Of a DNA stretch of 64,000 nucleotides, positions 1 to 64,000 are shown in pieces. The position numbers and the translations under genes were made by a program. Position 1 is the stretch's first letter; each line of letters opens with the position of its first letter. The DNA lies in NCBI GenBank assembly GCA_949283955.1, contig CASDUP010000031.1:62001-126000 (forward strand). The letters are read 5' to 3'. The notes below the pieces were generated by a model. The model did no database searches and was not told where the DNA came from. It saw nothing but the letters and a program-made list of their open reading frames with translations. Source of the DNA: an uncultured Verrucomicrobiota bacterium. Its GTDB lineage: Bacteria; Verrucomicrobiota; Verrucomicrobiia; Opitutales; Intestinicryptomonadaceae.

Positions 1-1
1 C

Positions 2-472
2 GACTTGGGAAAAGAAGTCCTCGAGGGTCTCGACGAGCGTCCCATGAGCGTTTTTTCCTACATGGCAACCGCCAATGCGCTCTCGCCCGTCCTCCCCATA
101 AACCACAGAGTGTTCGAGGCTCTTTCCGAAGCGATGAAAAAAATAGCCTCCGAAGGTCCGTGCGTATTCATAGGCAGATGCTCCAACGTAATCCTGAAAG
201 ATTTCGACAAATTGTCTGTTTTCGTACACGCCCCCCTTTCCGATAGGATAGCCCGGGTAATGAAAACCGACGGCGTCACCGAAGAGCAGGCAAAAAACTA
301 CATAGAAAATAAGGACGCAGACAGGTCAAAATACTACCATTTTTATACAGGAGGTTCCTGGTCGGATATGTCCTCCTACGACCTCTGCATCGACAGTTCT
401 AAATTTGGAATTGAAAAAACGGCCGAATTAATCGCCGAATTCGCCTCGGAAGATTCCTTTTACTCCAGATGA
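2..472 (+). CDS. Cytidylate kinase-like family protein (5' truncated by window edge)
   Basis: The reading frame is open from the first bases of the window, so the N-terminus with the expected P-loop lies outside. The visible 155 residues resemble the C-terminal part of the cytidylate kinase-like family (AAA_26 type): a FIGRCSN segment resembling the family's 'GRGA/GRCA' strand, a 'VHAPLSDRIARV' stretch that fits the arginine-bearing lid entry, and a following helix ending in the acidic YIENKDADRSKYY segment typical of this family. In known relatives the protein phosphorylates a nucleotide-like substrate, but the true substrate is mostly unknown. Downstream is a long gap, so it appears to end its transcription unit. 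The family call is moderately firm; the exact activity is not. Confidence 0.7.
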   Translation, partial: DLGKEVLEGLDERPMSVFSYMATANALSPVLPINHRVFEALSEAMKKIASEGPCVFIGRCSNVILKDFDKLSVFVHAPLSDRIARVMKTDGVTEEQAKNYIENKDADRSKYYHFYTGGSWSDMSSYDLCIDSSKFGIEKTAELIAEFASEDSFYSR

Positions 473-1539
473 AAAAACTCTCTTAAAAAACGATAAATTT
501 TAAGCGTTGATTTCAAGCGCAACTTTTCGGCAAATCGCCCAAAACGCAGTCATAGATACATTAAAAACGGCGGCAACATTCGGATTAGCCCGAAAAAAAT
601 GGACAACCGCAATCGTTTAATTCGCGCGGAAACCGAAGGCTCGAAAACGCACGTTCGCTATCTTGCCCAAATATCGAAAAAAAACACGGACGGACTTTGT
701 CGCGAAACAAAGATGGAAACGTGTAAAATCGAGCACTGCAAATAAAGATATAAAACATCCGCAAGGCAAAATAGCTTCGCAAATATACCAGAAATTATGC
801 GCACAGTTTGCAAAAAAGCAAACGCTCAAAAAAGGCGAATATTGTTTAAAAGAAAGCTAAATATAAGCCAAGCCCCAAGCAAGAGCCCGATAATGCAAAA
901 GTCTATTAAGCAACTTGCAAAACATTATCCAACCGTCCAAATCCCTGTTGCGGTAATGAATGCCATGCTCGAAGCAAACTATGCCAAAAAACGGAAGCGT
1001 ACATTCAAACCATTTTCACACAAAGAAAGACAGTGCGAAATACCGCCGGCAGCGCGGCTAAGATAGAGACAGTTATCAAAAATGTTTTTCGGAGAATATC
1101 CCATCTTCTATCCGCCTATTCGGAATATTGGTTTCAAATATTTGCGCCGAACCTTTTTTTAAAGAATAAAAATTATTTTCCATGATTGGATTTAATTGTT
1201 AAATTTTTATCCAACCTTTTTGTTTTTTAAGAAGCACCAATATGCACGCACCGCATATCAAAGAAAAAATTATATGCCTTCTTCCTTTTTAAGATTTTTA
1301 GAACGAACACATGCCGCCACGTCAAAAACACATTCGAATAATCAAGACGAAAAGATAAGATGCTGCCGCAAACAGAGCTTACAAATTAACTCCGAAACGT
1401 TCTTATTAAATTAAGTATCGTTAAACCGGCAAACGACCGCATACGCTGTTGCAAAGTTGCATTTTCTGGAAAATGCAAATAAAAATAACCAAAAAAAGAT
1501 TAACAGAGAAGAGAAAGTCAGATGTCTGCAATCCCGCAA
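473..1539. other. Gene-poor stretch, no supported gene
   Basis: About 1.07 kb without a convincing coding region. The few open frames (for example 797-1066 on the plus strand) encode lysine-rich, low-complexity peptides with no recognisable motif and no ribosome-binding site. Base composition is more AT-rich than the flanking genes, with many A and T runs. It could be a decayed gene or a spacer beside the tRNA. I see no inverted repeats or target-site duplications that would mark a mobile element. Confidence 0.5.
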
Positions 1540-1573
1540 AAACAAAGGGTTTCCGTGCGGAAACCCTTTGTTT
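1540..1573 (-). terminator. Rho-independent terminator of the tRNA-Thr gene
   Basis: A perfect 16-bp inverted repeat (arms 1540-1555 and 1558-1573, two-base centre) lies just beyond the 3' end of the tRNA on the minus strand and is followed on that strand by a T run (complement of the A run near 1538-1542). Confidence 0.8.
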
Positions 1574-1581
1574 TAAAGCTG

Positions 1582-1654
<73 letters not shown>

Positions 1655-1824
1655 GCAAATATATTTGTTCGAGCAAATATCGGCACCGCGTTTTTGCAAG
1701 TCTTTTTTGTAAACGAACGACACGAAAGTCGCTCAAGAAGCCTTCCTCTGCAAATCTCTTCTCTAAATGTCCCGAAAGATTCCCCCGCTTAGGTAAAGAA
1801 CCACTCTTTTCGGAAATATTCCCT

Positions 1825-2553
1825 CTATATTCTCAACTGGTAGAGCAAATGTGTCAAAGATTTCAACTCCTTTTCAGTAAACCAAGCCCTCTGCCCGCTG
1901 TCGGAAAAGTAGAGCATAAACTCTCCTGTCTTTTTGTTGTAGCCCATTACAAGCGCTGAAACAACAGTCCGCTTGCTGTCGTTGGGAAACTTTTTCTTTT
2001 CGAGCTTCCTCAAACTCACGTCCCAATCCTTGCTACTTTTGGCATTGGAACGCTCTTTCATGCGCTCTATTATCTCTTTCCTTACGGAAGTATCGAACAC
2101 CATTACGTACAAAGGTATCCCCTCGTCGAGCTTAGAACGCAAATTGTTCGGGCTAAAATTAAGAGGCCGCAAATTCATGTTTTGGGACGCCAAATATTTG
2201 CCTATGCCGTCCAAAATGCGCGAAACGGGAACCTTTCCTTCTCGTCTGTCGCTGGCTTTTATCCCCATGGATCTCGACGTAATCTTGTTCATGTCGTCGA
2301 AATCCATCTTGGGATTTACATAGACAAGCATGAATCTCACCGCTGGGGGAATATTCCGCGAAGCCTCCGCATTCTTCAAACCTTCCTCCGAGGGCGGTCC
2401 TATAACCCTATCCCCAAATTCGTTTTCGGAAACGTTAGCCTTCAATTTTGCCTTTAATTGGGCAAGCTCCATCGACCCCGCCGCTGAAAACGCTGCTGAC
2501 GAAAATGAAAACAACGCAAGAATAACACCTACAAATTTAAAAAACCTCTTCAT
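1825..2553 (-). CDS. Secreted C39-peptidase-like protein lacking the usual Cys and His
   Basis: 242 residues starting at MKRFFKF; an ATG nine bases further upstream is the alternative. Residues 1-24 form a signal peptide (charged start, hydrophobic core, SAAFSAAG). The rest has the layout of a bacterial papain-like C39 domain: a helix with FDDMNKITS, a middle SRILDGIGKYL helix, a DEGIPLYVMV strand, then SALVMGYNKKTGEFMLYFSDSG and a WFTEKEL segment. Where C39 enzymes carry the Cys (NCGP) there is NIPPAV (67-72), and where they carry the catalytic His before the VxGY strand there is Ser199. It therefore looks like an inactive relative, probably periplasmic or surface exposed. No strong ribosome-binding site is visible. 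The fold assignment is by motif order only. Confidence 0.5.
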   Translation of the reverse strand: MKRFFKFVGVILALFSFSSAAFSAAGSMELAQLKAKLKANVSENEFGDRVIGPPSEEGLKNAEASRNIPPAVRFMLVYVNPKMDFDDMNKITSRSMGIKASDRREGKVPVSRILDGIGKYLASQNMNLRPLNFSPNNLRSKLDEGIPLYVMVFDTSVRKEIIERMKERSNAKSSKDWDVSLRKLEKKKFPNDSKRTVVSALVMGYNKKTGEFMLYFSDSGQRAWFTEKELKSLTHLLYQLRI

Positions 2554-2645
2554 AGTAAACATACTACTATCGCGGCCTTACTATGTCAAATAAAAGAATT
2601 TTTCATTTTTTTAGAGATTTTTAACACGCAAATTCCCATCGAAAT

Positions 2646-4313
2646 TTACTTCGCGGACTTTTGGGAATCTGGAGCCTTTTGTTCTGCGGCCTTCTTAGCC
2701 GCCTCCGCTTTTTCGCGTTCGGCGGCCACCTCCCTTTCTATCTTCAGAAATTCCGGCGAAAGTTCCTCTCCCCTTTTCGAAGCCAATTTTTTCGCGGAAT
2801 TCAACAGAACTTTTTTAAATTCCATCGGCGCTTTTTCAAATCTGGACAGGCCTTTGTATATTTCCAAAGCTTTGTCGGACGACTTGGAAGTTTCGGTTAG
2901 ATATTCGGCTATTTCCATCGCCAATCCCCACCATTTCGGGTCGTTCAAGTCCAAATTTTCCGCGGCAAGGAGGGCAAACTTCTCCCTTTTGCCCGACATT
3001 TCGGACAGCTTCCAATATAGAGCCGCCCTCGACGGCAGTTTGTCTATTTGCGACATTCCGTATTTTGCCGCCTCTTCTTTGCCTTTGGATTTTGCTATCA
3101 AATTCATCATTCTTGCAACGGAATACTGGGAAAGTTCGTCAACACTCCCCTCTTCGATATCCTCCAACTGTTCTTTCAAGCCCTTTTTGAAGGGGCTATA
3201 AAGCGGGTCTCCGGCAAATATTCCCTGCCAACTCAGGTTTGGAAGTGAGAAATACGCCGCCTCTCCTGCGCACATTCCCGATGCAAGCCCGCCCATCAAA
3301 AGGTCGAACCTGTGCGTAAGCCCGAGAAACGGCTCGAAGACATTTCCAGTTCCCAAGGCGGCTCCCCTCGAAGTCAGAGCCGGAGTCCAAGACGAAGAGG
3401 AGCGAAGATTGTACGCCGAAAACGAATATATGTGCATTGCAACTGCACCCTTAGCCAATTTAAACGACCCGAGGGAAAAGTATCCCTTCGCCGAGCCCGA
3501 ATACCACCCGAAATAGAACGCGGGGTTATCCATTCTATGCCCGAATCCGAATAGCGGACTTTCCTCGTCTATATCCGTGTCGAATCCGAGAGTATCCAAA
3601 ATTTTGGCGCACGAATCCAGCCATTTATCTCCGATTGGATGTTTCTTGGATTTGTCTATGTAAGCTCTTCCCCTAAGGCCTGAATTCTCGGCGCATATTC
3701 CGCCCTCCACCGCCGACAACACGTCAGAATTTCTCACTCCGTCCAGCCTTGCAACCCTCAATATCCCGAACAATTTGAATATTTCCTGATTCGACTTTTT
3801 ATACATGGGATTTTTTACAGGGCCGCTTAGAGATTTCCGAGGCAAAAACACCGCCGACAGTTCGCTGTCGACGCTTGCCGAATCGCTTTTTATTCCCGCC
3901 TTCTTCGACGGAAGGTTGGATTCGTCGCTCGGGAGAATTCCCCACGGGACTCCTCTGCACAGAACTATGAAATCCACGTCGTGAGAGACGAATGTCCTTG
4001 TTCCTCCATTTTCATGCCCGATTTTTTGCGACTCCAAAACCCCGAGCTTGCCGAGCTGTTCCAAAACGGGATCCTCTATTTTCGAATAGTATTCCTGCCT
4101 GGATATAATTCCTTTTTTTGGCATAGGAAGAGCCAACATATTTTCGGGAGGAATTCCCCTCATCGAGCAATACTGCCTAGCAAGATCCACCGACTCCGAA
4201 AGCGACGAGTTGGCGACCACGTAGACCTTTTTCGGATCGACGGCAGAAAGCGCGGCAGAGCACGACAAAACGCACGCTAAAACCGGCGCGAAAAATTTTC
4301 CGATAATTGACAT
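2646..4313 (-). CDS. TIGR03790 family protein
   Basis: 555 residues with a signal peptide at 1-23. A strong AGGAGG lies 5-10 bases before the ATG. The N-terminal third reads KVYVVANSSLSESVDLARQYCSMRGIPPENML and then DVDFIVLCRGVPWGI, which is the pattern of the TIGR03790 family: secreted proteins of unknown function common in Verrucomicrobia and Planctomycetes. After about residue 330 there is a helical, TPR-like region (WYWKLSEMSGKREKFALLAAENL-type repeats), ending in a Lys/Ala/Glu-rich tail. It is the last gene of a minus-strand cluster that begins with the GT39 glycosyltransferase; the upstream neighbour ends 32 bp before its start. No enzymatic role can be assigned from the sequence. Confidence 0.8.
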   Translation of the reverse strand: MSIIGKFFAPVLACVLSCSAALSAVDPKKVYVVANSSLSESVDLARQYCSMRGIPPENMLALPMPKKGIISRQEYYSKIEDPVLEQLGKLGVLESQKIGHENGGTRTFVSHDVDFIVLCRGVPWGILPSDESNLPSKKAGIKSDSASVDSELSAVFLPRKSLSGPVKNPMYKKSNQEIFKLFGILRVARLDGVRNSDVLSAVEGGICAENSGLRGRAYIDKSKKHPIGDKWLDSCAKILDTLGFDTDIDEESPLFGFGHRMDNPAFYFGWYSGSAKGYFSLGSFKLAKGAVAMHIYSFSAYNLRSSSSWTPALTSRGAALGTGNVFEPFLGLTHRFDLLMGGLASGMCAGEAAYFSLPNLSWQGIFAGDPLYSPFKKGLKEQLEDIEEGSVDELSQYSVARMMNLIAKSKGKEEAAKYGMSQIDKLPSRAALYWKLSEMSGKREKFALLAAENLDLNDPKWWGLAMEIAEYLTETSKSSDKALEIYKGLSRFEKAPMEFKKVLLNSAKKLASKRGEELSPEFLKIEREVAAEREKAEAAKKAAEQKAPDSQKSAK

Positions 4314-4345
4314 GTCCTGCCTCCTATATAGTATTTAAAATTCAA

Positions 4346-5266
4346 TCAAGGGTCTTTTTTCGGGCGGGATTTCTGGGAATTTCCGCACTTTTCTAAAATT
4401 TTGGAAAGTTCGGATAGAGCCTCCGTTATTCTCACCGAAGGTATGCTTATGGAGTCGCTATCGACGGGAAATATTTTTCCTGACTTTACGGCCGGAGTCG
4501 AACTCCAAACGGGATCCTTCTTGAAGCGCTCCGACAAATGTTCGAAATCCTCTTTTCCCTTGCTCTCCACGAGAATCACCTCAATTCCGGAGGAAATCAC
4601 GAGTTCTTTCGGGAACACGAACCATGGCCTTCCGACTGACGAAGCGCAGTTTTCAAAACCGGCTATCTCCATTAAATCCCCGACATAGGAGCCCTTCCCT
4701 GCCGCCATGGCCCCGAACATAAAAATTGCCCTGGGCCTCTTGGATCTGTTTTTTTTCAACTCCGCAGCCTTTGCGCGTGCCGACTCTATGGACGCCTCAA
4801 TCCTTCCAGACTCCCTCATTCCCTCCGATTTCCTGTCGAAAAGCTCCCCCAGCAAAATCAAGTCCGAACTTATGTTTTCCACTCCCTCGCGGTTCAGAAA
4901 AAAACATCTAACCCCTATGCGCCTCAACCCGTCTTCCAGCCTCGTATCCGAACTCCACGGCGCTATGAACACGTCGGGTTTTATTCTTGCTATCTTCTCG
5001 TAGTCCGGATCCAGATACGCCCCTATCTTCTCCTTGTTTTTCGCTCCCTCCGGAAATCTGCAAAACCTCGATACGGCAAGAAGATTCTCCTCCGCGCCTA
5101 TCGCAAATACGCACTCCGTGGCCGACGGAACTATCGTAGCTGCCGTGGGAGGAGAGGAAAACTCGAATTCGTTTCCCCGCGCGTCCCGAACCTTGTACCC
5201 AAAACACCGAAAGGGCCCGAACAAAAACGCGAGTAAAAACAAGGCGCACCACCAACGCGCCCTCAC
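4346..5266 (-). CDS. Periplasmic substrate-binding protein, BtuF/FecB type
   Basis: 306 residues with a GTG start that overlaps the stop of the upstream gene (GTGA), indicating translational coupling. A signal sequence (residues 1-22, no lipobox) is followed by a class III periplasmic binding-protein fold: PTAATIVPSATECVFAIGA, then PDYEKIARIKPDVFIAPW, a long linker helix around 140-175, and GDLMEIAGFENCA in the second lobe. This is the pattern of cobalamin, haem or siderophore binding proteins (PF01497). The ABC permease and ATPase are not adjacent, so the ligand cannot be judged from context. The close coupling to a VC0807-like membrane protein and a glycosyltransferase is unusual for this family. 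Confidence 0.85.
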   Translation of the reverse strand: MRARWWCALFLLAFLFGPFRCFGYKVRDARGNEFEFSSPPTAATIVPSATECVFAIGAEENLLAVSRFCRFPEGAKNKEKIGAYLDPDYEKIARIKPDVFIAPWSSDTRLEDGLRRIGVRCFFLNREGVENISSDLILLGELFDRKSEGMRESGRIEASIESARAKAAELKKNRSKRPRAIFMFGAMAAGKGSYVGDLMEIAGFENCASSVGRPWFVFPKELVISSGIEVILVESKGKEDFEHLSERFKKDPVWSSTPAVKSGKIFPVDSDSISIPSVRITEALSELSKILEKCGNSQKSRPKKDP

Positions 5267-5979
5267 TTTCCACCCCCCGAAACTATCTCCTCAATTTTCA
5301 AGCCCGTGCAGCGGGTTATAGCTCCGAAAATCTTATACACGGCAAAAAACATTATTATCGTTGCCGGAAGGGCTATGACCGGAAACGAAAGGGCCGTCAT
5401 TCTTCCCACCTCGGCATTAAACTCCTCCGTTCCCGCCGGGCTTTTAAATATCCATGAGGCCAGCGCGAAATTTAGAACGGAGCTCAAAACAAACGACAGC
5501 GCCACCACGTACGTAGCCCCCTTTAGGGCAGAATCGAACTCTTCCCGGGTTCCCCTTTCGTCGAGAGCCGACTCTATTTTTTTCACATCCATAACCGACT
5601 CGTTCATGATTAGCATCTTCGCCAACGGGCGCCTGGTAGGAGCCGTGGCCAAAACTGCCGCGCCTATCACCAGAGGGACTGTTCCCTCCTTTATTATCAT
5701 CACCTCTTTGGACAGCTTAAATAGCCCAACACCACCCGTCAGCAACACGCTTAAAATCCCTATGGCCGAAATTATATTCCACTTCCTCCGCCTTGACAAA
5801 TCCCACAGACCGTAAAGCGTCGGAAAAGCAAGCGACACTACAAATATCCACACATTCGCCGAATCCCACGACTCCACTCCGCACAGCTCCAAAATCCTCT
5901 TCCCCTTTATCAAAAGAACGGACGGCGCGACGATGTTAAAGCAAAGATTCAACCATATATTTTCGCGTTTTTCGGACAT
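5263..5979 (-). CDS. VC0807-like polytopic membrane protein
   Basis: 238 residues with about six hydrophobic segments. Features typical of the VC0807 group are NIVAPSVLLI near the N-terminus, SLAFPTLYGLWDLSRRRKWN, the SAIGILSVLLTGGVGLFKL segment and the charged IKEGTVPLVIGAAV stretch. The biochemical role of the family is not established. It starts 6 bp after the glycosyltransferase gene ends and overlaps the next gene by four bases, so the three are almost certainly co-transcribed. Confidence 0.75.
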   Translation of the reverse strand: MSEKRENIWLNLCFNIVAPSVLLIKGKRILELCGVESWDSANVWIFVVSLAFPTLYGLWDLSRRRKWNIISAIGILSVLLTGGVGLFKLSKEVMIIKEGTVPLVIGAAVLATAPTRRPLAKMLIMNESVMDVKKIESALDERGTREEFDSALKGATYVVALSFVLSSVLNFALASWIFKSPAGTEEFNAEVGRMTALSFPVIALPATIIMFFAVYKIFGAITRCTGLKIEEIVSGGGK

Positions 5980-5985
5980 ACTCGT

Positions 5986-7752
5986 TTATTTTCTCGACAC
6001 TTTGTAGAGGACAAGGTTTCCGTTTTCGGCTATCTTCTCGGATTTCAGCGATCCGAAATCCAATGCCTTGTCTTTCTTCGCTACTACGAATCCCGTTCCG
6101 GATCCCTTCAAAACCACTCTCTCAAACTCTTTCTCTCCGGACAGAAAACGCTCGTCGTGCACCGCGCGCTCGCGCATATAACCGAACTTCTGCTCCTCGG
6201 GCGGAACGCCTATTACAAACGTCAGCTCGTTCAACCACAGCGGAACGTCGTGGAAAGAGTTGTAGTCGTAGGCTATTGCCACTACGTCCCCCTCTTTCCG
6301 CTCGGACTTTATCTTCTCAACCAGATGCTGCGAATCCGGCCTCTGGATAAATATCGCTATCGGATTAAAGAAAAGCAGAAAGCCAAACGTGCCCAGCATA
6401 AACGAAACCATCATCTTTTTGATGTTCCCTGAAACGGCTATTTTTAAATTCGCCACCGAAAGCGCAAAAAGAAACACCCCGCATGTCGATAAAATGTAGG
6501 CTGCAAGATGCGGATCCCAACATTTCGCCTTGTGGCTTAGAATAAACCATAACGGAATAGTCGCCACGGCCAACAGAAAACCCAGCCCAACGCACACGTA
6601 CTTCACAAACCTAAAACTGTATCTTTCGGGATTCCTCCACGCATTCCCGACATATCTACCAGCAATCACGGCAAGAGCCGGATATATTGGAAGTATATAC
6701 GGCGCAAGCTTGGACCTGGACATCGAGAAAAACACCACTATGAACACTACCCAAGATATTAGAAATAGAACCTCCGGAGTCTTTCGACAGGCCGATTTCC
6801 ATCCCTCGGAAAAAAACTCCCGAATCGACTGGGGAAGAATCAACAACCACGGCATGAATCCCACCGGAGCGAGGGCGAAAAAGAACCAAAACGGCTGACC
6901 CCTCTTGCTCGTCTCCTCGTCGATAAAACGCAATATGTGTTCGTGGATTATGTAGTACCAGAAAAATCCCTGACCTTCCCACTTTTTGGAAAATATTCCG
7001 CCGGCATTCTCGTAGGGGGGATTTTCTATTACAGCTAAAATATGCCACGGAAGAGCTACCGCCAAAAATAGCACCACACCCGTAAAAATCCAAAAAATAT
7101 CGCCCTTTTTCAGGGTTCTAAAAAATGTCGGCACTCCGACCAGGCACGCGTATATAAATATCGCCACAAACGGAATGACTATTCCTATCAGCCCTTTGGT
7201 GAGAACGGACAGAGCGCAACACAGGAAAAATCCTAGTATGAGTATCCCCCTCCACACTCCGCTCCTTTTTAGAGCCACTATGAACGAAAACATCGCTCCT
7301 GCCATAAACACGGACACCGTCATATCCAAAGTTAGAATCTGGCTCAACGCAAAATAAAATAGCGATGTTCCAAGCATCAAAGCCGAAGCTATTCCCGCCT
7401 CTCTTCCGTAAAGGGAGCGAGCAGCTGCGTAGGTGATTACCACCCCAAATATCGCCATCAAGATGTTGGGCAATCTCACGGATACCTTGTTAACCCCGAA
7501 GAGTTTTATCGAAACCGCCCCCATCCAATAGCACATGGGCGGCTTGTAAAAATACGGCATCCCGTTTAGCCTGGGAGTGACCCAGTCCCCGGATTCAGCC
7601 ATTTCTCGCGGTATTTCGGAATAGCGGCCCTCGTCGGGTCCTGCCAAAGGCCTAACAAAGGAAAGCCCCAAATACAAAATAAGAAACGAAAGCACAAGCG
7701 CGCATATATCCGCCGCCCATTTCGAATTTCCCGCATTGGCAATTTCATTCAT
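5986..7752 (-). CDS. GT39/ArnT-like membrane glycosyltransferase
   Basis: 588 residues with 10-12 predicted membrane spans. The first periplasmic loop has PDEGRYSEIPREMAESGDWV, the acidic signature of the ArnT/PMT superfamily (GT-C fold), followed by TPRLNGMPYFYKPP, also characteristic. Such enzymes move a sugar from a polyprenyl-phosphate donor to lipid A, protein or another acceptor at the periplasmic face. The C-terminal 100 residues form a soluble periplasmic domain ending near LVLYKVSRK. It is the first gene of the minus-strand cluster and is divergent from clpB, with 277 bp between them. The acceptor cannot be told from the sequence. Confidence 0.88.
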   Translation of the reverse strand: MNEIANAGNSKWAADICALVLSFLILYLGLSFVRPLAGPDEGRYSEIPREMAESGDWVTPRLNGMPYFYKPPMCYWMGAVSIKLFGVNKVSVRLPNILMAIFGVVITYAAARSLYGREAGIASALMLGTSLFYFALSQILTLDMTVSVFMAGAMFSFIVALKRSGVWRGILILGFFLCCALSVLTKGLIGIVIPFVAIFIYACLVGVPTFFRTLKKGDIFWIFTGVVLFLAVALPWHILAVIENPPYENAGGIFSKKWEGQGFFWYYIIHEHILRFIDEETSKRGQPFWFFFALAPVGFMPWLLILPQSIREFFSEGWKSACRKTPEVLFLISWVVFIVVFFSMSRSKLAPYILPIYPALAVIAGRYVGNAWRNPERYSFRFVKYVCVGLGFLLAVATIPLWFILSHKAKCWDPHLAAYILSTCGVFLFALSVANLKIAVSGNIKKMMVSFMLGTFGFLLFFNPIAIFIQRPDSQHLVEKIKSERKEGDVVAIAYDYNSFHDVPLWLNELTFVIGVPPEEQKFGYMRERAVHDERFLSGEKEFERVVLKGSGTGFVVAKKDKALDFGSLKSEKIAENGNLVLYKVSRK

Positions 7753-7955
7753 CGCAGGAAAGAAAATATTTCAAATTCCGCTTTTACAACTATTTTCTCC
7801 CCAAAAATGGACTTTTTTGCCCCTTTTTTTCGATTTCTGGAAACATTTTGACGCGAAGCCTGTCGTAGCGAAAAGACGGTACCCCTTGCTCCCTCGAACT
7901 CATCCGCAATGCGTCAAAGTGCGACATTTTGGCGCGCAAAAAAGGAAAATTTAGT

Positions 7956-7983
7956 TTGACAAAAATTTATTATTATTGATAAT
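7956..7983 (+). promoter_or_regulatory. Sigma-70 type promoter of clpB
   Basis: TTGACA (7956-7961), a 16-bp AT-rich spacer and GATAAT (7978-7983), 46 bp before the clpB start. No CIRCE-type inverted repeat is visible. Confidence 0.75.
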
Positions 7984-8029
7984 CTGAAGGTTAGGCATTG
8001 GGAACAATTAATGCATGCCATAAGGCGTT

Positions 8030-10615
8030 ATGAATATGAATCCCGACAAATTTACAGAAAAAAGTATAGAAGCCCTGAACGGAGCGAGAGAAATCGCCGT
8101 TCAAAGGGGCAACCCTGAAATAGCCCAGATACACCTTTTGGCAAGTCTCGTGGCGCAAAACGGAGGGATTGTCGGTTCAATTCTTGGCAAGTTGGGCTCT
8201 GAAAAAAAGAGCGCATTGGAGTTGGGAATACGCCGTGCGTTGGACGCGCTTCCGAAAGTTTCGGGAGGAAGCGGAGATGCGTATATGAATTCGGCGCTCG
8301 CCTCGACGGTTTCTCGCGCAGAGACGCTCGCCAAGAACATGAAGGACGACTTTGTATCCACCGAACATCTCTTTTTGTCCATAATAGAAGCTCCGCAACC
8401 CGACGAGATAGGCCGGCTGCTTTCCAGCCTTCAAATAACGGAAAAAGCGGTAAATTCGGCAATTTCCGAAATGAGGGGGAGTGACAGGGTTGTCAGCAGA
8501 ACCCCTGAGGACACCTACGACGTTCTCGCTAAATACGGGGCCGACCTCGTAAAACTGGCCCGCGAAGGAAAGTTAGATCCGGTAATAGGCAGAGACGACG
8601 AAATTCGCAGGGTTATAAGAATTCTGTCGAGAAAGACGAAAAACAATCCGGTCTTGATAGGAGAGCCCGGAGTCGGAAAGACTGCCATTGCCGAGGGATT
8701 GGCACAGAGGATAGTCAGGCGCGACGTTCCGGAAGGGCTAAAAGACAAGAGTATTTTCGCCTTGGACATGGGAGCTCTCATAGCGGGAGCGAAATATCGC
8801 GGAGAGTTTGAGGAACGCCTAAAGGCGGTTCTAAACAAGGTCAGGGAGTCGGAGGGAAAAATAATTCTCTTCATAGACGAGCTGCACACTATAGTGGGAG
8901 CCGGAAAAACTGAAGGCTCGATGGACGCCTCGAACATGCTCAAACCCATGCTTGCAAGAGGAGAGCTGCGCTGCATAGGAGCCACCACTCTCGACGAGTA
9001 CCGCCAGTATATAGAAAAGGACGCCGCACTCGAGCGAAGGTTCCAAAGCGTTTACGTAGCCGAACCCGACGTCGAGACTGCCATAGCCATACTGAGAGGA
9101 TTAAAAGAGCGCTTCGAGACTTTCCACGGCGTAAGAATCAAAGATAGCGCGCTCGTCGACGCGGCAACGCTCAGCGACAGATATATCTCCGGCAGGCAGC
9201 TACCCGACAAGGCCATAGACTTGATAGACGAGGCCTGCGCAAGAATCCGCACCCAAATGGATTCCCTTCCCGCCGAGCTAGACAACCTGTTGCGCAAACA
9301 GCGCAGGCTCGAGATAGAGGAAAAAGCTCTCACCAAAGAGCGCCACGACGACGAACGCCTCGCGGAAGTTAAAAAGGAACTCGCCGAAATTCGCGAGACC
9401 TCCTCCGCAATGCGAGCGAAATGGGAAAATGAAAAGAACGCCGCATCCAAAGCCGGAAAGCTCCGCGAACAGCTCGAAGCCGCAAAAATTAGAATGGAGC
9501 GCGCCGAGCGCGACTACAACCTAAACGAGGCCGCGGAAATAAAATACGGAGAAATACCGAAACTCGAGGAGGAGCTAAAGCGTGCTACCGAAGCCGAATT
9601 GGGCGGGGAATCCGGGGATTCGCTCGTCAAAGAGTGCGTTGACGGTGACGAGATAGCCGATATAGTTTCCGACTGGACGGGAATACCCGTAAGCAAGCTT
9701 CTCAAAAGCGACAGGGAAAGGCTTCTCGACCTTCCGAATATTCTCCATAAAAGGGTGGTCGGGCAAGACGAGGCCGTGGAGAGCGTCTCCAGCGCCATAC
9801 TCAGATCGAGAGCAGGAATAAAGGATCCCCGGAGACCCTCGGGCAGCTTCCTCTTCCTCGGACCTACCGGAGTGGGAAAAACGGAACTCGCCAAAACTCT
9901 CGCCGAAGCGCTTTTCAACAGCGAGGACAACATAGTCAGAATAGACATGTCCGAATATATGGAAAAACACAGCGTCTCGAGATTGATAGGAGCCCCCCCA
10001 GGATACGTAGGATACGAACAGGGCGGACAACTCACCGAGGCGGTCAGACGCAGACCTTACAGTGTCGTGCTCTTTGACGAAATAGAAAAGGCCAGCCCAG
10101 AAGTGCTCAACGCCCTCTTGCAGGTGCTCGACGACGGAGTCTTAACCGATGGCCAGGGACGCACGGTTGATTTCAAAAACACTGTCATAATCATGACATC
10201 AAATGTCGGATCGAGATTCCTCACCGACGCCCCTGTAAACGACAAAGGAGAAATCGGCAAGGAGGCAAGAGACGCCGTAATGACCGAACTCAGAGCCCAT
10301 TTTAGGCCGGAGTTCATCAACAGAATCGACGATATAATAATATTCAGGCCCCTAAAGCTCGAACAGATAGCCCAAATAGTTAAACTCCAGATAGACTCCC
10401 TCAACAAAAGGCTCTCCGACCAGGGAATAAAAGTGGAACTTTCCAAAAAAGCCTTGGAAAAATTGGCGGAAATCGCCTACGATCCCGCGTACGGAGCCAG
10501 GCCTCTGAAGAGAGTCATAAACGACAAGATCGAAAACCCTCTCGCAAGAGAAATCATAGCCGGCAAGTTGAAAGACGGAGACGTCAGGAAGTTTTCGGAT
10601 AAGGACATTTCCTAA
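8030..10615 (+). CDS. clpB: ATP-dependent disaggregase ClpB
   Basis: 861 residues, the usual ClpB length. The order of parts is complete: Clp N-domain repeats (about 1-150), first AAA+ module with Walker A GEPGVGKT at about 211 and the pore loop [10 protein letters not shown], the long coiled-coil M-domain rich in Glu/Lys/Arg (about 410-530), then the second AAA+ module with GPTGVGKT at about 611 and the second pore segment [10 protein letters not shown], and the C-terminal D2-small domain. The M-domain and the absence of the ClpA/ClpP-binding IGF/L loop favour ClpB over ClpA or ClpC. With DnaK it rescues aggregated proteins. An ATG two codons downstream is an alternative start. A hairpin terminator follows. 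Confidence 0.97.
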
Positions 10616-10642
10616 TCGCCGTTCAAAACTTCTCATGCGAAC

Positions 10643-10675
10643 AAAAAAGCGACGGAAAAACCGCCGCTTTTTTTT
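10643..10675. terminator. Terminator shared by convergent clpB and TPR gene
   Basis: The stem AGCGaCGG/CCGcCGCT, with an AAAAA loop, is flanked by an A run on the left and eight Ts on the right, so it can work in both directions. It lies 28 bp after the clpB stop and 35 bp after the convergent gene's stop. Confidence 0.8.
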
Positions 10676-10709
10676 GCAACAAGATAAAAACCCGGCTCCC
10701 CGAACGATG

Positions 10710-12437
10710 TTAGAAATCTCCCCTTTCTCCGCCGTCCGTTATGCGCTCCACGACCTCTTCGTCCTCCCTGTCCGAGAAGGATTTTTCTGTATCCCTATTG
10801 CTTATGAGAACGTCTATATCTGACAGTATCTTGCTCCTGTCGGAAGCAAAAATAAAACGATCGCTGACCAAATTCTTCTTAGCCGAATCTATGAGCGTCC
10901 TCGGAGGACGGCGCATCTGAAGAAGCTTCAGTATGTGCTTGTCCAAGTTGGTGGAGTTTCCCACCTTTATTTCCATCTGAACCAACCTGGTCAGAGCAAG
11001 CTGGTGGTTCGGATACCTGTCCACGGCGCTTTCCAACAGCTTGTGCGAATGCACTGTGCCTCCAAGCAAATCCAAACGACGAGCCGTAGCCACCAAAATC
11101 TTCGGAGTTACCATCGACCTTTTCAGTATGTCCCCGAGCAAAATGTCGGTCATATTTACGTTCCCCAACGCGTAATACGAAACCGCCCTCAAACACGAAA
11201 ATACGTCTTCGTACCTCTTCACCCACGCCGGACTCTCTTGCATTATGTTTTCGGCAAACGCGACAGACTCCTTGTACATTCCGTTCCCTATCATCGTCTC
11301 CATCAAAAGCAGGCAATAAGGCGCTATCGAAAAATTCCTTTGTATGGCAATATCGTACACCCTGCGCATCAACTCTATATTGCCCGACTCCGCCGCAAAA
11401 TTTCCCAATAGAAGCATCGCTTTGTGGTTGGAACCATACTGCTCTATAAAGTCATTTACCCCCTGCTTTATTTCAGCACCCCTACCCGCTTTGTATAGAA
11501 GCTCAAACCTCTCGACCCTCTGGTCCACTGAAAACGGATCCTCGACCGCTCGAAGAGTTGAATATTTCATGGCAGTGTCGTAATCCTTCAAAGCGGCATA
11601 GTAATTCGCCAAAAGAGCATAAAGCGGAGCTCTTTTTGTAGAATATTTCAAATTCTCCAGGATTATCTTTATCGCCTCCTTCGAGTTCCCCTGCTCCCAT
11701 TCATTCCTAGAAAGACGGATGACACCGGGAAGACTCCTGTCTATCCCGTGCTTGACAAGAATTTCTTTAGAAAGCTCGTAATTTCCGTGCAAAGCGTAAA
11801 CCGTCGACGCCGCAACCGAAAGATACGCTATAACCTCTTCATTCTTTACCTCGTTGCGCTCAAGAAGAGTCGTGGCAACTTTTATCAACTTCTTGTCAGC
11901 ACTCTGATCTATCAGCAAACGAAGATAAAGCCTCATGAATTTTAGATCGTCCTTGCCGTACAAAATCCCTCGCTCAAGAGTATCTATCGCAATGTCCGGC
12001 CGGCGGCGTATAGCCAGGTCGAACTCCGCAAGCATCTGCCTTCCTTCGACGTTCTTCGGAGACCTTCCAACCCCCTTCGCAAGACTCATATATGCCTCCG
12101 ACCACTTGCGCTCGGATATGAGCTTCTTGGCCTCTTCTATATCTGCATTTCCCTGCCTAACTCTAACTTCTGACATATTTACAGGGTAAATCAGCGCATC
12201 CCAAAAATTAAGATTCTCGTAATCCCTGTAATATTTAAAGAAACAAAATATGAAAATACTCTTCGCTAACCAAAGAATCAAAAGTAAAACCGCAACAACG
12301 ACGGCTACCCTCCCATAGAGGACTTCGAAAGACCAAGTGCCGTTGGGATTTCTCTTCCTGCGCACCATTCCCAATAAGGCGGAATAAGAGTTGGGTTTGC
12401 CTGGGCGAAGTGTTTTTTTCGAGTTGGGAGATTTCAT
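10710..12437 (-). CDS. TPR-repeat protein with single N-terminal membrane anchor
   Basis: 575 residues from MKSPNSKK; the frame is open 60 bases further upstream, but the extra residues are Cys/His-rich and unlike a leader. A basic cytoplasmic start is followed by one membrane span (about 43-67), and the rest is almost entirely helical, with repeating A-x-x-L-x-x-G patterns (AIDTLERGILYGKDDLKFMRL, ALLANYYAALKDYDTAMKY, AMLLLGNFAAESGNIELM). This places a long TPR solenoid in the periplasm, probably as a scaffold for a complex. The C-terminal 40 residues are acidic and charged. Function unknown; no neighbour gives a clue. Confidence 0.65.
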   Translation of the reverse strand: MKSPNSKKTLRPGKPNSYSALLGMVRRKRNPNGTWSFEVLYGRVAVVVAVLLLILWLAKSIFIFCFFKYYRDYENLNFWDALIYPVNMSEVRVRQGNADIEEAKKLISERKWSEAYMSLAKGVGRSPKNVEGRQMLAEFDLAIRRRPDIAIDTLERGILYGKDDLKFMRLYLRLLIDQSADKKLIKVATTLLERNEVKNEEVIAYLSVAASTVYALHGNYELSKEILVKHGIDRSLPGVIRLSRNEWEQGNSKEAIKIILENLKYSTKRAPLYALLANYYAALKDYDTAMKYSTLRAVEDPFSVDQRVERFELLYKAGRGAEIKQGVNDFIEQYGSNHKAMLLLGNFAAESGNIELMRRVYDIAIQRNFSIAPYCLLLMETMIGNGMYKESVAFAENIMQESPAWVKRYEDVFSCLRAVSYYALGNVNMTDILLGDILKRSMVTPKILVATARRLDLLGGTVHSHKLLESAVDRYPNHQLALTRLVQMEIKVGNSTNLDKHILKLLQMRRPPRTLIDSAKKNLVSDRFIFASDRSKILSDIDVLISNRDTEKSFSDREDEEVVERITDGGERGDF

Positions 12438-12610
12438 CGATCGCGATTCAATACGGTGTTGTTTGCAGTAGAGTAGAGTATGACAGGCAATACACAAGAA
12501 AAAACATTTCTTACTTGATTTTAAGCAGAACTTCCGCGAGCATTTAAGTTCCAGTTTTTTGTCCTAAAAAAAAGAATGAAAAAAATGGCAAAATAAAAAG
12601 ATATATTTTC

Positions 12611-12640
12611 TTGACAGGGTCGGTAATTAAATGAAATAAT
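12611..12640 (+). promoter_or_regulatory. Promoter of the outer-membrane beta-barrel gene
   Basis: TTGACA (12611-12616), a 17-bp spacer and AAATAA/AATAAT (12634-12640). This gives a leader of about 70 nt before the ATG at 12719, with a GCGCG-rich segment at about 12663-12690. Confidence 0.7.
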
Positions 12641-12718
12641 CCGCGTCATAACAGATGTGAGTTGCGCGCGAGGTGTCGCTTGAAGCGCGCATTAAAAAAT
12701 TAAAAACAATACACAAAT

Positions 12719-13873
12719 ATGAAAAAACTAATCACCATATATGCGCTGATTGCAGCCTCTGCGGCGGTTAATGCCGCGCCTCTCGTAACAATAGGGGACG
12801 AGCTTGACCTCTTCTTTACCGGAGCGGTAACAGGATCGTGGGAAAGCAACATTACATACACGCAAGCTCCAAATAAAAAAGACGACTACTCACTGAAGAT
12901 TCGTCTCGGAGCGGAAGCGGATTATGGACGCAACAACAAATTTAAATTCAATGTCAAATTCTACGAGGATCTGACGCGTTATTCGCAGTATTCGCAGTTT
13001 AACTCGAATCTGGCGAACGTGTTTGTGAACGCCTCTTATACAGAGACGGTATTCAAAGTTGCAGCAAACTTCTCGTATCGCCAGCTCAAACAGAACAGCT
13101 CCGAAATAATCCAGCAGGCGGACTTGGTCAGGCGCGATCAATATAATTCTGGCATTATTGGCACTTATGACTTCTCCGATAAGCTTTTTGGCGAGGTTGG
13201 ATTCAACTGGTTCTGGGAAAAGTTCATTGGCGAATGGGCCGACATCTATTCTAATCAGATGATCTATACAGTCCCTGTCAGCTTGTTCTACAACGTCACG
13301 GAAAAGATCGCAGCCGGCCTCACTTACCAGTATCGCTATACGACGTTTGACGGTGGCATGACGTATGCAACGAGCGGTTATGGCAACAGCCGTAATGACC
13401 ATTTCGGCGGCGTGACGATTCGCGGAATACTTCTTCCGAAACTGTCCGCCACGGCCAACGCCGGTGTGGTGTATCGTTCGGTCGACAATTTTGAGAATGA
13501 GACTACCTTCTCCTTCTCCGCAACTTTGGGATATGAGTTGACAGAAAAGGTTGGTCTTTTTGCCAGAGGCTTCCGCGACTATGGATCCGGAGCACAGAGG
13601 CAATCGCAAACCCTCACGGGTGGCGAATTCGGAGTCAACTATGACTTCTCCGACTACATTTCCTCCGTTGCGAGCTTCACATACCAGAATGTAGATTACA
13701 ACTGGTATGACCGCAATGACGACGAGTACATCTTCAGGGCGGGACTTATCTACAAGCCCAACAAGTTCATTCAAATTTCGGCAAATTACCGCTACTTGGA
13801 TAATGCGTCCAATTTGAGAACCGGTTGCTACAACGACCACCTCGTTGATCTCACATTCTCCGTGAGGTACTAA
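12719..13873 (+). CDS. Outer-membrane beta-barrel protein
   Basis: 384 residues. A signal peptide ends at VNAAP (about 1-20). The rest alternates polar and hydrophobic residues and is rich in Tyr, Phe, Asn and Gly, with short turns (DFSDKLFGEVGFNWFW, FSDYISSVASFTYQNVDYNWY) and a terminal aromatic strand VDLTFSVRY ending in Tyr, as expected for BamA-dependent insertion. About 16 strands can be counted. The pattern is closest to the putative beta-barrel porin-2 group. Codon use differs from the neighbours: Ile is mostly ATT/ATC and Arg often CGC/CGT, against ATA and AGA/AGG elsewhere. This fits very high expression or recent acquisition. It stands alone between its own promoter and terminator. 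Confidence 0.8.
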   Translation: MKKLITIYALIAASAAVNAAPLVTIGDELDLFFTGAVTGSWESNITYTQAPNKKDDYSLKIRLGAEADYGRNNKFKFNVKFYEDLTRYSQYSQFNSNLANVFVNASYTETVFKVAANFSYRQLKQNSSEIIQQADLVRRDQYNSGIIGTYDFSDKLFGEVGFNWFWEKFIGEWADIYSNQMIYTVPVSLFYNVTEKIAAGLTYQYRYTTFDGGMTYATSGYGNSRNDHFGGVTIRGILLPKLSATANAGVVYRSVDNFENETTFSFSATLGYELTEKVGLFARGFRDYGSGAQRQSQTLTGGEFGVNYDFSDYISSVASFTYQNVDYNWYDRNDDEYIFRAGLIYKPNKFIQISANYRYLDNASNLRTGCYNDHLVDLTFSVRY

Positions 13874-13897
13874 TTTTACAACTCACATCAAAAAAAG

Positions 13898-13929
13898 AAA
13901 ACCGCAGGGATTTGTCCTGCGGTTTTTTT
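13898..13929 (+). terminator. Terminator of the beta-barrel gene
   Basis: The stem AACCGCAGG / CCTGCGGTT, with a seven-base loop and seven Ts after it, starts 25 bp after the stop codon. Confidence 0.9.
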
Positions 13930-13997
13930 GTTGTACGGTATAACAAAGAGGATTCTTTTCTGTTCTAAGATCCAGCCGATACATTTGAAATAGTTTC

Positions 13998-14774
13998 TCA
14001 GTCTTCGACAAAAGCTGACGCCGGAACGTCGAAAGGTGGAACTATTTCTATTCTCGATAAAAAATTCTCAGGCACAACTTTTAAAAGATCTTCTATATGC
14101 CCCACTTCGTTGCATTCCTTCGATACGTGTGCCAGATAGATCTTTCGCGGAAAATTATCTACAAGCCTCATTATTAAATCTATTGCCGCAGCGTTCGAAA
14201 GATGCCCGTGGGTTCCATTTATTCTTTGTTTAAGGATAAACGATCTGTCAGATTTTTCCAACAACTTGGGACAATAATTGCTTTCCAAAACGAGAATATC
14301 CGCCTCCTTTGCTCGTTCAAACGCGAGAGAAGTGACCTTTCCCAAATCGGTCATCCAAACGAGGGTTCTCCCCTCGAAAGAAAAGGAATATCCCACCGTA
14401 TCGGCCGCATCGTGTGGCAAAGAGAAAGGATTTACCCTTATTCCGCAAAACTCGAACGGCAATCCGTTCTCAAAAATTTTCCAGTTGAGAGACGACGCCT
14501 TTGGATTTTTTCCGACTATGCAATCGCGCGTTATGGAATTGGCAAACACGCTAACGTTTCGAAATCGAGCAAAAGAGGGAAGAGCCTTGCAGTGGTCGGA
14601 GTGGTCGTGTGTAACAAAAATTCCCGACACATCGCCCAATCCGAGACCGAGTCCGTTCAGATAGGACTCCAATTTGCGCACTCCCACGCCGGCGTCTATG
14701 AGAAAATTTCTTCCTCCCACGCGCAAGATGGAACAATTTCCGCTGCTTGAACTGGCGATTATCTGGAAAAACAT
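13998..14774 (-). CDS. YycJ/WalJ-like metallo-beta-lactamase-fold hydrolase
   Basis: 258 residues from MFFQIIASSSSGN. The N-terminal SSSSGNCSILRVGGRNFLIDAG is characteristic of the YycJ subgroup, and the metal site THDHSDH is intact, followed by Asp in LVWMTDLGKV and a His in the YLAHVSKECN segment near the C-terminus. Relatives are 5'-3' exonuclease-like proteins that link cell division and DNA replication in Firmicutes; the role here is unproven. The open frame extends 12 codons upstream, but only this start matches family length. The end of the GH32-like gene is 45 bp upstream. Confidence 0.88.
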   Translation of the reverse strand: MFFQIIASSSSGNCSILRVGGRNFLIDAGVGVRKLESYLNGLGLGLGDVSGIFVTHDHSDHCKALPSFARFRNVSVFANSITRDCIVGKNPKASSLNWKIFENGLPFEFCGIRVNPFSLPHDAADTVGYSFSFEGRTLVWMTDLGKVTSLAFERAKEADILVLESNYCPKLLEKSDRSFILKQRINGTHGHLSNAAAIDLIMRLVDNFPRKIYLAHVSKECNEVGHIEDLLKVVPENFLSRIEIVPPFDVPASAFVED

Positions 14775-14819
14775 GGAGGGGATCTTCTCTTTATAGAAAA
14801 TCCTTCGCAATCTGAATTT

Positions 14820-16592
14820 TTAATTTTTTACAGAGCTTTTGAAGAAAGGTTCCTTCAAAATTTCTCTTCGCATAAGATAATAGACCTCCGCCTGCCCCCC
14901 GCTGCCGCCAAGCCTGACAATCGGCTGTGGGGTCATTATACTTTCGCCTATAGCAAGCAGAAGATCTCCAGATCCGAATAAAAATTCGAACGCGTTGTTG
15001 TCGATAAACGCCTCGAATTTGAAGAATCCAGCCGACAAGGGCTTTTGTCTTCTGCCGAAGTATATTTCGTTTCCGAGCCTATAAATATCTACTTTTCCCG
15101 AGGCGTAATCATAATTAAAGTCAATGGTTCCGGCGGACATGTAAAAGTCCACGGAATTGCCGGTAGCCACTTCGCCCGAAATGAGCACATTATTTACGCT
15201 AACGGAAGGAATCGAATAATTGTTGGAGGAATACCCGAGTTTTTCCATACCGATGATTCCAAGCGCATTTGTTCCAAGCTTGGTATGGGACAAAATTTCC
15301 GGAGGTATTTGGGCTCTCAGCTGAAATTCTCCGCACGCGACCTTTACGAGCTGAAGATCCCACGGGAGGCTCATTCCCTGCGAGTAGGCCGTTTCAGATT
15401 CGCTTATGCTGAAATTTGGCACCAAAAGCAGCATTGAAAACATATTTCTGCCATCTTTTAGTCCCTGCCAAAGTTTCGTTGTTCTTCCGTCGCCTATGCT
15501 CAAGCGTCTGGCAAATTTTGATTCTTGGGAAAAGGACTTTCCGTCGAAATTCCCGACCAAAAAGTTCGTCTGGCCGTCGAAAGCTACCCAACGCTCTCCC
15601 AGCAAAGCTCCCGTAACGGGAATTCTAACAAGGTTGGGATAGGCTCCAAGACCCGCTATCTCGCAAACTCTTTCCCATTTTTTTAAATCTTTCGAAGTGT
15701 AAACAGCGGCGATTTTACCTTCGTTTGCCCCTCCTTTGAGGGAAGTTTCCCTTCGCACGATTATCCACGACTTGAGAGAGTCATCGTAGGACAAGGTCGG
15801 TTCTTCGCCTTCGGATTTTATAAGCTCCGAATCGTTTACAGCTTCCAAAAAAACTTTCTTTTTGGAATCAAAAACGTACAGAACGTCGCCCCTGCCCTCT
15901 ATCGAAACGACCGCAAGCAATCTGTTGTTTTTATCCCTAAACAAACCGCTCCTATTTTCCGAGTCCAAAAAGATAGATCCCGGCCGAGGGAGAATCCATT
16001 TTCCGTCTTTAAATTTCGGAGTCATAACGGGAGGTTCGTAGGTCCAATTTATCAGGTCTGAACTCACCGCATGCCCCCATTCAAAGTATCCCGTGTTAAA
16101 GACGCTAAAAGGATTGTGCTCGTAAAACGCGTGCCACTTCCCCCCATATTTTGCTAGGCCTATGACAGCGCCCATTCTTCCGAAGTTGGGCGTTAGGTGG
16201 AACTGGGATCTTCCGCGAAATTTCGAGTAGTCCGCGTAGGCCATTTCGTCGCTTTGCCTTATCTTTGGATCCAAACCTTTGACGGATCTCGTATATTCGA
16301 ACGACAGGTTCTGGCCTTTAAACCGGGATATGTCGATACTGGCATACCAATCGGGAGTTCCCAGAGTGAGCATTCCCACGTACTCTAATATCGGCTTCCC
16401 GTCGCTTCCCAATATGGAAAATTTCGAATTTTCCTCTCCGGCTTTCATGGGAACGAGAAGAAAATTTTTTTCCGCTTTGAGGGGCTCCCTCACGGTTTCT
16501 CTTCCTTCGGGCAAGAGAGAGGACGAATCAAGCGGAGCCGAAAATGCCGGCAACGCGAGTAGAAATGCGACGTATAATAGAAAGCGCGTCAT
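14820..16592 (-). CDS. Secreted GH32-fold protein with all three catalytic positions changed
   Basis: 590 residues from MTRFLLYV, with a signal peptide at 1-18. The frame stays open another 450 bp upstream but there lies antisense to the efflux outer-membrane gene. After a 125-residue N-terminal region the five-bladed GH32 beta-propeller is easy to follow: FHLTP, WHAFYEHNPF, YFEWGHAVSSDLINW, SIFLD, SGLF, YTSKDLKKWE, FLVGNFDGKSF and MSLPWDLQL, then a C-terminal beta-sandwich. The conserved WMNDPNG block reads GRMGAVIG (138-145; nucleophile Asp replaced by Ala142), RDP reads EEP (263-265) and ECP reads AYP (317-319). The protein is therefore probably a fructan- or sugar-binding non-enzyme. It is the last gene before the YycJ-like gene. 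Confidence 0.75.
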   Translation of the reverse strand: MTRFLLYVAFLLALPAFSAPLDSSSLLPEGRETVREPLKAEKNFLLVPMKAGEENSKFSILGSDGKPILEYVGMLTLGTPDWYASIDISRFKGQNLSFEYTRSVKGLDPKIRQSDEMAYADYSKFRGRSQFHLTPNFGRMGAVIGLAKYGGKWHAFYEHNPFSVFNTGYFEWGHAVSSDLINWTYEPPVMTPKFKDGKWILPRPGSIFLDSENRSGLFRDKNNRLLAVVSIEGRGDVLYVFDSKKKVFLEAVNDSELIKSEGEEPTLSYDDSLKSWIIVRRETSLKGGANEGKIAAVYTSKDLKKWERVCEIAGLGAYPNLVRIPVTGALLGERWVAFDGQTNFLVGNFDGKSFSQESKFARRLSIGDGRTTKLWQGLKDGRNMFSMLLLVPNFSISESETAYSQGMSLPWDLQLVKVACGEFQLRAQIPPEILSHTKLGTNALGIIGMEKLGYSSNNYSIPSVSVNNVLISGEVATGNSVDFYMSAGTIDFNYDYASGKVDIYRLGNEIYFGRRQKPLSAGFFKFEAFIDNNAFEFLFGSGDLLLAIGESIMTPQPIVRLGGSGGQAEVYYLMRREILKEPFFKSSVKN

Positions 16593-16654
16593 AATCCACT
16601 GGATTATCGAAAAAAAATCCCCTTCGTAAAACAAAAAAATTGCGCCACGCGAAC

Positions 16655-16683
16655 AAAAAACCCCTCCGATATTCGGAAGGGTT
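16655..16683 (-). terminator. Terminator of the efflux operon
   Basis: The stem AACCCtTCCGA / TCGGAgGGGTT (one mismatch) is followed on the minus strand by six Ts. It lies 14 bp past the oprM-like stop. Confidence 0.8.
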
Positions 16684-16696
16684 AAAATGGGAAAAA

Positions 16697-18181
16697 CTAA
16701 GGAGCGATTTCCGGTATGATGTCGTCTTGCCCGTAGTCTGAAGGCAATCGATAATTTTCCTCGGAAACGCTCCAACCGCCGCCCAGCCCGACTATTAAAG
16801 ACACGCACGCGCGGAAGCGCGCCCCCTTTAGTTGAAGGAGCAAGCGTTCGTTGGCAAGAGCCACGCTTTGCGCGTCGCTGACTGAAAAGTAGTCGACGAA
16901 ACCCAGGTCGTACTGTTTTTGGGTGAGGTTCATCACGGAAACGGAAGCCTTCACCACCGCGGCACGGCGCTCGTACTCTATTTTCAAGTGGTTCACGTTT
17001 GCTAAGGCGTCCTCCACTTCTCTTATGGCAGAGAGAACAGTCCACTTGTAGTTTTCGAGCGTTTCTGCGTGGGCCGCCAAAGCTATGCGTTTTTGTGCCA
17101 TGTTTCTTCCCGCCTCAAAAATGGGTATGTATATCTGCGGACTTATTCCCCACGCAAAGCTGCTCGAATTTATGAGCTTGTCTATTTTTTGAGCGGACAA
17201 ATCCGTGTTTGCGGTCAGGGATACCGTAGGGAAGAACGCCGCTTGCGCCGCGCCTATTTTGGCGTTAGCCGCGCAAACTTCGCGTTCGGCCGCCGCTATG
17301 TCCGGCCTTCTTTCGAGCAATTCCGAGGGAACTGCCGCGGGAAGTGAAGGCAAATCCTCCCCCAGCTCCGCGTCTTTCAGAACGAGAGACGAAGGCGTTG
17401 TCCCCATAAGGAGGGCGAGGTAATTTCTCGAAAGAACCAGAGATCTCTCTACCTCCGCAAGCTGTGCGGCCGCCTCTGCCTCCTGCTGTATGGCTCGCTG
17501 CAAGTCTATGTCGCTCGAATAGTCGAATTTTACCCTGCTGCGAACCAACTCTGTCTGCTCTTTTCTAACGTCCAAAGTTCTCTTTAAGAGATTCCGCTCG
17601 GAGTAGAGCTGGCGAATTTGGAAATAGGTATTGGCCACGTCCGCCTGAAGCAGAAGCATCAAGTTTTGGTAGGCGTCGAGCTGCGCCTGGGCGTTTGCAA
17701 CATCGGACTTAAGCAGGCTCCTTATTCTTCCGAACAGGTCCAAATCCCACGTTATTCCGAAGCCCGCCAACCACGTGTCGTACTGGCCGTAATACGGCTC
17801 GGCATTTTTCGACTGCGAAGTTATCGAATAAGATCCGTGTCCGGTCAGGCTCGGATAAAGTTCGCTCTTGTCCATAAGGGCCGCTTCCCTCGCCTGCTCC
17901 ACTCGGTAAAACGCCGCCTCAAGATTCGGATTGTCCTCTTTGCACTTTTCGAGAAGAGTTCGAAGTTCGGAATCCTCGAACACCGACCACCAATCCCCCT
18001 TTGGAAGCGACGATGCGGGGCAGGCAGATTTCCACAATCCCGCGTCGTGAAAAAATTTATCCTCCTTTAAATCGGGAATTTTTAGTGACAGGGAGGGATC
18101 TGTGTAATCCGGCCCCACGGTGCATCCGGCAAGGGCTGCTGCGAATATTCCCGCATTTACAATCTTGCTAAAAATTTTCAT
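16697..18181 (-). CDS. RND efflux outer-membrane lipoprotein (OprM/NodT family)
   Basis: 494 residues. The lipobox ALAGC gives acylation at Cys19, followed by the family's TVGPDY. Two OEP repeats follow (about 60-265 and 275-465), with the usual YPSLTGHGSYS, DLDLFGRIRS, RPDIAAAEREV and KRIALAAHAETLENYKWTVLSAIREVEDAL segments, which form the trimeric TolC-like channel. It starts 7 bp after the RND pump gene, so the operon delivers a complete tripartite pump. The C-terminus ends with an acidic Pro-containing tail (DDIIPEIAP). Confidence 0.95.
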   Translation of the reverse strand: MKIFSKIVNAGIFAAALAGCTVGPDYTDPSLSLKIPDLKEDKFFHDAGLWKSACPASSLPKGDWWSVFEDSELRTLLEKCKEDNPNLEAAFYRVEQAREAALMDKSELYPSLTGHGSYSITSQSKNAEPYYGQYDTWLAGFGITWDLDLFGRIRSLLKSDVANAQAQLDAYQNLMLLLQADVANTYFQIRQLYSERNLLKRTLDVRKEQTELVRSRVKFDYSSDIDLQRAIQQEAEAAAQLAEVERSLVLSRNYLALLMGTTPSSLVLKDAELGEDLPSLPAAVPSELLERRPDIAAAEREVCAANAKIGAAQAAFFPTVSLTANTDLSAQKIDKLINSSSFAWGISPQIYIPIFEAGRNMAQKRIALAAHAETLENYKWTVLSAIREVEDALANVNHLKIEYERRAAVVKASVSVMNLTQKQYDLGFVDYFSVSDAQSVALANERLLLQLKGARFRACVSLIVGLGGGWSVSEENYRLPSDYGQDDIIPEIAP

Positions 18182-18188
18182 ACAAATC

Positions 18189-21100
18189 CTATTTGTCGGA
18201 AACTGTCTTAGGTTTAAAATTTTTCCTGATTACGTAGAAAAACACGGGAGTAAAGAGCAATCCGAGTATCGTCACTCCCAACATTCCGAAAAGAACGGAG
18301 GTTCCGATGCTCTGTCTAAGCTCAGATCCGGAAGACTCTCCGAATGCAAGCGGAACGACTCCCAATATGAATGCAAACGAGGTCATAAGTATAGGGCGCA
18401 ATCTGTTTTTCGAAGCTTGCGAGACCGCAAAAACCGCGTCTTGGCCCTTTTCCTGTCGCTGTTTTGCAAACTCCACTATCAAGATGGCGTTCTTGCATGC
18501 AAGACCTATGAGAACAACGAATCCTATTTGAACCATCAGGTTGTTGTCCAATCCCCGCATGTCCACTCCTAGAAGAGCGAAGAGCAAAACCAACGGAACT
18601 ATAAGAATCACCGCCAAAGGCAGCTTCCAACTTTCGTAAAGAGCGGCAAGAACTAGGAACACGAAAAGAACGCAAAGGGAGAATATCGCTATCGAGGTGT
18701 TTCCTATGCGCTTTTCCTGAAACGCCAGGTCAGTCCAATCGATTCCCATTCCGTCCGGCAGAACTTCATCGGCAATTTGCTCCACAACCTTCATCGCCTC
18801 TCCCGTGCTATACCCGGGAGCCAAGTTCCCGAGAATCTCGGCTGCCGGATACAAGTTGTATCTGGTAATCGTGGACGGCCCGACAGTTCGGCGAACGTCC
18901 GCAACCGAACCAAGCGGAACATTCACTCCGTTTATATTCGGAACCTTCAAATTATATATGTCGGAAATTTCGCTTCTTTGCTTGCTTTCGGCTTGGGCCA
19001 CAACCCTATATACTCGGTTGAGAATGTTGAAGTCGTTTACGTAAATGGAACCCATGTAGAGCTGCATCGTGTCGAATATCGACTGAATCGGAACGTTCAA
19101 CTTTTGGGCTCTTTCGCGGTCTATATCGAGATAGAGCTGCGGCGTCGATATTCTGAAGGTAGTAAACGCCAAAGAGATTTCGGGATGTTCGAGCATTGCC
19201 TTCCTGGCTATCTCCTGGGTGTATTTCTCTACGTCTCCCACTCCCCTTCCCATCTTGTCTTGGACCATCAGCTTAAAGTCGCCTCCCATTCCGATTCCGT
19301 TGACAGCGGGAGGTGTGAGTACATACACGGAGGCTTCAGGAATCGCCTCGGAGAGGGTTTTGGAAGCGTCCGCTATGATGCTGTCCAAGCTCCTGCCACG
19401 GGATATTCTCTCCTCTTTCGGATCGAGCTTTATAAACATAGCTCCGCTATTCGAAATCTTCGCGAAGGTCGCCCCGCTAAGCCCCACTATGGACATGCAG
19501 CTCGTCACTCCGTCTATTTCCCTGACTATTTTCTCGGCCCTCAGCATCGCCCTGTTTGTATGTTCCAGGGAGACGCCTTCGGGAAGCTGAATGGTCGCAA
19601 AAATATACCCCGTGTCCTGTTTGGGAATGAATCCCTTGGGAACGTTCTTGAACACATATCCCGTAAACACTAGAAGCGCCGCATAAAGCAACAACATCAA
19701 AGGCGAGAATTTGACAATCCTTCCCACCATGTTTCCGTACTTTTCAGAAATCCAGTTGAAAGATATGTTGAACCCCTTGAAAAACCAGCCCAAAAGGAAA
19801 TTCCAAATTTTTGTAAACCAGTCCTCCTTGCCCTCCTCGCGTATCATTATGGCGCAGAGAGCCGGAGTGAGAGTTAGCGAAACCACTCCGGACAAAATGG
19901 TCGAAGCCGCTATAGTAAGCGCGAACTGCCTGTAAAACTGCCCGGATATTCCCTCGATGAACGCGGTGGGAATAAACACGGAACTCAATACCAAAACTAT
20001 TGCTATGAGAGCCCCCTGCACCTGCGTCATGGCTTTTTTAGTGGCTTCCCGAACGGAAAGCCCGTCGCGCATATTTCGCTCGACGTTCTCCACCACTACA
20101 ATCGCGTCGTCGACCACTATTCCTATGGCCAGCACCAATCCGAACAGAGACAAGTTGTTTATTGAGAATCCAAACACCTCCATGAAGAAAAATGTTCCTA
20201 TCAAAGAGACGGGAATAGCAAAAAGCGGTATTACAGCAGCCCTCCAATTTTGCAGGAACAGCATCATGACAAACACCACGAGAATTATGGCGTCGAAAAT
20301 CGTCTCGTACACGGCGTCGACCGAAGTCCTGATATACTCGGTATTGTCGAGCGCGATGAAGTAATCCATTCCCTCCGGGAACTTCTGTTTCATCTCTTCG
20401 AGAGCCGCCCTTATCCTAACTGCGGTATCCAACCCGTTGCTTCCAGGAAGCTGGTATATGGCAAGCGTCACGGCTCCGTTGCCGTTTAGATAGGATTCGT
20501 CGCTGTAGGAGTAGGAGCCCAGCTCTATCCTTGCCACATCGGAGAGTTTGACAGTTTTCCCGTCGGGAGTGTACTTTATTACTATGTCCCCGAATTGCTC
20601 TGGGGTGGAAAGCCTTCCCTGTGTGTTGATAATAAGCTCGTGCGCCACATTGGGATTGGCAAGCGGAGGCTGGTTCAGCTTGCCGGCGGCAACCTGCTGG
20701 TTTTGTTCCCTGAGGGCGGACAAAACTTGAGCCGCTGTCATGTTGACGTGCGCGAGCCTGTCGGGATCGAGCCATATCCTCATACTGTACTCGCGGGGAC
20801 CGTAAATTTGCACATCGCTGACCCCTGCAATTCGAGCAAGAGGGTCTATCATCTGAGTTATGGCGTAATTTGTCAGGTATAGTTTGTCCCTGGTCCCGTT
20901 TGGAGAAAACAGAGAAACGGAAAGAAGCATGTCGGGAGAGCGTTTTTTTACGGTCACACCAATGCTCCTAACGTCCGACGGCAACCTCGATTCTGCCATC
21001 GCGACCCGGTTTTGCACCTGAACCTGCGCCACGTCGATGTCCGTTCCCAATTCAAAACTCACGTTTATCATAACGGAACCCGCCGAGTTGCAGGTGCTCG

Positions 21101-21341
21101 ACATGTACATCATGTTCTCAACCCCGTTCACCTCTTGCTCGATGGGGGCAGCCACGGTATCGACCAATATTTCGGGAGAGGCTCCCGGATATTCGGCTAT
21201 TACCACGACCGTAGGGGGAACCACGTCGGGGTACTGGGTCACGGGAAGAGACACATACCCGACAATTCCGAGTATGGTAATTAAAAGCGATATGACAGTG
21301 GCAAAAATAGGCCTGTCTATGAAAAAATGCGAAAACTTCAT
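18189..21341 (-). CDS. RND multidrug efflux pump, AcrB/MexB (HAE-1) type
   Basis: 1050 residues, the family norm. The N-terminus MKFSHFFIDRPIFATVISL is the HAE-1 signature. Twelve membrane spans are arranged as 1 + 5 and 1 + 5 around two large periplasmic loops. TM4 holds GIVVDDAIVVVENVERN with the two proton-relay aspartates, and TM10 has the LIGLACKNAILIVEFA segment with the matching Lys. The substrate spectrum cannot be read from the sequence. It is third of four genes in a tetR-adaptor-pump-channel operon; the start is 46 bp after the adaptor stop. Confidence 0.97.
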   Translation of the reverse strand: MKFSHFFIDRPIFATVISLLITILGIVGYVSLPVTQYPDVVPPTVVVIAEYPGASPEILVDTVAAPIEQEVNGVENMMYMSSTCNSAGSVMINVSFELGTDIDVAQVQVQNRVAMAESRLPSDVRSIGVTVKKRSPDMLLSVSLFSPNGTRDKLYLTNYAITQMIDPLARIAGVSDVQIYGPREYSMRIWLDPDRLAHVNMTAAQVLSALREQNQQVAAGKLNQPPLANPNVAHELIINTQGRLSTPEQFGDIVIKYTPDGKTVKLSDVARIELGSYSYSDESYLNGNGAVTLAIYQLPGSNGLDTAVRIRAALEEMKQKFPEGMDYFIALDNTEYIRTSVDAVYETIFDAIILVVFVMMLFLQNWRAAVIPLFAIPVSLIGTFFFMEVFGFSINNLSLFGLVLAIGIVVDDAIVVVENVERNMRDGLSVREATKKAMTQVQGALIAIVLVLSSVFIPTAFIEGISGQFYRQFALTIAASTILSGVVSLTLTPALCAIMIREEGKEDWFTKIWNFLLGWFFKGFNISFNWISEKYGNMVGRIVKFSPLMLLLYAALLVFTGYVFKNVPKGFIPKQDTGYIFATIQLPEGVSLEHTNRAMLRAEKIVREIDGVTSCMSIVGLSGATFAKISNSGAMFIKLDPKEERISRGRSLDSIIADASKTLSEAIPEASVYVLTPPAVNGIGMGGDFKLMVQDKMGRGVGDVEKYTQEIARKAMLEHPEISLAFTTFRISTPQLYLDIDRERAQKLNVPIQSIFDTMQLYMGSIYVNDFNILNRVYRVVAQAESKQRSEISDIYNLKVPNINGVNVPLGSVADVRRTVGPSTITRYNLYPAAEILGNLAPGYSTGEAMKVVEQIADEVLPDGMGIDWTDLAFQEKRIGNTSIAIFSLCVLFVFLVLAALYESWKLPLAVILIVPLVLLFALLGVDMRGLDNNLMVQIGFVVLIGLACKNAILIVEFAKQRQEKGQDAVFAVSQASKNRLRPILMTSFAFILGVVPLAFGESSGSELRQSIGTSVLFGMLGVTILGLLFTPVFFYVIRKNFKPKTVSDK

Positions 21342-21387
21342 CTCAATTTAAAATGTTGAAGGTTTTCATGAGCAAACGCTCCGCGGG

Positions 21388-22530
21388 CTACTTTGACTTC
21401 GCTTCGGCGGCTGGAACGGGATTGACAATCCTTCCGGGATTAGCGTTGTGGAGACCCACAACCACTATCCTGTCGCCTTCGGAAACTCCCTCCTCTACTA
21501 TTCTGTATTTTCCGAGAAGCCTTCCGGGCTTTATCATTCTGTACTCGACCTTGTTGTCCTTCCCCACCACCAAAACGTATCTGTTGACGAGATCAGTCCC
21601 GATGACATCTTCAGGAACAAGCAAAACCTCACGGGGAGACGAAGCCTTCACCCTTATCTTGGCAAACATTCCCGCCGCAAGCTTCCCCTCCGAATTGTCT
21701 ATGTCGGCCCTCATGGTAAGGCTGGAGGTTTCGCGCCCTATTCGGTTGTCGTAATAGTTTACCACCCCGTTTATCTTGGTCTCAGAATCCCCAAGCAGCA
21801 TTATTTGGGCTTCGGGACCGGTTCCCTTGGCTATATTTATCCTCTTGAACAAACCGTCTTTTTCATACCTGAGAAAATCCCTCTCGCTTATCTCGAAATA
21901 CGCCTGGACGACATCGTCCTTGACTATCGCCGTAAGGAGGGTCGTGTTGGCGGCAACTAGATTGCCCGCGTCGACCAAAGCCTCGCTAACACGCCCGGAT
22001 ATGGGAGCCTTCACATGCGTAAACTCCAAATTTAGTTCGGCGTCCCTCAAATTCGCCTGGGCGTTTAGAAGAGCAGCCTGCGCTCCCAACAATTCGGCGT
22101 TGCGGGTCTCGAACACCTCTTTGGAGACAACCTTCGCGGCAAGCATCTCCCTTCCGCGCTCAAGGTTGTTCTTCGCCAAAACCACCCTCGACTCGACCTC
22201 CTTAACCTGAGCCTTCGCCGCTTGAACCTGCGCCTCAAACGGCCTCGGATCTATCACAAAAAGAAGATCTCCTTCCTTTACCTTTTCGCCCTCTGTAAAA
22301 TTAACCTTCTCTAGATACCCTCCGACTCTCGCCCGGACTTCCACATAGCGAACCGCGTCTATTCTCGCCACGTATTCGTCCCAAAGCTCCACACTCTTCT
22401 TTATGGGATTCGCCACTTGTACTTTAGGCAAATTAACCTTCCCATCGCCTTTTTTGTCGGAACATCCTACCAGCGCAATCCCCGCGGCAAACGCCGCAAC
22501 AATCATTATTCTTACCTTGTATCCTGCCAT
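21388..22530 (-). CDS. RND efflux periplasmic adaptor (AcrA/MexA family)
   Basis: 380 residues with the lipobox ALVGC (Cys23). Regions in order: beta-barrel strand, lipoyl half VEVRARVGGYLEKVNFTEGEKVKEGDLLFVID, alpha-hairpin (about 95-165, Ala/Glu/Gln-rich coiled coil), second lipoyl half THVKAPISGRVSEALVDAGNLV, beta-barrel FEISERDFLRY and the membrane-proximal domain ending near residue 370. It links the pump to the outer-membrane channel. The tetR-like gene ends 23 bp upstream. Confidence 0.95.
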   Translation of the reverse strand: MAGYKVRIMIVAAFAAGIALVGCSDKKGDGKVNLPKVQVANPIKKSVELWDEYVARIDAVRYVEVRARVGGYLEKVNFTEGEKVKEGDLLFVIDPRPFEAQVQAAKAQVKEVESRVVLAKNNLERGREMLAAKVVSKEVFETRNAELLGAQAALLNAQANLRDAELNLEFTHVKAPISGRVSEALVDAGNLVAANTTLLTAIVKDDVVQAYFEISERDFLRYEKDGLFKRINIAKGTGPEAQIMLLGDSETKINGVVNYYDNRIGRETSSLTMRADIDNSEGKLAAGMFAKIRVKASSPREVLLVPEDVIGTDLVNRYVLVVGKDNKVEYRMIKPGRLLGKYRIVEEGVSEGDRIVVVGLHNANPGRIVNPVPAAEAKSK

Positions 22531-22553
22531 ATTATTTTCCTCTAAATCTCCGT

Positions 22554-23219
22554 TTATCTCTTAAATATCTTGTCCAACATGAACAAAAAAGATCTCCTCA
22601 CGCTCTCCACTTCCCTCTCGCCAAAGCCCTTCCATCCGTTATTCCTCATGAAGCCCTCCCGCGCCGAAACAAAAACATGTATCTGGCCCATTATCATTTC
22701 CGCCACTATCTTCGCCTTTACACCGTCCAACTTTCCGCAAGAGGCCACGCCCACCATGTTCGCCATCACCTCGTTAATCCTCTTGAACGCCTTGAAAAAT
22801 AAGTCGAACGCTGCCGAAGGATACATCTCCTCCCTCGAAATCAATAGTATCACGTCCCTAAAAATAGCCTTGTCGATATTCTTGTCGCAGGAAATCCTGC
22901 TCATGTTGTAGTCGAAGATGAACTGCTTGGCCGCGGAGGCGTTTCTAGTTTTCAAAATATTTTCCGCCCTCTTGAAATACGGCTCCGAATAAATCAATAT
23001 GTACTCCGATATTTCCCTCACAAGCTCCATGTAAAGCTCGTTTTTCCCTCCGAAATGATAGCTTATCGCGGCGTGGTTAACCCCCGCCCTCTTTGCTATT
23101 TCCCTCGTGCGGGCGCCGTCGAGCGAACGCGAGGCAAACTCCCCCAAAGCCGCGATTATTATGCGAACCTTGGCGTCGTTCCCACCTTTTAGATACTCGA
23201 CTATATAGTTAGTCCTCAT
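22554..23219 (-). CDS. TetR-family repressor, CecR/YbiH-like, of the efflux operon
   Basis: 221 residues. The N-terminal helix-turn-helix is typical TetR: IIAALGEFASRSLDGARTREIAKRAGVNHAAISYHFGGKNELYMELV (about 17-63). The C-terminal part has the pattern of the CecR-like ligand domain (DUF1956), including SREEMYPSAAFDLFFK and the RINEVMANMVG helix. It is the first gene of the operon, so it probably represses itself and the pump through the palindrome 10 bp upstream of its start. An effector cannot be predicted. Confidence 0.9.
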   Translation of the reverse strand: MRTNYIVEYLKGGNDAKVRIIIAALGEFASRSLDGARTREIAKRAGVNHAAISYHFGGKNELYMELVREISEYILIYSEPYFKRAENILKTRNASAAKQFIFDYNMSRISCDKNIDKAIFRDVILLISREEMYPSAAFDLFFKAFKRINEVMANMVGVASCGKLDGVKAKIVAEMIMGQIHVFVSAREGFMRNNGWKGFGEREVESVRRSFLFMLDKIFKR

Positions 23220-23228
23220 TTCTAAACC

Positions 23229-23244
23229 TTAACCAGATGGTTAA
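23229..23244 (-). promoter_or_regulatory. Probable TetR operator of the efflux operon
   Basis: Palindrome TTAACCAGATGGTTAA: two perfect 7-bp arms around a 2-bp centre, just upstream of the repressor start. A further TGACCA-type half-site (about 23251-23256, seen as TGGTCA on the plus strand) and a TTGACA -35 candidate (complement of 23257-23262) lie directly upstream. The position over the promoter fits autorepression. Confidence 0.65.
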
Positions 23245-23262
23245 ATCATTTGGTCATGTCAA

Positions 23263-23617
23263 CGAATTTTTTTTAAAATTTTTTTGGGCAAGCTCTGAAC
23301 GATTGTTCGTCCCGCGCGAAAAAGGCGAATCTTCATTTCCCGTTTTCCATTTCGGAATGCTCCGCAAAACAGGATTGCCGGCTACAAAACCCTTCCGCCT
23401 TCGTCTCATGCGAAAAATGGCATGAAATAGACCGGGCTTTAACACCAAGGTCAAAGCGACAAATACTCGGGAAGGCGAATCAAATAGCGCCCCTGCCCTA
23501 AAGAAGAAAATGAAACTACTTTACCGCAAAAAGCTGCGCGTCTTTGAAAAACATGCTTAGCGCGCTAAAAAAGCAAGCTTGGCAAACTCGAAAAGCAAGA
23601 CCCGCCTATCCGAAAAA
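23263..23617. other. Intergenic stretch, nothing further recognised
   Basis: About 355 bp between the efflux promoter and the 3' end of the uracil-DNA glycosylase gene. The short frames here have no motif or ribosome-binding site. A small palindrome TTAGCGCGCTAA near 23556-23567 is the only structure seen, and it is too short to call as a terminator. Confidence 0.45.
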
Positions 23618-24592
23618 TTAGCCGAGGAAATATCTCCTCTGTTTATCCGATATAGGAAGCCCGACTTTTTCCATCACAAGCAACATATCCTCCCAGACGA
23701 GGCGCTTTGTAGAAGGCGTTCCATACTGGAGCAAATAGGACGGATGATAGGTTATCATTAGATCCCTATTCTCAAATTTGCTCCACTTCCCCCTGATTTT
23801 CCCAAGCCTCCTCGTGGGATCTGGACCGAGCAAACCGGACACCGCCGTGTTTCCTAGCGCGACAACCACCTTAGGGTTTACTATTTCTATCTGGGCCTTC
23901 AAATAGGGAAGGCAATACCTCATCTCCTCCTCCGTCGGGGGCCTGTTTCCCTTTGACGTCGGAAGTTCGGGGCGCCAATTCATTATGTTTCCTATGTAAA
24001 CGTCGCGGCGCTCTAGCCCCATGGCCTTTATGATTTTCGTAAGAAGTTGCCCCGCCCTCCCTACAAACGGCTCTCCCTGAATTTCTTCGTCCGCTCCGGG
24101 AGCCTCTCCGCAGAAAAAAATGTCAGCGTCCAGATTTCCCACTCCGAAAACAACTTTCTTTCCCGGCTTGAGGTGCTCGTTGCAAACCTTGTCCGAAAGC
24201 ACCTTTTCCATTAAAAACTCCCACTTAGACCTCTTGTCACCATCCGGGAGAGAGAACGGAACCGGCATAGGAATTGGAGCCACAGAAAATCCCCCTCCGC
24301 TCCGAACTACCTTGGCCCTTATCTCAGCCTTTCCCGACAACGCCCCTCCCACCTTTAAATCCTCGGGGCTGGCGAATTTCACCTCCGACAAACCGTCGTC
24401 TATGGAATTTTTCTCCTCCACAAGAACAGAAGTTTTTCTCGAAGCGCCCCTGCCAGTCGAAACTTCTTTCGGGCCCGAATTTGCCATTTTTTTCAAATTT
24501 TCCACGGATTCGTCGTCCAGAGGGGTGAAATTTTCGCCCTCTGAAACCATTCTCTTGAGTTCGTCTATTATAGTGTCCAAAAATTCCTTCAT
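23618..24592 (-). CDS. Uracil-DNA glycosylase, family 4-like, without a full Fe-S ligand set
   Basis: 324 residues from MKEFLDTI, starting 2 bp after the stop of the CoaC-like gene. Residues 1-120 are a poorly conserved, charged extension. The catalytic core follows: GEAPGADEE (162-170), GEPFVGRAGQLL, GNRPPTEEE, LGNTAVSGLLG and TYHPSYLLQ, all typical of family 4. Classical members hold a 4Fe-4S cluster with four cysteines; here the CxxC pair reads C137-N-E-H140, the KCRP position is NWRP with Trp206, and only Cys227 matches. A cluster is therefore doubtful. It removes uracil from deaminated DNA. Close coupling to the CoaC-like gene looks like simple co-transcription. Confidence 0.88.
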   Translation of the reverse strand: MKEFLDTIIDELKRMVSEGENFTPLDDESVENLKKMANSGPKEVSTGRGASRKTSVLVEEKNSIDDGLSEVKFASPEDLKVGGALSGKAEIRAKVVRSGGGFSVAPIPMPVPFSLPDGDKRSKWEFLMEKVLSDKVCNEHLKPGKKVVFGVGNLDADIFFCGEAPGADEEIQGEPFVGRAGQLLTKIIKAMGLERRDVYIGNIMNWRPELPTSKGNRPPTEEEMRYCLPYLKAQIEIVNPKVVVALGNTAVSGLLGPDPTRRLGKIRGKWSKFENRDLMITYHPSYLLQYGTPSTKRLVWEDMLLVMEKVGLPISDKQRRYFLG

Positions 24593-24594
24593 AT

Positions 24595-25167
24595 TCAAGA
24601 CCGCCGAAAAATTTCCGCCATGGCCGACAATATCTCCGAAGGTTCCGACATGCGGCCTTTTCCAGAAATTCCGCATGCTAGATTTCCCGTTTCAGGCCCG
24701 ACGAATTTTACCCCGTTTTCCTCGAGATATTTCACATTTTTTTGAACGGAAAAATTTTCCCACATTCCGCAATTCATTGCCGGAGCGATTAAAACCGGAG
24801 AAGAAACCGCCAAAAATATCGAACTTACAAAGTCCGGAGCAAGTCCATTTGCGAAGTTTCCTATCGTGTTCGCCGTGGCTGGAGCCACCACGTACAGTTC
24901 GGCAAAATCAGAAAGCGAAATATGTTCCGGCTTCCAATCCGGAGGTTCCTTCCACATGTCGCAAGCCACGGGATTGCGCGAGAGAGTTTTAAACAATAGG
25001 GGGCTGACAAACTCCGCCGCGCTCTTTGTCATGGCAACCTTTACGTCCGACCCAAACGACGCCAACCGAGAAACCAATTCCGCAGATTTGTACGCCGCCA
25101 CGGATCCGCAAACCCCAACAACTATTCGCCTTCCGCGAAAAATCTCGAAAAAATCGCCCTCTTTCAT
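24595..25167 (-). CDS. Flavin-dependent phosphopantothenoylcysteine decarboxylase (CoaC only)
   Basis: 190 residues, the size of a single HFCD flavoprotein domain. GVCGSVAAYKSAELVSRL is the FMN-phosphate segment, HISLSDFAELYVVAPATANTIG carries the catalytic His, and PAMN (IAPAMNCGMW) and GNLACGISGKGRM complete the family motifs. It makes 4'-phosphopantetheine in CoA synthesis. Most bacteria have a CoaB ligase domain fused at the C-terminus (CoaBC), which is absent here, so CoaB must be encoded elsewhere. It is divergent from rsmE, 37 bp apart, and followed by the uracil-DNA glycosylase gene. Confidence 0.88.
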   Translation of the reverse strand: MKEGDFFEIFRGRRIVVGVCGSVAAYKSAELVSRLASFGSDVKVAMTKSAAEFVSPLLFKTLSRNPVACDMWKEPPDWKPEHISLSDFAELYVVAPATANTIGNFANGLAPDFVSSIFLAVSSPVLIAPAMNCGMWENFSVQKNVKYLEENGVKFVGPETGNLACGISGKGRMSEPSEILSAMAEIFRRS

Positions 25168-25204
25168 TGAAAATGATTTTTACAAAAGGGGCTCAAAGTG
25201 CAAG

Positions 25205-25960
25205 ATGTTTCGCATGGCCGGCTTTAGAGCATTTTACGATTTTAAAAACTACGACGGATCTTCGGAGATATTTTTGTCCGAAGATGAAAGCCGGCACTTG
25301 TGCGGCTCCTTGAGGGCAAGATCCGGAGACAAAGTCGACGTCTTCGATCTTTCAGGCAACGTGTTTTCCTGCGAAATATTGGATCCTTCTAAAAAAAGAA
25401 CCTCATTAAAGACGCTTTTTAGAAAGAAAATAGAGGAAAGAAGCGCCGATATTTTCGTAGCCCAATGCACTCCAAAAGGAAAAACTTTCGACGAAATAAT
25501 GCGCGGAGCAATCGAGATAGGAGCTGCGGGAATATATCCCCTAAACTCCGAGAGAACGGAGGCAAAAACAACTCCCCAGGATTCCGAAAGGAAAGCCGAA
25601 AAGAGAAGGGAACGCGCTGTAGAGTACATAAAGCAATCCGGAAATTTTTTTCCCTTTGAAATATTCGAGACCCGGAACATAGGGGAATTTCTGAAAAATT
25701 CCAGCTTCGACGCAAAGTTTGTAGCCAGCCTGAGAAAAGACGCCAAGCCGATTTTAAGCGAATTAAGAGAATTAAAATTCGAGGGAAAGATTAGAGCGTG
25801 CGTGCTGATAGGACCCGAGGGAGATTTGTCCGACTCGGAATACGACTCCGCTTCCGAAAGCGGATTCAAGCCCGTCACGCTCGGAAAATCCGTCATGAGA
25901 TGCGACACAGCCGCTCTATTTTCACTATCGGTTTTGTCGGCGTTCTTCGCTTCGAGGTAA
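25205..25960 (+). CDS. rsmE: 16S rRNA m3U1498 methyltransferase RsmE
   Basis: 251 residues; ATG codons at 25205 and 25214 are both possible, and upstream frame runs into the divergent gene. The N-terminal PUA-like part (about 1-75) has FLSEDESRHLCGSLRARSGD and VDVFDLSGN. The SPOUT knot follows with KGKTFDEIMRGAIEIGAAGIYPLNSERTE, then VLIGPEGDLSDSEYD (usual GPEGG) and PVTLGKSVMRCDTAALFSL, which form the SAM site. It methylates U1498 of 16S rRNA. Its 3' end overlaps the 3' end of the convergent ygiQ-like gene by 36 bp. Confidence 0.93.
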   Translation: MFRMAGFRAFYDFKNYDGSSEIFLSEDESRHLCGSLRARSGDKVDVFDLSGNVFSCEILDPSKKRTSLKTLFRKKIEERSADIFVAQCTPKGKTFDEIMRGAIEIGAAGIYPLNSERTEAKTTPQDSERKAEKRRERAVEYIKQSGNFFPFEIFETRNIGEFLKNSSFDAKFVASLRKDAKPILSELRELKFEGKIRACVLIGPEGDLSDSEYDSASESGFKPVTLGKSVMRCDTAALFSLSVLSAFFASR

Positions 25961-27670
25961 ATATTTTCCGCTTCTTCTTCGCTTAAGCATCTCGAGCTGT
26001 TCCCTCCTCTCGGCCAATCCCTTATTTACTTTTATTTTTTCCCCCTCCGGAGACATTTCCGAACAATACATCGCGCACCCCATCGTCATGGGAAGCGGAA
26101 TAAAATCCTGGACCTGGTTGAGATTCCAGTGCGATTTTGAAAAGTATTCGTCGACAATTTTCATGTCCTCTTTTGTGGAGCCCGGAAAGTTCGATATGAA
26201 ATACGGAATTATGTACTGTTTTTTTCCGGAGCAGTTCGAAACGGAGTCGAAAATGCTTCTGAACGATTCGAATTCGCCCGCCTTGCCTTTTCTCATGAGC
26301 TTTAACACTCTTCCGCTCAAATGCTCCGGAGCCACGCTTATTTGTCCCGAGACGTGTTTTTCTATTATCCTTTTTGTTTGGGAGGGCTGAACCAAAGCAA
26401 GATCCAGCCTCACTCCGGAATTTATAAAAATATTCTTAACTCCCGAAACGGACGAAACCCTCTCGAGAAGATCCATCAAGGGTTTTTCGTTTGCATTGTA
26501 ATTTTTGCAAAACGACGGAAAAAGGCACGAAACCCTCCGGCACTTCTTGCAAAGCTCGGGATTTTTTGGATAGTGCCCATAGACGTTTCCAGCCGGCCCC
26601 CCGAGATCGCTTATGGTTCCCTTGAAGCTTGGCAAAGAGGCGAGTTTCCTGGCGCTTCTTTCCACGCTCTCGGGGCTGCGAAACACGAGTTGCCTTCCCT
26701 GGTGGCAAACGAGTCCGCAAAACGCGCACCCTCCCGGACATCCTCGAACTACCGTTATAGAGTCCTTTACCGTCTCCCAGGCCGGAATTTTTCCCGAATA
26801 TTTCCAATGGGGAATTCCTACAAACGGCAGTTCAGAAAATTTGTCGAATTGGGAGCTAGTCATGGGCTCCCGCGGAGGCTCTACGAGAAGTTCCCTCCCG
26901 TTGGTAGACTGGAGAAGCCTCCTCCCGTTCCACGGATTCATCTCAGACTCTACCAATTTCGTCTGAAGCATTATCGCGCTTTTGTCGGACAAAACCTCCT
27001 CGTACGACGGAAGCCTCACGCAACCCTCCGAATCAAACGCACCGCTCTCCTTCCCTCCCAAATACCTGCATGTTCCACGAATTCCCGACAAATCCATACC
27101 CTCCTTCAACCTGCCGAATATCTCGAGCATAGTCAGTTCGCCCATTCCGTAGCAGAGCAAATCCGCCTTCGAATCGACCAACATGGAGGGCCTAATTTTG
27201 TCCTGCCAATAATCGTAATGGGCAACCCGCCTGAGGCTCGCCTCCACTCCTGCCAATATGACAGGCAGCCCCGGAAAGGCCTTTTTTGCAAGCTGCGCGT
27301 AAACTACCGAAGCGTGCGGGGGACACATTCCCGTCTTTCCGTCTTCGGAGTACATGTCGGCCTTGCGAATCCTCCTTCCTGCCGTGTATATCTTCACCAT
27401 CGAATCCATGTTCCCCGCCGAAACCGCGCAACCAAGCCTCGGCCTTCCAAAAATTTTTATGCTCTCGGAGTTTTTCCAATCCGGTTGCGCCACAATGCCG
27501 ACCCTGTATCCGGCGTCCAAAAGAACCCTAGCAACAATAGCCGTGCTGAAAGTGGGGTGGTCGACGTACGCGTCTCCGGAAACTATCAGAATGTCTATTT
27601 CCTTCCACTTCCTCGCCTCCATCTCTTCGGCGCTCGCCGGAACAAACTTCGTCAACTCCGATTCTTTCAT
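25925..27670 (-). CDS. ygiQ: YgiQ-family radical SAM protein
   Basis: 581 residues from MKESELTKFVP, with AGGAG ten bases upstream. The frame is open further but there overlaps dinB. The N-terminal domain has the family's DILIVSGDAYVDHPTFSTAIVARVLLDAGYRVGIVAQPDW. The radical-SAM CxxxCxxC motif is RGCPGGCAFCGLVCHQGR (about 300), and downstream are YFISNFPGSTKEDM and QVQDFIPLPMTMGCAMYCSE. The extra Cys cluster CKKCRRVSCLFPSFCKN is also typical. The function of YgiQ is not known; it is widely conserved. It starts 19 bp after dinB ends and is likely co-transcribed with it. Confidence 0.92.
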   Translation of the reverse strand: MKESELTKFVPASAEEMEARKWKEIDILIVSGDAYVDHPTFSTAIVARVLLDAGYRVGIVAQPDWKNSESIKIFGRPRLGCAVSAGNMDSMVKIYTAGRRIRKADMYSEDGKTGMCPPHASVVYAQLAKKAFPGLPVILAGVEASLRRVAHYDYWQDKIRPSMLVDSKADLLCYGMGELTMLEIFGRLKEGMDLSGIRGTCRYLGGKESGAFDSEGCVRLPSYEEVLSDKSAIMLQTKLVESEMNPWNGRRLLQSTNGRELLVEPPREPMTSSQFDKFSELPFVGIPHWKYSGKIPAWETVKDSITVVRGCPGGCAFCGLVCHQGRQLVFRSPESVERSARKLASLPSFKGTISDLGGPAGNVYGHYPKNPELCKKCRRVSCLFPSFCKNYNANEKPLMDLLERVSSVSGVKNIFINSGVRLDLALVQPSQTKRIIEKHVSGQISVAPEHLSGRVLKLMRKGKAGEFESFRSIFDSVSNCSGKKQYIIPYFISNFPGSTKEDMKIVDEYFSKSHWNLNQVQDFIPLPMTMGCAMYCSEMSPEGEKIKVNKGLAERREQLEMLKRRRSGKYLPRSEERRQNR

Positions 27671-27689
27671 AAAAACGATTCTCCTAACC

Positions 27690-28877
27690 CTACAACCCGC
27701 TCCCGATAGAATTTCCAAACTGTATGGAATCGCGTCCGAATTTTCTCCTGACCGTTTGCATGGCTCTCTCAGCCGCCTCAAGTTTCTCCCTCGATTTTTC
27801 GGGAAACAGTTCCGCCTGAAACTCGGATTCCGCGCCCGTGAGCTCTCCCGCCGAAATTCCAAGTAGCCTGACGGGAGATTCGAGATTCCAAAATTTTTCC
27901 ACCAACTTGAAGGACTCGCTTATCAAATCTTTTCTGAGATTCGTGGGAATTGGAAGAATCTCCTGCCTAGAGAGAGTCCTGAATTCCGGATCCTTCAACA
28001 CCACTCGAATCATTCCAGCCTTAAGATTGCGCAAAACAAGCCTCTCCGAAACTTTGTCCGCCACCAACCCCAAACCTATCTTTATTTCCTCTGCCCCCTT
28101 CAAGTCCCTTCTGAAAGTTATGGAATTGCCCACGCTTTTCGCCTCCTCCTCTTCCCCCCAAAAATTCACGGGAGAATCGTCGAGTCCGTTTGCCGAATCG
28201 TGAAGACATGCTCCAAATTTTCCGAATGCCCTTTCGAGCCTGCCCTTGGAACATTTAGCCAAATCTCCTATGGTGCGCACTCCCATTCGTGACAACTTCA
28301 AACAGGTGTTTTTCCCAACGTACAAGAGATTGGACACAGGAAGCTTCCATATAACATTCTCCACGCTGTCCCTGCCGAAAACAGTGGTTGCGTCCGGCTT
28401 CTTGAAATCGCTTCCAAGCTTGGCGAAAACTTTGTTGAACGAAACCCCTACCGATAGCGTAAGGCCCAGCTTTTTCTTCACCGTTTCTCGAATTTTGTCC
28501 GCCAAAAGCCCACCCTCCCGAAAGTCCTTTGCCGCATGTGAAACATCGAGCCACGATTCGTCTATTCCAAAACGCTCCACTCTCGGAGTAAAACTACAAT
28601 ATACTCCGTTTGCCAAAACCGAGTATTTTCTATATTCGTCGTGGTGGGAAGGCAACAATATGAGATCCGGGCATTTTCTTCTTGCGCTCCAAATCGTCTC
28701 GCCCGTCGATACCCCGAACTTCTTTGCCGCCTCGTTTTTAGCCAGCACTATTCCGTGCCTGAGCTCGGGATCTCCGCAAACGGCCATAGGCCTTCCGCCT
28801 ACTTCGGGATGGTTAAGCTCCTCCACCGACGCGAAAAAACCGTTTAAGTCGCAATGCAAAATTATGCGATCCCTCAT
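27690..28877 (-). CDS. dinB: DNA polymerase IV (Y family)
   Basis: 395 residues from MRDRIILHC; ATGs 9 and 15 bases-plus upstream are possible. Motif I is HCDLNGFFASVEE, with the first catalytic Asp and the FF steric-gate pair, and motif II is FGIDESWLDVS with the second Asp and Glu. Helix-hairpin-helix NTCLKLSRMGVRTIGDLAKC and the little-finger domain (about 235-350) follow. The C-terminus carries LFPEKSREKLEAA, in the region where many Y polymerases have a clamp-binding peptide. It copies past lesions with low fidelity. No LexA-type operator was recognised upstream. Confidence 0.92.
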   Translation of the reverse strand: MRDRIILHCDLNGFFASVEELNHPEVGGRPMAVCGDPELRHGIVLAKNEAAKKFGVSTGETIWSARRKCPDLILLPSHHDEYRKYSVLANGVYCSFTPRVERFGIDESWLDVSHAAKDFREGGLLADKIRETVKKKLGLTLSVGVSFNKVFAKLGSDFKKPDATTVFGRDSVENVIWKLPVSNLLYVGKNTCLKLSRMGVRTIGDLAKCSKGRLERAFGKFGACLHDSANGLDDSPVNFWGEEEEAKSVGNSITFRRDLKGAEEIKIGLGLVADKVSERLVLRNLKAGMIRVVLKDPEFRTLSRQEILPIPTNLRKDLISESFKLVEKFWNLESPVRLLGISAGELTGAESEFQAELFPEKSREKLEAAERAMQTVRRKFGRDSIQFGNSIGSGL

Positions 28878-28930
28878 GGGGCGCATTTCCATACAAGAAA
28901 GCCCCCATGTCAAGACTTCCAAACTTGGAA

Positions 28931-30295
28931 CTATTTTTTTACAATGCGATAGACGTGATTTTTCGGATTGGCCTCGGAATAAATTTTCTTTTTCAAACTC
29001 TCCACTTCAGCCCTTACCTTGCCTTCCTTATACACGTCAGAAATGTACCGTTTTGTCAGATTCAAAAAGTGGGGATGCATTTTCCGGGAACTCTTGGAGT
29101 CCTTCTCTATAGCCTTCTTCGCCCATTCAACCGCCACAGATTTGTCGCTTATGTTCGGACAATCCGGAATAATTTTAAACTCAACAAGCTTTATGTTCCT
29201 GTATCTTGAATAAACTTCCCTAAGTTTTGCGCAAAGATTCCAAACTTTGTGCGCCTGGACGCACTGCGGAGCCGAAGCCAACTCGGACACGTTCACTCCC
29301 TTCTCGAAATCTTCCGCCCGAAATTCCCCTACTTTCTCCCCGTCGATTTCAAAGGAATATTCCCCCTTCGGAAGATTTTTTATCCTGAGAATCTCCCTGT
29401 TAAATTTATCCAAGAAGTCGACGTACTTCGAACTCTTAACTACCGACTTCTTCATCGGGAACGGAAGCGAATCCTCCAAAAGCGAAAACGAAATTCCGTT
29501 TTTAAAACTTAAATCGGAAACTTTGCAATTTTCCGCCTTGGAAACTTTGCCCGAAGCAGCGTCCAATTCCAATTCCGACACCGGAGAGGGCTCCTCGAGA
29601 GTTCTTATGAATTCGTATGCCATTACGAATCCGCCCAAATCCCCGGGATGAACCCTGTCTTTGCCAACTATCGTATCTTTGGGATTGTCCTTTTGCAGCG
29701 CCGAATTCACTTCGTTCATGCAGGTCCACAAATCTACAACCTTGGCATTATATTCGGGTGCTATTTTCTTTATGAACTCACCGCACCTACCAAGAGCCAT
29801 GTTCACGCCAACATGGTTTTTCTTTTCGCACCCTTCTATCGTCTCATCGTATATGGACGGAGTAAAAAGTACTATTCTGCTTTTTGAAACGGCGTCCAAG
29901 CATTTTATCACGTAATTTTCGTAGGAGGATATAGCCCTCTCCCTCTTTTTCTCGTTTCCGTCGGAGGGAGAGGCCGGATAATACGACCTGCCTACGTCGT
30001 TCATTCCCATCATCAAACTCACCACGTTGGGATTTCTCGACACCACGTCCTTGTCTATTCTATCGAAGAGCTCCTTAGCAGTTCCTCCGCTTATTCCGGC
30101 GTTTATAAAGTCTATATTAATGTCGGGAAACCTCGTGGCGTAAAACAACATCAGATTCTGTGTGCAATTTCCGCCGTGGGTAATGCTGTCTCCCATCAAA
30201 ATAAACTTGTCTCCGTCAGAAAAGAAATTCGATGTCCTTGCGGCAAACAGAGAGACTGCCGCAAAAATATAAACTATAAAACTTCTCCAAATCAT
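28931..30295 (-). CDS. Secreted SGNH/GDSL-family hydrolase
   Basis: 454 residues with a signal peptide (1-18) and a good ribosome-binding site (AGGAAGG). Block I is LMGDSITHGG with the nucleophile Ser, the oxyanion Gly lies in GISGGTA, the Asn in GMNDVG, and the acid-base pair in KDRVHPGD. The SGNH domain covers about 25-240. The remaining 200 residues include a beta-rich part (GEYSFEIDGEKVGEF) and a helical end, a layout seen in secreted esterases acting on polysaccharide side groups. It is last in the dhaK-dhaL-aldolase operon, 25 bp after the aldolase gene, so it may free the sugar or small ester used by that pathway (inference). Confidence 0.85.
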   Translation of the reverse strand: MIWRSFIVYIFAAVSLFAARTSNFFSDGDKFILMGDSITHGGNCTQNLMLFYATRFPDINIDFINAGISGGTAKELFDRIDKDVVSRNPNVVSLMMGMNDVGRSYYPASPSDGNEKKRERAISSYENYVIKCLDAVSKSRIVLFTPSIYDETIEGCEKKNHVGVNMALGRCGEFIKKIAPEYNAKVVDLWTCMNEVNSALQKDNPKDTIVGKDRVHPGDLGGFVMAYEFIRTLEEPSPVSELELDAASGKVSKAENCKVSDLSFKNGISFSLLEDSLPFPMKKSVVKSSKYVDFLDKFNREILRIKNLPKGEYSFEIDGEKVGEFRAEDFEKGVNVSELASAPQCVQAHKVWNLCAKLREVYSRYRNIKLVEFKIIPDCPNISDKSVAVEWAKKAIEKDSKSSRKMHPHFLNLTKRYISDVYKEGKVRAEVESLKKKIYSEANPKNHVYRIVKK

Positions 30296-30320
30296 ATCCC
30301 TTCCTCCTTCTTTAAAAAAA

Positions 30321-31214
30321 CTACTTGGCAGCTTTCTCCCCGTCAGACTTCAAGTCGGAGAACATCTCGAAAGCCTCATCTGGCTTCATTCCCTTGTGGA
30401 CGACTCCGCGAACAGCTAAAATCATCGCCCTCGGACACTCAGACTGGAATATATTTCTGCCCATATCCACCCCGCGAGCCCCTGCCGATATAGCTTTGTA
30501 CGCAAGCTCCAAGGCGTCCCTCTCAGGAAGCTTCTTTCCTCCCGCTATAACTATCGGAACCGGACAGCCAGCCACCACTTTTTCAAAGCCCTCCTCGCAA
30601 TAGTAGGTCTTAACAAAGGTAGCCCCGTTTTCGGCTATCACGCGCGTGGCAAGACCCAAGTAGCGGGCGTCCCTGGCGAGATTCTTCCCCACAGCGGTCA
30701 CACCAAGAGTAGGTATCGAATACCTAGAGGTGTAATCCACGCACTTGGCAAGATTCGATATGGTTTTTGCTTCGAAAGTTCCCCCTATTGCCACCATCGG
30801 GGCAAGGGCGCAAGCGTCCAACCTGACAGCGTCCTCTATGTCCGCCAGGCATTCGTCGTTCAATTCCGTGAGTATGGTTGAACCTGCGCTAAACCTCAAC
30901 GCAAGCGGCTTTCCCGAATTAGGAGGAACGACGGATCTGAGCGCGCCCCTCGTACACATGATGCAATCGGCATGGGGTATCAGAGGAACTATCGACAAGT
31001 CCATTCTTTCCAATCCGCTCGTGGGTCCCATTATGTACCCGTGGTCAAATGCCAGCATCACCGTATTCCCGCTCTCGGGATTAAATATCCTGCCCATGCG
31101 GAATTTTACTCCCCAATCTGCGTTTTCGAGCCCCTTTAAGCGGGAACCTTCACATTTCGCCGATTCGCCTACGCAAAAATCGGACGCCTCTATATTGCCC
31201 TCCATGTCCGGCAT
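30321..31214 (-). CDS. LsrF-like class I aldolase/thiolase (DhnA family)
   Basis: 297 residues; AGGAG precedes the ATG. From about residue 33 it follows Escherichia coli LsrF nearly block for block: FRMGRIFNPESGNTVMLAFDHGY, GPTSGLERMDLSI, LMCTRG-like IMCTRGALRSVVPP, VGKNLARDARYLGLATRV, and KTYYCEEGFEKVVAGCPVPIVIAGGKKLPERDALE with the Schiff-base Lys at 212. In the AI-2 pathway LsrF cleaves a phosphorylated dione; other family members are fructose-bisphosphate-type aldolases. No other lsr gene is present. The neighbours dhaK and dhaL suggest it acts on a phosphorylated keto-sugar made by that kinase. Confidence 0.85.
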   Translation of the reverse strand: MPDMEGNIEASDFCVGESAKCEGSRLKGLENADWGVKFRMGRIFNPESGNTVMLAFDHGYIMGPTSGLERMDLSIVPLIPHADCIMCTRGALRSVVPPNSGKPLALRFSAGSTILTELNDECLADIEDAVRLDACALAPMVAIGGTFEAKTISNLAKCVDYTSRYSIPTLGVTAVGKNLARDARYLGLATRVIAENGATFVKTYYCEEGFEKVVAGCPVPIVIAGGKKLPERDALELAYKAISAGARGVDMGRNIFQSECPRAMILAVRGVVHKGMKPDEAFEMFSDLKSDGEKAAK

Positions 31215-31245
31215 CTTATCTCCTTCTTTTATTCAGTTAAACAAA

Positions 31246-31869
31246 TTATTCCTTCGCCACTCCGGCAAACTCTTCGAACAAAAGCGAAATAGTGACTGCT
31301 CCGGCATCGCAAACGCCCTTCGATTTCTCTCCGAGATTTTTCGCCCTTCCGAATTTCGCAACCAAATCTTTCGTGCTTTCCGCACCCCTCTTGGCAGCCT
31401 CCGCCGCGCGCGCAAACAAATCCTCCACTCCGGCTGCCCCGTCCATAGCCTCCACCGCCGGAATGAGGGCGTCCATCAGAGTCTTGTCGCCCACCGAAGC
31501 CGACGTATTAGCCTTTACACTCTCCAATCCGGACTTGAACGCCTTAGAAATACCTTTCGCCTCCAAGCTCGAAACTCCGTCCTCCACTCCGTCTCCTATT
31601 CCCATCAAAAAACTTCCAAACAGGGTGCTCGTGGATCCGTTCGAATGCGACATGGCTGCCATTCCGGCATTAAAAAACAAGTCTTTGAGCGAGCCTCCGG
31701 AGGACTTCGCAGCCTCCGCCGCCGCTGCCAGCGCGCCTTTGGCGGCAGTTCCGTGATCCCCGTCCCCGCAGACGGAATCCAATTCGCAAAGCGCCGACTC
31801 CTCCAAAGCCACTCTGTTTGCCGCTCGAACGAGCATCTCGACGGCGGCTCTCGTGTCGAATTCTTTCAT
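31246..31869 (-). CDS. dhaL: Dihydroxyacetone kinase subunit DhaL
   Basis: 207 residues, the length of a stand-alone nucleotide-binding subunit. CGDGDHG (35-41) is the Mg-ADP site, SNGSTSTLFGSFLMG the phosphate loop, and GDKTLMDALIPA the next conserved block. It forms the barrel of eight helices that hands phosphate to DhaK. It begins 18 bp after dhaK ends. No PTS-type DhaM gene occurs in the window, so the nucleotide could be exchanged directly (ATP-type) or DhaM lies elsewhere. Confidence 0.93.
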   Translation of the reverse strand: MKEFDTRAAVEMLVRAANRVALEESALCELDSVCGDGDHGTAAKGALAAAAEAAKSSGGSLKDLFFNAGMAAMSHSNGSTSTLFGSFLMGIGDGVEDGVSSLEAKGISKAFKSGLESVKANTSASVGDKTLMDALIPAVEAMDGAAGVEDLFARAAEAAKRGAESTKDLVAKFGRAKNLGEKSKGVCDAGAVTISLLFEEFAGVAKE

Positions 31870-31887
31870 GTAAAAATCTCCGCCTCT

Positions 31888-32892
31888 TTATTCCCCGACG
31901 CAAGTCCAATACGGTGTGTTCGAACGCGCTTTCAAAAGTCTGCGCGACTCGCCTTCAAGAGGGCACAAAACCATTTGGAATCCCGCCATCTCCTGAACGG
32001 TCAGAATTTCGTCTATAATCCCAAACTCTATTTTCACCCCCGACTCCGCGGCAAATTTCGACGCCGCCCTAAACACTATCGACATCTCCATAATGGTTGT
32101 AGCCCCGGATCCGTTCACCATCAAAAACGCCTCTTCCCCACTCTTCAATTCCGAAGCTTTTGAAAGCTGGGAAAACATTATTCGAGCAGTCTCGTCCGCA
32201 GTCAAAATCTTCGACCTGCCTCCGCCTCCCTCTCCGTGCTGGCCCATTCCTATCTCCATCTCTCCGTCGGGCAAATCGCCTATAGGCATTCCCGTCTGGG
32301 GATGCGTGCAACCGCCTATCGCAACGGCAAGAGTGGAAACCCTCGAATTAAATTTCTCCGCTATCTCAAACACTTCGTCCAGACTCTTTCCCTCTTCCGC
32401 CGCGGCTCCCGCAACCTTTATTACAGGTATGCAGCCGGCAAGACCCCTTCTGTCGGAAATCGGCGTTTCCAAGCCCGCGCTAATGTCGTCGGTGGTCAGA
32501 AGTTTCCTGACTTTTATCCCCTCCCTCTCGGCAAGTTTTAGAGCCATATTGGCGCTCATTACGTCGCCCGCGTGGTTCAACACCACAAGCAGTATCCCCG
32601 CCTCCCTCTTAAATTTTCTCAGAGCCTCGAGAACCGCCATCGCATTGGGAGCGGCAAATATGTCCCCAACAACGCTCGCATCTAACATTCCCTCTCCAAC
32701 AAATCCGCTTATCGCCGGCTCGTGGCCGGATCCACCCATTGATATAACGGCGACTTTCCCGCTGTCCTTCGGCTTGGCCCTCACAACAAGCTTGCCGCCC
32801 TCCACGGCTATTTTGTCAGGGTAGGCAAGCGCCATTCCCTCCAATAATTCGGTCGTCAAATTCTCGGGTTTGTTTATGAACTTCTTCATCAT
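31888..32892 (-). CDS. dhaK: Dihydroxyacetone kinase subunit DhaK
   Basis: 334 residues; a second ATG follows directly. GGSGHEPA (53-60) and LNHAGDVMSANMA line the substrate pocket, and His219 in EIGMGQHGEGG is the residue that binds the ketone carbon covalently as a hemiaminal. GGCTHPQTG is also conserved. In known relatives the substrate is dihydroxyacetone, but close paralogues phosphorylate erythrulose and other ketoses. It is first in the four-gene operon dhaK-dhaL-LsrF-like-SGNH. Confidence 0.93.
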   Translation of the reverse strand: MMKKFINKPENLTTELLEGMALAYPDKIAVEGGKLVVRAKPKDSGKVAVISMGGSGHEPAISGFVGEGMLDASVVGDIFAAPNAMAVLEALRKFKREAGILLVVLNHAGDVMSANMALKLAEREGIKVRKLLTTDDISAGLETPISDRRGLAGCIPVIKVAGAAAEEGKSLDEVFEIAEKFNSRVSTLAVAIGGCTHPQTGMPIGDLPDGEMEIGMGQHGEGGGGRSKILTADETARIMFSQLSKASELKSGEEAFLMVNGSGATTIMEMSIVFRAASKFAAESGVKIEFGIIDEILTVQEMAGFQMVLCPLEGESRRLLKARSNTPYWTCVGE

Positions 32893-32914
32893 GTTATCGC
32901 CCTTTCTTTATCCC

Positions 32915-32944
32915 GTTCTATTGAATTTGTTTTTGAATTGTCAA
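32915..32944 (-). promoter_or_regulatory. Possible promoter of the dhaK operon
   Basis: On the minus strand TTGACA (complement of 32939-32944) is followed after 18 bp by TAGAAC (32920-32915). The -10 is a weak match, so the call is tentative. Confidence 0.4.
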
Positions 32945-32990
32945 ATATTTTTTATAATATAAAACCAAGAAACTTCCTCTCGGAACAAGA

Positions 32991-33021
32991 AAAAAAGGCG
33001 CCGCAAACGGCGCCTTTTTTT
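32991..33021. terminator. Terminator of the TorF-like porin gene
   Basis: GGCGCCG / CGGCGCC with a four-base loop is flanked by six As and seven Ts. It lies 20 bp past the stop of the porin gene on the minus strand. It separates this gene from dhaK and can act in either direction. Confidence 0.85.
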
Positions 33022-33040
33022 GGAAATATATCGGGCTTGC

Positions 33041-33895
33041 TTAGAATCCGAAGTCGACCTTTCCTCCGAACCAGAAATTGTCGGCCCTGCCTTCGAGAGC
33101 ATAGTGGAAACCGTCGTAGTTTTCACCTTCGTTTCCGCCAGTCCTGTGGCAATAGCGTACACCGCCGCTGATGGTGCAGTACTCGGTTATTGCGTAGGCT
33201 ATGTCGACGCTTCCGCCGACGTACCACCAAGTCTTGCCCTCGTCCCTACCGCCATCGTCCCCGTTCATGCGGGCAGCCGAAGAGTATCCTCCGTAAATCG
33301 TGATGGGCAGAGTCAGCTTGCTCCAGCCAAACGTCCATTCTCCTATGGGAGCATTGTATCCCACGGATATCTCGACAACCTGCTGCTTCAAAATCCAGTT
33401 GTACGTATAATAGATGGAGGGATTGAGGTTTATTCCGCCAAGGTACGCGGAAGTATCAAATGTAAGGCCTACATTCACCTCCATGTCGCGGGATATGCCG
33501 CCCCAATCGGACGATTCGGGATACCAGTAGCAGATGTAGCCCACGTCCAACTTCGCCATTCCGTAAGTATATATGGCGCCCCCGTAAACGTCTATCTCCT
33601 TCAAATTGCTTCCGGAAGTAGATTTTATGGGGAAGTTAGACCACGCCCCTGCGTACAAATCGAAACCGAGAACAGGATACGAAAAATCCACCTTCGGCTG
33701 TATTGAATGTCCGGCGTACTTGACTCCCCTGAATACATACTGAGATTCGTATCCGACCGAAGTCGATACGCTCACCAGGGACAAAGACGGATCCACTATG
33801 GAATCCACCGGGAAAAAGCCGTCTTGGGCCTTGGCGGTATTCATGGAGGCAAACAGCGCCATCATCGCTGAGAATGTTGCGATAGTCTTTTTCAT
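33041..33895 (-). CDS. TorF-family putative porin
   Basis: 284 residues with a signal peptide (AKAQ cleavage near 23). The family signature is clear: VSTSVGYESQYVFRGVKYAG, VDFSYPVLGFDLYAGAWSN, EIDVYGGAIYTYGMAKLDVGYICYWYPE and a strand-rich rest. The last strand ends in Phe (GGKVDFGF), as for outer-membrane barrels. Family members are thought to be porins of unknown solute. It is a single-gene unit between ahcY and the dhaK operon. Confidence 0.85.
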   Translation of the reverse strand: MKKTIATFSAMMALFASMNTAKAQDGFFPVDSIVDPSLSLVSVSTSVGYESQYVFRGVKYAGHSIQPKVDFSYPVLGFDLYAGAWSNFPIKSTSGSNLKEIDVYGGAIYTYGMAKLDVGYICYWYPESSDWGGISRDMEVNVGLTFDTSAYLGGINLNPSIYYTYNWILKQQVVEISVGYNAPIGEWTFGWSKLTLPITIYGGYSSAARMNGDDGGRDEGKTWWYVGGSVDIAYAITEYCTISGGVRYCHRTGGNEGENYDGFHYALEGRADNFWFGGKVDFGF

Positions 33896-33987
33896 TTGTG
33901 TGCTCTGTCTTCTGTTTTTAGTTTAACAAGGTTTTGAAAGCAAATAGCGGAGCGATTGAAAAGTTTATCTTCGAAAGGTGCAAGCAT

Positions 33988-34020
33988 TCTTTTTGGAAAA
34001 AAACGAGATTCCCAAAAAGA
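33988..34020 (-). terminator. Weak hairpin after ahcY
   Basis: Nine-base perfect arms TCTTTTTGG / CCAAAAAGA around a 15-base loop, 20 bp past the ahcY stop. The stem is AT-rich and no clean T run follows on the minus strand, so termination is uncertain. Confidence 0.35.
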
Positions 34021-34040
34021 AAATCCTCTAAAGCTCCCTT

Positions 34041-35453
34041 TTAATAGCGGTATCCCTCGGCCTTATAGGGTCCCTCTACCTTCACTCCGAGATAGTCGGC
34101 CTGCTTCTTCGTGAGTTTCGTAAGCTTTGCCCCTACCCTCTCCAAATGCAGCCTCGCCACCTCCTCGTCGAGCTTTTTCGGCAGTATGAACACTTCGTTC
34201 CCGTATTTTCCGCGGTTCTCCCATAAGTCCATCTGGGCCAACACCTGGTTGGTAAACGAATTGCTCATGACAAAACTCGGATGCCCGGTTGCGCAGCCCA
34301 AATTCACAAGCCTGCCCTCGGCAAGCAAAAATATCGAATGCCCGTCGGGGAAGGTATATTTGTCGACTTGAGGCTTTATATTCGTCCGCTTTATCTTCGG
34401 AAAAGCATTCAGCTTATCCACCTGAATTTCGTTGTCGAAGTGGCCTATGTTGCAAACGATCGCCTGGTCTTTCATCTTTTTCATGTGGTCGATCGTGATG
34501 ATGTCGCAGTTGCCGGTGGTAGTCACGTAAATGTCGGCAAAGGGAAGCGCGTCCTCAACCCTGAGAACTCTGTATCCTTCCATAGCCGCCTGAAGTGCGC
34601 AGATAGGATCTATCTCGGAAACCATTATCGTGGCCCCCAATCCCTTCAGCGCCTGCACGCAGCCTTTTCCGACGTCGCCGTAGCCGCACACGAGCGCCGT
34701 CTTGCCGGCTATCATGACATCGGTTGCCCGCTTGATTCCGTCGACGAGCGACTCCCTGCAACCGTATAAATTGTCGAATTTGCTCTTCGTAACGGAGTCG
34801 TTGACGTTTATGGCTGGGAACAAGAGCTTTCCTGCGGCATGGCGCTGGTAGAGCCTGTGGACTCCCGTAGTGGTCTCCTCGGAAACTCCGACCATCTCCG
34901 AGACAACCTTGTGCCAGCGATTCTTGTCCTTCTTGTACTCCCTCCTAAGAAGATCCTTTATCACCTTCTCCTCATGTGAACTCGACTCGGAATAAACCCA
35001 CTTGTCCCCGCATTCCAACTCGTATCCTTTGTGGATTAAAAGAGTGGCGTCTCCGCCGTCGTCCACCACCAGCTGGGGACCCTTACCATTCGGGAAAGAC
35101 AGAGCCTTCAAAGTGCACTCCCAGTAGTCCTCCAAGGTCTCTCCCTTCCAAGCAAAGACCGGAGTTCCTCCTTTGGCTATCGCCGCGGCCGCGTGGTCCT
35201 GGGTCGAAAATATGTTGCAGCTTGCCCAGCGCACATTCGCGCCCAAAATTTTTAAAGTCTCTATCAGAGCTGCCGTCTGTATCGTCATGTGGAGCGAACC
35301 GCTTATTCGAACCCCCTTCAAAGGCTTCTTGGGACCGTACTTCGCGCGAATTGCCATTAGCCCGGGCATCTCCTTTTCGGCTATGTCCAACTCCTTGCGA
35401 CCCCAGTCGGCGAGCTTTATATCGGCTATTTTGTATTCCTTGATGTTTGCCAT
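34041..35453 (-). CDS. ahcY: Adenosylhomocysteinase (SAH hydrolase)
   Basis: 470 residues, full length. [21 protein letters not shown] lies near the N-terminus, [16 protein letters not shown] in the substrate domain, [22 protein letters not shown] holds the conserved Lys/Asp pair, and [15 protein letters not shown] is the NAD loop. The end [13 protein letters not shown] is diagnostic, giving the Lys and Tyr that reach into the partner's NAD site. It splits SAH to adenosine and homocysteine, relieving inhibition of methyltransferases. It is downstream of metK but separated from it by a terminator. The 64-bp gap leaves no room for an SAH riboswitch. Confidence 0.97.
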
Positions 35454-35483
35454 TTTTTCAGAAATTTTTATCAGTTAAAAAAG

Positions 35484-35508
35484 AAAAAGCGGGGAGAAAA
35501 CTCCCCGC
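35484..35508 (-). terminator. Terminator between metK and ahcY
   Basis: GCGGGGAG / CTCCCCGC with an AAAA centre (35489-35508) is followed on the minus strand by a T run. It is 10 bp after the metK stop. Confidence 0.85.
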
Positions 35509-35517
35509 GGCCGCTTT

Positions 35518-36687
35518 CTATTTTACGGCCTTCTTCAATTCTTCGGCCTTCGAAACGTCCTCCCACGGAAGGTCGGACTTGGAGAAGTGACCGTAATTCG
35601 TAGTCTTCCTGTAAATCGGACGAAGCAAATCGAGCTGCTTTATAATCTCCGCGGGCTTAAACTTGAAAACCTTGCGGATTGCGGCGACAATCTTATCGTC
35701 GGACACGCTCGAAGTTCCAAACGTATCGACTGCTATGCTCAAAGGCTCGGGATATCCTATCGCATAGGCCACCTGTATCTCGCACTTGTCGGCAAGACCC
35801 GCCGCAACTACGTTTTTCGCCACCCATCTGCACATGTACGCCGCAGACCTGTCGACCTTGGACGGATCCTTCCCCGAGAAAGCTCCGCCTCCGTGCCTTC
35901 CGTATCCACCGTAGGTATCCACAATTATTTTCCTGCCGGTAAGACCGGAATCGCCCTGGGGGCCTCCCACAACGAACTTGCCCGTGGGATTTACCAAAAA
36001 TCGAGTTTTGGGAGTTATGAATTTTTTGGGAAGAACTTTTTTAATTACCTTTTCGACTATGTACTTCTCTATCTGGCTGTGTTCGACGTTGGCGGCGTGC
36101 TGGGTGGATACTACCACGTTCTCTATAAACGCGGGCTTTCCGTCCCTGTATGCAACCGCCACTTGGCTCTTGCAGTCGGGGCGAAGCCACTTCGGGCCCT
36201 TCCCGCTCTTCCGCTGCTTTGCCAATTCCTGAAGAATTCTGTGAGCAAACATCACGGGAGCGGGCATATACTCCGGAGTCTCGTTCGTGGCATACCCGAA
36301 CATTATCCCCTGGTCCCCGGCACCCTGTTCTCCGGTGGCCTTGCCCTTGGCCTTGCGGGCGTCGACGCCCTGCGCTATGTCCGGAGACTGCTTCGTCAAC
36401 AAATTCGACACGAAAACTTTGTCCGCGTGAAATACGTCGTCTTCGTTTATATAGCCTATTTCGCGAATGGCCTCGCGGACAATTTTCTCGTAGTCGAGCT
36501 TCGCCTTTGTGGTTATCTCGCCGGCGATGGTGACGCAATTGCTCTTTACGAGCGTCTCGCAAGCTACCCGGCTAAATTTATCCTGGCTCAAACACGCGTC
36601 CAAAACGCTGTCCGAAATATAGTCCGCAACTTTGTCGGGATGTCCCTCTCCAACCGACTCAGATGAAAACACGTAGTCTTTTGTCAT
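35518..36687 (-). CDS. metK: S-adenosylmethionine synthase
   Basis: 389 residues from [19 protein letters not shown]; the frame continues 26 codons upstream without family similarity. [15 protein letters not shown] is the ATP motif I and [19 protein letters not shown] the phosphate-binding motif II. It makes SAM from methionine and ATP. The upstream leader (36688-36772) has a short hairpin (CGAG-CGC-CTCG) but nothing I can match to a SAM riboswitch. The EEP-family gene ends 85 bp before it. Confidence 0.97.
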
Positions 36688-36772
36688 AATCTTTTCACGG
36701 TATATATTCGTCGATTTCCTTGGCAAGCTTAAACGAGGCGCTCGCAAAACCCCGAAACCGAACAAAAAAAAT

Positions 36773-37711
36773 CTATTCTATCCCGACCGTGGCGGCTATG
36801 GGCATGTGGTCCGACGGATAAACGTCGCCTATATGGTCGTCTATAATCTCCCAATCGAAGACCTTGACGTTCTTTGAGACGAATATGTGGTCTATCATGC
36901 TTGACTTTTTAGCTTCCCCCCTGAAACCGCAAAAGGAATACTCCGGGCCTGATGGAGGAGTCTGCGAAATCGACCTTGAATTTATCAAGTAATCCGAATT
37001 TAAGGCGATTTTTATGCTGCCGCAATTGGAATTTGCATTGAAGTCTCCCGTCACAAAAAACGTTCCTTCCCCCGCTATTTCCCTTATCTTGGAAATTAAA
37101 AGCTCCATTCCCTTTATTTGTTCGGGATCGTCTTTCTTTCGGCGACAAACCATGTGGACGTTGAAGAAATAAAACTCCTTCCCCGTCTTTTTGTCCAAAA
37201 ATAATGCCCAAGTGCAATGGCGCTGGCTGTCGAACCTGTTCTCCGAAAATCCTCCCGAAGGCTTTTCGGGTGTTTTGGAAAACCAAAATTTTCCCGATTT
37301 CAATACTTCGAACCTGTCCTTCTTGTACCATATCGGATTGTTCATGTTGGGAAGAATCAGATCCTTTGAAATGTGTTTTGGAGACCTGCCCTTAAATTTT
37401 TCCGGAGTTTCGTCGCCCATCAACTCCTCTACAAAAGCGTATCCCTCCATGCGCTCGGCAAGCCAGCGGACTTGAAACGCGTAAGGCTCCTGCGAACCGC
37501 ACACATCAAAGCCGTGGGATTTTATCAAATCGGGAATTTGGTTTTTGCGCGCCTCCCAAACTTTCAAATCGTTCGTGTTTCTGCAAAAAGCCATGTTAAA
37601 ACTGGCTACTTTCATCTTTTCTACGGAGTTTTTCGAACAGAGAAAAAACCCCGCAACAACAACACACGCAATCGCCAATAAAACCGACAAAACAACAAAT
37701 TTCCTACCCAT
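36773..37711 (-). CDS. Secreted or membrane-anchored EEP-family hydrolase
   Basis: 312 residues with an N-terminal hydrophobic segment (7-26), either a signal anchor or a signal peptide. Endonuclease/exonuclease/phosphatase motifs in order: [19 protein letters not shown] (metal-binding Glu), [22 protein letters not shown] and [12 protein letters not shown] with the catalytic Asp-His. Secreted family members attack phosphodiesters of nucleic acids, phospholipids or sugar phosphates. Located between gltX and metK with a terminator upstream, so probably its own unit. The substrate is not predictable. Confidence 0.85.
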
Positions 37712-37746
37712 GCCCGCAGAAAAAATACAATGCGAAAAAAAGTCAA

Positions 37747-37775
37747 TAAAAAGCTCCGCCCAAAAAAGGCGGAGC
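37747..37775 (-). terminator. Terminator of gltX
   Basis: GCTCCGCC / GGCGGAGC (37753-37775) with a seven-base loop and a T run on the minus strand, 5 bp after the gltX stop. Confidence 0.88.
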
Positions 37776-37780
37776 CAAAA

Positions 37781-39106
37781 TTACTTGAGTTCCGACAAGG
37801 CCCTCTTAAGCCTCTCCACGCATTTATCTTTTCCAAGCGCCTCCGCCATGGACATCAAATCTGGACCACCGGATTGACCCGAAAGGGCATACCTCAGCGC
37901 CGGAAAGTAGTCGTTGGGGCGAATTCCGTTGCCCTCCGCCAGCGCCGCAAGCTGATCGTGCAACAGGGACGCGTCGACCTTTTCCAAAGATTCGAAAAAC
38001 GGCAACATCTCCGACATTCTCGCAAGAGGATCGCCCTTCTTGAACGTTCGCTCCCTGCCTCCCTCGTCGAATGCGTAATTGTCGTTGAAAAAGTATTCTA
38101 CCATGGACGGAAAGGAATCCATAGCCGAAACCTTGGGCTGGCAAAGCGCAAACACCTTGTCGGAATACTCCGCAGGATAGTTTAAATACGAAGCCAAACC
38201 GAAAGCATCGAGCGTCTCCCTGCAAATCTTCGAAAACCTATCGGCAGGAAGAGCCCTTATGTGCTCGGTGTTGAAATGAGCCATCTTGCGCTCGTCAAAA
38301 CGCGCGTTACTCTTCACTATGCCTCCAAAATCAAACAGCTCGGCTATATCCCTCGGAGAGGAGAATATTTCCCTGTCGTGCTTCGGATTCCAACCAAGCA
38401 AAGAAAGATAGTTCACCACGGCCTCCGGCAAAAATCTCCTTTCCCTGTACTCCTCTATCAGAGCCCCGCGGTCTCTCTTGCTCATCTTGCCTTGGCCAAC
38501 GCTCTTCAAGATTAGAGGAATGTGCGCAAATTTCGGAAGCGGAGCTTCAAAAGCTTTGAACAACTCTATGTGCTTGTTCGTGTTCGTGAGGTGGTCCTGC
38601 CCGCGAATCACATTCGTTATCTCCATGCAGATATCGTCCACCACGTTCACAAAATGAAACACGGGAGATCCGTCCGAACGAAAAATCGGAAAATCCTTTT
38701 CCTCCATTCTCTCCACGTCCCCATATACGAGATCGTGCAAAACCTGCTTCTGGCCAGACACCTTGAAAAATACCGCTCCGTCCTTGTCGTACGCCCGGCC
38801 CTTGGCGCGAAGAATCTCGAGAAATTTTAAATATATATCCCCCCTCTTACTTTGAAAATACGGACCGTATTTTCCTCCCACTTCCGGGCCCTCGTCCCAG
38901 TCCAAACCGAGCCAACGCATTCCCTCCAGCAAAACGTCCAACGCCTCCTTCGTGTTGCGCTCCTTGTCCGTGTCCTCTATCCTGAGAACGAAATCGCCTC
39001 CGGTGTGCCTGGCGTATAGCCAGTTGAACAGCGCCGTGCGCGCGCTTCCTATGTGAAAGAACCCCGTAGGGCTCGGGGCAAATCTCACTCTTACTTTGTC
39101 GCTCAT
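37781..39106 (-). CDS. gltX: Glutamyl-tRNA synthetase
   Basis: 441 residues, somewhat shorter than the usual 465-500. RFAPSPTGFFHIGSARTALF includes the class I HIGH-type motif, LRIEDTDKERN binds Glu, and GQGKMSKRDRGA is the KMSKS-type motif. The anticodon-binding C-terminal part (about 310-441) is compact. Whether it is discriminating (Glu only) or also charges tRNA-Gln cannot be told here. The NUDIX gene is 57 bp upstream on the same strand. Confidence 0.95.
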   Translation of the reverse strand: MSDKVRVRFAPSPTGFFHIGSARTALFNWLYARHTGGDFVLRIEDTDKERNTKEALDVLLEGMRWLGLDWDEGPEVGGKYGPYFQSKRGDIYLKFLEILRAKGRAYDKDGAVFFKVSGQKQVLHDLVYGDVERMEEKDFPIFRSDGSPVFHFVNVVDDICMEITNVIRGQDHLTNTNKHIELFKAFEAPLPKFAHIPLILKSVGQGKMSKRDRGALIEEYRERRFLPEAVVNYLSLLGWNPKHDREIFSSPRDIAELFDFGGIVKSNARFDERKMAHFNTEHIRALPADRFSKICRETLDAFGLASYLNYPAEYSDKVFALCQPKVSAMDSFPSMVEYFFNDNYAFDEGGRERTFKKGDPLARMSEMLPFFESLEKVDASLLHDQLAALAEGNGIRPNDYFPALRYALSGQSGGPDLMSMAEALGKDKCVERLKRALSELK

Positions 39107-39163
39107 TTCCGTTAAGTTTGAATTTCGAGCCTGCGCTCTATTTTTTTATCTAAACTGCCGATA

Positions 39164-39769
39164 TTAAACCCCGCCAACAGACTTTTTCCAGAAAAAATAA
39201 ACGCGGACAAACGACCTCGTAAACTTTTCCGGATTTTCCGAAATCTCCCTTTCAAATTTAGAAATTTCCATCCACTCGAAGGAATCCACCTCCATCGGAG
39301 AAAATGAAAATTTTTGGGAGACGGGAACCTCCATTTCATAAACGAACGTAAATTCATTTCCGGTTTCGGAACATGCGTGAATCTTTCCTATTTTTTTCAA
39401 ATCGCCCAAAACAACCGAAATTCCGGTCTCCTCGCGAAGCTCCCGCAATACCGACTCGTCGTAGCTCTCTCCGGAGTCGACGTGCCCCGAACAGGAAGTG
39501 GTGTACATGCCCGGATTCAAATCTTTGAGTGCGCTTCTTTTTTGAAGCAAAATTTTCTTTTCGGGAAGTTTGGCCGAAGAGCAACTTTGACAAAACGGCG
39601 GATAGGATCCCTCTTTGGAAAATATCAACACGTGAACTGCCCTGTGCAAAAGCCCCTTGGAGTGAACCTCGGACCTGGCGGCTTTTCCCACCACGTTGTC
39701 GGAGAAATCCACGATATCAAAAATATCCTCTCCTATTCCCCCTCCAGGCGTATTTTTTAAATTCTCCAT
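39164..39769 (-). CDS. NUDIX hydrolase
   Basis: 201 residues. The Nudix box is complete (GHVDSGES...RELREETGI, about 94-116), preceded by LLHRAVHVLIFSKEG and LLQKRSALKDLNPGMYTTSCSGHV, a layout shared with YfcD and isopentenyl-diphosphate isomerase-like enzymes. It hydrolyses a nucleoside diphosphate-linked compound. A CQSC pair at about 61-64 is unusual and could be a redox or metal site. It lies between the ppdK terminator and gltX and shares the gltX direction. Confidence 0.85.
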   Translation of the reverse strand: MENLKNTPGGGIGEDIFDIVDFSDNVVGKAARSEVHSKGLLHRAVHVLIFSKEGSYPPFCQSCSSAKLPEKKILLQKRSALKDLNPGMYTTSCSGHVDSGESYDESVLRELREETGISVVLGDLKKIGKIHACSETGNEFTFVYEMEVPVSQKFSFSPMEVDSFEWMEISKFEREISENPEKFTRSFVRVYFFWKKSVGGV

Positions 39770-39891
39770 TCCAAAACGAATGCCCTTTTAAAAATTTTTC
39801 TCAAACAAAATCTATTTTTTCCCACAGCGCAAAAATTCCCCTCCTTAAAAAAATTTTCCCCCATTAAACCTCCATCGCATTTCCTAAAAGC

Positions 39892-39920
39892 AAAAAGCGG
39901 CGCGGAAATATCCGCGCCGC
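39892..39920 (-). terminator. Terminator of ppdK
   Basis: A perfect ten-base stem GCGGCGCGGA / TCCGCGCCGC with an AATA centre, then T5 on the minus strand. Located 8 bp after the ppdK stop. Confidence 0.9.
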
Positions 39921-39927
39921 CTCAAGA

Positions 39928-42693
39928 TCACATCTTTGACTTTATCGCCGCTTGCGCCGCCGCAAGCCTTGCCACCGGCACGCGCGGCGGCGAACAACTC
40001 ACATAGTTGAGTCCGACGTCGTTGAAGAAGGTGATGGAATCCGGATCTCCTCCGTGCTCTCCGCAAACTCCAAGCTTCAGATTCTTGCGAACCGATCTTC
40101 CCTTCTCTGCACCGATTCTGACAAGCTGACCCACTCCGTTCTGGTCTATCGAGGCGAAGGGGTTTTGAGGAAGAATATCGAGCTCCTTGTAGCGTCCGAG
40201 GAAGGAACCGGAGTCGTCGCGGCTCATTCCGAGGCCCGTCTGGGTTAGGTCGTTCGTTCCGAAGGAGAAGAACTCTGCCTCTTCCGCTATCTCGTTTGCG
40301 GTGAGAGCCCCGCGGGGAACTTCAATCATGGTTCCGACCATATAGTCGAACTTTATCCCCTTTTCCTTCATCACTTCCTTGGCGACGTTCTCTATGATTT
40401 CCTTCTGGTACTTGAGCTCCTTTACGAAGCCCACGAGCGGAACCATAATTTCGGGCTTAATCTTAAGCTTTTTGTTAGCCTTCATCACGTTCGCGGCCGC
40501 TTCAAATATCGCGCGGGCCTGCATCTCCGTGATTTCGGGATAAGAATTGCCCAAGCGGCAGCCCCTGTGTCCGAGCATGGGATTCTGCTCTTTGAGCGTA
40601 GCGCACCTCTCGATTATAGATTCGGGAGTGACGTTCATCTTTTCGGCAAGAGCCGTGGGATTTTCGCGCGGCAGGAATTCGTGCAGCGGCGGATCGAGCA
40701 GGCGGATTGTGACGGGCAATCCCTCCATCGCCTGGAATATTCCCTCGAAATCCTTCCTCTGGTACGGAAGAAGTTTGGCAAGGGCGCGCTGGCGCTCGCT
40801 TACATTCGAGGCGAGTATCATCTCGCGCATGGCGTCTATCCTATCTCCCTCGAAGAACATGTGCTCCGTGCGGCACAGACCTATTCCCTCAGCTCCGAGA
40901 CAAACAGCCATTTTCGCCTGCGCTGGCGAATCGGCATTCGTGCGTACGCCAAGCTTGCGATACTTGTCCGCCCACTTCATCACGGTGTCGAACAATTTGT
41001 ACGTGTAGCTCTTTGCGGGCTTCAATTTTCCGGTGAGAACCCTGATGACCTCGCTTGGGGCAGTCTCGATTTCTCCGAGGAATATCTCCCCTGTTGTTCC
41101 GTCTATGGAGATGTAGTCTCCCTCCTTTATCACCTCTCCGCCGACAGTCATGATTCTCTTTTGGTAATCCATCACGATGTCGCTTGCTCCGCAGATGCAA
41201 ACTTTTCCCATCTGACGGGCAACGAGGGCAGCGTGGGAACTCACACCTCCTCTGGAAGTAAGAATTCCTTCCGCAGCTATCATTCCACGAAGATCCTCGG
41301 GCGAAGTTTCCTCCCTGCAAAGGACGACCTTGTACCCGCGGGAATTCTCGAGCTCCGCGGCCGCGGCCGTAAAGGCTACTTTTCCGCTCGCCGCGCCGGG
41401 ACCTGCCGGAAGGCCTTTTGCAAGGCACTTCGCCTTGGCCACAGCCGAGGACGCAAACACCGGAACCAAGAGGCTCGAAACCGAATCCGCGGGAATTTTT
41501 AAAATCGCGGTCTTTTCGTCCATCAACCTCTCCTTGTTCATCTCAACAGCAATTCTGACAGCGGCAAGACCGGTGCGCTTCCCGTTTCTTGTCTGAAGCA
41601 TGAAGAGCTTGTTTTCCTGAATGGTAAACTCGAAGTCCTGCATGTCGCGGAAGTGCTTCTCCAGCTTCGAGCGGATATCCAAAAGCTCCTTGTAGGCCTT
41701 GGGCATCTCCTTTTTCATCTGGGCTATCGGATGGGGAGTGCGAACTCCCGCCACGACGTCCTCTCCCTGGGCGTTGATGAGATACTCTCCGTAAAACACG
41801 TTCTCTCCGTTCGTGGGGGCGCGGGTAAACGCCACTCCGGTTGCGGAAGTGTTCCCCTTGTTTCCAAATACCATCGTCTGAACATTGACCGCAGTTCCCC
41901 AGTCGGAGGGAATGCCGTACTTCTGGCGGTAAATGATAGCCCTCTCGTTCATCCACGATCCGAACACCGCTCCAATAGCTCCCCAGAGCTGCTCATAGAC
42001 GTCCTGGGGGAAAGTTTTCTTGGTGTATTCGAGAATCAAAGCCTTGTATCTTTTTACGAGCTCGCGGAGATCGTCGACTTCGAGATCTGTGTCCATCTCC
42101 TTGCCCGTTTCCGCCTTGAGGGTTTCCATGACTTCGTGGAACGGATCCTGATCCGCCTCGGACTTCGCGTGGACTCCCATTACTACGTCTCCGTACATCT
42201 GTATGAAGCGGCGATAGCAATCCCATGCAAAGCGCGGATTGCTGGTGGTCTTGGCAAGGCCCTCGACCGTTTTGTCGTTGAGGCCCAAGTTGAGAATAGT
42301 GTCCATCATTCCCGGCATCGACTCGCGGGCTCCCGAACGAACCGAAAACAGGAGGGGATCATTCGCATCGCCGAAAAGCTTGCCCATCTGCTTTTCTACC
42401 GACTTGACTCCAGCGCGAACATCGGCATCCAAGCAAGAGGGATACTTTTTATTGTGCTCGTAGAAATATGTGCAGACTTCCGTTGTAATGGTAAATCCTG
42501 GAGGAACTGGGAGTCCTATTCTCGCCATTTCCGCAAGGTTAGCGCCCTTGCCTCCAAGAAGATTTCTCATCTTCGCGTTGCCGTCCGTCTTTACTCCGAA
42601 GAGATACGTATACTTGACCTTTTTGCCCGACGCCGCCTTAGCCTTCGTTTTGGAGCCTGCGGACGCCGCCTTTTTAGCAATTTTTTTTGCCAT
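39928..42693 (-). CDS. ppdK: Pyruvate, phosphate dikinase
   Basis: 921 residues from MAKKIAKKA. After a Lys/Ala/Ser-rich extension of about 30 residues, the enzyme starts at YTYLFG. The nucleotide-binding domain has [23 protein letters not shown], the phospho-His domain has [17 protein letters not shown] (His carrier), and the PEP/pyruvate domain has the GLCRTEHMF and [14 protein letters not shown] motifs, with the catalytic Cys in CGEHGG. It interconverts pyruvate + ATP + Pi and PEP + AMP + PPi. It has its own terminator and a structured leader. Together with the PPi-type phosphofructokinase it suggests PPi-linked glycolysis or gluconeogenesis. Confidence 0.96.
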
Positions 42694-42870
42694 ATATTTT
42701 GTCGGATTATATTTATTGTTTTGCTGGGGTCGCCTTCTTTCGGAGTCGCCCAAGGCGTTTTTCAGTCTTGGCGAGGTCTCCCGCGAAAAGCGCCGGAGCC
42801 TAAAAAGAAAGCGCTTCGCACAAAATTTGTGCGAAGAACGACGCGAGACGGAATCGTGTCTCGCGAGGTG
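42694..42870 (-). promoter_or_regulatory. Structured 5' leader of ppdK with three hairpins
   Basis: On the minus strand, upstream of the ppdK start, lie CGCGAGAC / GTCTCGCG (42842-42865), CTTCGCAC / GTGCGAAG (42814-42836) and CGCCAAG / CTTGGGCG (about 42750-42776, one bulge), then an AT-rich stretch to the ATG. I cannot match them to a known riboswitch. They may be an attenuator, a mRNA stabiliser or the end of an upstream transcript. Confidence 0.5.
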
Positions 42871-43046
42871 AAGTATCAAAAAAATAGCTTAAAATTGTCA
42901 ACAAGTTTTTCGCCGTTTTTTGCCCCGAACCGACAAAAGGGAAGTTCTACCCTTCCCCGCCGGTAGGCGCGGCAAAAACTAACAGCCCGCGATTTCCCGA
43001 CGGGAAATTTACGCAAGCCAAGTTCCGCAACTCCAAACCGCACGCT
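42871..43046. other. Intergenic stretch upstream of ppdK leader
   Basis: About 175 bp between the leader and the GH28-like gene. It must hold the ppdK promoter, but I see no clear -35/-10 pair. No gene is present. Confidence 0.4.
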
Positions 43047-44489
43047 CTATTCGAAGGATATTTTATCCGCAAAATCCGGAAAAATTTTCACATTTGGAGA
43101 ATCTTTCCCGATTTTCTTCCCAAAATAATTTATGTTCTCCAGGCTGAAATTCTTAACCGAGCGCTCTTCGTCCCAACCTTTAAAATAAAGAATACCCTTG
43201 AATTTGCCCTTACTTCCCTCGACTGTCAAATTCTTCACGGAACAATTCGAAAGCCGCCCGGCTACTTTGTATCCGGAATATTTTACCACCCTCGGATTCG
43301 CCATCAGCACGATCATATCGCTACCGTCGGAATGTATCTTTATTCCGTCGAACTTTATATTTTCCATCGGCATATCTCCAGACGGCTGTAGCCATATTAT
43401 GGAATTAGACCAATAGTCCTCGGGGGGACGCATATTAACACTGTAAAACGGTATAAATATATTTTTGAAATTTATGTTGGACATTTTTGGGGCGTTGCAT
43501 TCGTAGCCTATCCTGAATATGTTGGCGAAGTCTGTCCAAAAAATGCAATCCCGAACAAGTATGTTCTCGCAAGGATTTTTTCCGCTCGTTCCCTTGACCG
43601 CCACGATGTCGTCCTGGGCTCGCGCGAAAACTTTTTCTATCAATACATCCGAAGAATTGCAAATATCTATTGCGTCGTCGTTCAACATTCTCGAAGAGCA
43701 AATCTTTACTCCCTCCAAAAGAACTTTTTTGCAGTCTTGAACTACGAGAGTCCATCCGAAGGGTTCGGTTATTATGACGTCCTTGACAGTGACGTTCTCG
43801 CAATTTTCGAACCTGACAAAGTGTCCTCTGGCAAATCTTGGGAACAGGCTTCCGCTTATGATACCTCTGCCTCTGATGGATATATTTTTCCCCTTCGCCA
43901 AAATCGTTCCTTTCACCACTGCTCCTCCCGCCACGTACAGTGTCTGGTTATCCTTTAGCTTTATCGGACTTTCCAAAACGTGCGTTCCCGCGTCGAACCT
44001 TATCATATTGGGATCTTCGGATTTTGGAATGTCGCTTTCTATGGGATTCCCGAAAATTATAAGCGGCATTTCCCTTCCCTCTCGCGCAAGGACCGCCGAA
44101 AACGGCCTATCGGCACTAAACGACATCCTCTCGCCTTTTATAGAACCAACTCCGCCCTTTTTCAAGTTGGACATTTTTGGGAAAAGCTCAGCTTTGTCGA
44201 GAGACGAACCGGAATACACTTCCACATTCACCCTGCCTTTGAAATCGAAGTATGTGAAAAAGTATTCACCTCCCTCAAACATGGGCGAAGAAGCTCTATA
44301 TATGTCGAGTTCATTTCCGTTCACAAAAACTCTATATCCGTTTCTTGCCACTCCCATTTTGTCGAGACTTCTCATATTCACCGACTCTCCGGAAGGAGCC
44401 GGATATATTATTATCTTATCTTCTCCCATAAGCCCGGGCGAAAAAAACACGACCAGCAATTCAAACGCTATAAACAAGCTTCCTTTCAT
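43047..44489 (-). CDS. Secreted right-handed beta-helix protein, GH28/GH49-like
   Basis: 480 residues from MKGSLFIAFE with a signal peptide (1-22). After an N-terminal beta-sandwich (about 25-150), a parallel beta-helix runs from LYVAGGAVVKGTILAKGKNISIRGRG to the end. Two polygalacturonase-type acidic motifs remain: LNDDAIDICNS (usual NTDGID) and AQDDIVAVKG (usual GDDCIAIK). The GHG motif is replaced by FANIFRIG and there is no RIK motif. Three acidic residues without the His fit the GH49-type or another uncharacterised branch. The substrate is likely a plant or mucin polysaccharide, but this is inference. Confidence 0.72.
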   Translation of the reverse strand: MKGSLFIAFELLVVFFSPGLMGEDKIIIYPAPSGESVNMRSLDKMGVARNGYRVFVNGNELDIYRASSPMFEGGEYFFTYFDFKGRVNVEVYSGSSLDKAELFPKMSNLKKGGVGSIKGERMSFSADRPFSAVLAREGREMPLIIFGNPIESDIPKSEDPNMIRFDAGTHVLESPIKLKDNQTLYVAGGAVVKGTILAKGKNISIRGRGIISGSLFPRFARGHFVRFENCENVTVKDVIITEPFGWTLVVQDCKKVLLEGVKICSSRMLNDDAIDICNSSDVLIEKVFARAQDDIVAVKGTSGKNPCENILVRDCIFWTDFANIFRIGYECNAPKMSNINFKNIFIPFYSVNMRPPEDYWSNSIIWLQPSGDMPMENIKFDGIKIHSDGSDMIVLMANPRVVKYSGYKVAGRLSNCSVKNLTVEGSKGKFKGILYFKGWDEERSVKNFSLENINYFGKKIGKDSPNVKIFPDFADKISFE

Positions 44490-44574
44490 AAAACACTCCG
44501 AGACTTTCAAAAACAAAAGCTACATATCCTCGCCGCCCGGGAGGTAGCGTAAATGGTTAAAAAAATTTTTCCAC

Positions 44575-44609
44575 AAAAAAGAGCTCCGGATAGAAAGAAT
44601 CCGAAGCTC
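44575..44609 (-). terminator. Terminator of the PEP-CTERM gene
   Basis: GAGCTtCGGAT / ATCCGgAGCTC (one mismatch, seven-base loop) and a T run on the minus strand, 22 bp past the stop. Confidence 0.85.
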
Positions 44610-44630
44610 CGAAATTTGATATTTGCAATT

Positions 44631-46325
44631 TTACTTTCGCCTTCTAAGCACCGCAAGGCCGAGAGCCGCCACTCCCAAAAGAGCTGCCATCGCCGCCGGC
44701 TCGGGAATCGCGGTAAATGTGGCGTACAAACTGTTCCCTCCGAGTTCAAGCAGAACATCGTATCCGTCCGCAACCACTTTTATCCTGGACAAATCGTCCT
44801 CTTGCAGGCTGTCATCCGCCCATGTAGCTATAATATACTGCACTCCCGTATCGAGAACAGAACCGCTGAAATCGAAAATCCTCTCTCCGTCTCCAAGAAT
44901 TTCAAATCCACCTGCAAGCTGTATTAGCCCCGTGCCGTCGATGGAAAGATTCTCAGTCTTTATAGTTCCACCCGACCATAACAAATCTTTTCCGAAAACA
45001 TGAGCGTAGGAATCCGATTTTGCCGCGGAGTTTGTTATAATTTCAAGCGTTCCCCCGGAGATTTCAATATCGCCCATCTGGCTTACTTCGGCATTAGCCA
45101 TGTGGAGAGCAAGAGTTCCGCTTATGATCTCTATCCCTCCTTTAATGCCTCCGTTGGTGCCCGCCCAAGTATTGTTTAACTCCTGGCGGGAATCCTCGGC
45201 GCCCTTCATTACAATCTTCATCGTAAAGTTGGAAGCCTCTTCATCTCCATAACCTCCTTCGAACTTGCACGAAGTTCCCGCAGCGTTCGTGAAGATTATC
45301 GTGGCGCTTCCGCTGGCTCCGCCTGTGGCGTAGAAATTTCCAAGACCGTTTAGACCTCCTATGCTGTAAATGGAATTGTATGTTCCATATTCGGTGTAAG
45401 TTTGGCTTATATTGAAGAATATGTTCGGCTGGTTCTTGCCGTCTCCGTAAAAATTGATAACTCCGTCTATCTTGAGATCCACCCCTTCGCCGTAATAGTA
45501 CTCTTTATCAAAGTTTATCTGATCCTGCGTCCTGTTGAGTTCTTTGCAGACATTCCAAATGGAATGCGTCTCGCCGTACATATTGTAGTCGCCTTTTACC
45601 GTCAGCGAGTGAAGGACAGCCGGAATCTTTGAACCGTTGCTTCCGAAGTTCAAATTTCCCGCCCAAGAGAGAGCATCTTCGCTGCCTACGGTGACGTCGC
45701 CGTTTATAATGACAGACAAGCGATATGCCGCGTTGTCCGCCTGGCTCGTTATATTTACGGTATTCGACATGTAGTCGAGATTTGCCACATACGAAAGATT
45801 GTTAACCTCCAAAGTCCTAATGCTATAAAGAGTATCCCTTACTTCCTGAGTGGTCCATATTGACGCATCTACATTTTTGGTATCGGTGGCGTTTTCCTTT
45901 TCTCCGTATCCCCATCCTGAAGCTGCGGTATTGTTGTTCTGCGCATAAAAATTTACGTTCTTGTTGGATACGTTTTGGAAGGTCAGATTACCGATTTTCG
46001 TGTAATACGAATTTATGCCCCAGTTGGGCATTCTCGAGGTATGGGCGCCCAAAACCGTCGTGGCATAATTGTAGTCGTATATCACGTCAAAGCCCTCCGT
46101 GAAGGTCCCGTCCTCCTGAATGTGCGCCATCGGAGCATCGAAAGCGTCTGTGACGGCTGTTATTTCCCCGCCGTCGACCTGCTTGTGCCAGGCGGTTTTA
46201 TCATACATAAGACCTGTCCATTGATTTACCGTGGGAGCAAACCAATAAACCGTCGAAGCTTGGGCCATGCTAAACGCAAAGAGCGCCGCGCCCAAGCACG
46301 CAATCCATTTTTCTTTTGTTTTCAT
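44631..46325 (-). CDS. PEP-CTERM-sorted extracellular beta-rich protein
   Basis: 564 residues. Signal peptide to AQAS (about 23). The body is rich in Gly, Asn, Thr and Ser with passenger-like repeats (GGIEIISGTLALHMANAEVSQMGDIEISGGTLEI), suggesting a beta-helix. The last 28 residues are the sorting signal: IPEPAAMAALLGVAALGLAVLRRRK, that is PEP, a membrane helix and a basic tail. Such tails are cut by exosortase and direct proteins to the cell surface or exopolysaccharide. No exosortase gene lies in the window. The leader holds a long inverted repeat. Confidence 0.88.
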   Translation of the reverse strand: MKTKEKWIACLGAALFAFSMAQASTVYWFAPTVNQWTGLMYDKTAWHKQVDGGEITAVTDAFDAPMAHIQEDGTFTEGFDVIYDYNYATTVLGAHTSRMPNWGINSYYTKIGNLTFQNVSNKNVNFYAQNNNTAASGWGYGEKENATDTKNVDASIWTTQEVRDTLYSIRTLEVNNLSYVANLDYMSNTVNITSQADNAAYRLSVIINGDVTVGSEDALSWAGNLNFGSNGSKIPAVLHSLTVKGDYNMYGETHSIWNVCKELNRTQDQINFDKEYYYGEGVDLKIDGVINFYGDGKNQPNIFFNISQTYTEYGTYNSIYSIGGLNGLGNFYATGGASGSATIIFTNAAGTSCKFEGGYGDEEASNFTMKIVMKGAEDSRQELNNTWAGTNGGIKGGIEIISGTLALHMANAEVSQMGDIEISGGTLEIITNSAAKSDSYAHVFGKDLLWSGGTIKTENLSIDGTGLIQLAGGFEILGDGERIFDFSGSVLDTGVQYIIATWADDSLQEDDLSRIKVVADGYDVLLELGGNSLYATFTAIPEPAAMAALLGVAALGLAVLRRRK

Positions 46326-46342
46326 ATCTTAGTGTGTTCTGG

Positions 46343-46424
46343 GTTGTGTCGAGACATTTTCAGAGAAATAAATTTTCGAGACCAACTATAAACGTCTACC
46401 TCAAAAAACTGACCTCGACACAAC
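46343..46424 (-). repeat. Inverted repeat in the leader of the PEP-CTERM gene
   Basis: Perfect 11-bp arms GTTGTGTCGAG (46343-46353) and CTCGACACAAC (46414-46424) enclose 60 nt, all upstream of the start at 46325. The enclosed part carries two further TCTCGA copies. Folded in RNA, the arms would give a long stem ending 17 nt before the start codon. Confidence 0.6.
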
Positions 46425-46542
46425 GATTTTTCTTTTGTTGCGCACCCATCGTCAAGGAAAAAAACACGACGATTTTGAAAAATTTTTACAAATATGTATA
46501 CAGAGCCTAAACGATTTCCCCTAATCCTGATATTTTCGCTGT

Positions 46543-47532
46543 TCAGGAAGGAACGGAAAGAGTCCGGACTATCGAATTTTTCGGCGCCAAACCGGAAGCC
46601 CATTCGCTGAGATTTTCAAAAGCAATTCTCAACAATCTCCGCCTTGCCTCGAAGGTCGTCCAAGCGTTGTGGGGAGTTATAAAACAGTTTGGAATTCCAA
46701 TCAAGGGATTGCCCTTCGACGGAGGTTCGCTCGATAAAACGTCCAAACCCGCCGCGCCCACTTTTCCGCTTTTTAGCGCGTCCGCAAGCGCCTCTTCGTC
46801 GATAAGTCTCCCCCTGCCCGTGTTTATTATCCAAACTCCGCGGCGCATTTTGGACAAATTTTTAGCATTTATTATTTTTTCCGTTTCGGAGCTTAACAGG
46901 CAATTCAAGCTTATTATATCCGACGTTTCAAACAAGTCGTCGCGCGAAACAAAGCGGACTGCTCCTTCCGAAAGCCCCGCCTTTCTGCTTGGAGAAAACG
47001 CCACTACTTTCATTCCAAACGCCGACGCTATCTCCGCCACCTTGCGCCCTATTTTTCCGAACCCCAAAATTCCGATGCTCTTTCCGGCCAGCTCCACCTG
47101 AGGGGTAAGGCAAAAGCACATGGAATCTCTCCACTCCCCCCTGTTGACCGCCTCCGCGTGAGTCTGCACTCTGTTGGAAATGTTGAGTATGTGCGCAAAC
47201 ACCTCCTGCGCGACCGAATCCGTGCCGTACGACGGAACATTTGTCACCTCCACTCCCCTCGACGCCGCCTCTTTGAGGTCGACATTGTTGTATCCTGTAG
47301 CCAACACTCCTACGTACCTGAGGCGGGGAAGAGCCGAAAATTGCTCGGCAAAAAACGGAACCTTGTTTGTCAAGACTGCGTCCGCGCCGGCTGCCCTCTC
47401 CACTATTTTGTCTTTCGGAGTGTTGCCGTAAACGACAAGCTCCCCAAGCTTTTCAAAGTCGCTCCAGCCGAGATCGTCCATTGCGGCCGTCTTCCCGTCC
47501 ATCACGACGATTTTTAACCCGTTTCTTTCCAT
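46543..47532 (-). CDS. D-2-hydroxyacid dehydrogenase (glycerate dehydrogenase-like)
   Basis: 329 residues. The NAD-binding fold has ILGFGKIGRKVAEIA (GxGxxG), and the catalytic residues are in place: Arg in NTGRGRLIDEEAL, Glu in SSEPPS, His in TPHNAW. The substrate-side segment VLATGYNNVDLKEA is closest to hydroxypyruvate reductase / glycerate dehydrogenase. It reduces a 2-keto acid to a D-2-hydroxy acid. Single gene, divergent from the HAD phosphatase gene; a joint role in glycolate/glycerate salvage is possible but unproven. Confidence 0.87.
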   Translation of the reverse strand: MERNGLKIVVMDGKTAAMDDLGWSDFEKLGELVVYGNTPKDKIVERAAGADAVLTNKVPFFAEQFSALPRLRYVGVLATGYNNVDLKEAASRGVEVTNVPSYGTDSVAQEVFAHILNISNRVQTHAEAVNRGEWRDSMCFCLTPQVELAGKSIGILGFGKIGRKVAEIASAFGMKVVAFSPSRKAGLSEGAVRFVSRDDLFETSDIISLNCLLSSETEKIINAKNLSKMRRGVWIINTGRGRLIDEEALADALKSGKVGAAGLDVLSSEPPSKGNPLIGIPNCFITPHNAWTTFEARRRLLRIAFENLSEWASGLAPKNSIVRTLSVPS

Positions 47533-47630
47533 ACCGGAAGGAATGTTTTCAAGATTTCGATTTTCGGCAAGCTTTCAAAAATTTTTTTGTGGAATTTTTA
47601 AATTCCCCCAACTAAACAGAATCCTTTGAA

Positions 47631-48275
47631 ATGAAATATAGGAATATAATCTGGGATTGGAACGGAACTCTGCTCGACGACCTAAACGAGTGCTTAAGCG
47701 TGTTGCGCGAGCTGTCCCGAAAGTTTGAAATGAAAATGGTCGATAAAGACGAGTACCGGGACAACTTTGGATTTCCCGTATCAAATTTCTATATAAAGTA
47801 CGGATTCGATCCAAAAAAATATTCTTTCGCGGAAACTGCACGGATTTTTTCCGAGCTGTACGAAAAGCTTAGACCATCTTGTCCCCTGCAATCCGGAGCT
47901 ATGGAAACTCTGCGCGCGCTAAGTTGCGAAAACGCCCGGCAAAGCATAGTGTCGGCGTACGAGGACTCCAAACTAAAAGACTCCGTAAGGGAAAGGGGAA
48001 TAGAAAAATATTTTGAAAAGATTTCCGGGCTTTCCGACAATACCGCCTCGTCGAAAGTTAAGCTTGCCATATCGCACGCCAAAAGCCTCGGAGCAGACCC
48101 GAAAGAGACTGTCGTGATAGGGGACACTCTCCACGATTCGGAATCCGCCGAAGCCATAGGGGCAAGTTGCGTGTTGATTTCTTGCGGTCACCAATCCGAA
48201 AAGGTTTTAAAAAAATCCGGAAGAAAAATATTCAAAGGACACTCGGAACTGCTGAAATTTCTCCTCTCCGACTAA
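47631..48275 (+). CDS. HAD-family phosphatase, phosphoglycolate phosphatase-like
   Basis: 214 residues. Motif I is IIWDWNGTLLDD (usual DxDGTLxD, here DWNGTL with the nucleophile Asp and Asn at the acid-base position), motif II SIVSAYED with a Ser, a Lys in the SSKVKLAISHA segment, and motif IV VIGDTLHDSE. The cap is a short helical bundle (about 20-80). The Asn in DWN is known in some phosphoglycolate phosphatase-like proteins but can change the turnover. Dephosphorylates a small phosphate ester, probably. Confidence 0.82.
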   Translation: MKYRNIIWDWNGTLLDDLNECLSVLRELSRKFEMKMVDKDEYRDNFGFPVSNFYIKYGFDPKKYSFAETARIFSELYEKLRPSCPLQSGAMETLRALSCENARQSIVSAYEDSKLKDSVRERGIEKYFEKISGLSDNTASSKVKLAISHAKSLGADPKETVVIGDTLHDSESAEAIGASCVLISCGHQSEKVLKKSGRKIFKGHSELLKFLLSD

Positions 48276-48851
48276 CGAGAGACAGTTTTAAAAAAATAGA
48301 CCGGAATTTTCCTCGTCCACAAACGCCGGCTGGGATTTAAGCAGTTTTCTCAAAATGCGGAACATGGAGGAATCGCAAGAAGATGCGGGCGCCTTTTGCG
48401 ATGCCGCTATAATCCGTCAAATATGGCGTATTTCCGAAGTATCGAATATCCCATAAAAATTTTCCCGATTAAACAAACTATCTAAATTGTCACCCATTTC
48501 GAAAAATAATACCTCTTCAAAAAACGCAGCCCTTCCAATAAAATATAATTCTAACAGCCTTCGCGAGCACAGCCCGCAAGCAATCGAATAAAAAGAGCTT
48601 CCCCTCCCCCGCAAACAATCAAAAACAATTCTATCTGGTTCCGGAAAAATCGCTATTCTTTTCCACACGGCAAATTGGAAATGAAAATCCCCGCTTGAAC
48701 CGCAAAAAAAATTCAATCGGAAAAGCGAAAATTAAACTAGTTCCCTTTTTTAGCCCTGGCCGGTGCTCCAAAAAAATTTTCGGTTCGCGCCACAGAAAAG
48801 TATCTTCTCTGCAAATCCGCTCGGATTTACAAAGCCCGAAACGAAGCCAAA
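48276..48851. other. Intergenic stretch, no gene supported
   Basis: 576 bp between two convergent genes (HAD phosphatase and metF). A minus-strand frame at 48417-48716 encodes 99 residues with no motif, no start context and odd Phe/Cys content. I see no hairpin strong enough to call a terminator, and no repeats. Confidence 0.45.
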
Positions 48852-49736
48852 CTATCCCCTGACAAATTTCGCAAGCTCAAGGGCGCTCTCTGCCCTGTTT
48901 AAAATATAGAGATGTATCCCGTCGACTCCGCGGGATATCAATTCCTCTATCTGGACGCGCGTCCAATCTCTTCCGATTCTTCTTGCCTCATCGTCGGTGC
49001 GCGCCGCCGACATTTTATCTACTAGAGCCGCGGGAATTTCGCTCGAGCTCATGCGCTTAAAATTGTCGAGCTGCTTCAACGACAGCGGAGGCAAAAGCCC
49101 CGCGACTATGGGAACAAAAATTCCGGCCTTTCTGCATTTCTTTACGAATTCGAAAAAATGCGAATTATCGAAAAACATCTGTGTGACTATCATGTCGGCT
49201 CCTTTGTCGACCTTCTCCCTTAGGAACGCAATATCGGAGCCTATTGATGGAGCCTCCGGGTGCTTCTCGGGATAACCCGCGCAGCCGATTCCAAACTCGG
49301 GAAAATCGCTCGATATGAATTCTATCAACTCCGAAGCGTGCGCAAAACCGTCCGGGCACGGAGCAAAATTCGCCTCTCCTTTTGGGGGATCTCCCCTCAG
49401 AGCCATTACGTTGTCGAATCCCTCGCTTTGAAAATTCTCCAAAATCGACCGTATCTGGTCCCGCGAATGCCCGCAACAGGCCAAGTGTGGCATTACCTCG
49501 AAACCGAAGTCCCTTTTTAGTTTTAACCCGTACTCGAGAGTCCTTCCCCTTGTGGACCCCCCCGCCCCGTATGTTATGGAAACGTAATCCGGACGCGCCT
49601 CCGACAAAGCCTCCGCCGTCTTCAGAATAAGACGCGCCCCCTCCTCCGTTTTCGGGGGAAAAAACTCCACGGAAAACACGGTTTTATCCTTCGAAAATTT
49701 ATCCGATATTTTGTTTCCGACTTTCGACATCTCCAT
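48852..49736 (-). CDS. metF: 5,10-methylenetetrahydrofolate reductase
   Basis: 294 residues from MEMSKVGNK; another ATG is two codons downstream. FSVEFFPPKTEEGA is the N-terminal strand with the catalytic Glu, YVSITYGAGGSTR binds FAD, LACCGHSRDQI and NVMALRGDPPKGE are diagnostic, as is the ADMIVTQMFFDN segment. It makes 5-methyl-THF for methionine synthesis, feeding the metK-ahcY cycle encoded 12 kb away. It follows the LOG gene by 89 bp on the same strand. Confidence 0.95.
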   Translation of the reverse strand: MEMSKVGNKISDKFSKDKTVFSVEFFPPKTEEGARLILKTAEALSEARPDYVSITYGAGGSTRGRTLEYGLKLKRDFGFEVMPHLACCGHSRDQIRSILENFQSEGFDNVMALRGDPPKGEANFAPCPDGFAHASELIEFISSDFPEFGIGCAGYPEKHPEAPSIGSDIAFLREKVDKGADMIVTQMFFDNSHFFEFVKKCRKAGIFVPIVAGLLPPLSLKQLDNFKRMSSSEIPAALVDKMSAARTDDEARRIGRDWTRVQIEELISRGVDGIHLYILNRAESALELAKFVRG

Positions 49737-49825
49737 GCTTTTTGGAACATACTTCCAAGAACGAGGCAAATTGCAAACGAAAAGAGCCCGAAACGCCGAA
49801 CACTCCCCGCCTACGCAAAACCGCG

Positions 49826-50701
49826 CTATTCGCAAAGCCTATTCACGCCCTTCGGAAGCCTCTTGTTGAGTTCGCCAGTTATGTAGTCGTAGGCCTCCTC
49901 AACGGAATCGGCAAAGCGGAAGAATCCCAGATCCTCGTTTCTTATCACTCCCGTCTTGACCAAAAAAGGAAAGTCGACCGCTTTCTCCCAAAACTTTCTT
50001 CCGAACAAAACCGTCGGTATGTAGTTTGGAGTCTTGCGGGTTTTCATCAAAGTGAACACTTCGAAAAATTCGTCGAAAGTGCCCGTTCCGCCCGGGAAAA
50101 CGACCAATGCCTTAGCAAAAAACAAAAGCCAAAATTTCCTCATCAAAAAATAATTGAAATTCACCCATACTCCCTTCGCGACAAAGTCGTTTCTCCGTTG
50201 CTCGTCGGGTATGTGTATAGTAGCCCCCACCGTCTTGGCGCCGGCGGTATACGCTCCCCTGTTCGCCGCCTCCATTATTCCAGGGCCTCCTCCCGTCATT
50301 ATGTAATACTTGTGTTCCGGGGGCAAATCGAGACAGTTGGACCACTCTTGAAGCCTCCGGGCAAGATCCTCCGCCGCCTCGTAATATTTGGACATTTCCA
50401 CGTCCATTTTCAGCCTCTCGAGTGTATCCTTCGGCGCCTTGCGCTTAATCGCGTCCTCGTACGCCGACTTCGCTTCGCCTTCGGGCTTTATCTGCGCCGA
50501 CCCGAAAAACGTTATGGTGTTTTGAACCCCCTCCGATTGGAACACGAACGCCGGCATCAGCAAATCGCGCTGAATCCTCATCAGGCGCTCCGACATATTT
50601 TCAAAAATTCCCTCTATCGGCTGATCGTAATCGTCCAATTTTCCGTCGGGAACTTTTTTCAAAATTTTCGAATTTTTTTTCGGCGAAATTTTCTTTCCCA
50701 T
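49826..50701 (-). CDS. LOG-family protein (nucleoside 5'-monophosphate phosphoribohydrolase-like)
   Basis: 291 residues. The Rossmann-like core has ITFFGSAQIKPEG, YYIMTGGGPGIMEAANRGA and the signature VFPGGTGTFDEFFEVFTL (PGGxGTxxE), followed by TRKTPNYIPTVLFGRKFW. Family members cleave the N-glycosidic bond of nucleoside monophosphates; older annotations call them lysine decarboxylases. It has an 85-residue N-terminal extension that is Lys-rich at the very start. Located directly upstream of metF. Confidence 0.88.
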   Translation of the reverse strand: MGKKISPKKNSKILKKVPDGKLDDYDQPIEGIFENMSERLMRIQRDLLMPAFVFQSEGVQNTITFFGSAQIKPEGEAKSAYEDAIKRKAPKDTLERLKMDVEMSKYYEAAEDLARRLQEWSNCLDLPPEHKYYIMTGGGPGIMEAANRGAYTAGAKTVGATIHIPDEQRRNDFVAKGVWVNFNYFLMRKFWLLFFAKALVVFPGGTGTFDEFFEVFTLMKTRKTPNYIPTVLFGRKFWEKAVDFPFLVKTGVIRNEDLGFFRFADSVEEAYDYITGELNKRLPKGVNRLCE

Positions 50702-50717
50702 AATTTTTACCAGCGTT

Positions 50718-50742
50718 AAAAAAGCGCGCCGAACGGCGCGCC
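50718..50742 (-). terminator. Terminator of the IPT lipoprotein gene
   Basis: GCGCGCC / GGCGCGC with a GAAC centre and a T6 run on the minus strand, 6 bp past the stop. Confidence 0.85.
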
Positions 50743-50747
50743 AAAAT

Positions 50748-51731
50748 TTACTTGTTTTTTTGCTTCGCGGAAGAGTCTATCTTTTCCGCGCCCTTCGTCA
50801 GTTCGGCCCCTTCCGACTTCGCCGCCGCGACTTTTACGTCCACTACGGTTTCGTCGAATCCGTCGGCGTTGATGTAAAGCTTCCCTACGCCTTCGAGGGC
50901 TCCTTTCAACGGAACGCTCACGGAAGTCCTTCCCTCCGGAACCACCACCTCTGGCATTATAACCGAGCTGGGAATATTCGTCTTAACATCTATTTTGTAC
51001 CCGCCTTTCGGGGCTTTGAAGCCGATGTTAAACATCATGTTTACAAAGTCTCCGCTTTCGATGGAAACCTCGGTCGGAGCCACTTCCAGTTTGGAGGAAT
51101 CCACTCTGAACTGCCCGAGCCACATTTCGCCTTTTTGCCCGACCAGGTCCACGTCGTAGTTCTTGCCTCCCTTAAGCGGAGGAACGATAAATTTCAGAGT
51201 CGAGCGGGAGACATACTGAACGTCCGCCTCTTTTCCTCCTATAAAAATTTTGTCCTCTTCGTTAAAACCCCTTCCGAGAACAATAATCTCCGAACCCACC
51301 GTTCCCCTTTCGTTTTGCATAGTCACAACGTAGCGGGTGGTCGGCTCCAACACGTAAACTACCGGACTCTTAAGCTCTATTTCCTTTACCCCGTTGGATC
51401 CCATGTCGGCCTTGTACCTAAGCATGAAATAGTATTTCGCCTCGGTGCGATTGGGAGGCATTTTGTAGTCGTACTCGTAAACCCTGTCGAGGCTCATGCT
51501 TTCGACGGGCTTCATGGGAATAATTTGTTCGTCTATTACTATCAACGGCTCGATGCTGTCGTTGACGACATATCCGTCGTTTATGTGGGCGCTCATGGTT
51601 AGTGTGTATGTGCGCGAAGAATTTTCCGGAACGCGCTCGGGAGTCAGATTTGTCAGCCCCGAACATCCCGCCCCGAAAACCAACGCAAGGGACGCCGCAA
51701 AATTAACGATAAATTTTTTTGCCTTGTTCAT
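50748..51731 (-). CDS. Lipoprotein with IPT/TIG-like domain, function unknown
   Basis: 327 residues from MNKAKKFIV. ALVFGAGCSG gives a lipobox-like site (Cys23). Residues about 24-135 form an Ig-like strand region (TYTLTMSAHINDGYVVNDSIEP, YYFMLRYKADMG). The segment GTVGSEIIVLGRGFNEEDKIFIGGKEADVQYVSRSTLKFIVPP is a textbook IPT/TIG domain, followed by another Ig-like part and a Lys/Ala/Ser tail. Such lipoproteins bind polysaccharide or other proteins at the outer membrane. It is divergent from hemW with only 46 bp between the start codons. Confidence 0.75.
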   Translation of the reverse strand: MNKAKKFIVNFAASLALVFGAGCSGLTNLTPERVPENSSRTYTLTMSAHINDGYVVNDSIEPLIVIDEQIIPMKPVESMSLDRVYEYDYKMPPNRTEAKYYFMLRYKADMGSNGVKEIELKSPVVYVLEPTTRYVVTMQNERGTVGSEIIVLGRGFNEEDKIFIGGKEADVQYVSRSTLKFIVPPLKGGKNYDVDLVGQKGEMWLGQFRVDSSKLEVAPTEVSIESGDFVNMMFNIGFKAPKGGYKIDVKTNIPSSVIMPEVVVPEGRTSVSVPLKGALEGVGKLYINADGFDETVVDVKVAAAKSEGAELTKGAEKIDSSAKQKNK

Positions 51732-51777
51732 AAGATTTTTTATATTGCCTTCCTTCATATATAATAAGTTCACGTCC

Positions 51778-52908
51778 ATGCAAGATATTTCACACGGAGT
51801 TTATCTGCACGTTCCGTTCTGCGCCAGAACCTGCGCCTACTGCAAGTTTTACAAGCGCGCTCCCTCCTCTTCCGATATGGAAGCCTACATAGATGCTCTC
51901 TCCCTTGAAGTCGGAAGGTTTTTAGATTCTCCGAATAGCTCAGCAAAAATAGACACCATGTTTTGGGGGGGAGGAACGCCGTCGTGCCTTTCCGAAAGGC
52001 ATATAGAAAAAATAGCGAAAATTCTCGAGCCGCTCAAGCCGACTTTGGAATGGACGGTGGAAGTCGCCCCATCTACGGCTTCGGAGAGCAAGCTGAAGCT
52101 TTTGAGAGAGCTGGGCGTAGATAGGATATCCGTTGGGATCCAGAGTTTCAACGAAAAGACTCTAAAATCCCTCGGCAGGCCGCACTCCGAAAAATCCGCG
52201 CTTTTGACTCTCGAGAGGGCGTATTCCGCCGGATTTCCAAAACTTGGCATAGACTTGATTTTCGGAGCCCCGGAACAGACTCTTCCCGAATGGGAATCCG
52301 ATTTGAAGCGCGCTTCCGAACTCCCCATAAACCATCTGAGCACCTACTGCCTGGAATTTGAAAGTTCGACTTCATGTTGCGGAGGAATAGCAAAGGGCGA
52401 CTACGACAAGTTGGAAAGAGAGGGTGAGTTTTTGAACGCAACCATGTCCGAATTGCCCGAACTCGGATTTCCTCAATACGAAATTTCAAACTATGCCAAA
52501 CCGGGCTTTGAGTGTCTCCACAACATCTCCACGTGGAAAATGTTTTCGTGGAGGGGATTTGGGCCGGCGGCCGCCTCGCAGTGGTCTGGCAAAAGATTTC
52601 GGAATAAGCCCGACATGGAAATCTGGAGAACGTCCCAGATAAACGGAGACGACAGCTGCCTTGAGGACCTCGTGGAACTAGACGACGAAGAATTGTTTTC
52701 TAGCGCCCTAATATTCGGTCTTAGAATGAGGGAGGGAGTGGATATTTCAGAGATTGCGAAAAGATTTCCCAGCGCCAATCCGGAAAAATACGAAGCATCT
52801 CTTGAGTTTTTGGAATCGAAGAACCTTGTCGCCAGGGAGGGTCCGCGCGTCAGGTTGACGAGGGAGGGCGTTTTTGTAGCGGATTCTGTGGCCGTAGAGC
52901 TATTGTAA
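51778..52908 (+). CDS. hemW: Radical SAM haem chaperone HemW-like
   Basis: 376 residues from MQDISHGVYLHVPFCARTC; upstream frame lies inside the divergent gene. The radical-SAM Cys motif is CARTCAYC, with the extra Cys of HemW replaced by Lys-Phe (CAYCKFYK). GGGTPSCL binds SAM, VEVAPSTASESKLKLLRELGVDRISVGIQSF and GIDLIFGAPEQT are standard, and HNISTW plus GFGPAAAS in the C-terminal part match the family. It delivers haem in Escherichia coli. Identification over the related HemN rests on size and the N-terminal motif. Confidence 0.88.
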   Translation: MQDISHGVYLHVPFCARTCAYCKFYKRAPSSSDMEAYIDALSLEVGRFLDSPNSSAKIDTMFWGGGTPSCLSERHIEKIAKILEPLKPTLEWTVEVAPSTASESKLKLLRELGVDRISVGIQSFNEKTLKSLGRPHSEKSALLTLERAYSAGFPKLGIDLIFGAPEQTLPEWESDLKRASELPINHLSTYCLEFESSTSCCGGIAKGDYDKLEREGEFLNATMSELPELGFPQYEISNYAKPGFECLHNISTWKMFSWRGFGPAAASQWSGKRFRNKPDMEIWRTSQINGDDSCLEDLVELDDEELFSSALIFGLRMREGVDISEIAKRFPSANPEKYEASLEFLESKNLVAREGPRVRLTREGVFVADSVAVELL

Positions 52909-52917
52909 TTTTCCGAC

Positions 52918-52951
52918 AAAAAAGCGCGCCCCGCCCGGAGGCGAAGCGCGC
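52918..52951 (-). terminator. Terminator of the feo operon
   Basis: A GC-rich dyad (GCGCGC arms at 52924-52929 and 52946-52951, inner CGCC/GGGCG pairing), followed on the minus strand by T6, 17 bp past the last Feo gene. Confidence 0.7.
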
Positions 52952-52967
52952 CGACCAAACAACGCTT

Positions 52968-53141
52968 CTATGGAACAAATTTTTTCCGCTTCTCTTCCCG
53001 GCATTTCGAATTTCCGCACTTCGAAGCGCAGCAGGACGATCCCCCGCAACACGAACCGGAACATCTGCAAGATTTCCTTAAAAAATAGAACATTGCCGCC
53101 ACCGCGGCAAGCGCCACGCAAACTATTATAAAGACTTCCAT
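52968..53141 (-). CDS. FeoB-associated Cys-rich membrane protein
   Basis: 57 residues, translated by hand from the minus strand: MEVFIIVCVALAAVAAMFYF, then LRKSCRCSGSCCGGSSCC, then ASKCGNSKCREEKRKKFVP. One membrane span at the N-terminus and nine cysteines in total (eight of them in the tail after the span). An AAAGGAAA ribosome-binding site precedes the ATG. It begins 9 bp after feoB and shares its terminator. The small Cys-rich partner is known beside FeoB in many bacteria and may handle iron or assemble the transporter. Confidence 0.85.
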   Translation of the reverse strand: MEVFIIVCVALAAVAAMFYFLRKSCRCSGSCCGGSSCCASKCGNSKCREEKRKKFVP

Positions 53142-53150
53142 TTTTTTCCT

Positions 53151-55289
53151 TTATACTCCGATATTCAAAAGCGAACCGACCTGGTACGCCAAAAAAGTCA
53201 GCGAATATGCCAAGAAGAAAAGTCCAGCCGCCTCCGCAAGCATCCATTTCCAAGAATTAAGCTCTCTCTTAATCACCGCCAAGGTTGCGAAACACGGAAC
53301 CGACATCAGACAAAACAGCATTATGCAAAATCCCTGCAGCGGAGTGTAGTTTTCAGCGAGTTTTTGCCTAAGGGGAACCGACTCCTCGTCCGCCTCTCCC
53401 TCCGCATAAAGTATTCCCAGCTGGGATACGAAAACTTCTTTGGCCGCGAGCGAACCTATGCTTGCCGTCGTCAGCTTCCAATCAAATCCGATGGGCTTGA
53501 AAACAGGCTCCAAAAATTTCCCCACTCTACCCGACACCGTATATTCAAGAATTTCCGCGTTCTTCTCATTTTCGAGCGCCGCAATGCGCTCCTCGGCCTT
53601 CTCCTTGTCGGGTTCCGATTTTTCGACCTCTGAAATCAAAGCGGAATAATCTTTCGAAAACGAAGCCTTTTCCGGAAGAGTGTTCGCCAAAAACAGGATT
53701 ATGGAAGTGGCCAAAATTATGGTTCCGGCCTTGTGGAGATAGAGCTTGCTCCTGTCCCACATGTGAAGCAAAAGGCTCTTGAGGGTGGGAAGCCTGTAGG
53801 GTGGAAGCTCCATTAGATAGACTTCTCCATCTCCCTTAAAAATCGTTCCCTTCAATATTCTCGCAGCCGCAAGCGCCACTACCACTCCTATAAGATACAT
53901 CACCCACATCATCATCGCCTGATATTTCGCGGCAAAAAACGCCGGAATTATCAGCGCATATATTGGTAGCCTCGCGCTGCAACTCATGAGCGGAAGTATC
54001 ATAATGGTTGCCTTCCTGTCTTTTTCAGACTCTATGCAACGAGTCGCCATTATCGCCGGAACATTGCAGCCAAAACCCAAAATAAGGGGTACAAAAGACC
54101 TTCCTTGAAGGCCTACTTTCCTCATTACGCCGTCCATTACAAAGGCCGCCCTGGACATGTATCCGCTGTCTTCGAGAACGGCTATTGCAAGAAATAGGAA
54201 GAGTATGTTTGGCAAAAACACAAGAACTCCTCCCACTCCGCCGATTACACCGTCCGTAACGAGAGTCTTTAAATACGGAAGCGATTCCGCTGGCCACGCG
54301 CCCTTCACAAAATCGGAAAGCCATGCAAACCCCTCCTCTATCCAATCCATGAAAGGCTGGGCGCAAGTGAATGTAAACCAAAATGTGGCGTAAATTATAG
54401 CTAGAAATATGGGAAGACCGAGAAGCTTGTTTGTCATTACCGAGTCTATCTTGTCGGATATTTCGCGGCGCTTCTCGTGGGTCATGGATATGGAATCCCT
54501 GCACGCCCCAGACAACATTGCATAGCGCCTGTCGGCCATAAACGAATCGGCGTCTATTGCGTGGATGTCGGAAAGATGTTTTATTTGGGACTCGGCTTCG
54601 GGAATGGCGGGGGAAAGCTCCGGAATTCGCATGGCGCAAGAGTCCCTTTCGAGCAGTTTTATGGCGAAAAATCTCGAGGGAATATGGGAGTATTTTTTAA
54701 TTCCTAGAGAGTCTATTTTTTCCGCCACTGCTGCTATGGACTCGTCGACGTCGGCCCCATAGGTGAGCATGGGAACCCCGTGCCCGTCCAAATTTTCAAG
54801 GAGTTTGGCGATCTTAGACCTCAGTTCCACTATTCCGTCGGAAGTTCTGCCTACGGTCCTTGCTATGGGAGAACCAAAGTATCTCTCCAGCTTTTCTGTG
54901 TCGAATTTTAGACCGCGCTTTCTGGCGTCGTCGCTCATATTGAACACCAAAAGCATGGGTATGTGGAGTTCGGCAAGCTGGGTGGTAAGGTAAAGGCTTC
55001 TTCGCGGTATGGACGAATCTATAACGTTCAGAATCATATCCACTCCGCTTCGAGTGAGCTCCCTGAAGGCAACCTCCTCCTCCGGAGAACTGGACGAAAG
55101 CGAATATACACCCGGCAAGTCCAGAAGCTCTATTTCATTTCCATCGACGAAAAAAGTCCCCGACTTGCTCTCCACCGTAACTCCCGGATAATTTCCGACG
55201 TGTTGGCGAGCTCCAGTAAGCGCATTGAATATGGTCGTCTTTCCGCAGTTTGGATTTCCCGCCAGAGCTATTTTAAAACGCCTACCCAT
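53151..55289 (-). CDS. feoB: Ferrous iron transporter FeoB
   Basis: 712 residues. N-terminal G-domain: GNPNCGKTTIFNALTG (G1), LLDLPGVYSLS (G3) and LLVFNMSDDARKRG, where the usual NxxD (G4) reads NMSD. The G-domain is followed by a small GDI-like helical part (about 170-260), then FeoB gates with RAAFVMDGVMRKVGLQGRSFVPLILGFGCNVPAIMATR and the second Cys-containing gate with AKEVFVSQLGILY, and about eleven membrane spans. It imports Fe2+. Its start abuts the feoA stop directly. Confidence 0.96.
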   Translation of the reverse strand: MGRRFKIALAGNPNCGKTTIFNALTGARQHVGNYPGVTVESKSGTFFVDGNEIELLDLPGVYSLSSSSPEEEVAFRELTRSGVDMILNVIDSSIPRRSLYLTTQLAELHIPMLLVFNMSDDARKRGLKFDTEKLERYFGSPIARTVGRTSDGIVELRSKIAKLLENLDGHGVPMLTYGADVDESIAAVAEKIDSLGIKKYSHIPSRFFAIKLLERDSCAMRIPELSPAIPEAESQIKHLSDIHAIDADSFMADRRYAMLSGACRDSISMTHEKRREISDKIDSVMTNKLLGLPIFLAIIYATFWFTFTCAQPFMDWIEEGFAWLSDFVKGAWPAESLPYLKTLVTDGVIGGVGGVLVFLPNILFLFLAIAVLEDSGYMSRAAFVMDGVMRKVGLQGRSFVPLILGFGCNVPAIMATRCIESEKDRKATIMILPLMSCSARLPIYALIIPAFFAAKYQAMMMWVMYLIGVVVALAAARILKGTIFKGDGEVYLMELPPYRLPTLKSLLLHMWDRSKLYLHKAGTIILATSIILFLANTLPEKASFSKDYSALISEVEKSEPDKEKAEERIAALENEKNAEILEYTVSGRVGKFLEPVFKPIGFDWKLTTASIGSLAAKEVFVSQLGILYAEGEADEESVPLRQKLAENYTPLQGFCIMLFCLMSVPCFATLAVIKRELNSWKWMLAEAAGLFFLAYSLTFLAYQVGSLLNIGV

Positions 55290-55568
55290 TTATTTTTCCT
55301 TTCCAACGACTATGCTTTTTGCGTCGTCCCTATGTATGGCTATGCTCGTCTCCATTATTTTCACGCGCAACAGTCCTCCAAAAGGAGCTTTGCCCTCCAC
55401 CATGAGTTTCGTTCCCGGAACAAGTCCAACGTCCGCGAATTTTTTTCCCCCTCTTGAGTTGGGCAAAACCTTCCGTATGGTGGCGATCGTTCCCACGGGA
55501 AGATCCGACAACAACCTCTCTTTGCCAGCATCGGCAAGTTTAACTTCAGTTTGTTTTGAATTTTTCAT
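55290..55568 (-). CDS. feoA: FeoA, SH3-like partner of FeoB
   Basis: 92 residues from MKNSKQTEV, ribosome-binding site AGAGGAAAA. SDLPVGTIATIRKVLPNSRGGKKFADVGLVPGTKLMVEGKAPFGGLLRVKIMETSIAIHRDDAKSI is the complete FeoA fold (about 20-88). It is first in feoA-feoB-Cys-rich and follows the dtxR-like gene by 118 bp. An inverted repeat overlaps its promoter. Confidence 0.93.
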   Translation of the reverse strand: MKNSKQTEVKLADAGKERLLSDLPVGTIATIRKVLPNSRGGKKFADVGLVPGTKLMVEGKAPFGGLLRVKIMETSIAIHRDDAKSIVVGKEK

Positions 55569-55628
55569 TTTTCCTCTAGCTTCTATCTCGAACAAAAACT
55601 CTTTTGGCCGAAACCCGCCCTGCTTGTT

Positions 55629-55648
55629 AAGTTAGTGTACGCTAACTT
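55629..55648 (-). promoter_or_regulatory. Likely DtxR-type operator over the feoA promoter
   Basis: Inverted repeat AAGTTAG-n6-CTAACTT (minus strand AAGTTAGCGTACACTAACTT). A TTGGTT -35 (complement of 55658-55663) and, after 18 bp, TACACT -10 (55639-55634) place the repeat on the -10. The half-site is similar in style to known DtxR-type boxes (TTAGGTTAG). Probable Fe-dependent repression of the feo genes. Confidence 0.65.
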
Positions 55649-55686
55649 TTAGGGTAGAACCAATCTCTCTTAAAAAATTAACCCTA

Positions 55687-56172
55687 TCAATTCTTCTTAG
55701 CCTTTCTCGATTTCTTTGTGCATGAGACACCCTTTATAGGGCAATAGTCGTCCGACGACTCGAACGCCCTCTTCATTGCGAGTGCGTCGCCTATCTCGTC
55801 TATCAGCTCCGCCAGCTTCAGCGCTATGTTTGCCCCTATTGCATGCTCCATTTTGCATGCCGCCTTCGAAGCCTCGCCCGGCGAAACCCCCAAAGTTTGC
55901 GTCAAAAACTTTATTAGAAGCTTGTGCTTTTCGTAAGTTTTCTCGGCTATGTCTTTGCCGCTTTTCGTGAGGACGACCGGGCGGTATTTTTCGTAAATTA
56001 TAAGGCCCTTTTCCCCCAGTTTGGACAGGGCGTTGGAAACCGTTGCTTTGGAAACCCCGTGGGCCTTTGCTATGTCGACGAGACGGGCCGCCTCGCCCTG
56101 CGAGGAAAGGCGAAGTATGGTTTCGAGATAATCCTCTTTGGATTCGCTCAGTTTGTTGCTATCAAAAGCCAT
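55687..56172 (-). CDS. DtxR/MntR-family metal-dependent regulator
   Basis: 161 residues. Winged helix: ESKEDYLETILRLSSQGEAARLVDIAKAHGVSKATVSNALSKLGEKGLIIYEKY (about 10-64). The dimerisation and metal domain has the family's HKLLIKFLTQTLGVSPGEASKAACKMEHAI with Cys-Lys-Met-Glu-His (metal-1/2 ligands CxMEH). No SH3 domain is present, so it is the short MntR/IdeR-like form. The Lys/Arg-rich C-terminal tail with CTKKSRKAKKN is unusual. It sits directly upstream of feoA on the same strand, so Fe2+ is the likely co-repressor. Confidence 0.9.
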   Translation of the reverse strand: MAFDSNKLSESKEDYLETILRLSSQGEAARLVDIAKAHGVSKATVSNALSKLGEKGLIIYEKYRPVVLTKSGKDIAEKTYEKHKLLIKFLTQTLGVSPGEASKAACKMEHAIGANIALKLAELIDEIGDALAMKRAFESSDDYCPIKGVSCTKKSRKAKKN

Positions 56173-56227
56173 TGTCCAGCCATTGAGGACAAAATATTTC
56201 GAAAGTCAACAAAAAAGTTTCATCAAT

Positions 56228-56237
56228 CTAACTTTTA
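56228..56237. promoter_or_regulatory. Half-site CTAACTTTTA upstream of the dtxR-like gene
   Basis: CTAACTTTTA, identical to one arm of the feoA operator plus its three flanking bases (55642-55651), lies 56 bp upstream of the dtxR-like start in the divergent region. It may mark autoregulation, but a full dyad is not seen. Confidence 0.4.
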
Positions 56238-56321
56238 TTTTTTAGAAATCTCCGCGCGAGAGTTTCCGCCTGCAAAAACGTGTTGACTGAAGGCAAAAAC
56301 GAGTGTTTCGTCGGGCGGAGC

Positions 56322-57026
56322 ATGACTTCAAAGTATATCGACATAAAGGAAGAGGCGTGCGAGGCAAACAAGATGCTTCCCGCTTCGGGATTGGTGGAAA
56401 TGACGTTCGGGAACGTTGGTATTTTCGATTCCGAATTCTCGGTTTTCGCGATAAAGCCGAGCGGAGTTCCCTATGAAAAGCTCTCTCCAAAAGGTATGGT
56501 GGTAGTGGATCTTGACGGCAGGGTCGTGGAAGGCAAACTCCGCCCTTCGAGCGACACTCCGACTTACGTCGAGCTTTTCAAGGCATTCTCGCCCAAAGCG
56601 GTGGTCCACACCCACTCGAAATACGCCACGGCTTTCGCCCAAGCCCTCGTTCCGATACCGGCGTTTGGAACGACCCATTCCGATTATTTTTACGGGGACG
56701 TTCCCGTGACCAGAAAAATGACATCTGGGGAAATAGCTGGGGAGTACGAGAAAAACACCGGTCTTGCAATAGTGGAGCGCTTTAAAAAGGGACGCATCAA
56801 TCCCGAAGAAATGAAAGCCGTTTTGGTGGCAAGACACGCTCCGTTTGTATGGGGGGATTCCGGCAAGAAAGCGGTCGAAAATGCTAAAGCCCTCGAAATA
56901 TGCGCCGAAATGGCCCTCGCCACAATCGCATTAAACCCCAAAGCCGGCTCCATCGAGAAGGCGCTTTTAAAAAGGCACTATTTTAGAAAGCACGGAGCGA
57001 AAGCCTACTACGGGCAAAACGGCTAA
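56322..57026 (+). CDS. araD: L-ribulose-5-phosphate 4-epimerase-like class II aldolase
   Basis: 234 residues from MTSKYIDIKEEACEANKMLP; the ribosome-binding site GGCGGAG precedes it. MTFGNVGIF, IKPSGVPYEKLSPKGMVVVDLDG and VEGKLRPSSDTPTYVELFKAFSPKAVVHTHSKYATAFAQA form the class II active site with the zinc histidines HTH, and the third His is in LVARHAPFVWGDSG. GTTHSDYFYGDVPVTR is the epimerase-type loop. The size matches AraD/UlaF. It interconverts L-ribulose-5-P and D-xylulose-5-P. It is a single gene, divergent from the dtxR-like gene. Confidence 0.88.
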   Translation: MTSKYIDIKEEACEANKMLPASGLVEMTFGNVGIFDSEFSVFAIKPSGVPYEKLSPKGMVVVDLDGRVVEGKLRPSSDTPTYVELFKAFSPKAVVHTHSKYATAFAQALVPIPAFGTTHSDYFYGDVPVTRKMTSGEIAGEYEKNTGLAIVERFKKGRINPEEMKAVLVARHAPFVWGDSGKKAVENAKALEICAEMALATIALNPKAGSIEKALLKRHYFRKHGAKAYYGQNG

Positions 57027-57371
57027 AAAAGGGTTTTATGGAAAACTTCTCCGCAAGAAGAAATTAAATAGAGCAAGCGGCAGATTGATTTTTCCCCGCT
57101 TCATGAAAAAGGCGCAAAAGGGCAAAAAACTTTTGACCAGAAATAACGCAACCGAAGAAAAAGCAGCCGGATAAATCTAAAAACACCCGCGCTCCACATA
57201 GCCGAAAAAATTTTCGCCAACTTTGCGCACTCTCCGCCGCAAAGGCTAAATGCGGTACGCTTATGCGAAGGCGTGCCATTTCGCCGATGTAAATCGGCTC
57301 AACAGGCAAAATTTTCTCCGGCATTCCGCAACAAAGCGGGAAAAGCTTTGTTTTTCCAAAACCGAAAAATT
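57027..57371. other. Intergenic stretch with a possible terminator
   Basis: About 345 bp between convergent araD-like and tonB-like genes with no supported gene. Apart from the hairpin at 57330-57356, I see nothing. Confidence 0.4.
57330..57356 (+). terminator. Hairpin with T run, plus strand
   Basis: AACAAAGC / GCTTTGTT with a seven-base loop followed by T5, in the gap between convergent araD-like and tonB-like genes. It is 300 bp from the araD stop, so its partner gene is not certain. Confidence 0.5.
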
Positions 57372-58139
57372 TTAATCTGCCACAAACTTCACCTTCACCT
57401 CATGCGACAACTTGTCCGGGGGAGGCACAAGACTCAACGACGAAACCGCCGCAACCGCCGAAGAATCGAATGCCGACACTCCGCTGGACTGCACGATTCT
57501 CACTCCGCTCACGCTCCCTGTTTTTGAAACTCTAAAAGCCACCACCGCCGCCGTTCCCGATGGCGATGCGTCCGGAATAACCCAGTTTTGTTTTGCGAGC
57601 TTGTTTATGTAGGAGACATAAGCCGAAAGGGCGTCAACCATGCGGGAACTGTTTCCCGCAAGACCGTCTATTTGGTAGTCGCTTGTTTTTATTCTGTCCA
57701 AATTTCTCGTGCTCGACCCTATTTTCGGAACTCTTACCGGGCGGTTTTTCCTTGGGCGAGAAACCTGGGGAATTCTGGGATTTGTCTTTTTGAAATCTTT
57801 GAAGGTGATTTTTTCAGGCACAGGCTTGGGTTTCGGGACAGGCTTTGGAGTGGGGGGAGGATCCTCTATTTTTTCTATCGGCTTTAGAGGCTCGATTTCT
57901 TTTACGTCGATGGGCTCCAAATTTTCCGTCACGTCCTCCACAGTCTCTTGAGGTGAATCGGGAACGGCGGCGGAGGGAGCTGGAGGTTCCACCATCTCAA
58001 AGGGCTTTTCGTTCTTCAAGTCGTCCGAAGCAAACAAAAGCCCGACGTACGCAAACAGAACGCAGCCGAGCGCCACGCTCAGATGCAAAGCAAGCGAATA
58101 ATAAAATCCCGCCCTTGTGTTGTCCTCTCTATTCGCCAT
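57372..58139 (-). CDS. tonB: TonB-like energy transducer
   Basis: 255 residues. One N-terminal membrane span (about 14-36), then a Pro/Glu/Lys-rich periplasmic spacer (PPAPSAAVPDSP, PPPTPKPVPKPKPVPEK), then a TonB/TolA C-terminal domain with WVIPDASPSGTAAVVAFRVSKTGSVSGVRIVQSSGVSAFDSSAVAAVSSLS (about 190-245). It passes the energy of the ExbBD motor to outer-membrane proteins. It follows exbD by 7 bp. The tail lacks the YP motif usual in classical TonB, so a TolA-like role cannot be ruled out. Confidence 0.82.
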   Translation of the reverse strand: MANREDNTRAGFYYSLALHLSVALGCVLFAYVGLLFASDDLKNEKPFEMVEPPAPSAAVPDSPQETVEDVTENLEPIDVKEIEPLKPIEKIEDPPPTPKPVPKPKPVPEKITFKDFKKTNPRIPQVSRPRKNRPVRVPKIGSSTRNLDRIKTSDYQIDGLAGNSSRMVDALSAYVSYINKLAKQNWVIPDASPSGTAAVVAFRVSKTGSVSGVRIVQSSGVSAFDSSAVAAVSSLSLVPPPDKLSHEVKVKFVAD

Positions 58140-58146
58140 CTCGAGA

Positions 58147-58563
58147 CTATTTCACGCGCGTGTCCAAATGAAGTTTCGTAAGATTGTTCCTCTTTATCGC
58201 GTCTATTACGTCTATCACAATTTGGTATTTGAGCGAGGCGTCCGCCCTGAGACTTATAGCCGGCGGATCGGGCTGGGCTGCAAGCGAAACCAAAAGCGAA
58301 TTCAACTCCACCAAATCCACTTTTTGTTTTCCCCAAAAAATTGCCCCGGATCCATCGACGGAAATCGCCTGAAATTTTACGTCCGGACGAGAAAGCGAAG
58401 AGCTCTTGTCCTGCTCCGGAAGATTTATGGGTATGGTCTGCTCCAGCAGGGGAGTAGTTATCATGAAGATTATCAAAAGAGAAAAAGCCAAGTCCAAAAG
58501 CGGAGTGACATTCAGCTCCGTAAGAGCGTCCAAAGACTGCTTTCTTTTAAACGTTCGGGCCAT
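58147..58563 (-). CDS. exbD: ExbD/TolR-family proton-channel protein
   Basis: 138 residues with a single membrane span near the start: NVTPLLDLAFSLLIIFMITTPLL, with the essential Asp (LLD) of the family. A periplasmic domain with ISLRADASLKYQIVIDVIDAIKRNNLTKLHLDTRVK ends the protein. It works with the ExbB/TolQ-like protein just upstream. Confidence 0.92.
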   Translation of the reverse strand: MARTFKRKQSLDALTELNVTPLLDLAFSLLIIFMITTPLLEQTIPINLPEQDKSSSLSRPDVKFQAISVDGSGAIFWGKQKVDLVELNSLLVSLAAQPDPPAISLRADASLKYQIVIDVIDAIKRNNLTKLHLDTRVK

Positions 58564-58586
58564 CGTTTGTTCCTTCCGCGCGGCAA

Positions 58587-59474
58587 TTACTTATCGTCGT
58601 CATCGTCGTTCAATGAGAACTTCACTACCTTTTTTGGAAAGGCCTTCTCCGTATCGGAACGGATATCGGGCTCAGCGGTTCGGGCGAAATTTGGCCGCGT
58701 GATGTCGAGCCCAGCATCGCAATCTGAAGCGGAGTTTGCGCTAGCCGCATCGCGCTTGCCCATAGCAGCCTCGCGCGATTCCAGCTCTATTTTGTCCGCG
58801 AGGGAACTCGCATAATTTTCCATGGCTGTCACCATTCCGCGAGAGGTAGAAAGCAAAAAATTGTATCCGAAAACCGAGGGAATAGCCACTATCAGCCCGG
58901 CTACCGTTGTAAGAAGCGCTCCCGAAACGCCCGGAGCCAACATCTGCAAGGTCACGCTCGCCTGCATTCCCACCGCGCCGAAACTGTCCATCACTCCCCA
59001 CACGGTTCCCAGCAATCCCAGAAAGGGAGCCCCGCTTACTATCGAGCCGAGCATGACCATTTTCGACTCATACTTTATGGTCTGCTTATTTAAGGCTCTC
59101 TGAATGGCGTTTTCGACGTGCCCCATTCTTATGGGTATGGATTCCCTCGTCTCCCCCATCTCTGCGGATCTTGCCCACGAGGCCGCCGCCTCTTTTAATA
59201 TGGCGGCATACGGGCCCTCCAATCCCCTGTCGGCAGCAGCCATAAACACCGACGAACTGCGGGCGATTTTCGACTCTGTCTTTCTGTTGGAATCTTCGAG
59301 AGCGCACAGATCGGAATATTTTCCTATCATAACCGTCCACGCCCACACGCTGAATACACCGAGCACAACCACTATGATTTTGCCGGCCAAATTCGAGTCC
59401 ATAAAGGCGTCCACCACGCCGCTGCCCAACACGGTATTTTGGACAAAACCGTTAAAAAAATCCGCGAAATACAT
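58587..59474 (-). CDS. exbB: ExbB/TolQ-family motor protein with acidic tail
   Basis: 295 residues, longer than the usual 230-250. An N-terminal span (about 31-50), then a cytoplasmic loop with the ALNKQTIKYESKMVMLGSIVSGAPFLGLLGTVWGVMDSF segment (TM2) and SGALLTTVAGLIVAIPSVFGYNFL (TM3), which carry the conserved pore residues. The final 60 residues (AAMGKRDAASANSASDC ... SLNDDDDDK) form a Ser/Asp-rich cytoplasmic tail absent from model ExbB. It is first of three in exbB-exbD-tonB. Confidence 0.9.
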   Translation of the reverse strand: MYFADFFNGFVQNTVLGSGVVDAFMDSNLAGKIIVVVLGVFSVWAWTVMIGKYSDLCALEDSNRKTESKIARSSSVFMAAADRGLEGPYAAILKEAAASWARSAEMGETRESIPIRMGHVENAIQRALNKQTIKYESKMVMLGSIVSGAPFLGLLGTVWGVMDSFGAVGMQASVTLQMLAPGVSGALLTTVAGLIVAIPSVFGYNFLLSTSRGMVTAMENYASSLADKIELESREAAMGKRDAASANSASDCDAGLDITRPNFARTAEPDIRSDTEKAFPKKVVKFSLNDDDDDK

Positions 59475-59546
59475 GCGCGAAATAAAACATCACTTTTGAA
59501 AAAATCCAAATGTTTTTTGATTTAAAAGTACAAAAAAAAAATTATC

Positions 59547-60536
59547 ATGCTTGGCATGTTTAGGAAAGATGGAGATATGATGCTTTTCGGACTTTCGCCG
59601 AGCGAACGTTCGTTTCGCGGAATATGGCTTTTTTTGGCCATTTACGTAGGGTCCACCATTTTCGCCGCGGTTTTAACTCCGCCTGTTTACTGGATGGTAG
59701 AGTTTGGAATCGAAACTTTCCCCGATAACCGCTTCGCGGCTTGGCTTTCCAAGTACGAAACAGACGTGTACTTCGACAGATTGAGATGGATAGGAATCAT
59801 CATAGGAATCCCGTGGGTGATGTCAAAATGCGGCTTGTTTAGCCTAAAGAGGCTCGGAATTGGCGCCTCCCGGGAAAGGATTTCCACTTTTCTAAGATGT
59901 TTCGGGGGAGGGGCGGCCATAGCCATTTTCATATTTTCCCTGCAGGTAGCGTTCACAAAAGTCTCATACGACGGGCCCGAGTCGAGCTTTGCCCACATAC
60001 TCGTGGGGGCGCTTCTGTCCGGGTTGATAATAGGGTTTCTGGAGGAGCTGATTTTTCGGGGGCTGATAATGCGCTGCTTCTACACGGCTATGGGAGCAAT
60101 ACCCGCCGTAATATTGAGTTCCGCGTTTTTTGCCTACAAGCATTTCAAGGTTCCGAACTCCATTTGGGACAATATTCCGGGAGGCAGATTTTCGGCAGAA
60201 TGGAACACGGGATTTTACATTGCCTATTACGACACGATAGGAATTTCCGTGGATTTTAATTTGATGGTATTTTTGTCGCTGTTCATGTTCGGGGCGGTTC
60301 TGTGCGTATTGTACTTAAAAACAAAAACGCTTATGGCTCCTATGGGACTCCATGCGGGAATAGTAGCCTCCATAGTCTCCTACAGAAAAATTTTTACAAT
60401 TTCCGACGATCCCAACAGGGAAATATTCGGCAATGCCGGAATGACGAACGGATACGTTGCGCTCGCAATTCTCACAATTATTTTTGCTGTTTTGGTTTTT
60501 AAAAAATGGGGAACGAAAGAGTCCGCAGAAAGATAG
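59547..60536 (+). CDS. CPBP-family intramembrane metalloprotease
   Basis: 329 residues; ATGs at 59547, 59556, 59577 and 59580 are all possible, and GGAGAT precedes the last two. About eight membrane spans. The abortive infection/CAAX-type motifs are present: GFLEELIFRGLIMRC (EExxxR), AFFAYKHF (motif 2 His) and MGLHAG (motif 3 His). Family members cleave membrane-bound peptides, including bacteriocin-immunity types. The U32 gene overlaps its 3' end by 31 bp. Confidence 0.85.
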   Translation: MLGMFRKDGDMMLFGLSPSERSFRGIWLFLAIYVGSTIFAAVLTPPVYWMVEFGIETFPDNRFAAWLSKYETDVYFDRLRWIGIIIGIPWVMSKCGLFSLKRLGIGASRERISTFLRCFGGGAAIAIFIFSLQVAFTKVSYDGPESSFAHILVGALLSGLIIGFLEELIFRGLIMRCFYTAMGAIPAVILSSAFFAYKHFKVPNSIWDNIPGGRFSAEWNTGFYIAYYDTIGISVDFNLMVFLSLFMFGAVLCVLYLKTKTLMAPMGLHAGIVASIVSYRKIFTISDDPNREIFGNAGMTNGYVALAILTIIFAVLVFKKWGTKESAER

Positions 60537-62440
60537 AGCTCTTGTCCCCGGCAAGGGACGCGGAAACGGCTACGGCCGCGATATTGTCTGGAGCGGACGC
60601 CGTTTATATGGGAGCGGAGCGATTTGGGGCTAGGGAGAATGCGGGCAATTCGCTGGAGGATATCGCAAAAGCGGCGGAGTTTGCCCACCAGTTTGGCGCG
60701 AAGTTGTACGTGGCGTTAAACACCATACTCTCCGACAGCGAGCTGGACGATGCGGTCAAATTGTCGAAGGAGCTGGACGACGCAAAAGTCGACGCTTTGA
60801 TAGTGCAGGACATGGGGCTTTTAGCCCGAAATGACATGCCTCCCCTTCCCCTCCATGCGAGCACCCAGTGCCATATAGCCAGCCCCGGCAAAGCCCTATT
60901 CTTGGCAAAATCCGGAAAATTCGAAACCCTTGTATTGGCCCGGGAGCTCTCCCTTAATGAAATTAGGGACATATCCAACGCCGTTCCCGAGTGCGGGATA
61001 GAATGTTTTGTCCACGGAGCTCTTTGCGTCTCATTCAGCGGACAGTGCCATCTGAGCGCCGCAATAGGAGGCAGAAGCGGCAATAGGGGAAACTGCGCAC
61101 AACCTTGCAGGGAATTTTATTCGCTGTTTGATTCGAAAGGAAGAAAGCTTGCCGAAGGAAGGCTGCTTTCCCTAAAAGACATGAACAGATCGGCCTCGGT
61201 GGGAGAAATGCTCGATGCGGGAGTTTCCAGCTTTAAGATTGAGGGAAGGTTGAAGGACTCGGGATACGTCAAAAACATAACTGCCCATTACAGAAAAATA
61301 CTTGACGAAGAAATGTCGAAGCGGGGCCTTGTGAGGTCGAGTTTTGGGGAGAGCCGAACGGCCTTTGTACCGTCGCCGGAAAAGAGCTTCAACCGGGGCT
61401 TTTGCGATTGCGGGCTCCACGACTCCACCCTGCCGAGGCGTCCCGGAAGAGCGGCTTTCGACACTCCAAAAAGCAGGGGAGAATTTCTCGGAATAGCAAG
61501 AAATCCCTTCAAAGGAGGATTCTTTTTGGAATCTAAATACTCCGCTCCAAAAATCTCCAACGGAGACGGACTTTTATTCGTCTCTAAAAACGAGAGCTTT
61601 GGAGGGGTAGTCAACGGCATGGAAGGGAAAAAAATTTTTCTCGGCTCGAGAGATAGAAGCAAGCTGAGGATTCCAAAAGACGGCTGGGAGGTGTGGAGAA
61701 ATTTTGACTTTGTTTTCGAAAAATCTCTCGAACTCCCTGCGGAAAGGCGAATTGGGGTGGAAATCTCCCTCTCAAAGATAGAAGAAAACAAGCTGGAAAT
61801 AAGAATGACCGCCGACACCCCCCGAAGGGAAAGCTCGAGCGCATTTCTGGAGAACTTCGAACTAGCCAAAAACCAATCACCGGAACACATCTCCGAAAGT
61901 TTAAAGAAGCTGGGATCCACTATATTCTTTTCTAAATATCCCGTAAAGATACAGTCTCCAGTTCCCTTCCTAAAGGCCTCGGAGATAAACGGAATAAGAA
62001 GGGAGCTTGCGGAAAGCCTCAGAATGAAAATACTCGAGAATGCCGAGAGGGATAGAAGCGAGTCGAAGAAAATCAGGGCAAAAAAAAACTCTGAACTTTT
62101 GGAGAGACAAAACCTTTCCGAGAAAATTTTAAGGGAAATTCCCAAAGACATGCAGGCTAATGTCTCCAATTCCCGCGCGGAAAAATTCTATGCCTCCTGC
62201 GGAATAAAGATAGAGGAAAGGTCTCTCGAATTTGAGAAGGAGCCTAACTATTCGGGCAGAAAGGTAATGTCCACCAGGCACTGCATTTTAAGGGAGCTTG
62301 GAGCGTGCAAAAGAAACGTCGATAAGCCCCTGCGACTCGTCTCGGAAAACGCGAGTCTGCTCTTGAAAATCGACTGCAAAAATTGCGGCATGGAGATATT
62401 CTTCGAAGGGCGCCGCAAAAAAGCACCTTCCCCGGTTTAA
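60506..62440 (+). CDS. rlhA: U32-family protein, RlhA-like (23S rRNA hydroxylation)
   Basis: 644 residues, close to RlhA of Escherichia coli (about 650). N-terminal ELLSPARDAETATAAILSGADAVYMGAERFGAR and the U32 signature with four Cys (FVHGALCVSFSGQCHLS... NRGNCAQPCREFY) are clear. The PepU32-collagenase-like C-terminal region reaches to CKNCGMEIFFEG. RlhA hydroxylates C2501 of 23S rRNA; paralogues modify tRNA. It overlaps the CPBP gene by 31 bp in another frame, so translation is probably coupled. Confidence 0.88.
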   Translation: MGNERVRRKIELLSPARDAETATAAILSGADAVYMGAERFGARENAGNSLEDIAKAAEFAHQFGAKLYVALNTILSDSELDDAVKLSKELDDAKVDALIVQDMGLLARNDMPPLPLHASTQCHIASPGKALFLAKSGKFETLVLARELSLNEIRDISNAVPECGIECFVHGALCVSFSGQCHLSAAIGGRSGNRGNCAQPCREFYSLFDSKGRKLAEGRLLSLKDMNRSASVGEMLDAGVSSFKIEGRLKDSGYVKNITAHYRKILDEEMSKRGLVRSSFGESRTAFVPSPEKSFNRGFCDCGLHDSTLPRRPGRAAFDTPKSRGEFLGIARNPFKGGFFLESKYSAPKISNGDGLLFVSKNESFGGVVNGMEGKKIFLGSRDRSKLRIPKDGWEVWRNFDFVFEKSLELPAERRIGVEISLSKIEENKLEIRMTADTPRRESSSAFLENFELAKNQSPEHISESLKKLGSTIFFSKYPVKIQSPVPFLKASEINGIRRELAESLRMKILENAERDRSESKKIRAKKNSELLERQNLSEKILREIPKDMQANVSNSRAEKFYASCGIKIEERSLEFEKEPNYSGRKVMSTRHCILRELGACKRNVDKPLRLVSENASLLLKIDCKNCGMEIFFEGRRKKAPSPV

Positions 62441-62522
62441 ACAGTTTGAGACGATAAGAGCCTAAATGCCCCGACTCCCTTAAAGCGCATAGCTGCAAAG
62501 GTTCTACTTAAAAATTGTTTGG

Positions 62523-62550
62523 CAAAAAAAAAGCGCCCCTTGCGGGGCGC
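62523..62550 (-). terminator. Terminator of the phosphofructokinase gene
   Basis: GCGCCCC / GGGGCGC with a TTGC centre and T9 on the minus strand, 13 bp past the stop. Confidence 0.88.
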
Positions 62551-62563
62551 CAAAAATTTTCCG

Positions 62564-63766
62564 TTAAATCTGGCCTATTTCTTTGAGCATCTTTACGAAC
62601 CATTCGCGCTTGGTATCGAACGGCTTTCCGCCCTTGATTCTCTCGAACTCTATGGCGCGAAGCACGCAATTTTTGTCTTCGTCGTGCCCTATCACTCCGC
62701 CCTCTCCCCTCAAGGCGCACTCCACGGCCAAATCCGTGCAGCTCTTTATCAGGCGAAGATCGTCGGGATTCGACGCCGCAGCGCGGGCAAAATATCCGCT
62801 CTTTTGAACTAGAACCTTCTCGGCACCTATCATTTCGGCAAACTGCTTCCCGAACCACTTTCCGGGATTTACCGCGTCGAGCTTTACGTGCCCGAAGGCG
62901 TCGCGGGGAACTTCCTCGCCCTTGGCCTCCATCTCGGCGACAATCGTCTCGACTCCGGCTCCCTCGGAGATGAATATGTTGACGCAATCGTTGTCGTCCA
63001 TGATCTTCTTGAGCCTAGAAGCCTCGGATTTTATGTCGAGCGGAAGTTCAGGAATGTAAACGGCAGAGACATCTCTTTTTGCCTTAGAAACTCCCAATCC
63101 GTCGGCAAATTCTCTCGCGTCGAGCATCTGGCGATACTTGGCCGCCGTGGCAGCCGTCAAATATCCGCAGTTGCGTCCCATAACCTCATGTATTATGAGC
63201 ATTCTGGGATTGGCAGTGCTCTCGCTTACAACGTTCATGAAGAACTTTGCTCCCTCCTCGGCAGCCGTCCACGCTCCCAAACTCTGCTTAATGGGATAGA
63301 CATCGTTGTCTATGGTCTTGGGAAGGCCTATGACAGTCAGATTGTAATTGTTCTCCTTTAAAAACTTCGCCAAATCCGCCGCCGCGGTGTTGGTATCGTC
63401 TCCGCCTATCGTGTGGAGAACGTCGACTCCGTCCTTGACAAGGCGATCCGCCGCAACTTTCTGAGGCTCCTCGCCCTCCTTGACCAGACCGCGCTTTACG
63501 CAATCCTTTACGTTGGTGAGCTTGACTCGGGAATTTCCTATCGGTGAGCCGCCGTATCCGTACAAAACCTTTGCCTTCTTCCTCATCTCGGAGTCGACGA
63601 CAAAACTGTCTCCCAAGAGAAGTCCTTTATATCCGCTGCGATAGCAGATTATCTCTATGGAGGGATCTATCTCCGTGTATCTGTCTATGAGTCCGGCAAT
63701 CGCGCTGGAAAGGCACGGAGCTAAACCGCCGGCTGTTAGTATTGCGACTTTTTTAGGCTTGTTCAT
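62564..63766 (-). CDS. pfp: 6-phosphofructokinase, PPi-dependent type by active-site residues
   Basis: 400 residues. The donor site reads IGGDDTNTAAA (GGDD at 121-124; ATP enzymes have GGDGS) and the catalytic block reads LPKTIDNDV (149-156; ATP enzymes have PGTIDND). An extra Asp at the first position and Lys at the second mark pyrophosphate-dependent enzymes. IHEVMGRNCGYLTA and the effector-side GVIGHDEDKNCV are family standard. It phosphorylates fructose-6-P reversibly. It is a single gene with its own terminator, divergent from the last gene of the window. Confidence 0.88.
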   Translation of the reverse strand: MNKPKKVAILTAGGLAPCLSSAIAGLIDRYTEIDPSIEIICYRSGYKGLLLGDSFVVDSEMRKKAKVLYGYGGSPIGNSRVKLTNVKDCVKRGLVKEGEEPQKVAADRLVKDGVDVLHTIGGDDTNTAAADLAKFLKENNYNLTVIGLPKTIDNDVYPIKQSLGAWTAAEEGAKFFMNVVSESTANPRMLIIHEVMGRNCGYLTAATAAKYRQMLDAREFADGLGVSKAKRDVSAVYIPELPLDIKSEASRLKKIMDDNDCVNIFISEGAGVETIVAEMEAKGEEVPRDAFGHVKLDAVNPGKWFGKQFAEMIGAEKVLVQKSGYFARAAASNPDDLRLIKSCTDLAVECALRGEGGVIGHDEDKNCVLRAIEFERIKGGKPFDTKREWFVKMLKEIGQI

Positions 63767-63871
63767 AATGTTTTAGATGTTAAGTCAAAAATTAATTGGC
63801 GCATTTTACCCGTAGTCGAGTTCGCCGCAAGAAAAGAATCGACAAAATAAAAAAACGTCGAAAATCCCGCC

Positions 63872-63900
63872 TTGACAGAAAGTTATCCCGGTTTTCTAAT
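63872..63900 (+). promoter_or_regulatory. Sigma-70 type promoter of the last gene
   Basis: TTGACA (63872-63877), 17 bp, TCTAAT (63895-63900). The gene starts 60 bp downstream. A three-codon frame ATG AAA GGC TAA (63947-63958) lies directly before the start. Confidence 0.7.
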
Positions 63901-63959
63901 TGCCTCTTAGTGAATTTTGCCGCTCCAAAGGGCAAAATCTAAAACGATGAAAGGCTAAT

Positions 63960-64000
63960 ATGGTTCTATTTCTGCTCGGAATGGCGATACTCGTCGCGGG
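63960..64000 (+). CDS. Start of a membrane protein gene (3' truncated by window edge)
   Basis: Only the first 13 codons are visible: MVLFLLGMAILVA, a hydrophobic N-terminal segment. The upstream promoter and an AAGG box make this a true start. It resembles the beginning of carbon-starvation (CstA-type) transporters, but too little is visible to name it. Confidence 0.5.
   Translation, partial: MVLFLLGMAILVA

Follow-up and report, generated by a model that had tools for sequence, protein, structure and literature searches.

GH32 proteins that no longer act as enzymes but are retained have been described from plants, as defective invertases. In these proteins the changes are confined to an Asp/Lys couple and Trp residues next to the catalytic triad, which itself is never affected (PMC3713406). 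A regulatory role has been reported for one of them, tobacco Nin88 (PMC3713406). Levan is still bound by BT1760 E221A, a GH32 mutant without catalytic activity (PMC6560043). On the bacterial side, a limited search of part of the literature found no GH32 pseudoenzyme. Whereas the retained pseudoenzymes described from plants thus have an intact triad, here we describe a genus-wide bacterial clade in which the whole active site appears to have been dismantled and the fold kept.

The window, by which we mean the whole stretch of 64,000 nucleotides that was analysed, carries one member of this clade, a pseudo-GH32 gene that we call GH32p (Table 1). Its frame is open throughout, from the ATG at 16592 to the stop at 14820 on the minus strand, which confirms the intact frame over 590 codons given in the initial annotation; the four landmarks listed there (YEHNPF, EWGHAVSSDL, GNFDGKSF, and LPWDL) are likewise all found. 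The GH32 fold proposed at that stage is borne out by several kinds of comparison. Pfam PF00251 (GH32N) matches GH32p with an E value of 1.3e-16, a single-sequence phmmer search of the PDB reaches exo-inulinase 1y4w at 1e-12, and a profile of the GH32p orthologues matches solved GH32 enzymes at 5e-37, while profile-profile comparison with intact Opitutales GH32s gives 3e-120 over 547 columns. An AlphaFold (AF2) model of intermediate confidence (five input sequences; mean pLDDT, 67; pTM, 0.67) superposes on 1w2t with a Z score of 32.3 and an rmsd of 3.0 over 399 residues, and the best structural matches listed for it are GH32 enzymes only. By sequence and by fold, propeller and C-terminal beta-sandwich alike, GH32p is a member of the GH32 family. 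The DUF4980 profile matches 6 of 12 orthologues (best E value, 2e-5); the window copy alone gives no match, though it aligns over the region. A hydrophobic N-terminal signal is present in the orthologues too.

Table 1. Features of the pseudo-GH32 gene and its conserved neighbours in the window
Feature	Positions	Strand	Basis or remark
GH32p (pseudo-GH32 gene)	14820..16592	minus	590 aa; predicted exported
Sec-type signal peptide, residues 1-18 (MTRFLLYVAFLLALPAFSA, followed by PLD), without lipobox Cys	16539..16592	minus	Read from sequence
Putative N-terminal DUF4980-type beta domain, ~residues 33-125	16218..16496	minus	Orthologue DUF4980 matches; strands in model
Five-bladed propeller (GH32N), ~residues 126-400	15393..16217	minus	Pfam match, model, fold matches
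C-terminal beta-sandwich, ~residues 401-578	14859..15392	minus	Model and fold matches; Pfam GH32C match in one orthologue
WMNDPNG to RMGAVIG (R139-M-G-A142-V-I-G145; nucleophile D to A142)	16158..16178	minus	Alignment, codon coordinates checked
RDP to EEP (E263-E264-P; transition-state stabiliser D to E264)	15798..15806	minus	Alignment, codon coordinates checked
ECP to AYP (A317-Y-P; acid/base E to A317)	15636..15644	minus	Alignment, codon coordinates checked
Subfamily-specific C-terminal loop, residues 457-467 (here NYSIPSVSVNN region)	15192..15224	minus	Alignment
MBL-fold hydrolase (Lactamase_B_2, WalJ/YycJ-like), downstream of GH32p	13998..14810	minus	Profile match; coupled closely in orthologous loci
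BBP2_2 outer-membrane barrel, conserved neighbour	12719..13873	plus	Domain and locus comparison
TPR protein, conserved neighbour	10710..12497	minus	Domain and locus comparison

The catalytic Asp/Asp/Glu of active GH32 enzymes is absent from GH32p. All three motifs are indeed replaced, as first noticed in the window copy, with A142, E264, and A317 standing in place of D, D, and E. Misalignment of the motifs is ruled out, given that the intact proteins L003, L004, and L029, among others, hold WMNDPNG, RDP, and ECP in the same columns and that the profile-profile comparison agrees. The triad is broken in all 11 clade members, its columns reading AEA, EAN, ESP, DGP, SSG, AWS, NNE, SWN, ESY, GNP, and DYP; at most one of the three acids is retained per species, and no combination is common to two species. 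The Asn of WMND has become Gly in 9 of the 11. In two of the pseudo-GH32s (L016 of G011 and L017 of G005), the RDP-equivalent region is followed by ~50 to 100 inserted residues of low complexity, which bring the length to ~740 to 758 aa.

The loss extends to the surrounding pocket. At 12 positions, which we take from general knowledge of the family and from the intact alignment to line the fructose pocket in GH32 structures, the 11 pseudo-GH32s retain 12 of 132 cells (9%) by sequence alignment, versus 490 of 693 cells (71%) at 63 other GH32-conserved sites (Fisher p 6e-42, indicative only, as the cells are related sequences). The window protein keeps a single one of the 12, W172 (-1 pocket residues: W, N, Q, W, S, R, C, Y, and W). 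Judging from the alignment, the cleft is the eroded part of these proteins and the core residues stay, and GH32p is presumably inactive as a glycosidase. Homologues sharing Ala/Glu/Ala around a preserved cleft, which the initial annotation would have counted as support, are not what we find: the replacements differ by species and the pocket is selectively lost. This bears directly on the suggestion, made at the same time, that the protein captures fructan in a retained GH32 cleft. The conserved fold would allow it, as would the levan binding of the dead BT1760 mutant, but the pocket Trp, Asn, Gln, Arg, Ser, Cys, and Tyr have gone along with the acids, and differently by species. In addition, none of the neighbouring genes tested, whether around the window copy or around its G001 and G007 orthologues, was recognised as a fructan gene, and we consider fructan binding in the cleft unlikely. 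Acquisition of a different active site on the GH32 scaffold, in other words a new enzyme, seems highly improbable. The clade does have invariant polar residues (S89, K92, R128, H132, R426, D531, and E536), but each is either shared with intact GH32 or located away from the pocket, and the old pocket holds no invariant acid or nucleophile. Nor does any clade-conserved acid re-occupy it in the alignment of the 11 pseudo-GH32s, those of the window protein (E158 for Q, and E263 and E264 for R-D) being conserved in none of the orthologues.

This Opitutales genus is represented here by 14 genomes, sampled as MAGs with one genome per species. Thirteen were searchable; G010 was left out, as it gave no match for GH32p, MBL, ClpB, RpoB, or RpoC despite a listed completeness of 95%. 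A broken-triad orthologue is present in 11 of the 13. In 12, a GH32 homologue (11 broken, 1 intact) lies beside the MBL-hydrolase gene or on a broken contig compatible with that position, and the pseudo-GH32 gene is directly upstream of the same MBL-hydrolase gene in 10 of its 11 carriers, the eleventh contig ending too early to tell. The intact gene at this locus is L004 of G001. G006 has the MBL gene without GH32p and an intact GH32 (L003) elsewhere in the genome; between its MBL gene and the outer-membrane barrel lies a 332-aa ORF with a signal-like N terminus (L084, 2458-3456). The order GH32p-MBL-outer-membrane barrel-TPR is common to six of the longer loci, and MBL loci fetched from other Opitutia and from more distant bacteria have no adjoining GH32. 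Directly upstream in the window (16697-23219) we recognise by eye an RND efflux operon (NodT-like, AcrB-like, AcrA-like, and TetR-like), which is not conserved in orthologous loci. A hairpin-plus-T stretch near 16650-16685 apparently closes this operon, and GH32p is therefore probably transcribed from its own promoter.

Across 372 Opitutales genomes searched, the pseudo-GH32 clade is confined to the genus. Relatives outside it whose motifs were read are all intact except five distant GH32-like proteins from other Opitutales families (L020, L021, L023, L024, and L026), which keep the first-motif Asp (NDPNG or similar) and have no Glu in the ECP column (CAVP, LVCP, GACP, DMCP); they represent either another subfamily or a local misalignment. 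Genomic contigs scanned with P0001 and viral contigs scanned with an N-terminal fragment of L003 yielded no relatives. One genome of the same order, G040, has ~15 GH32 matches in 2.1 Mb, a large expansion.

The gene tree unites the 11 pseudo sequences in a single clade (support, 100/99, or 100/97 after removal of the catalytic columns and their surroundings), and their nearest relatives are the intact L003, L004, and L029. Independent loss in each species is countered by this tree and by an AU test that rejects grouping of the window and G013 copies with the intact G001 gene (p 0.002). A quick-search species tree from RpoB, RpoC, ClpB, MBL, barrel, and TPR sequences places G001 with G013 and the window genome, G000 (SH-aLRT 97); on the same species data, a single clade of all pseudo carriers is not rejected (AU p 0.14). 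Because the pseudo sequences form one clade and the latter test spares a single clade of carriers, one loss is the simplest account, with gene replacement in G001, or ancestral coexistence (paralogy) of active and inactive copies, as a possible alternative. G000 has the smallest assembly of the genus (1.65 Mb) and by far the longest branch of the species tree, which suggests that its evolution has sped up or that its genome has been reduced.

Among pseudo pairs whose dS could be measured, the two closest gave dN/dS values of 0.17 and 0.19, which are approximate at a dS of ~2 or more; the MBL gene in these genomes gave ~0.1. Identity by codon position follows the order 2 > 1 > 3 in every pair. 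Purifying selection thus acts on the GH32p protein, if somewhat less tightly than on that of its MBL neighbour. In neutral simulations, 0.1 substitutions per site left the frame intact in 0.2% of runs, and 0.3 or more left it intact in 0 of 500. Since all frames are open and dN/dS is low, the gene shows no decay, and these observations together with the simulation rule out a decaying pseudogene. The earlier verdict of a non-enzyme rather than a decaying gene therefore stands in its first part, for what is now an 11-member monophyletic family at a conserved locus; the fructan binding attached to it is not supported, given the loss of the pocket.

Selection on the frame might also be explained by its position. 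From the GH32p stop to the MBL start there are -1 to +10 nt in 10 other loci, including that of the intact G001 gene; in the window the first in-frame MBL start (TTG) lies 9 nt past the stop and an ATG at 45 nt. Such spacing, and the faster evolution of the GH32p protein, would suit a cis-acting leader whose frame is kept for translational coupling to the downstream MBL gene and whose product matters little. A leader, however, needs neither the fold residues and domain architecture that are kept here nor selection against amino-acid change, and the MBL gene of G006 does without one, all of which makes this explanation improbable, although coupling alone could account for part of the frame conservation.

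We favour, with a probability of about two in three, the view that GH32p is an exported non-catalytic GH32 scaffold kept for a binding or structural role outside the old pocket. A DUF4980-GH32 fructanase of the genus would have lost its triad and the surrounding fructose pocket, most simply once, and the folded scaffold would then have persisted at a single locus, its gene preceding the MBL-hydrolase gene in an operon of two. The present role of the scaffold would make no use of the old pocket; most likely the protein has a binding or structural function in the periplasm or at the cell surface, and probably it does a different job from fructan cutting. In 8 of the 11 pseudo-carrying genomes an intact GH32 is absent (no other match covers the start of the GH32N profile, the site of WMNDPNG). 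Given this and the lack of fructan genes among the tested neighbours, a fructan pathway does not account for the retention of GH32p, and nor does a partner enzyme. A regulator or partner of an active GH32, comparable to Nin88 for cell-wall invertases (PMC3713406), would be another reading; pseudo and intact GH32 do occur together in G000, G008, and G013, but with most carriers devoid of any such partner this is very unlikely as a general role. No signal peptide is evident in the MBL protein, which is presumably cytosolic, whereas GH32p is predicted to be exported; direct contact is therefore unlikely, and the link between the two is probably one of expression.

Two candidate surfaces for the scaffold may be the N-terminal DUF4980-type domain and the C-terminal loop around residues 457-467. 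In most orthologues the loop reads NxFx[LIMV]P[DN]AxGN; the motif N-x4-[LIMV]-P-[DN]-A-x-G-N, from which some members deviate slightly, is common to the pseudo clade and the intact L003 and L004 and absent from the other aligned GH32s. The motif outlived the loss of catalysis, and the loop is the best candidate for a functional surface. Two observations count against a retained scaffold: the motif is at its weakest in the window copy (SNNYSIPSVSVNN), and identity between the window protein and its orthologues is no more than 26-36%, which leaves much of the surface free to change. More speculatively, a glycosidase scaffold might have been exapted genus-wide into a non-sugar envelope protein that uses the C-terminal loop and N-terminal domain and whose synthesis is translationally coupled to a WalJ-like MBL-fold hydrolase, a fuller scenario that we regard as doubtful.

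In comparison with known systems, GH32p resembles GH32 levanases and inulinases (DUF4980-GH32N-GH32C) in fold, export signal, and probable type of N-terminal domain, and retains their motifs RPxFH, WGHAxSxDLxxW, DxxNxSG, GDFDG, and LPW, but it has neither the D/D/E triad nor the -1 pocket. It is a member of the GH32 family in sequence and fold that, as far as sequence can tell, lacks the defining features of a GH32 enzyme. This carries a warning for annotation: Pfam and CAZy-style searches label the pseudo-GH32s as GH32, so that fructan use would be ascribed to 11 genomes even though 8 of them lack an intact GH32. Unlike the surface glycan-binding lipoproteins of polysaccharide utilisation loci, GH32p has no Cys after its signal peptide, and its neighbours are unlike those of such a locus (the MBL hydrolase, BBP2_2 barrel, and TPR genes tested, and the RND efflux operon recognised by eye). 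The closest intact sisters, L004 and L003 of the same genus, share the C-terminal loop motif and differ in their complete WMNDPNG, RDP, and ECP, L004 doing so at the same MBL-adjacent locus. These sisters are near enough for the loss to be traced, which makes the clade a clean system in which to ask why a carbohydrate-active enzyme should be retained once it is dead. Like the plant defective invertases such as Nin88, the clade consists of GH32 proteins that have presumably lost activity and yet are kept; in the plant type, however, the triad is intact and the sucrose-stabilising Asp/Lys couple is lost, whereas in GH32p the triad itself has gone together with the pocket.
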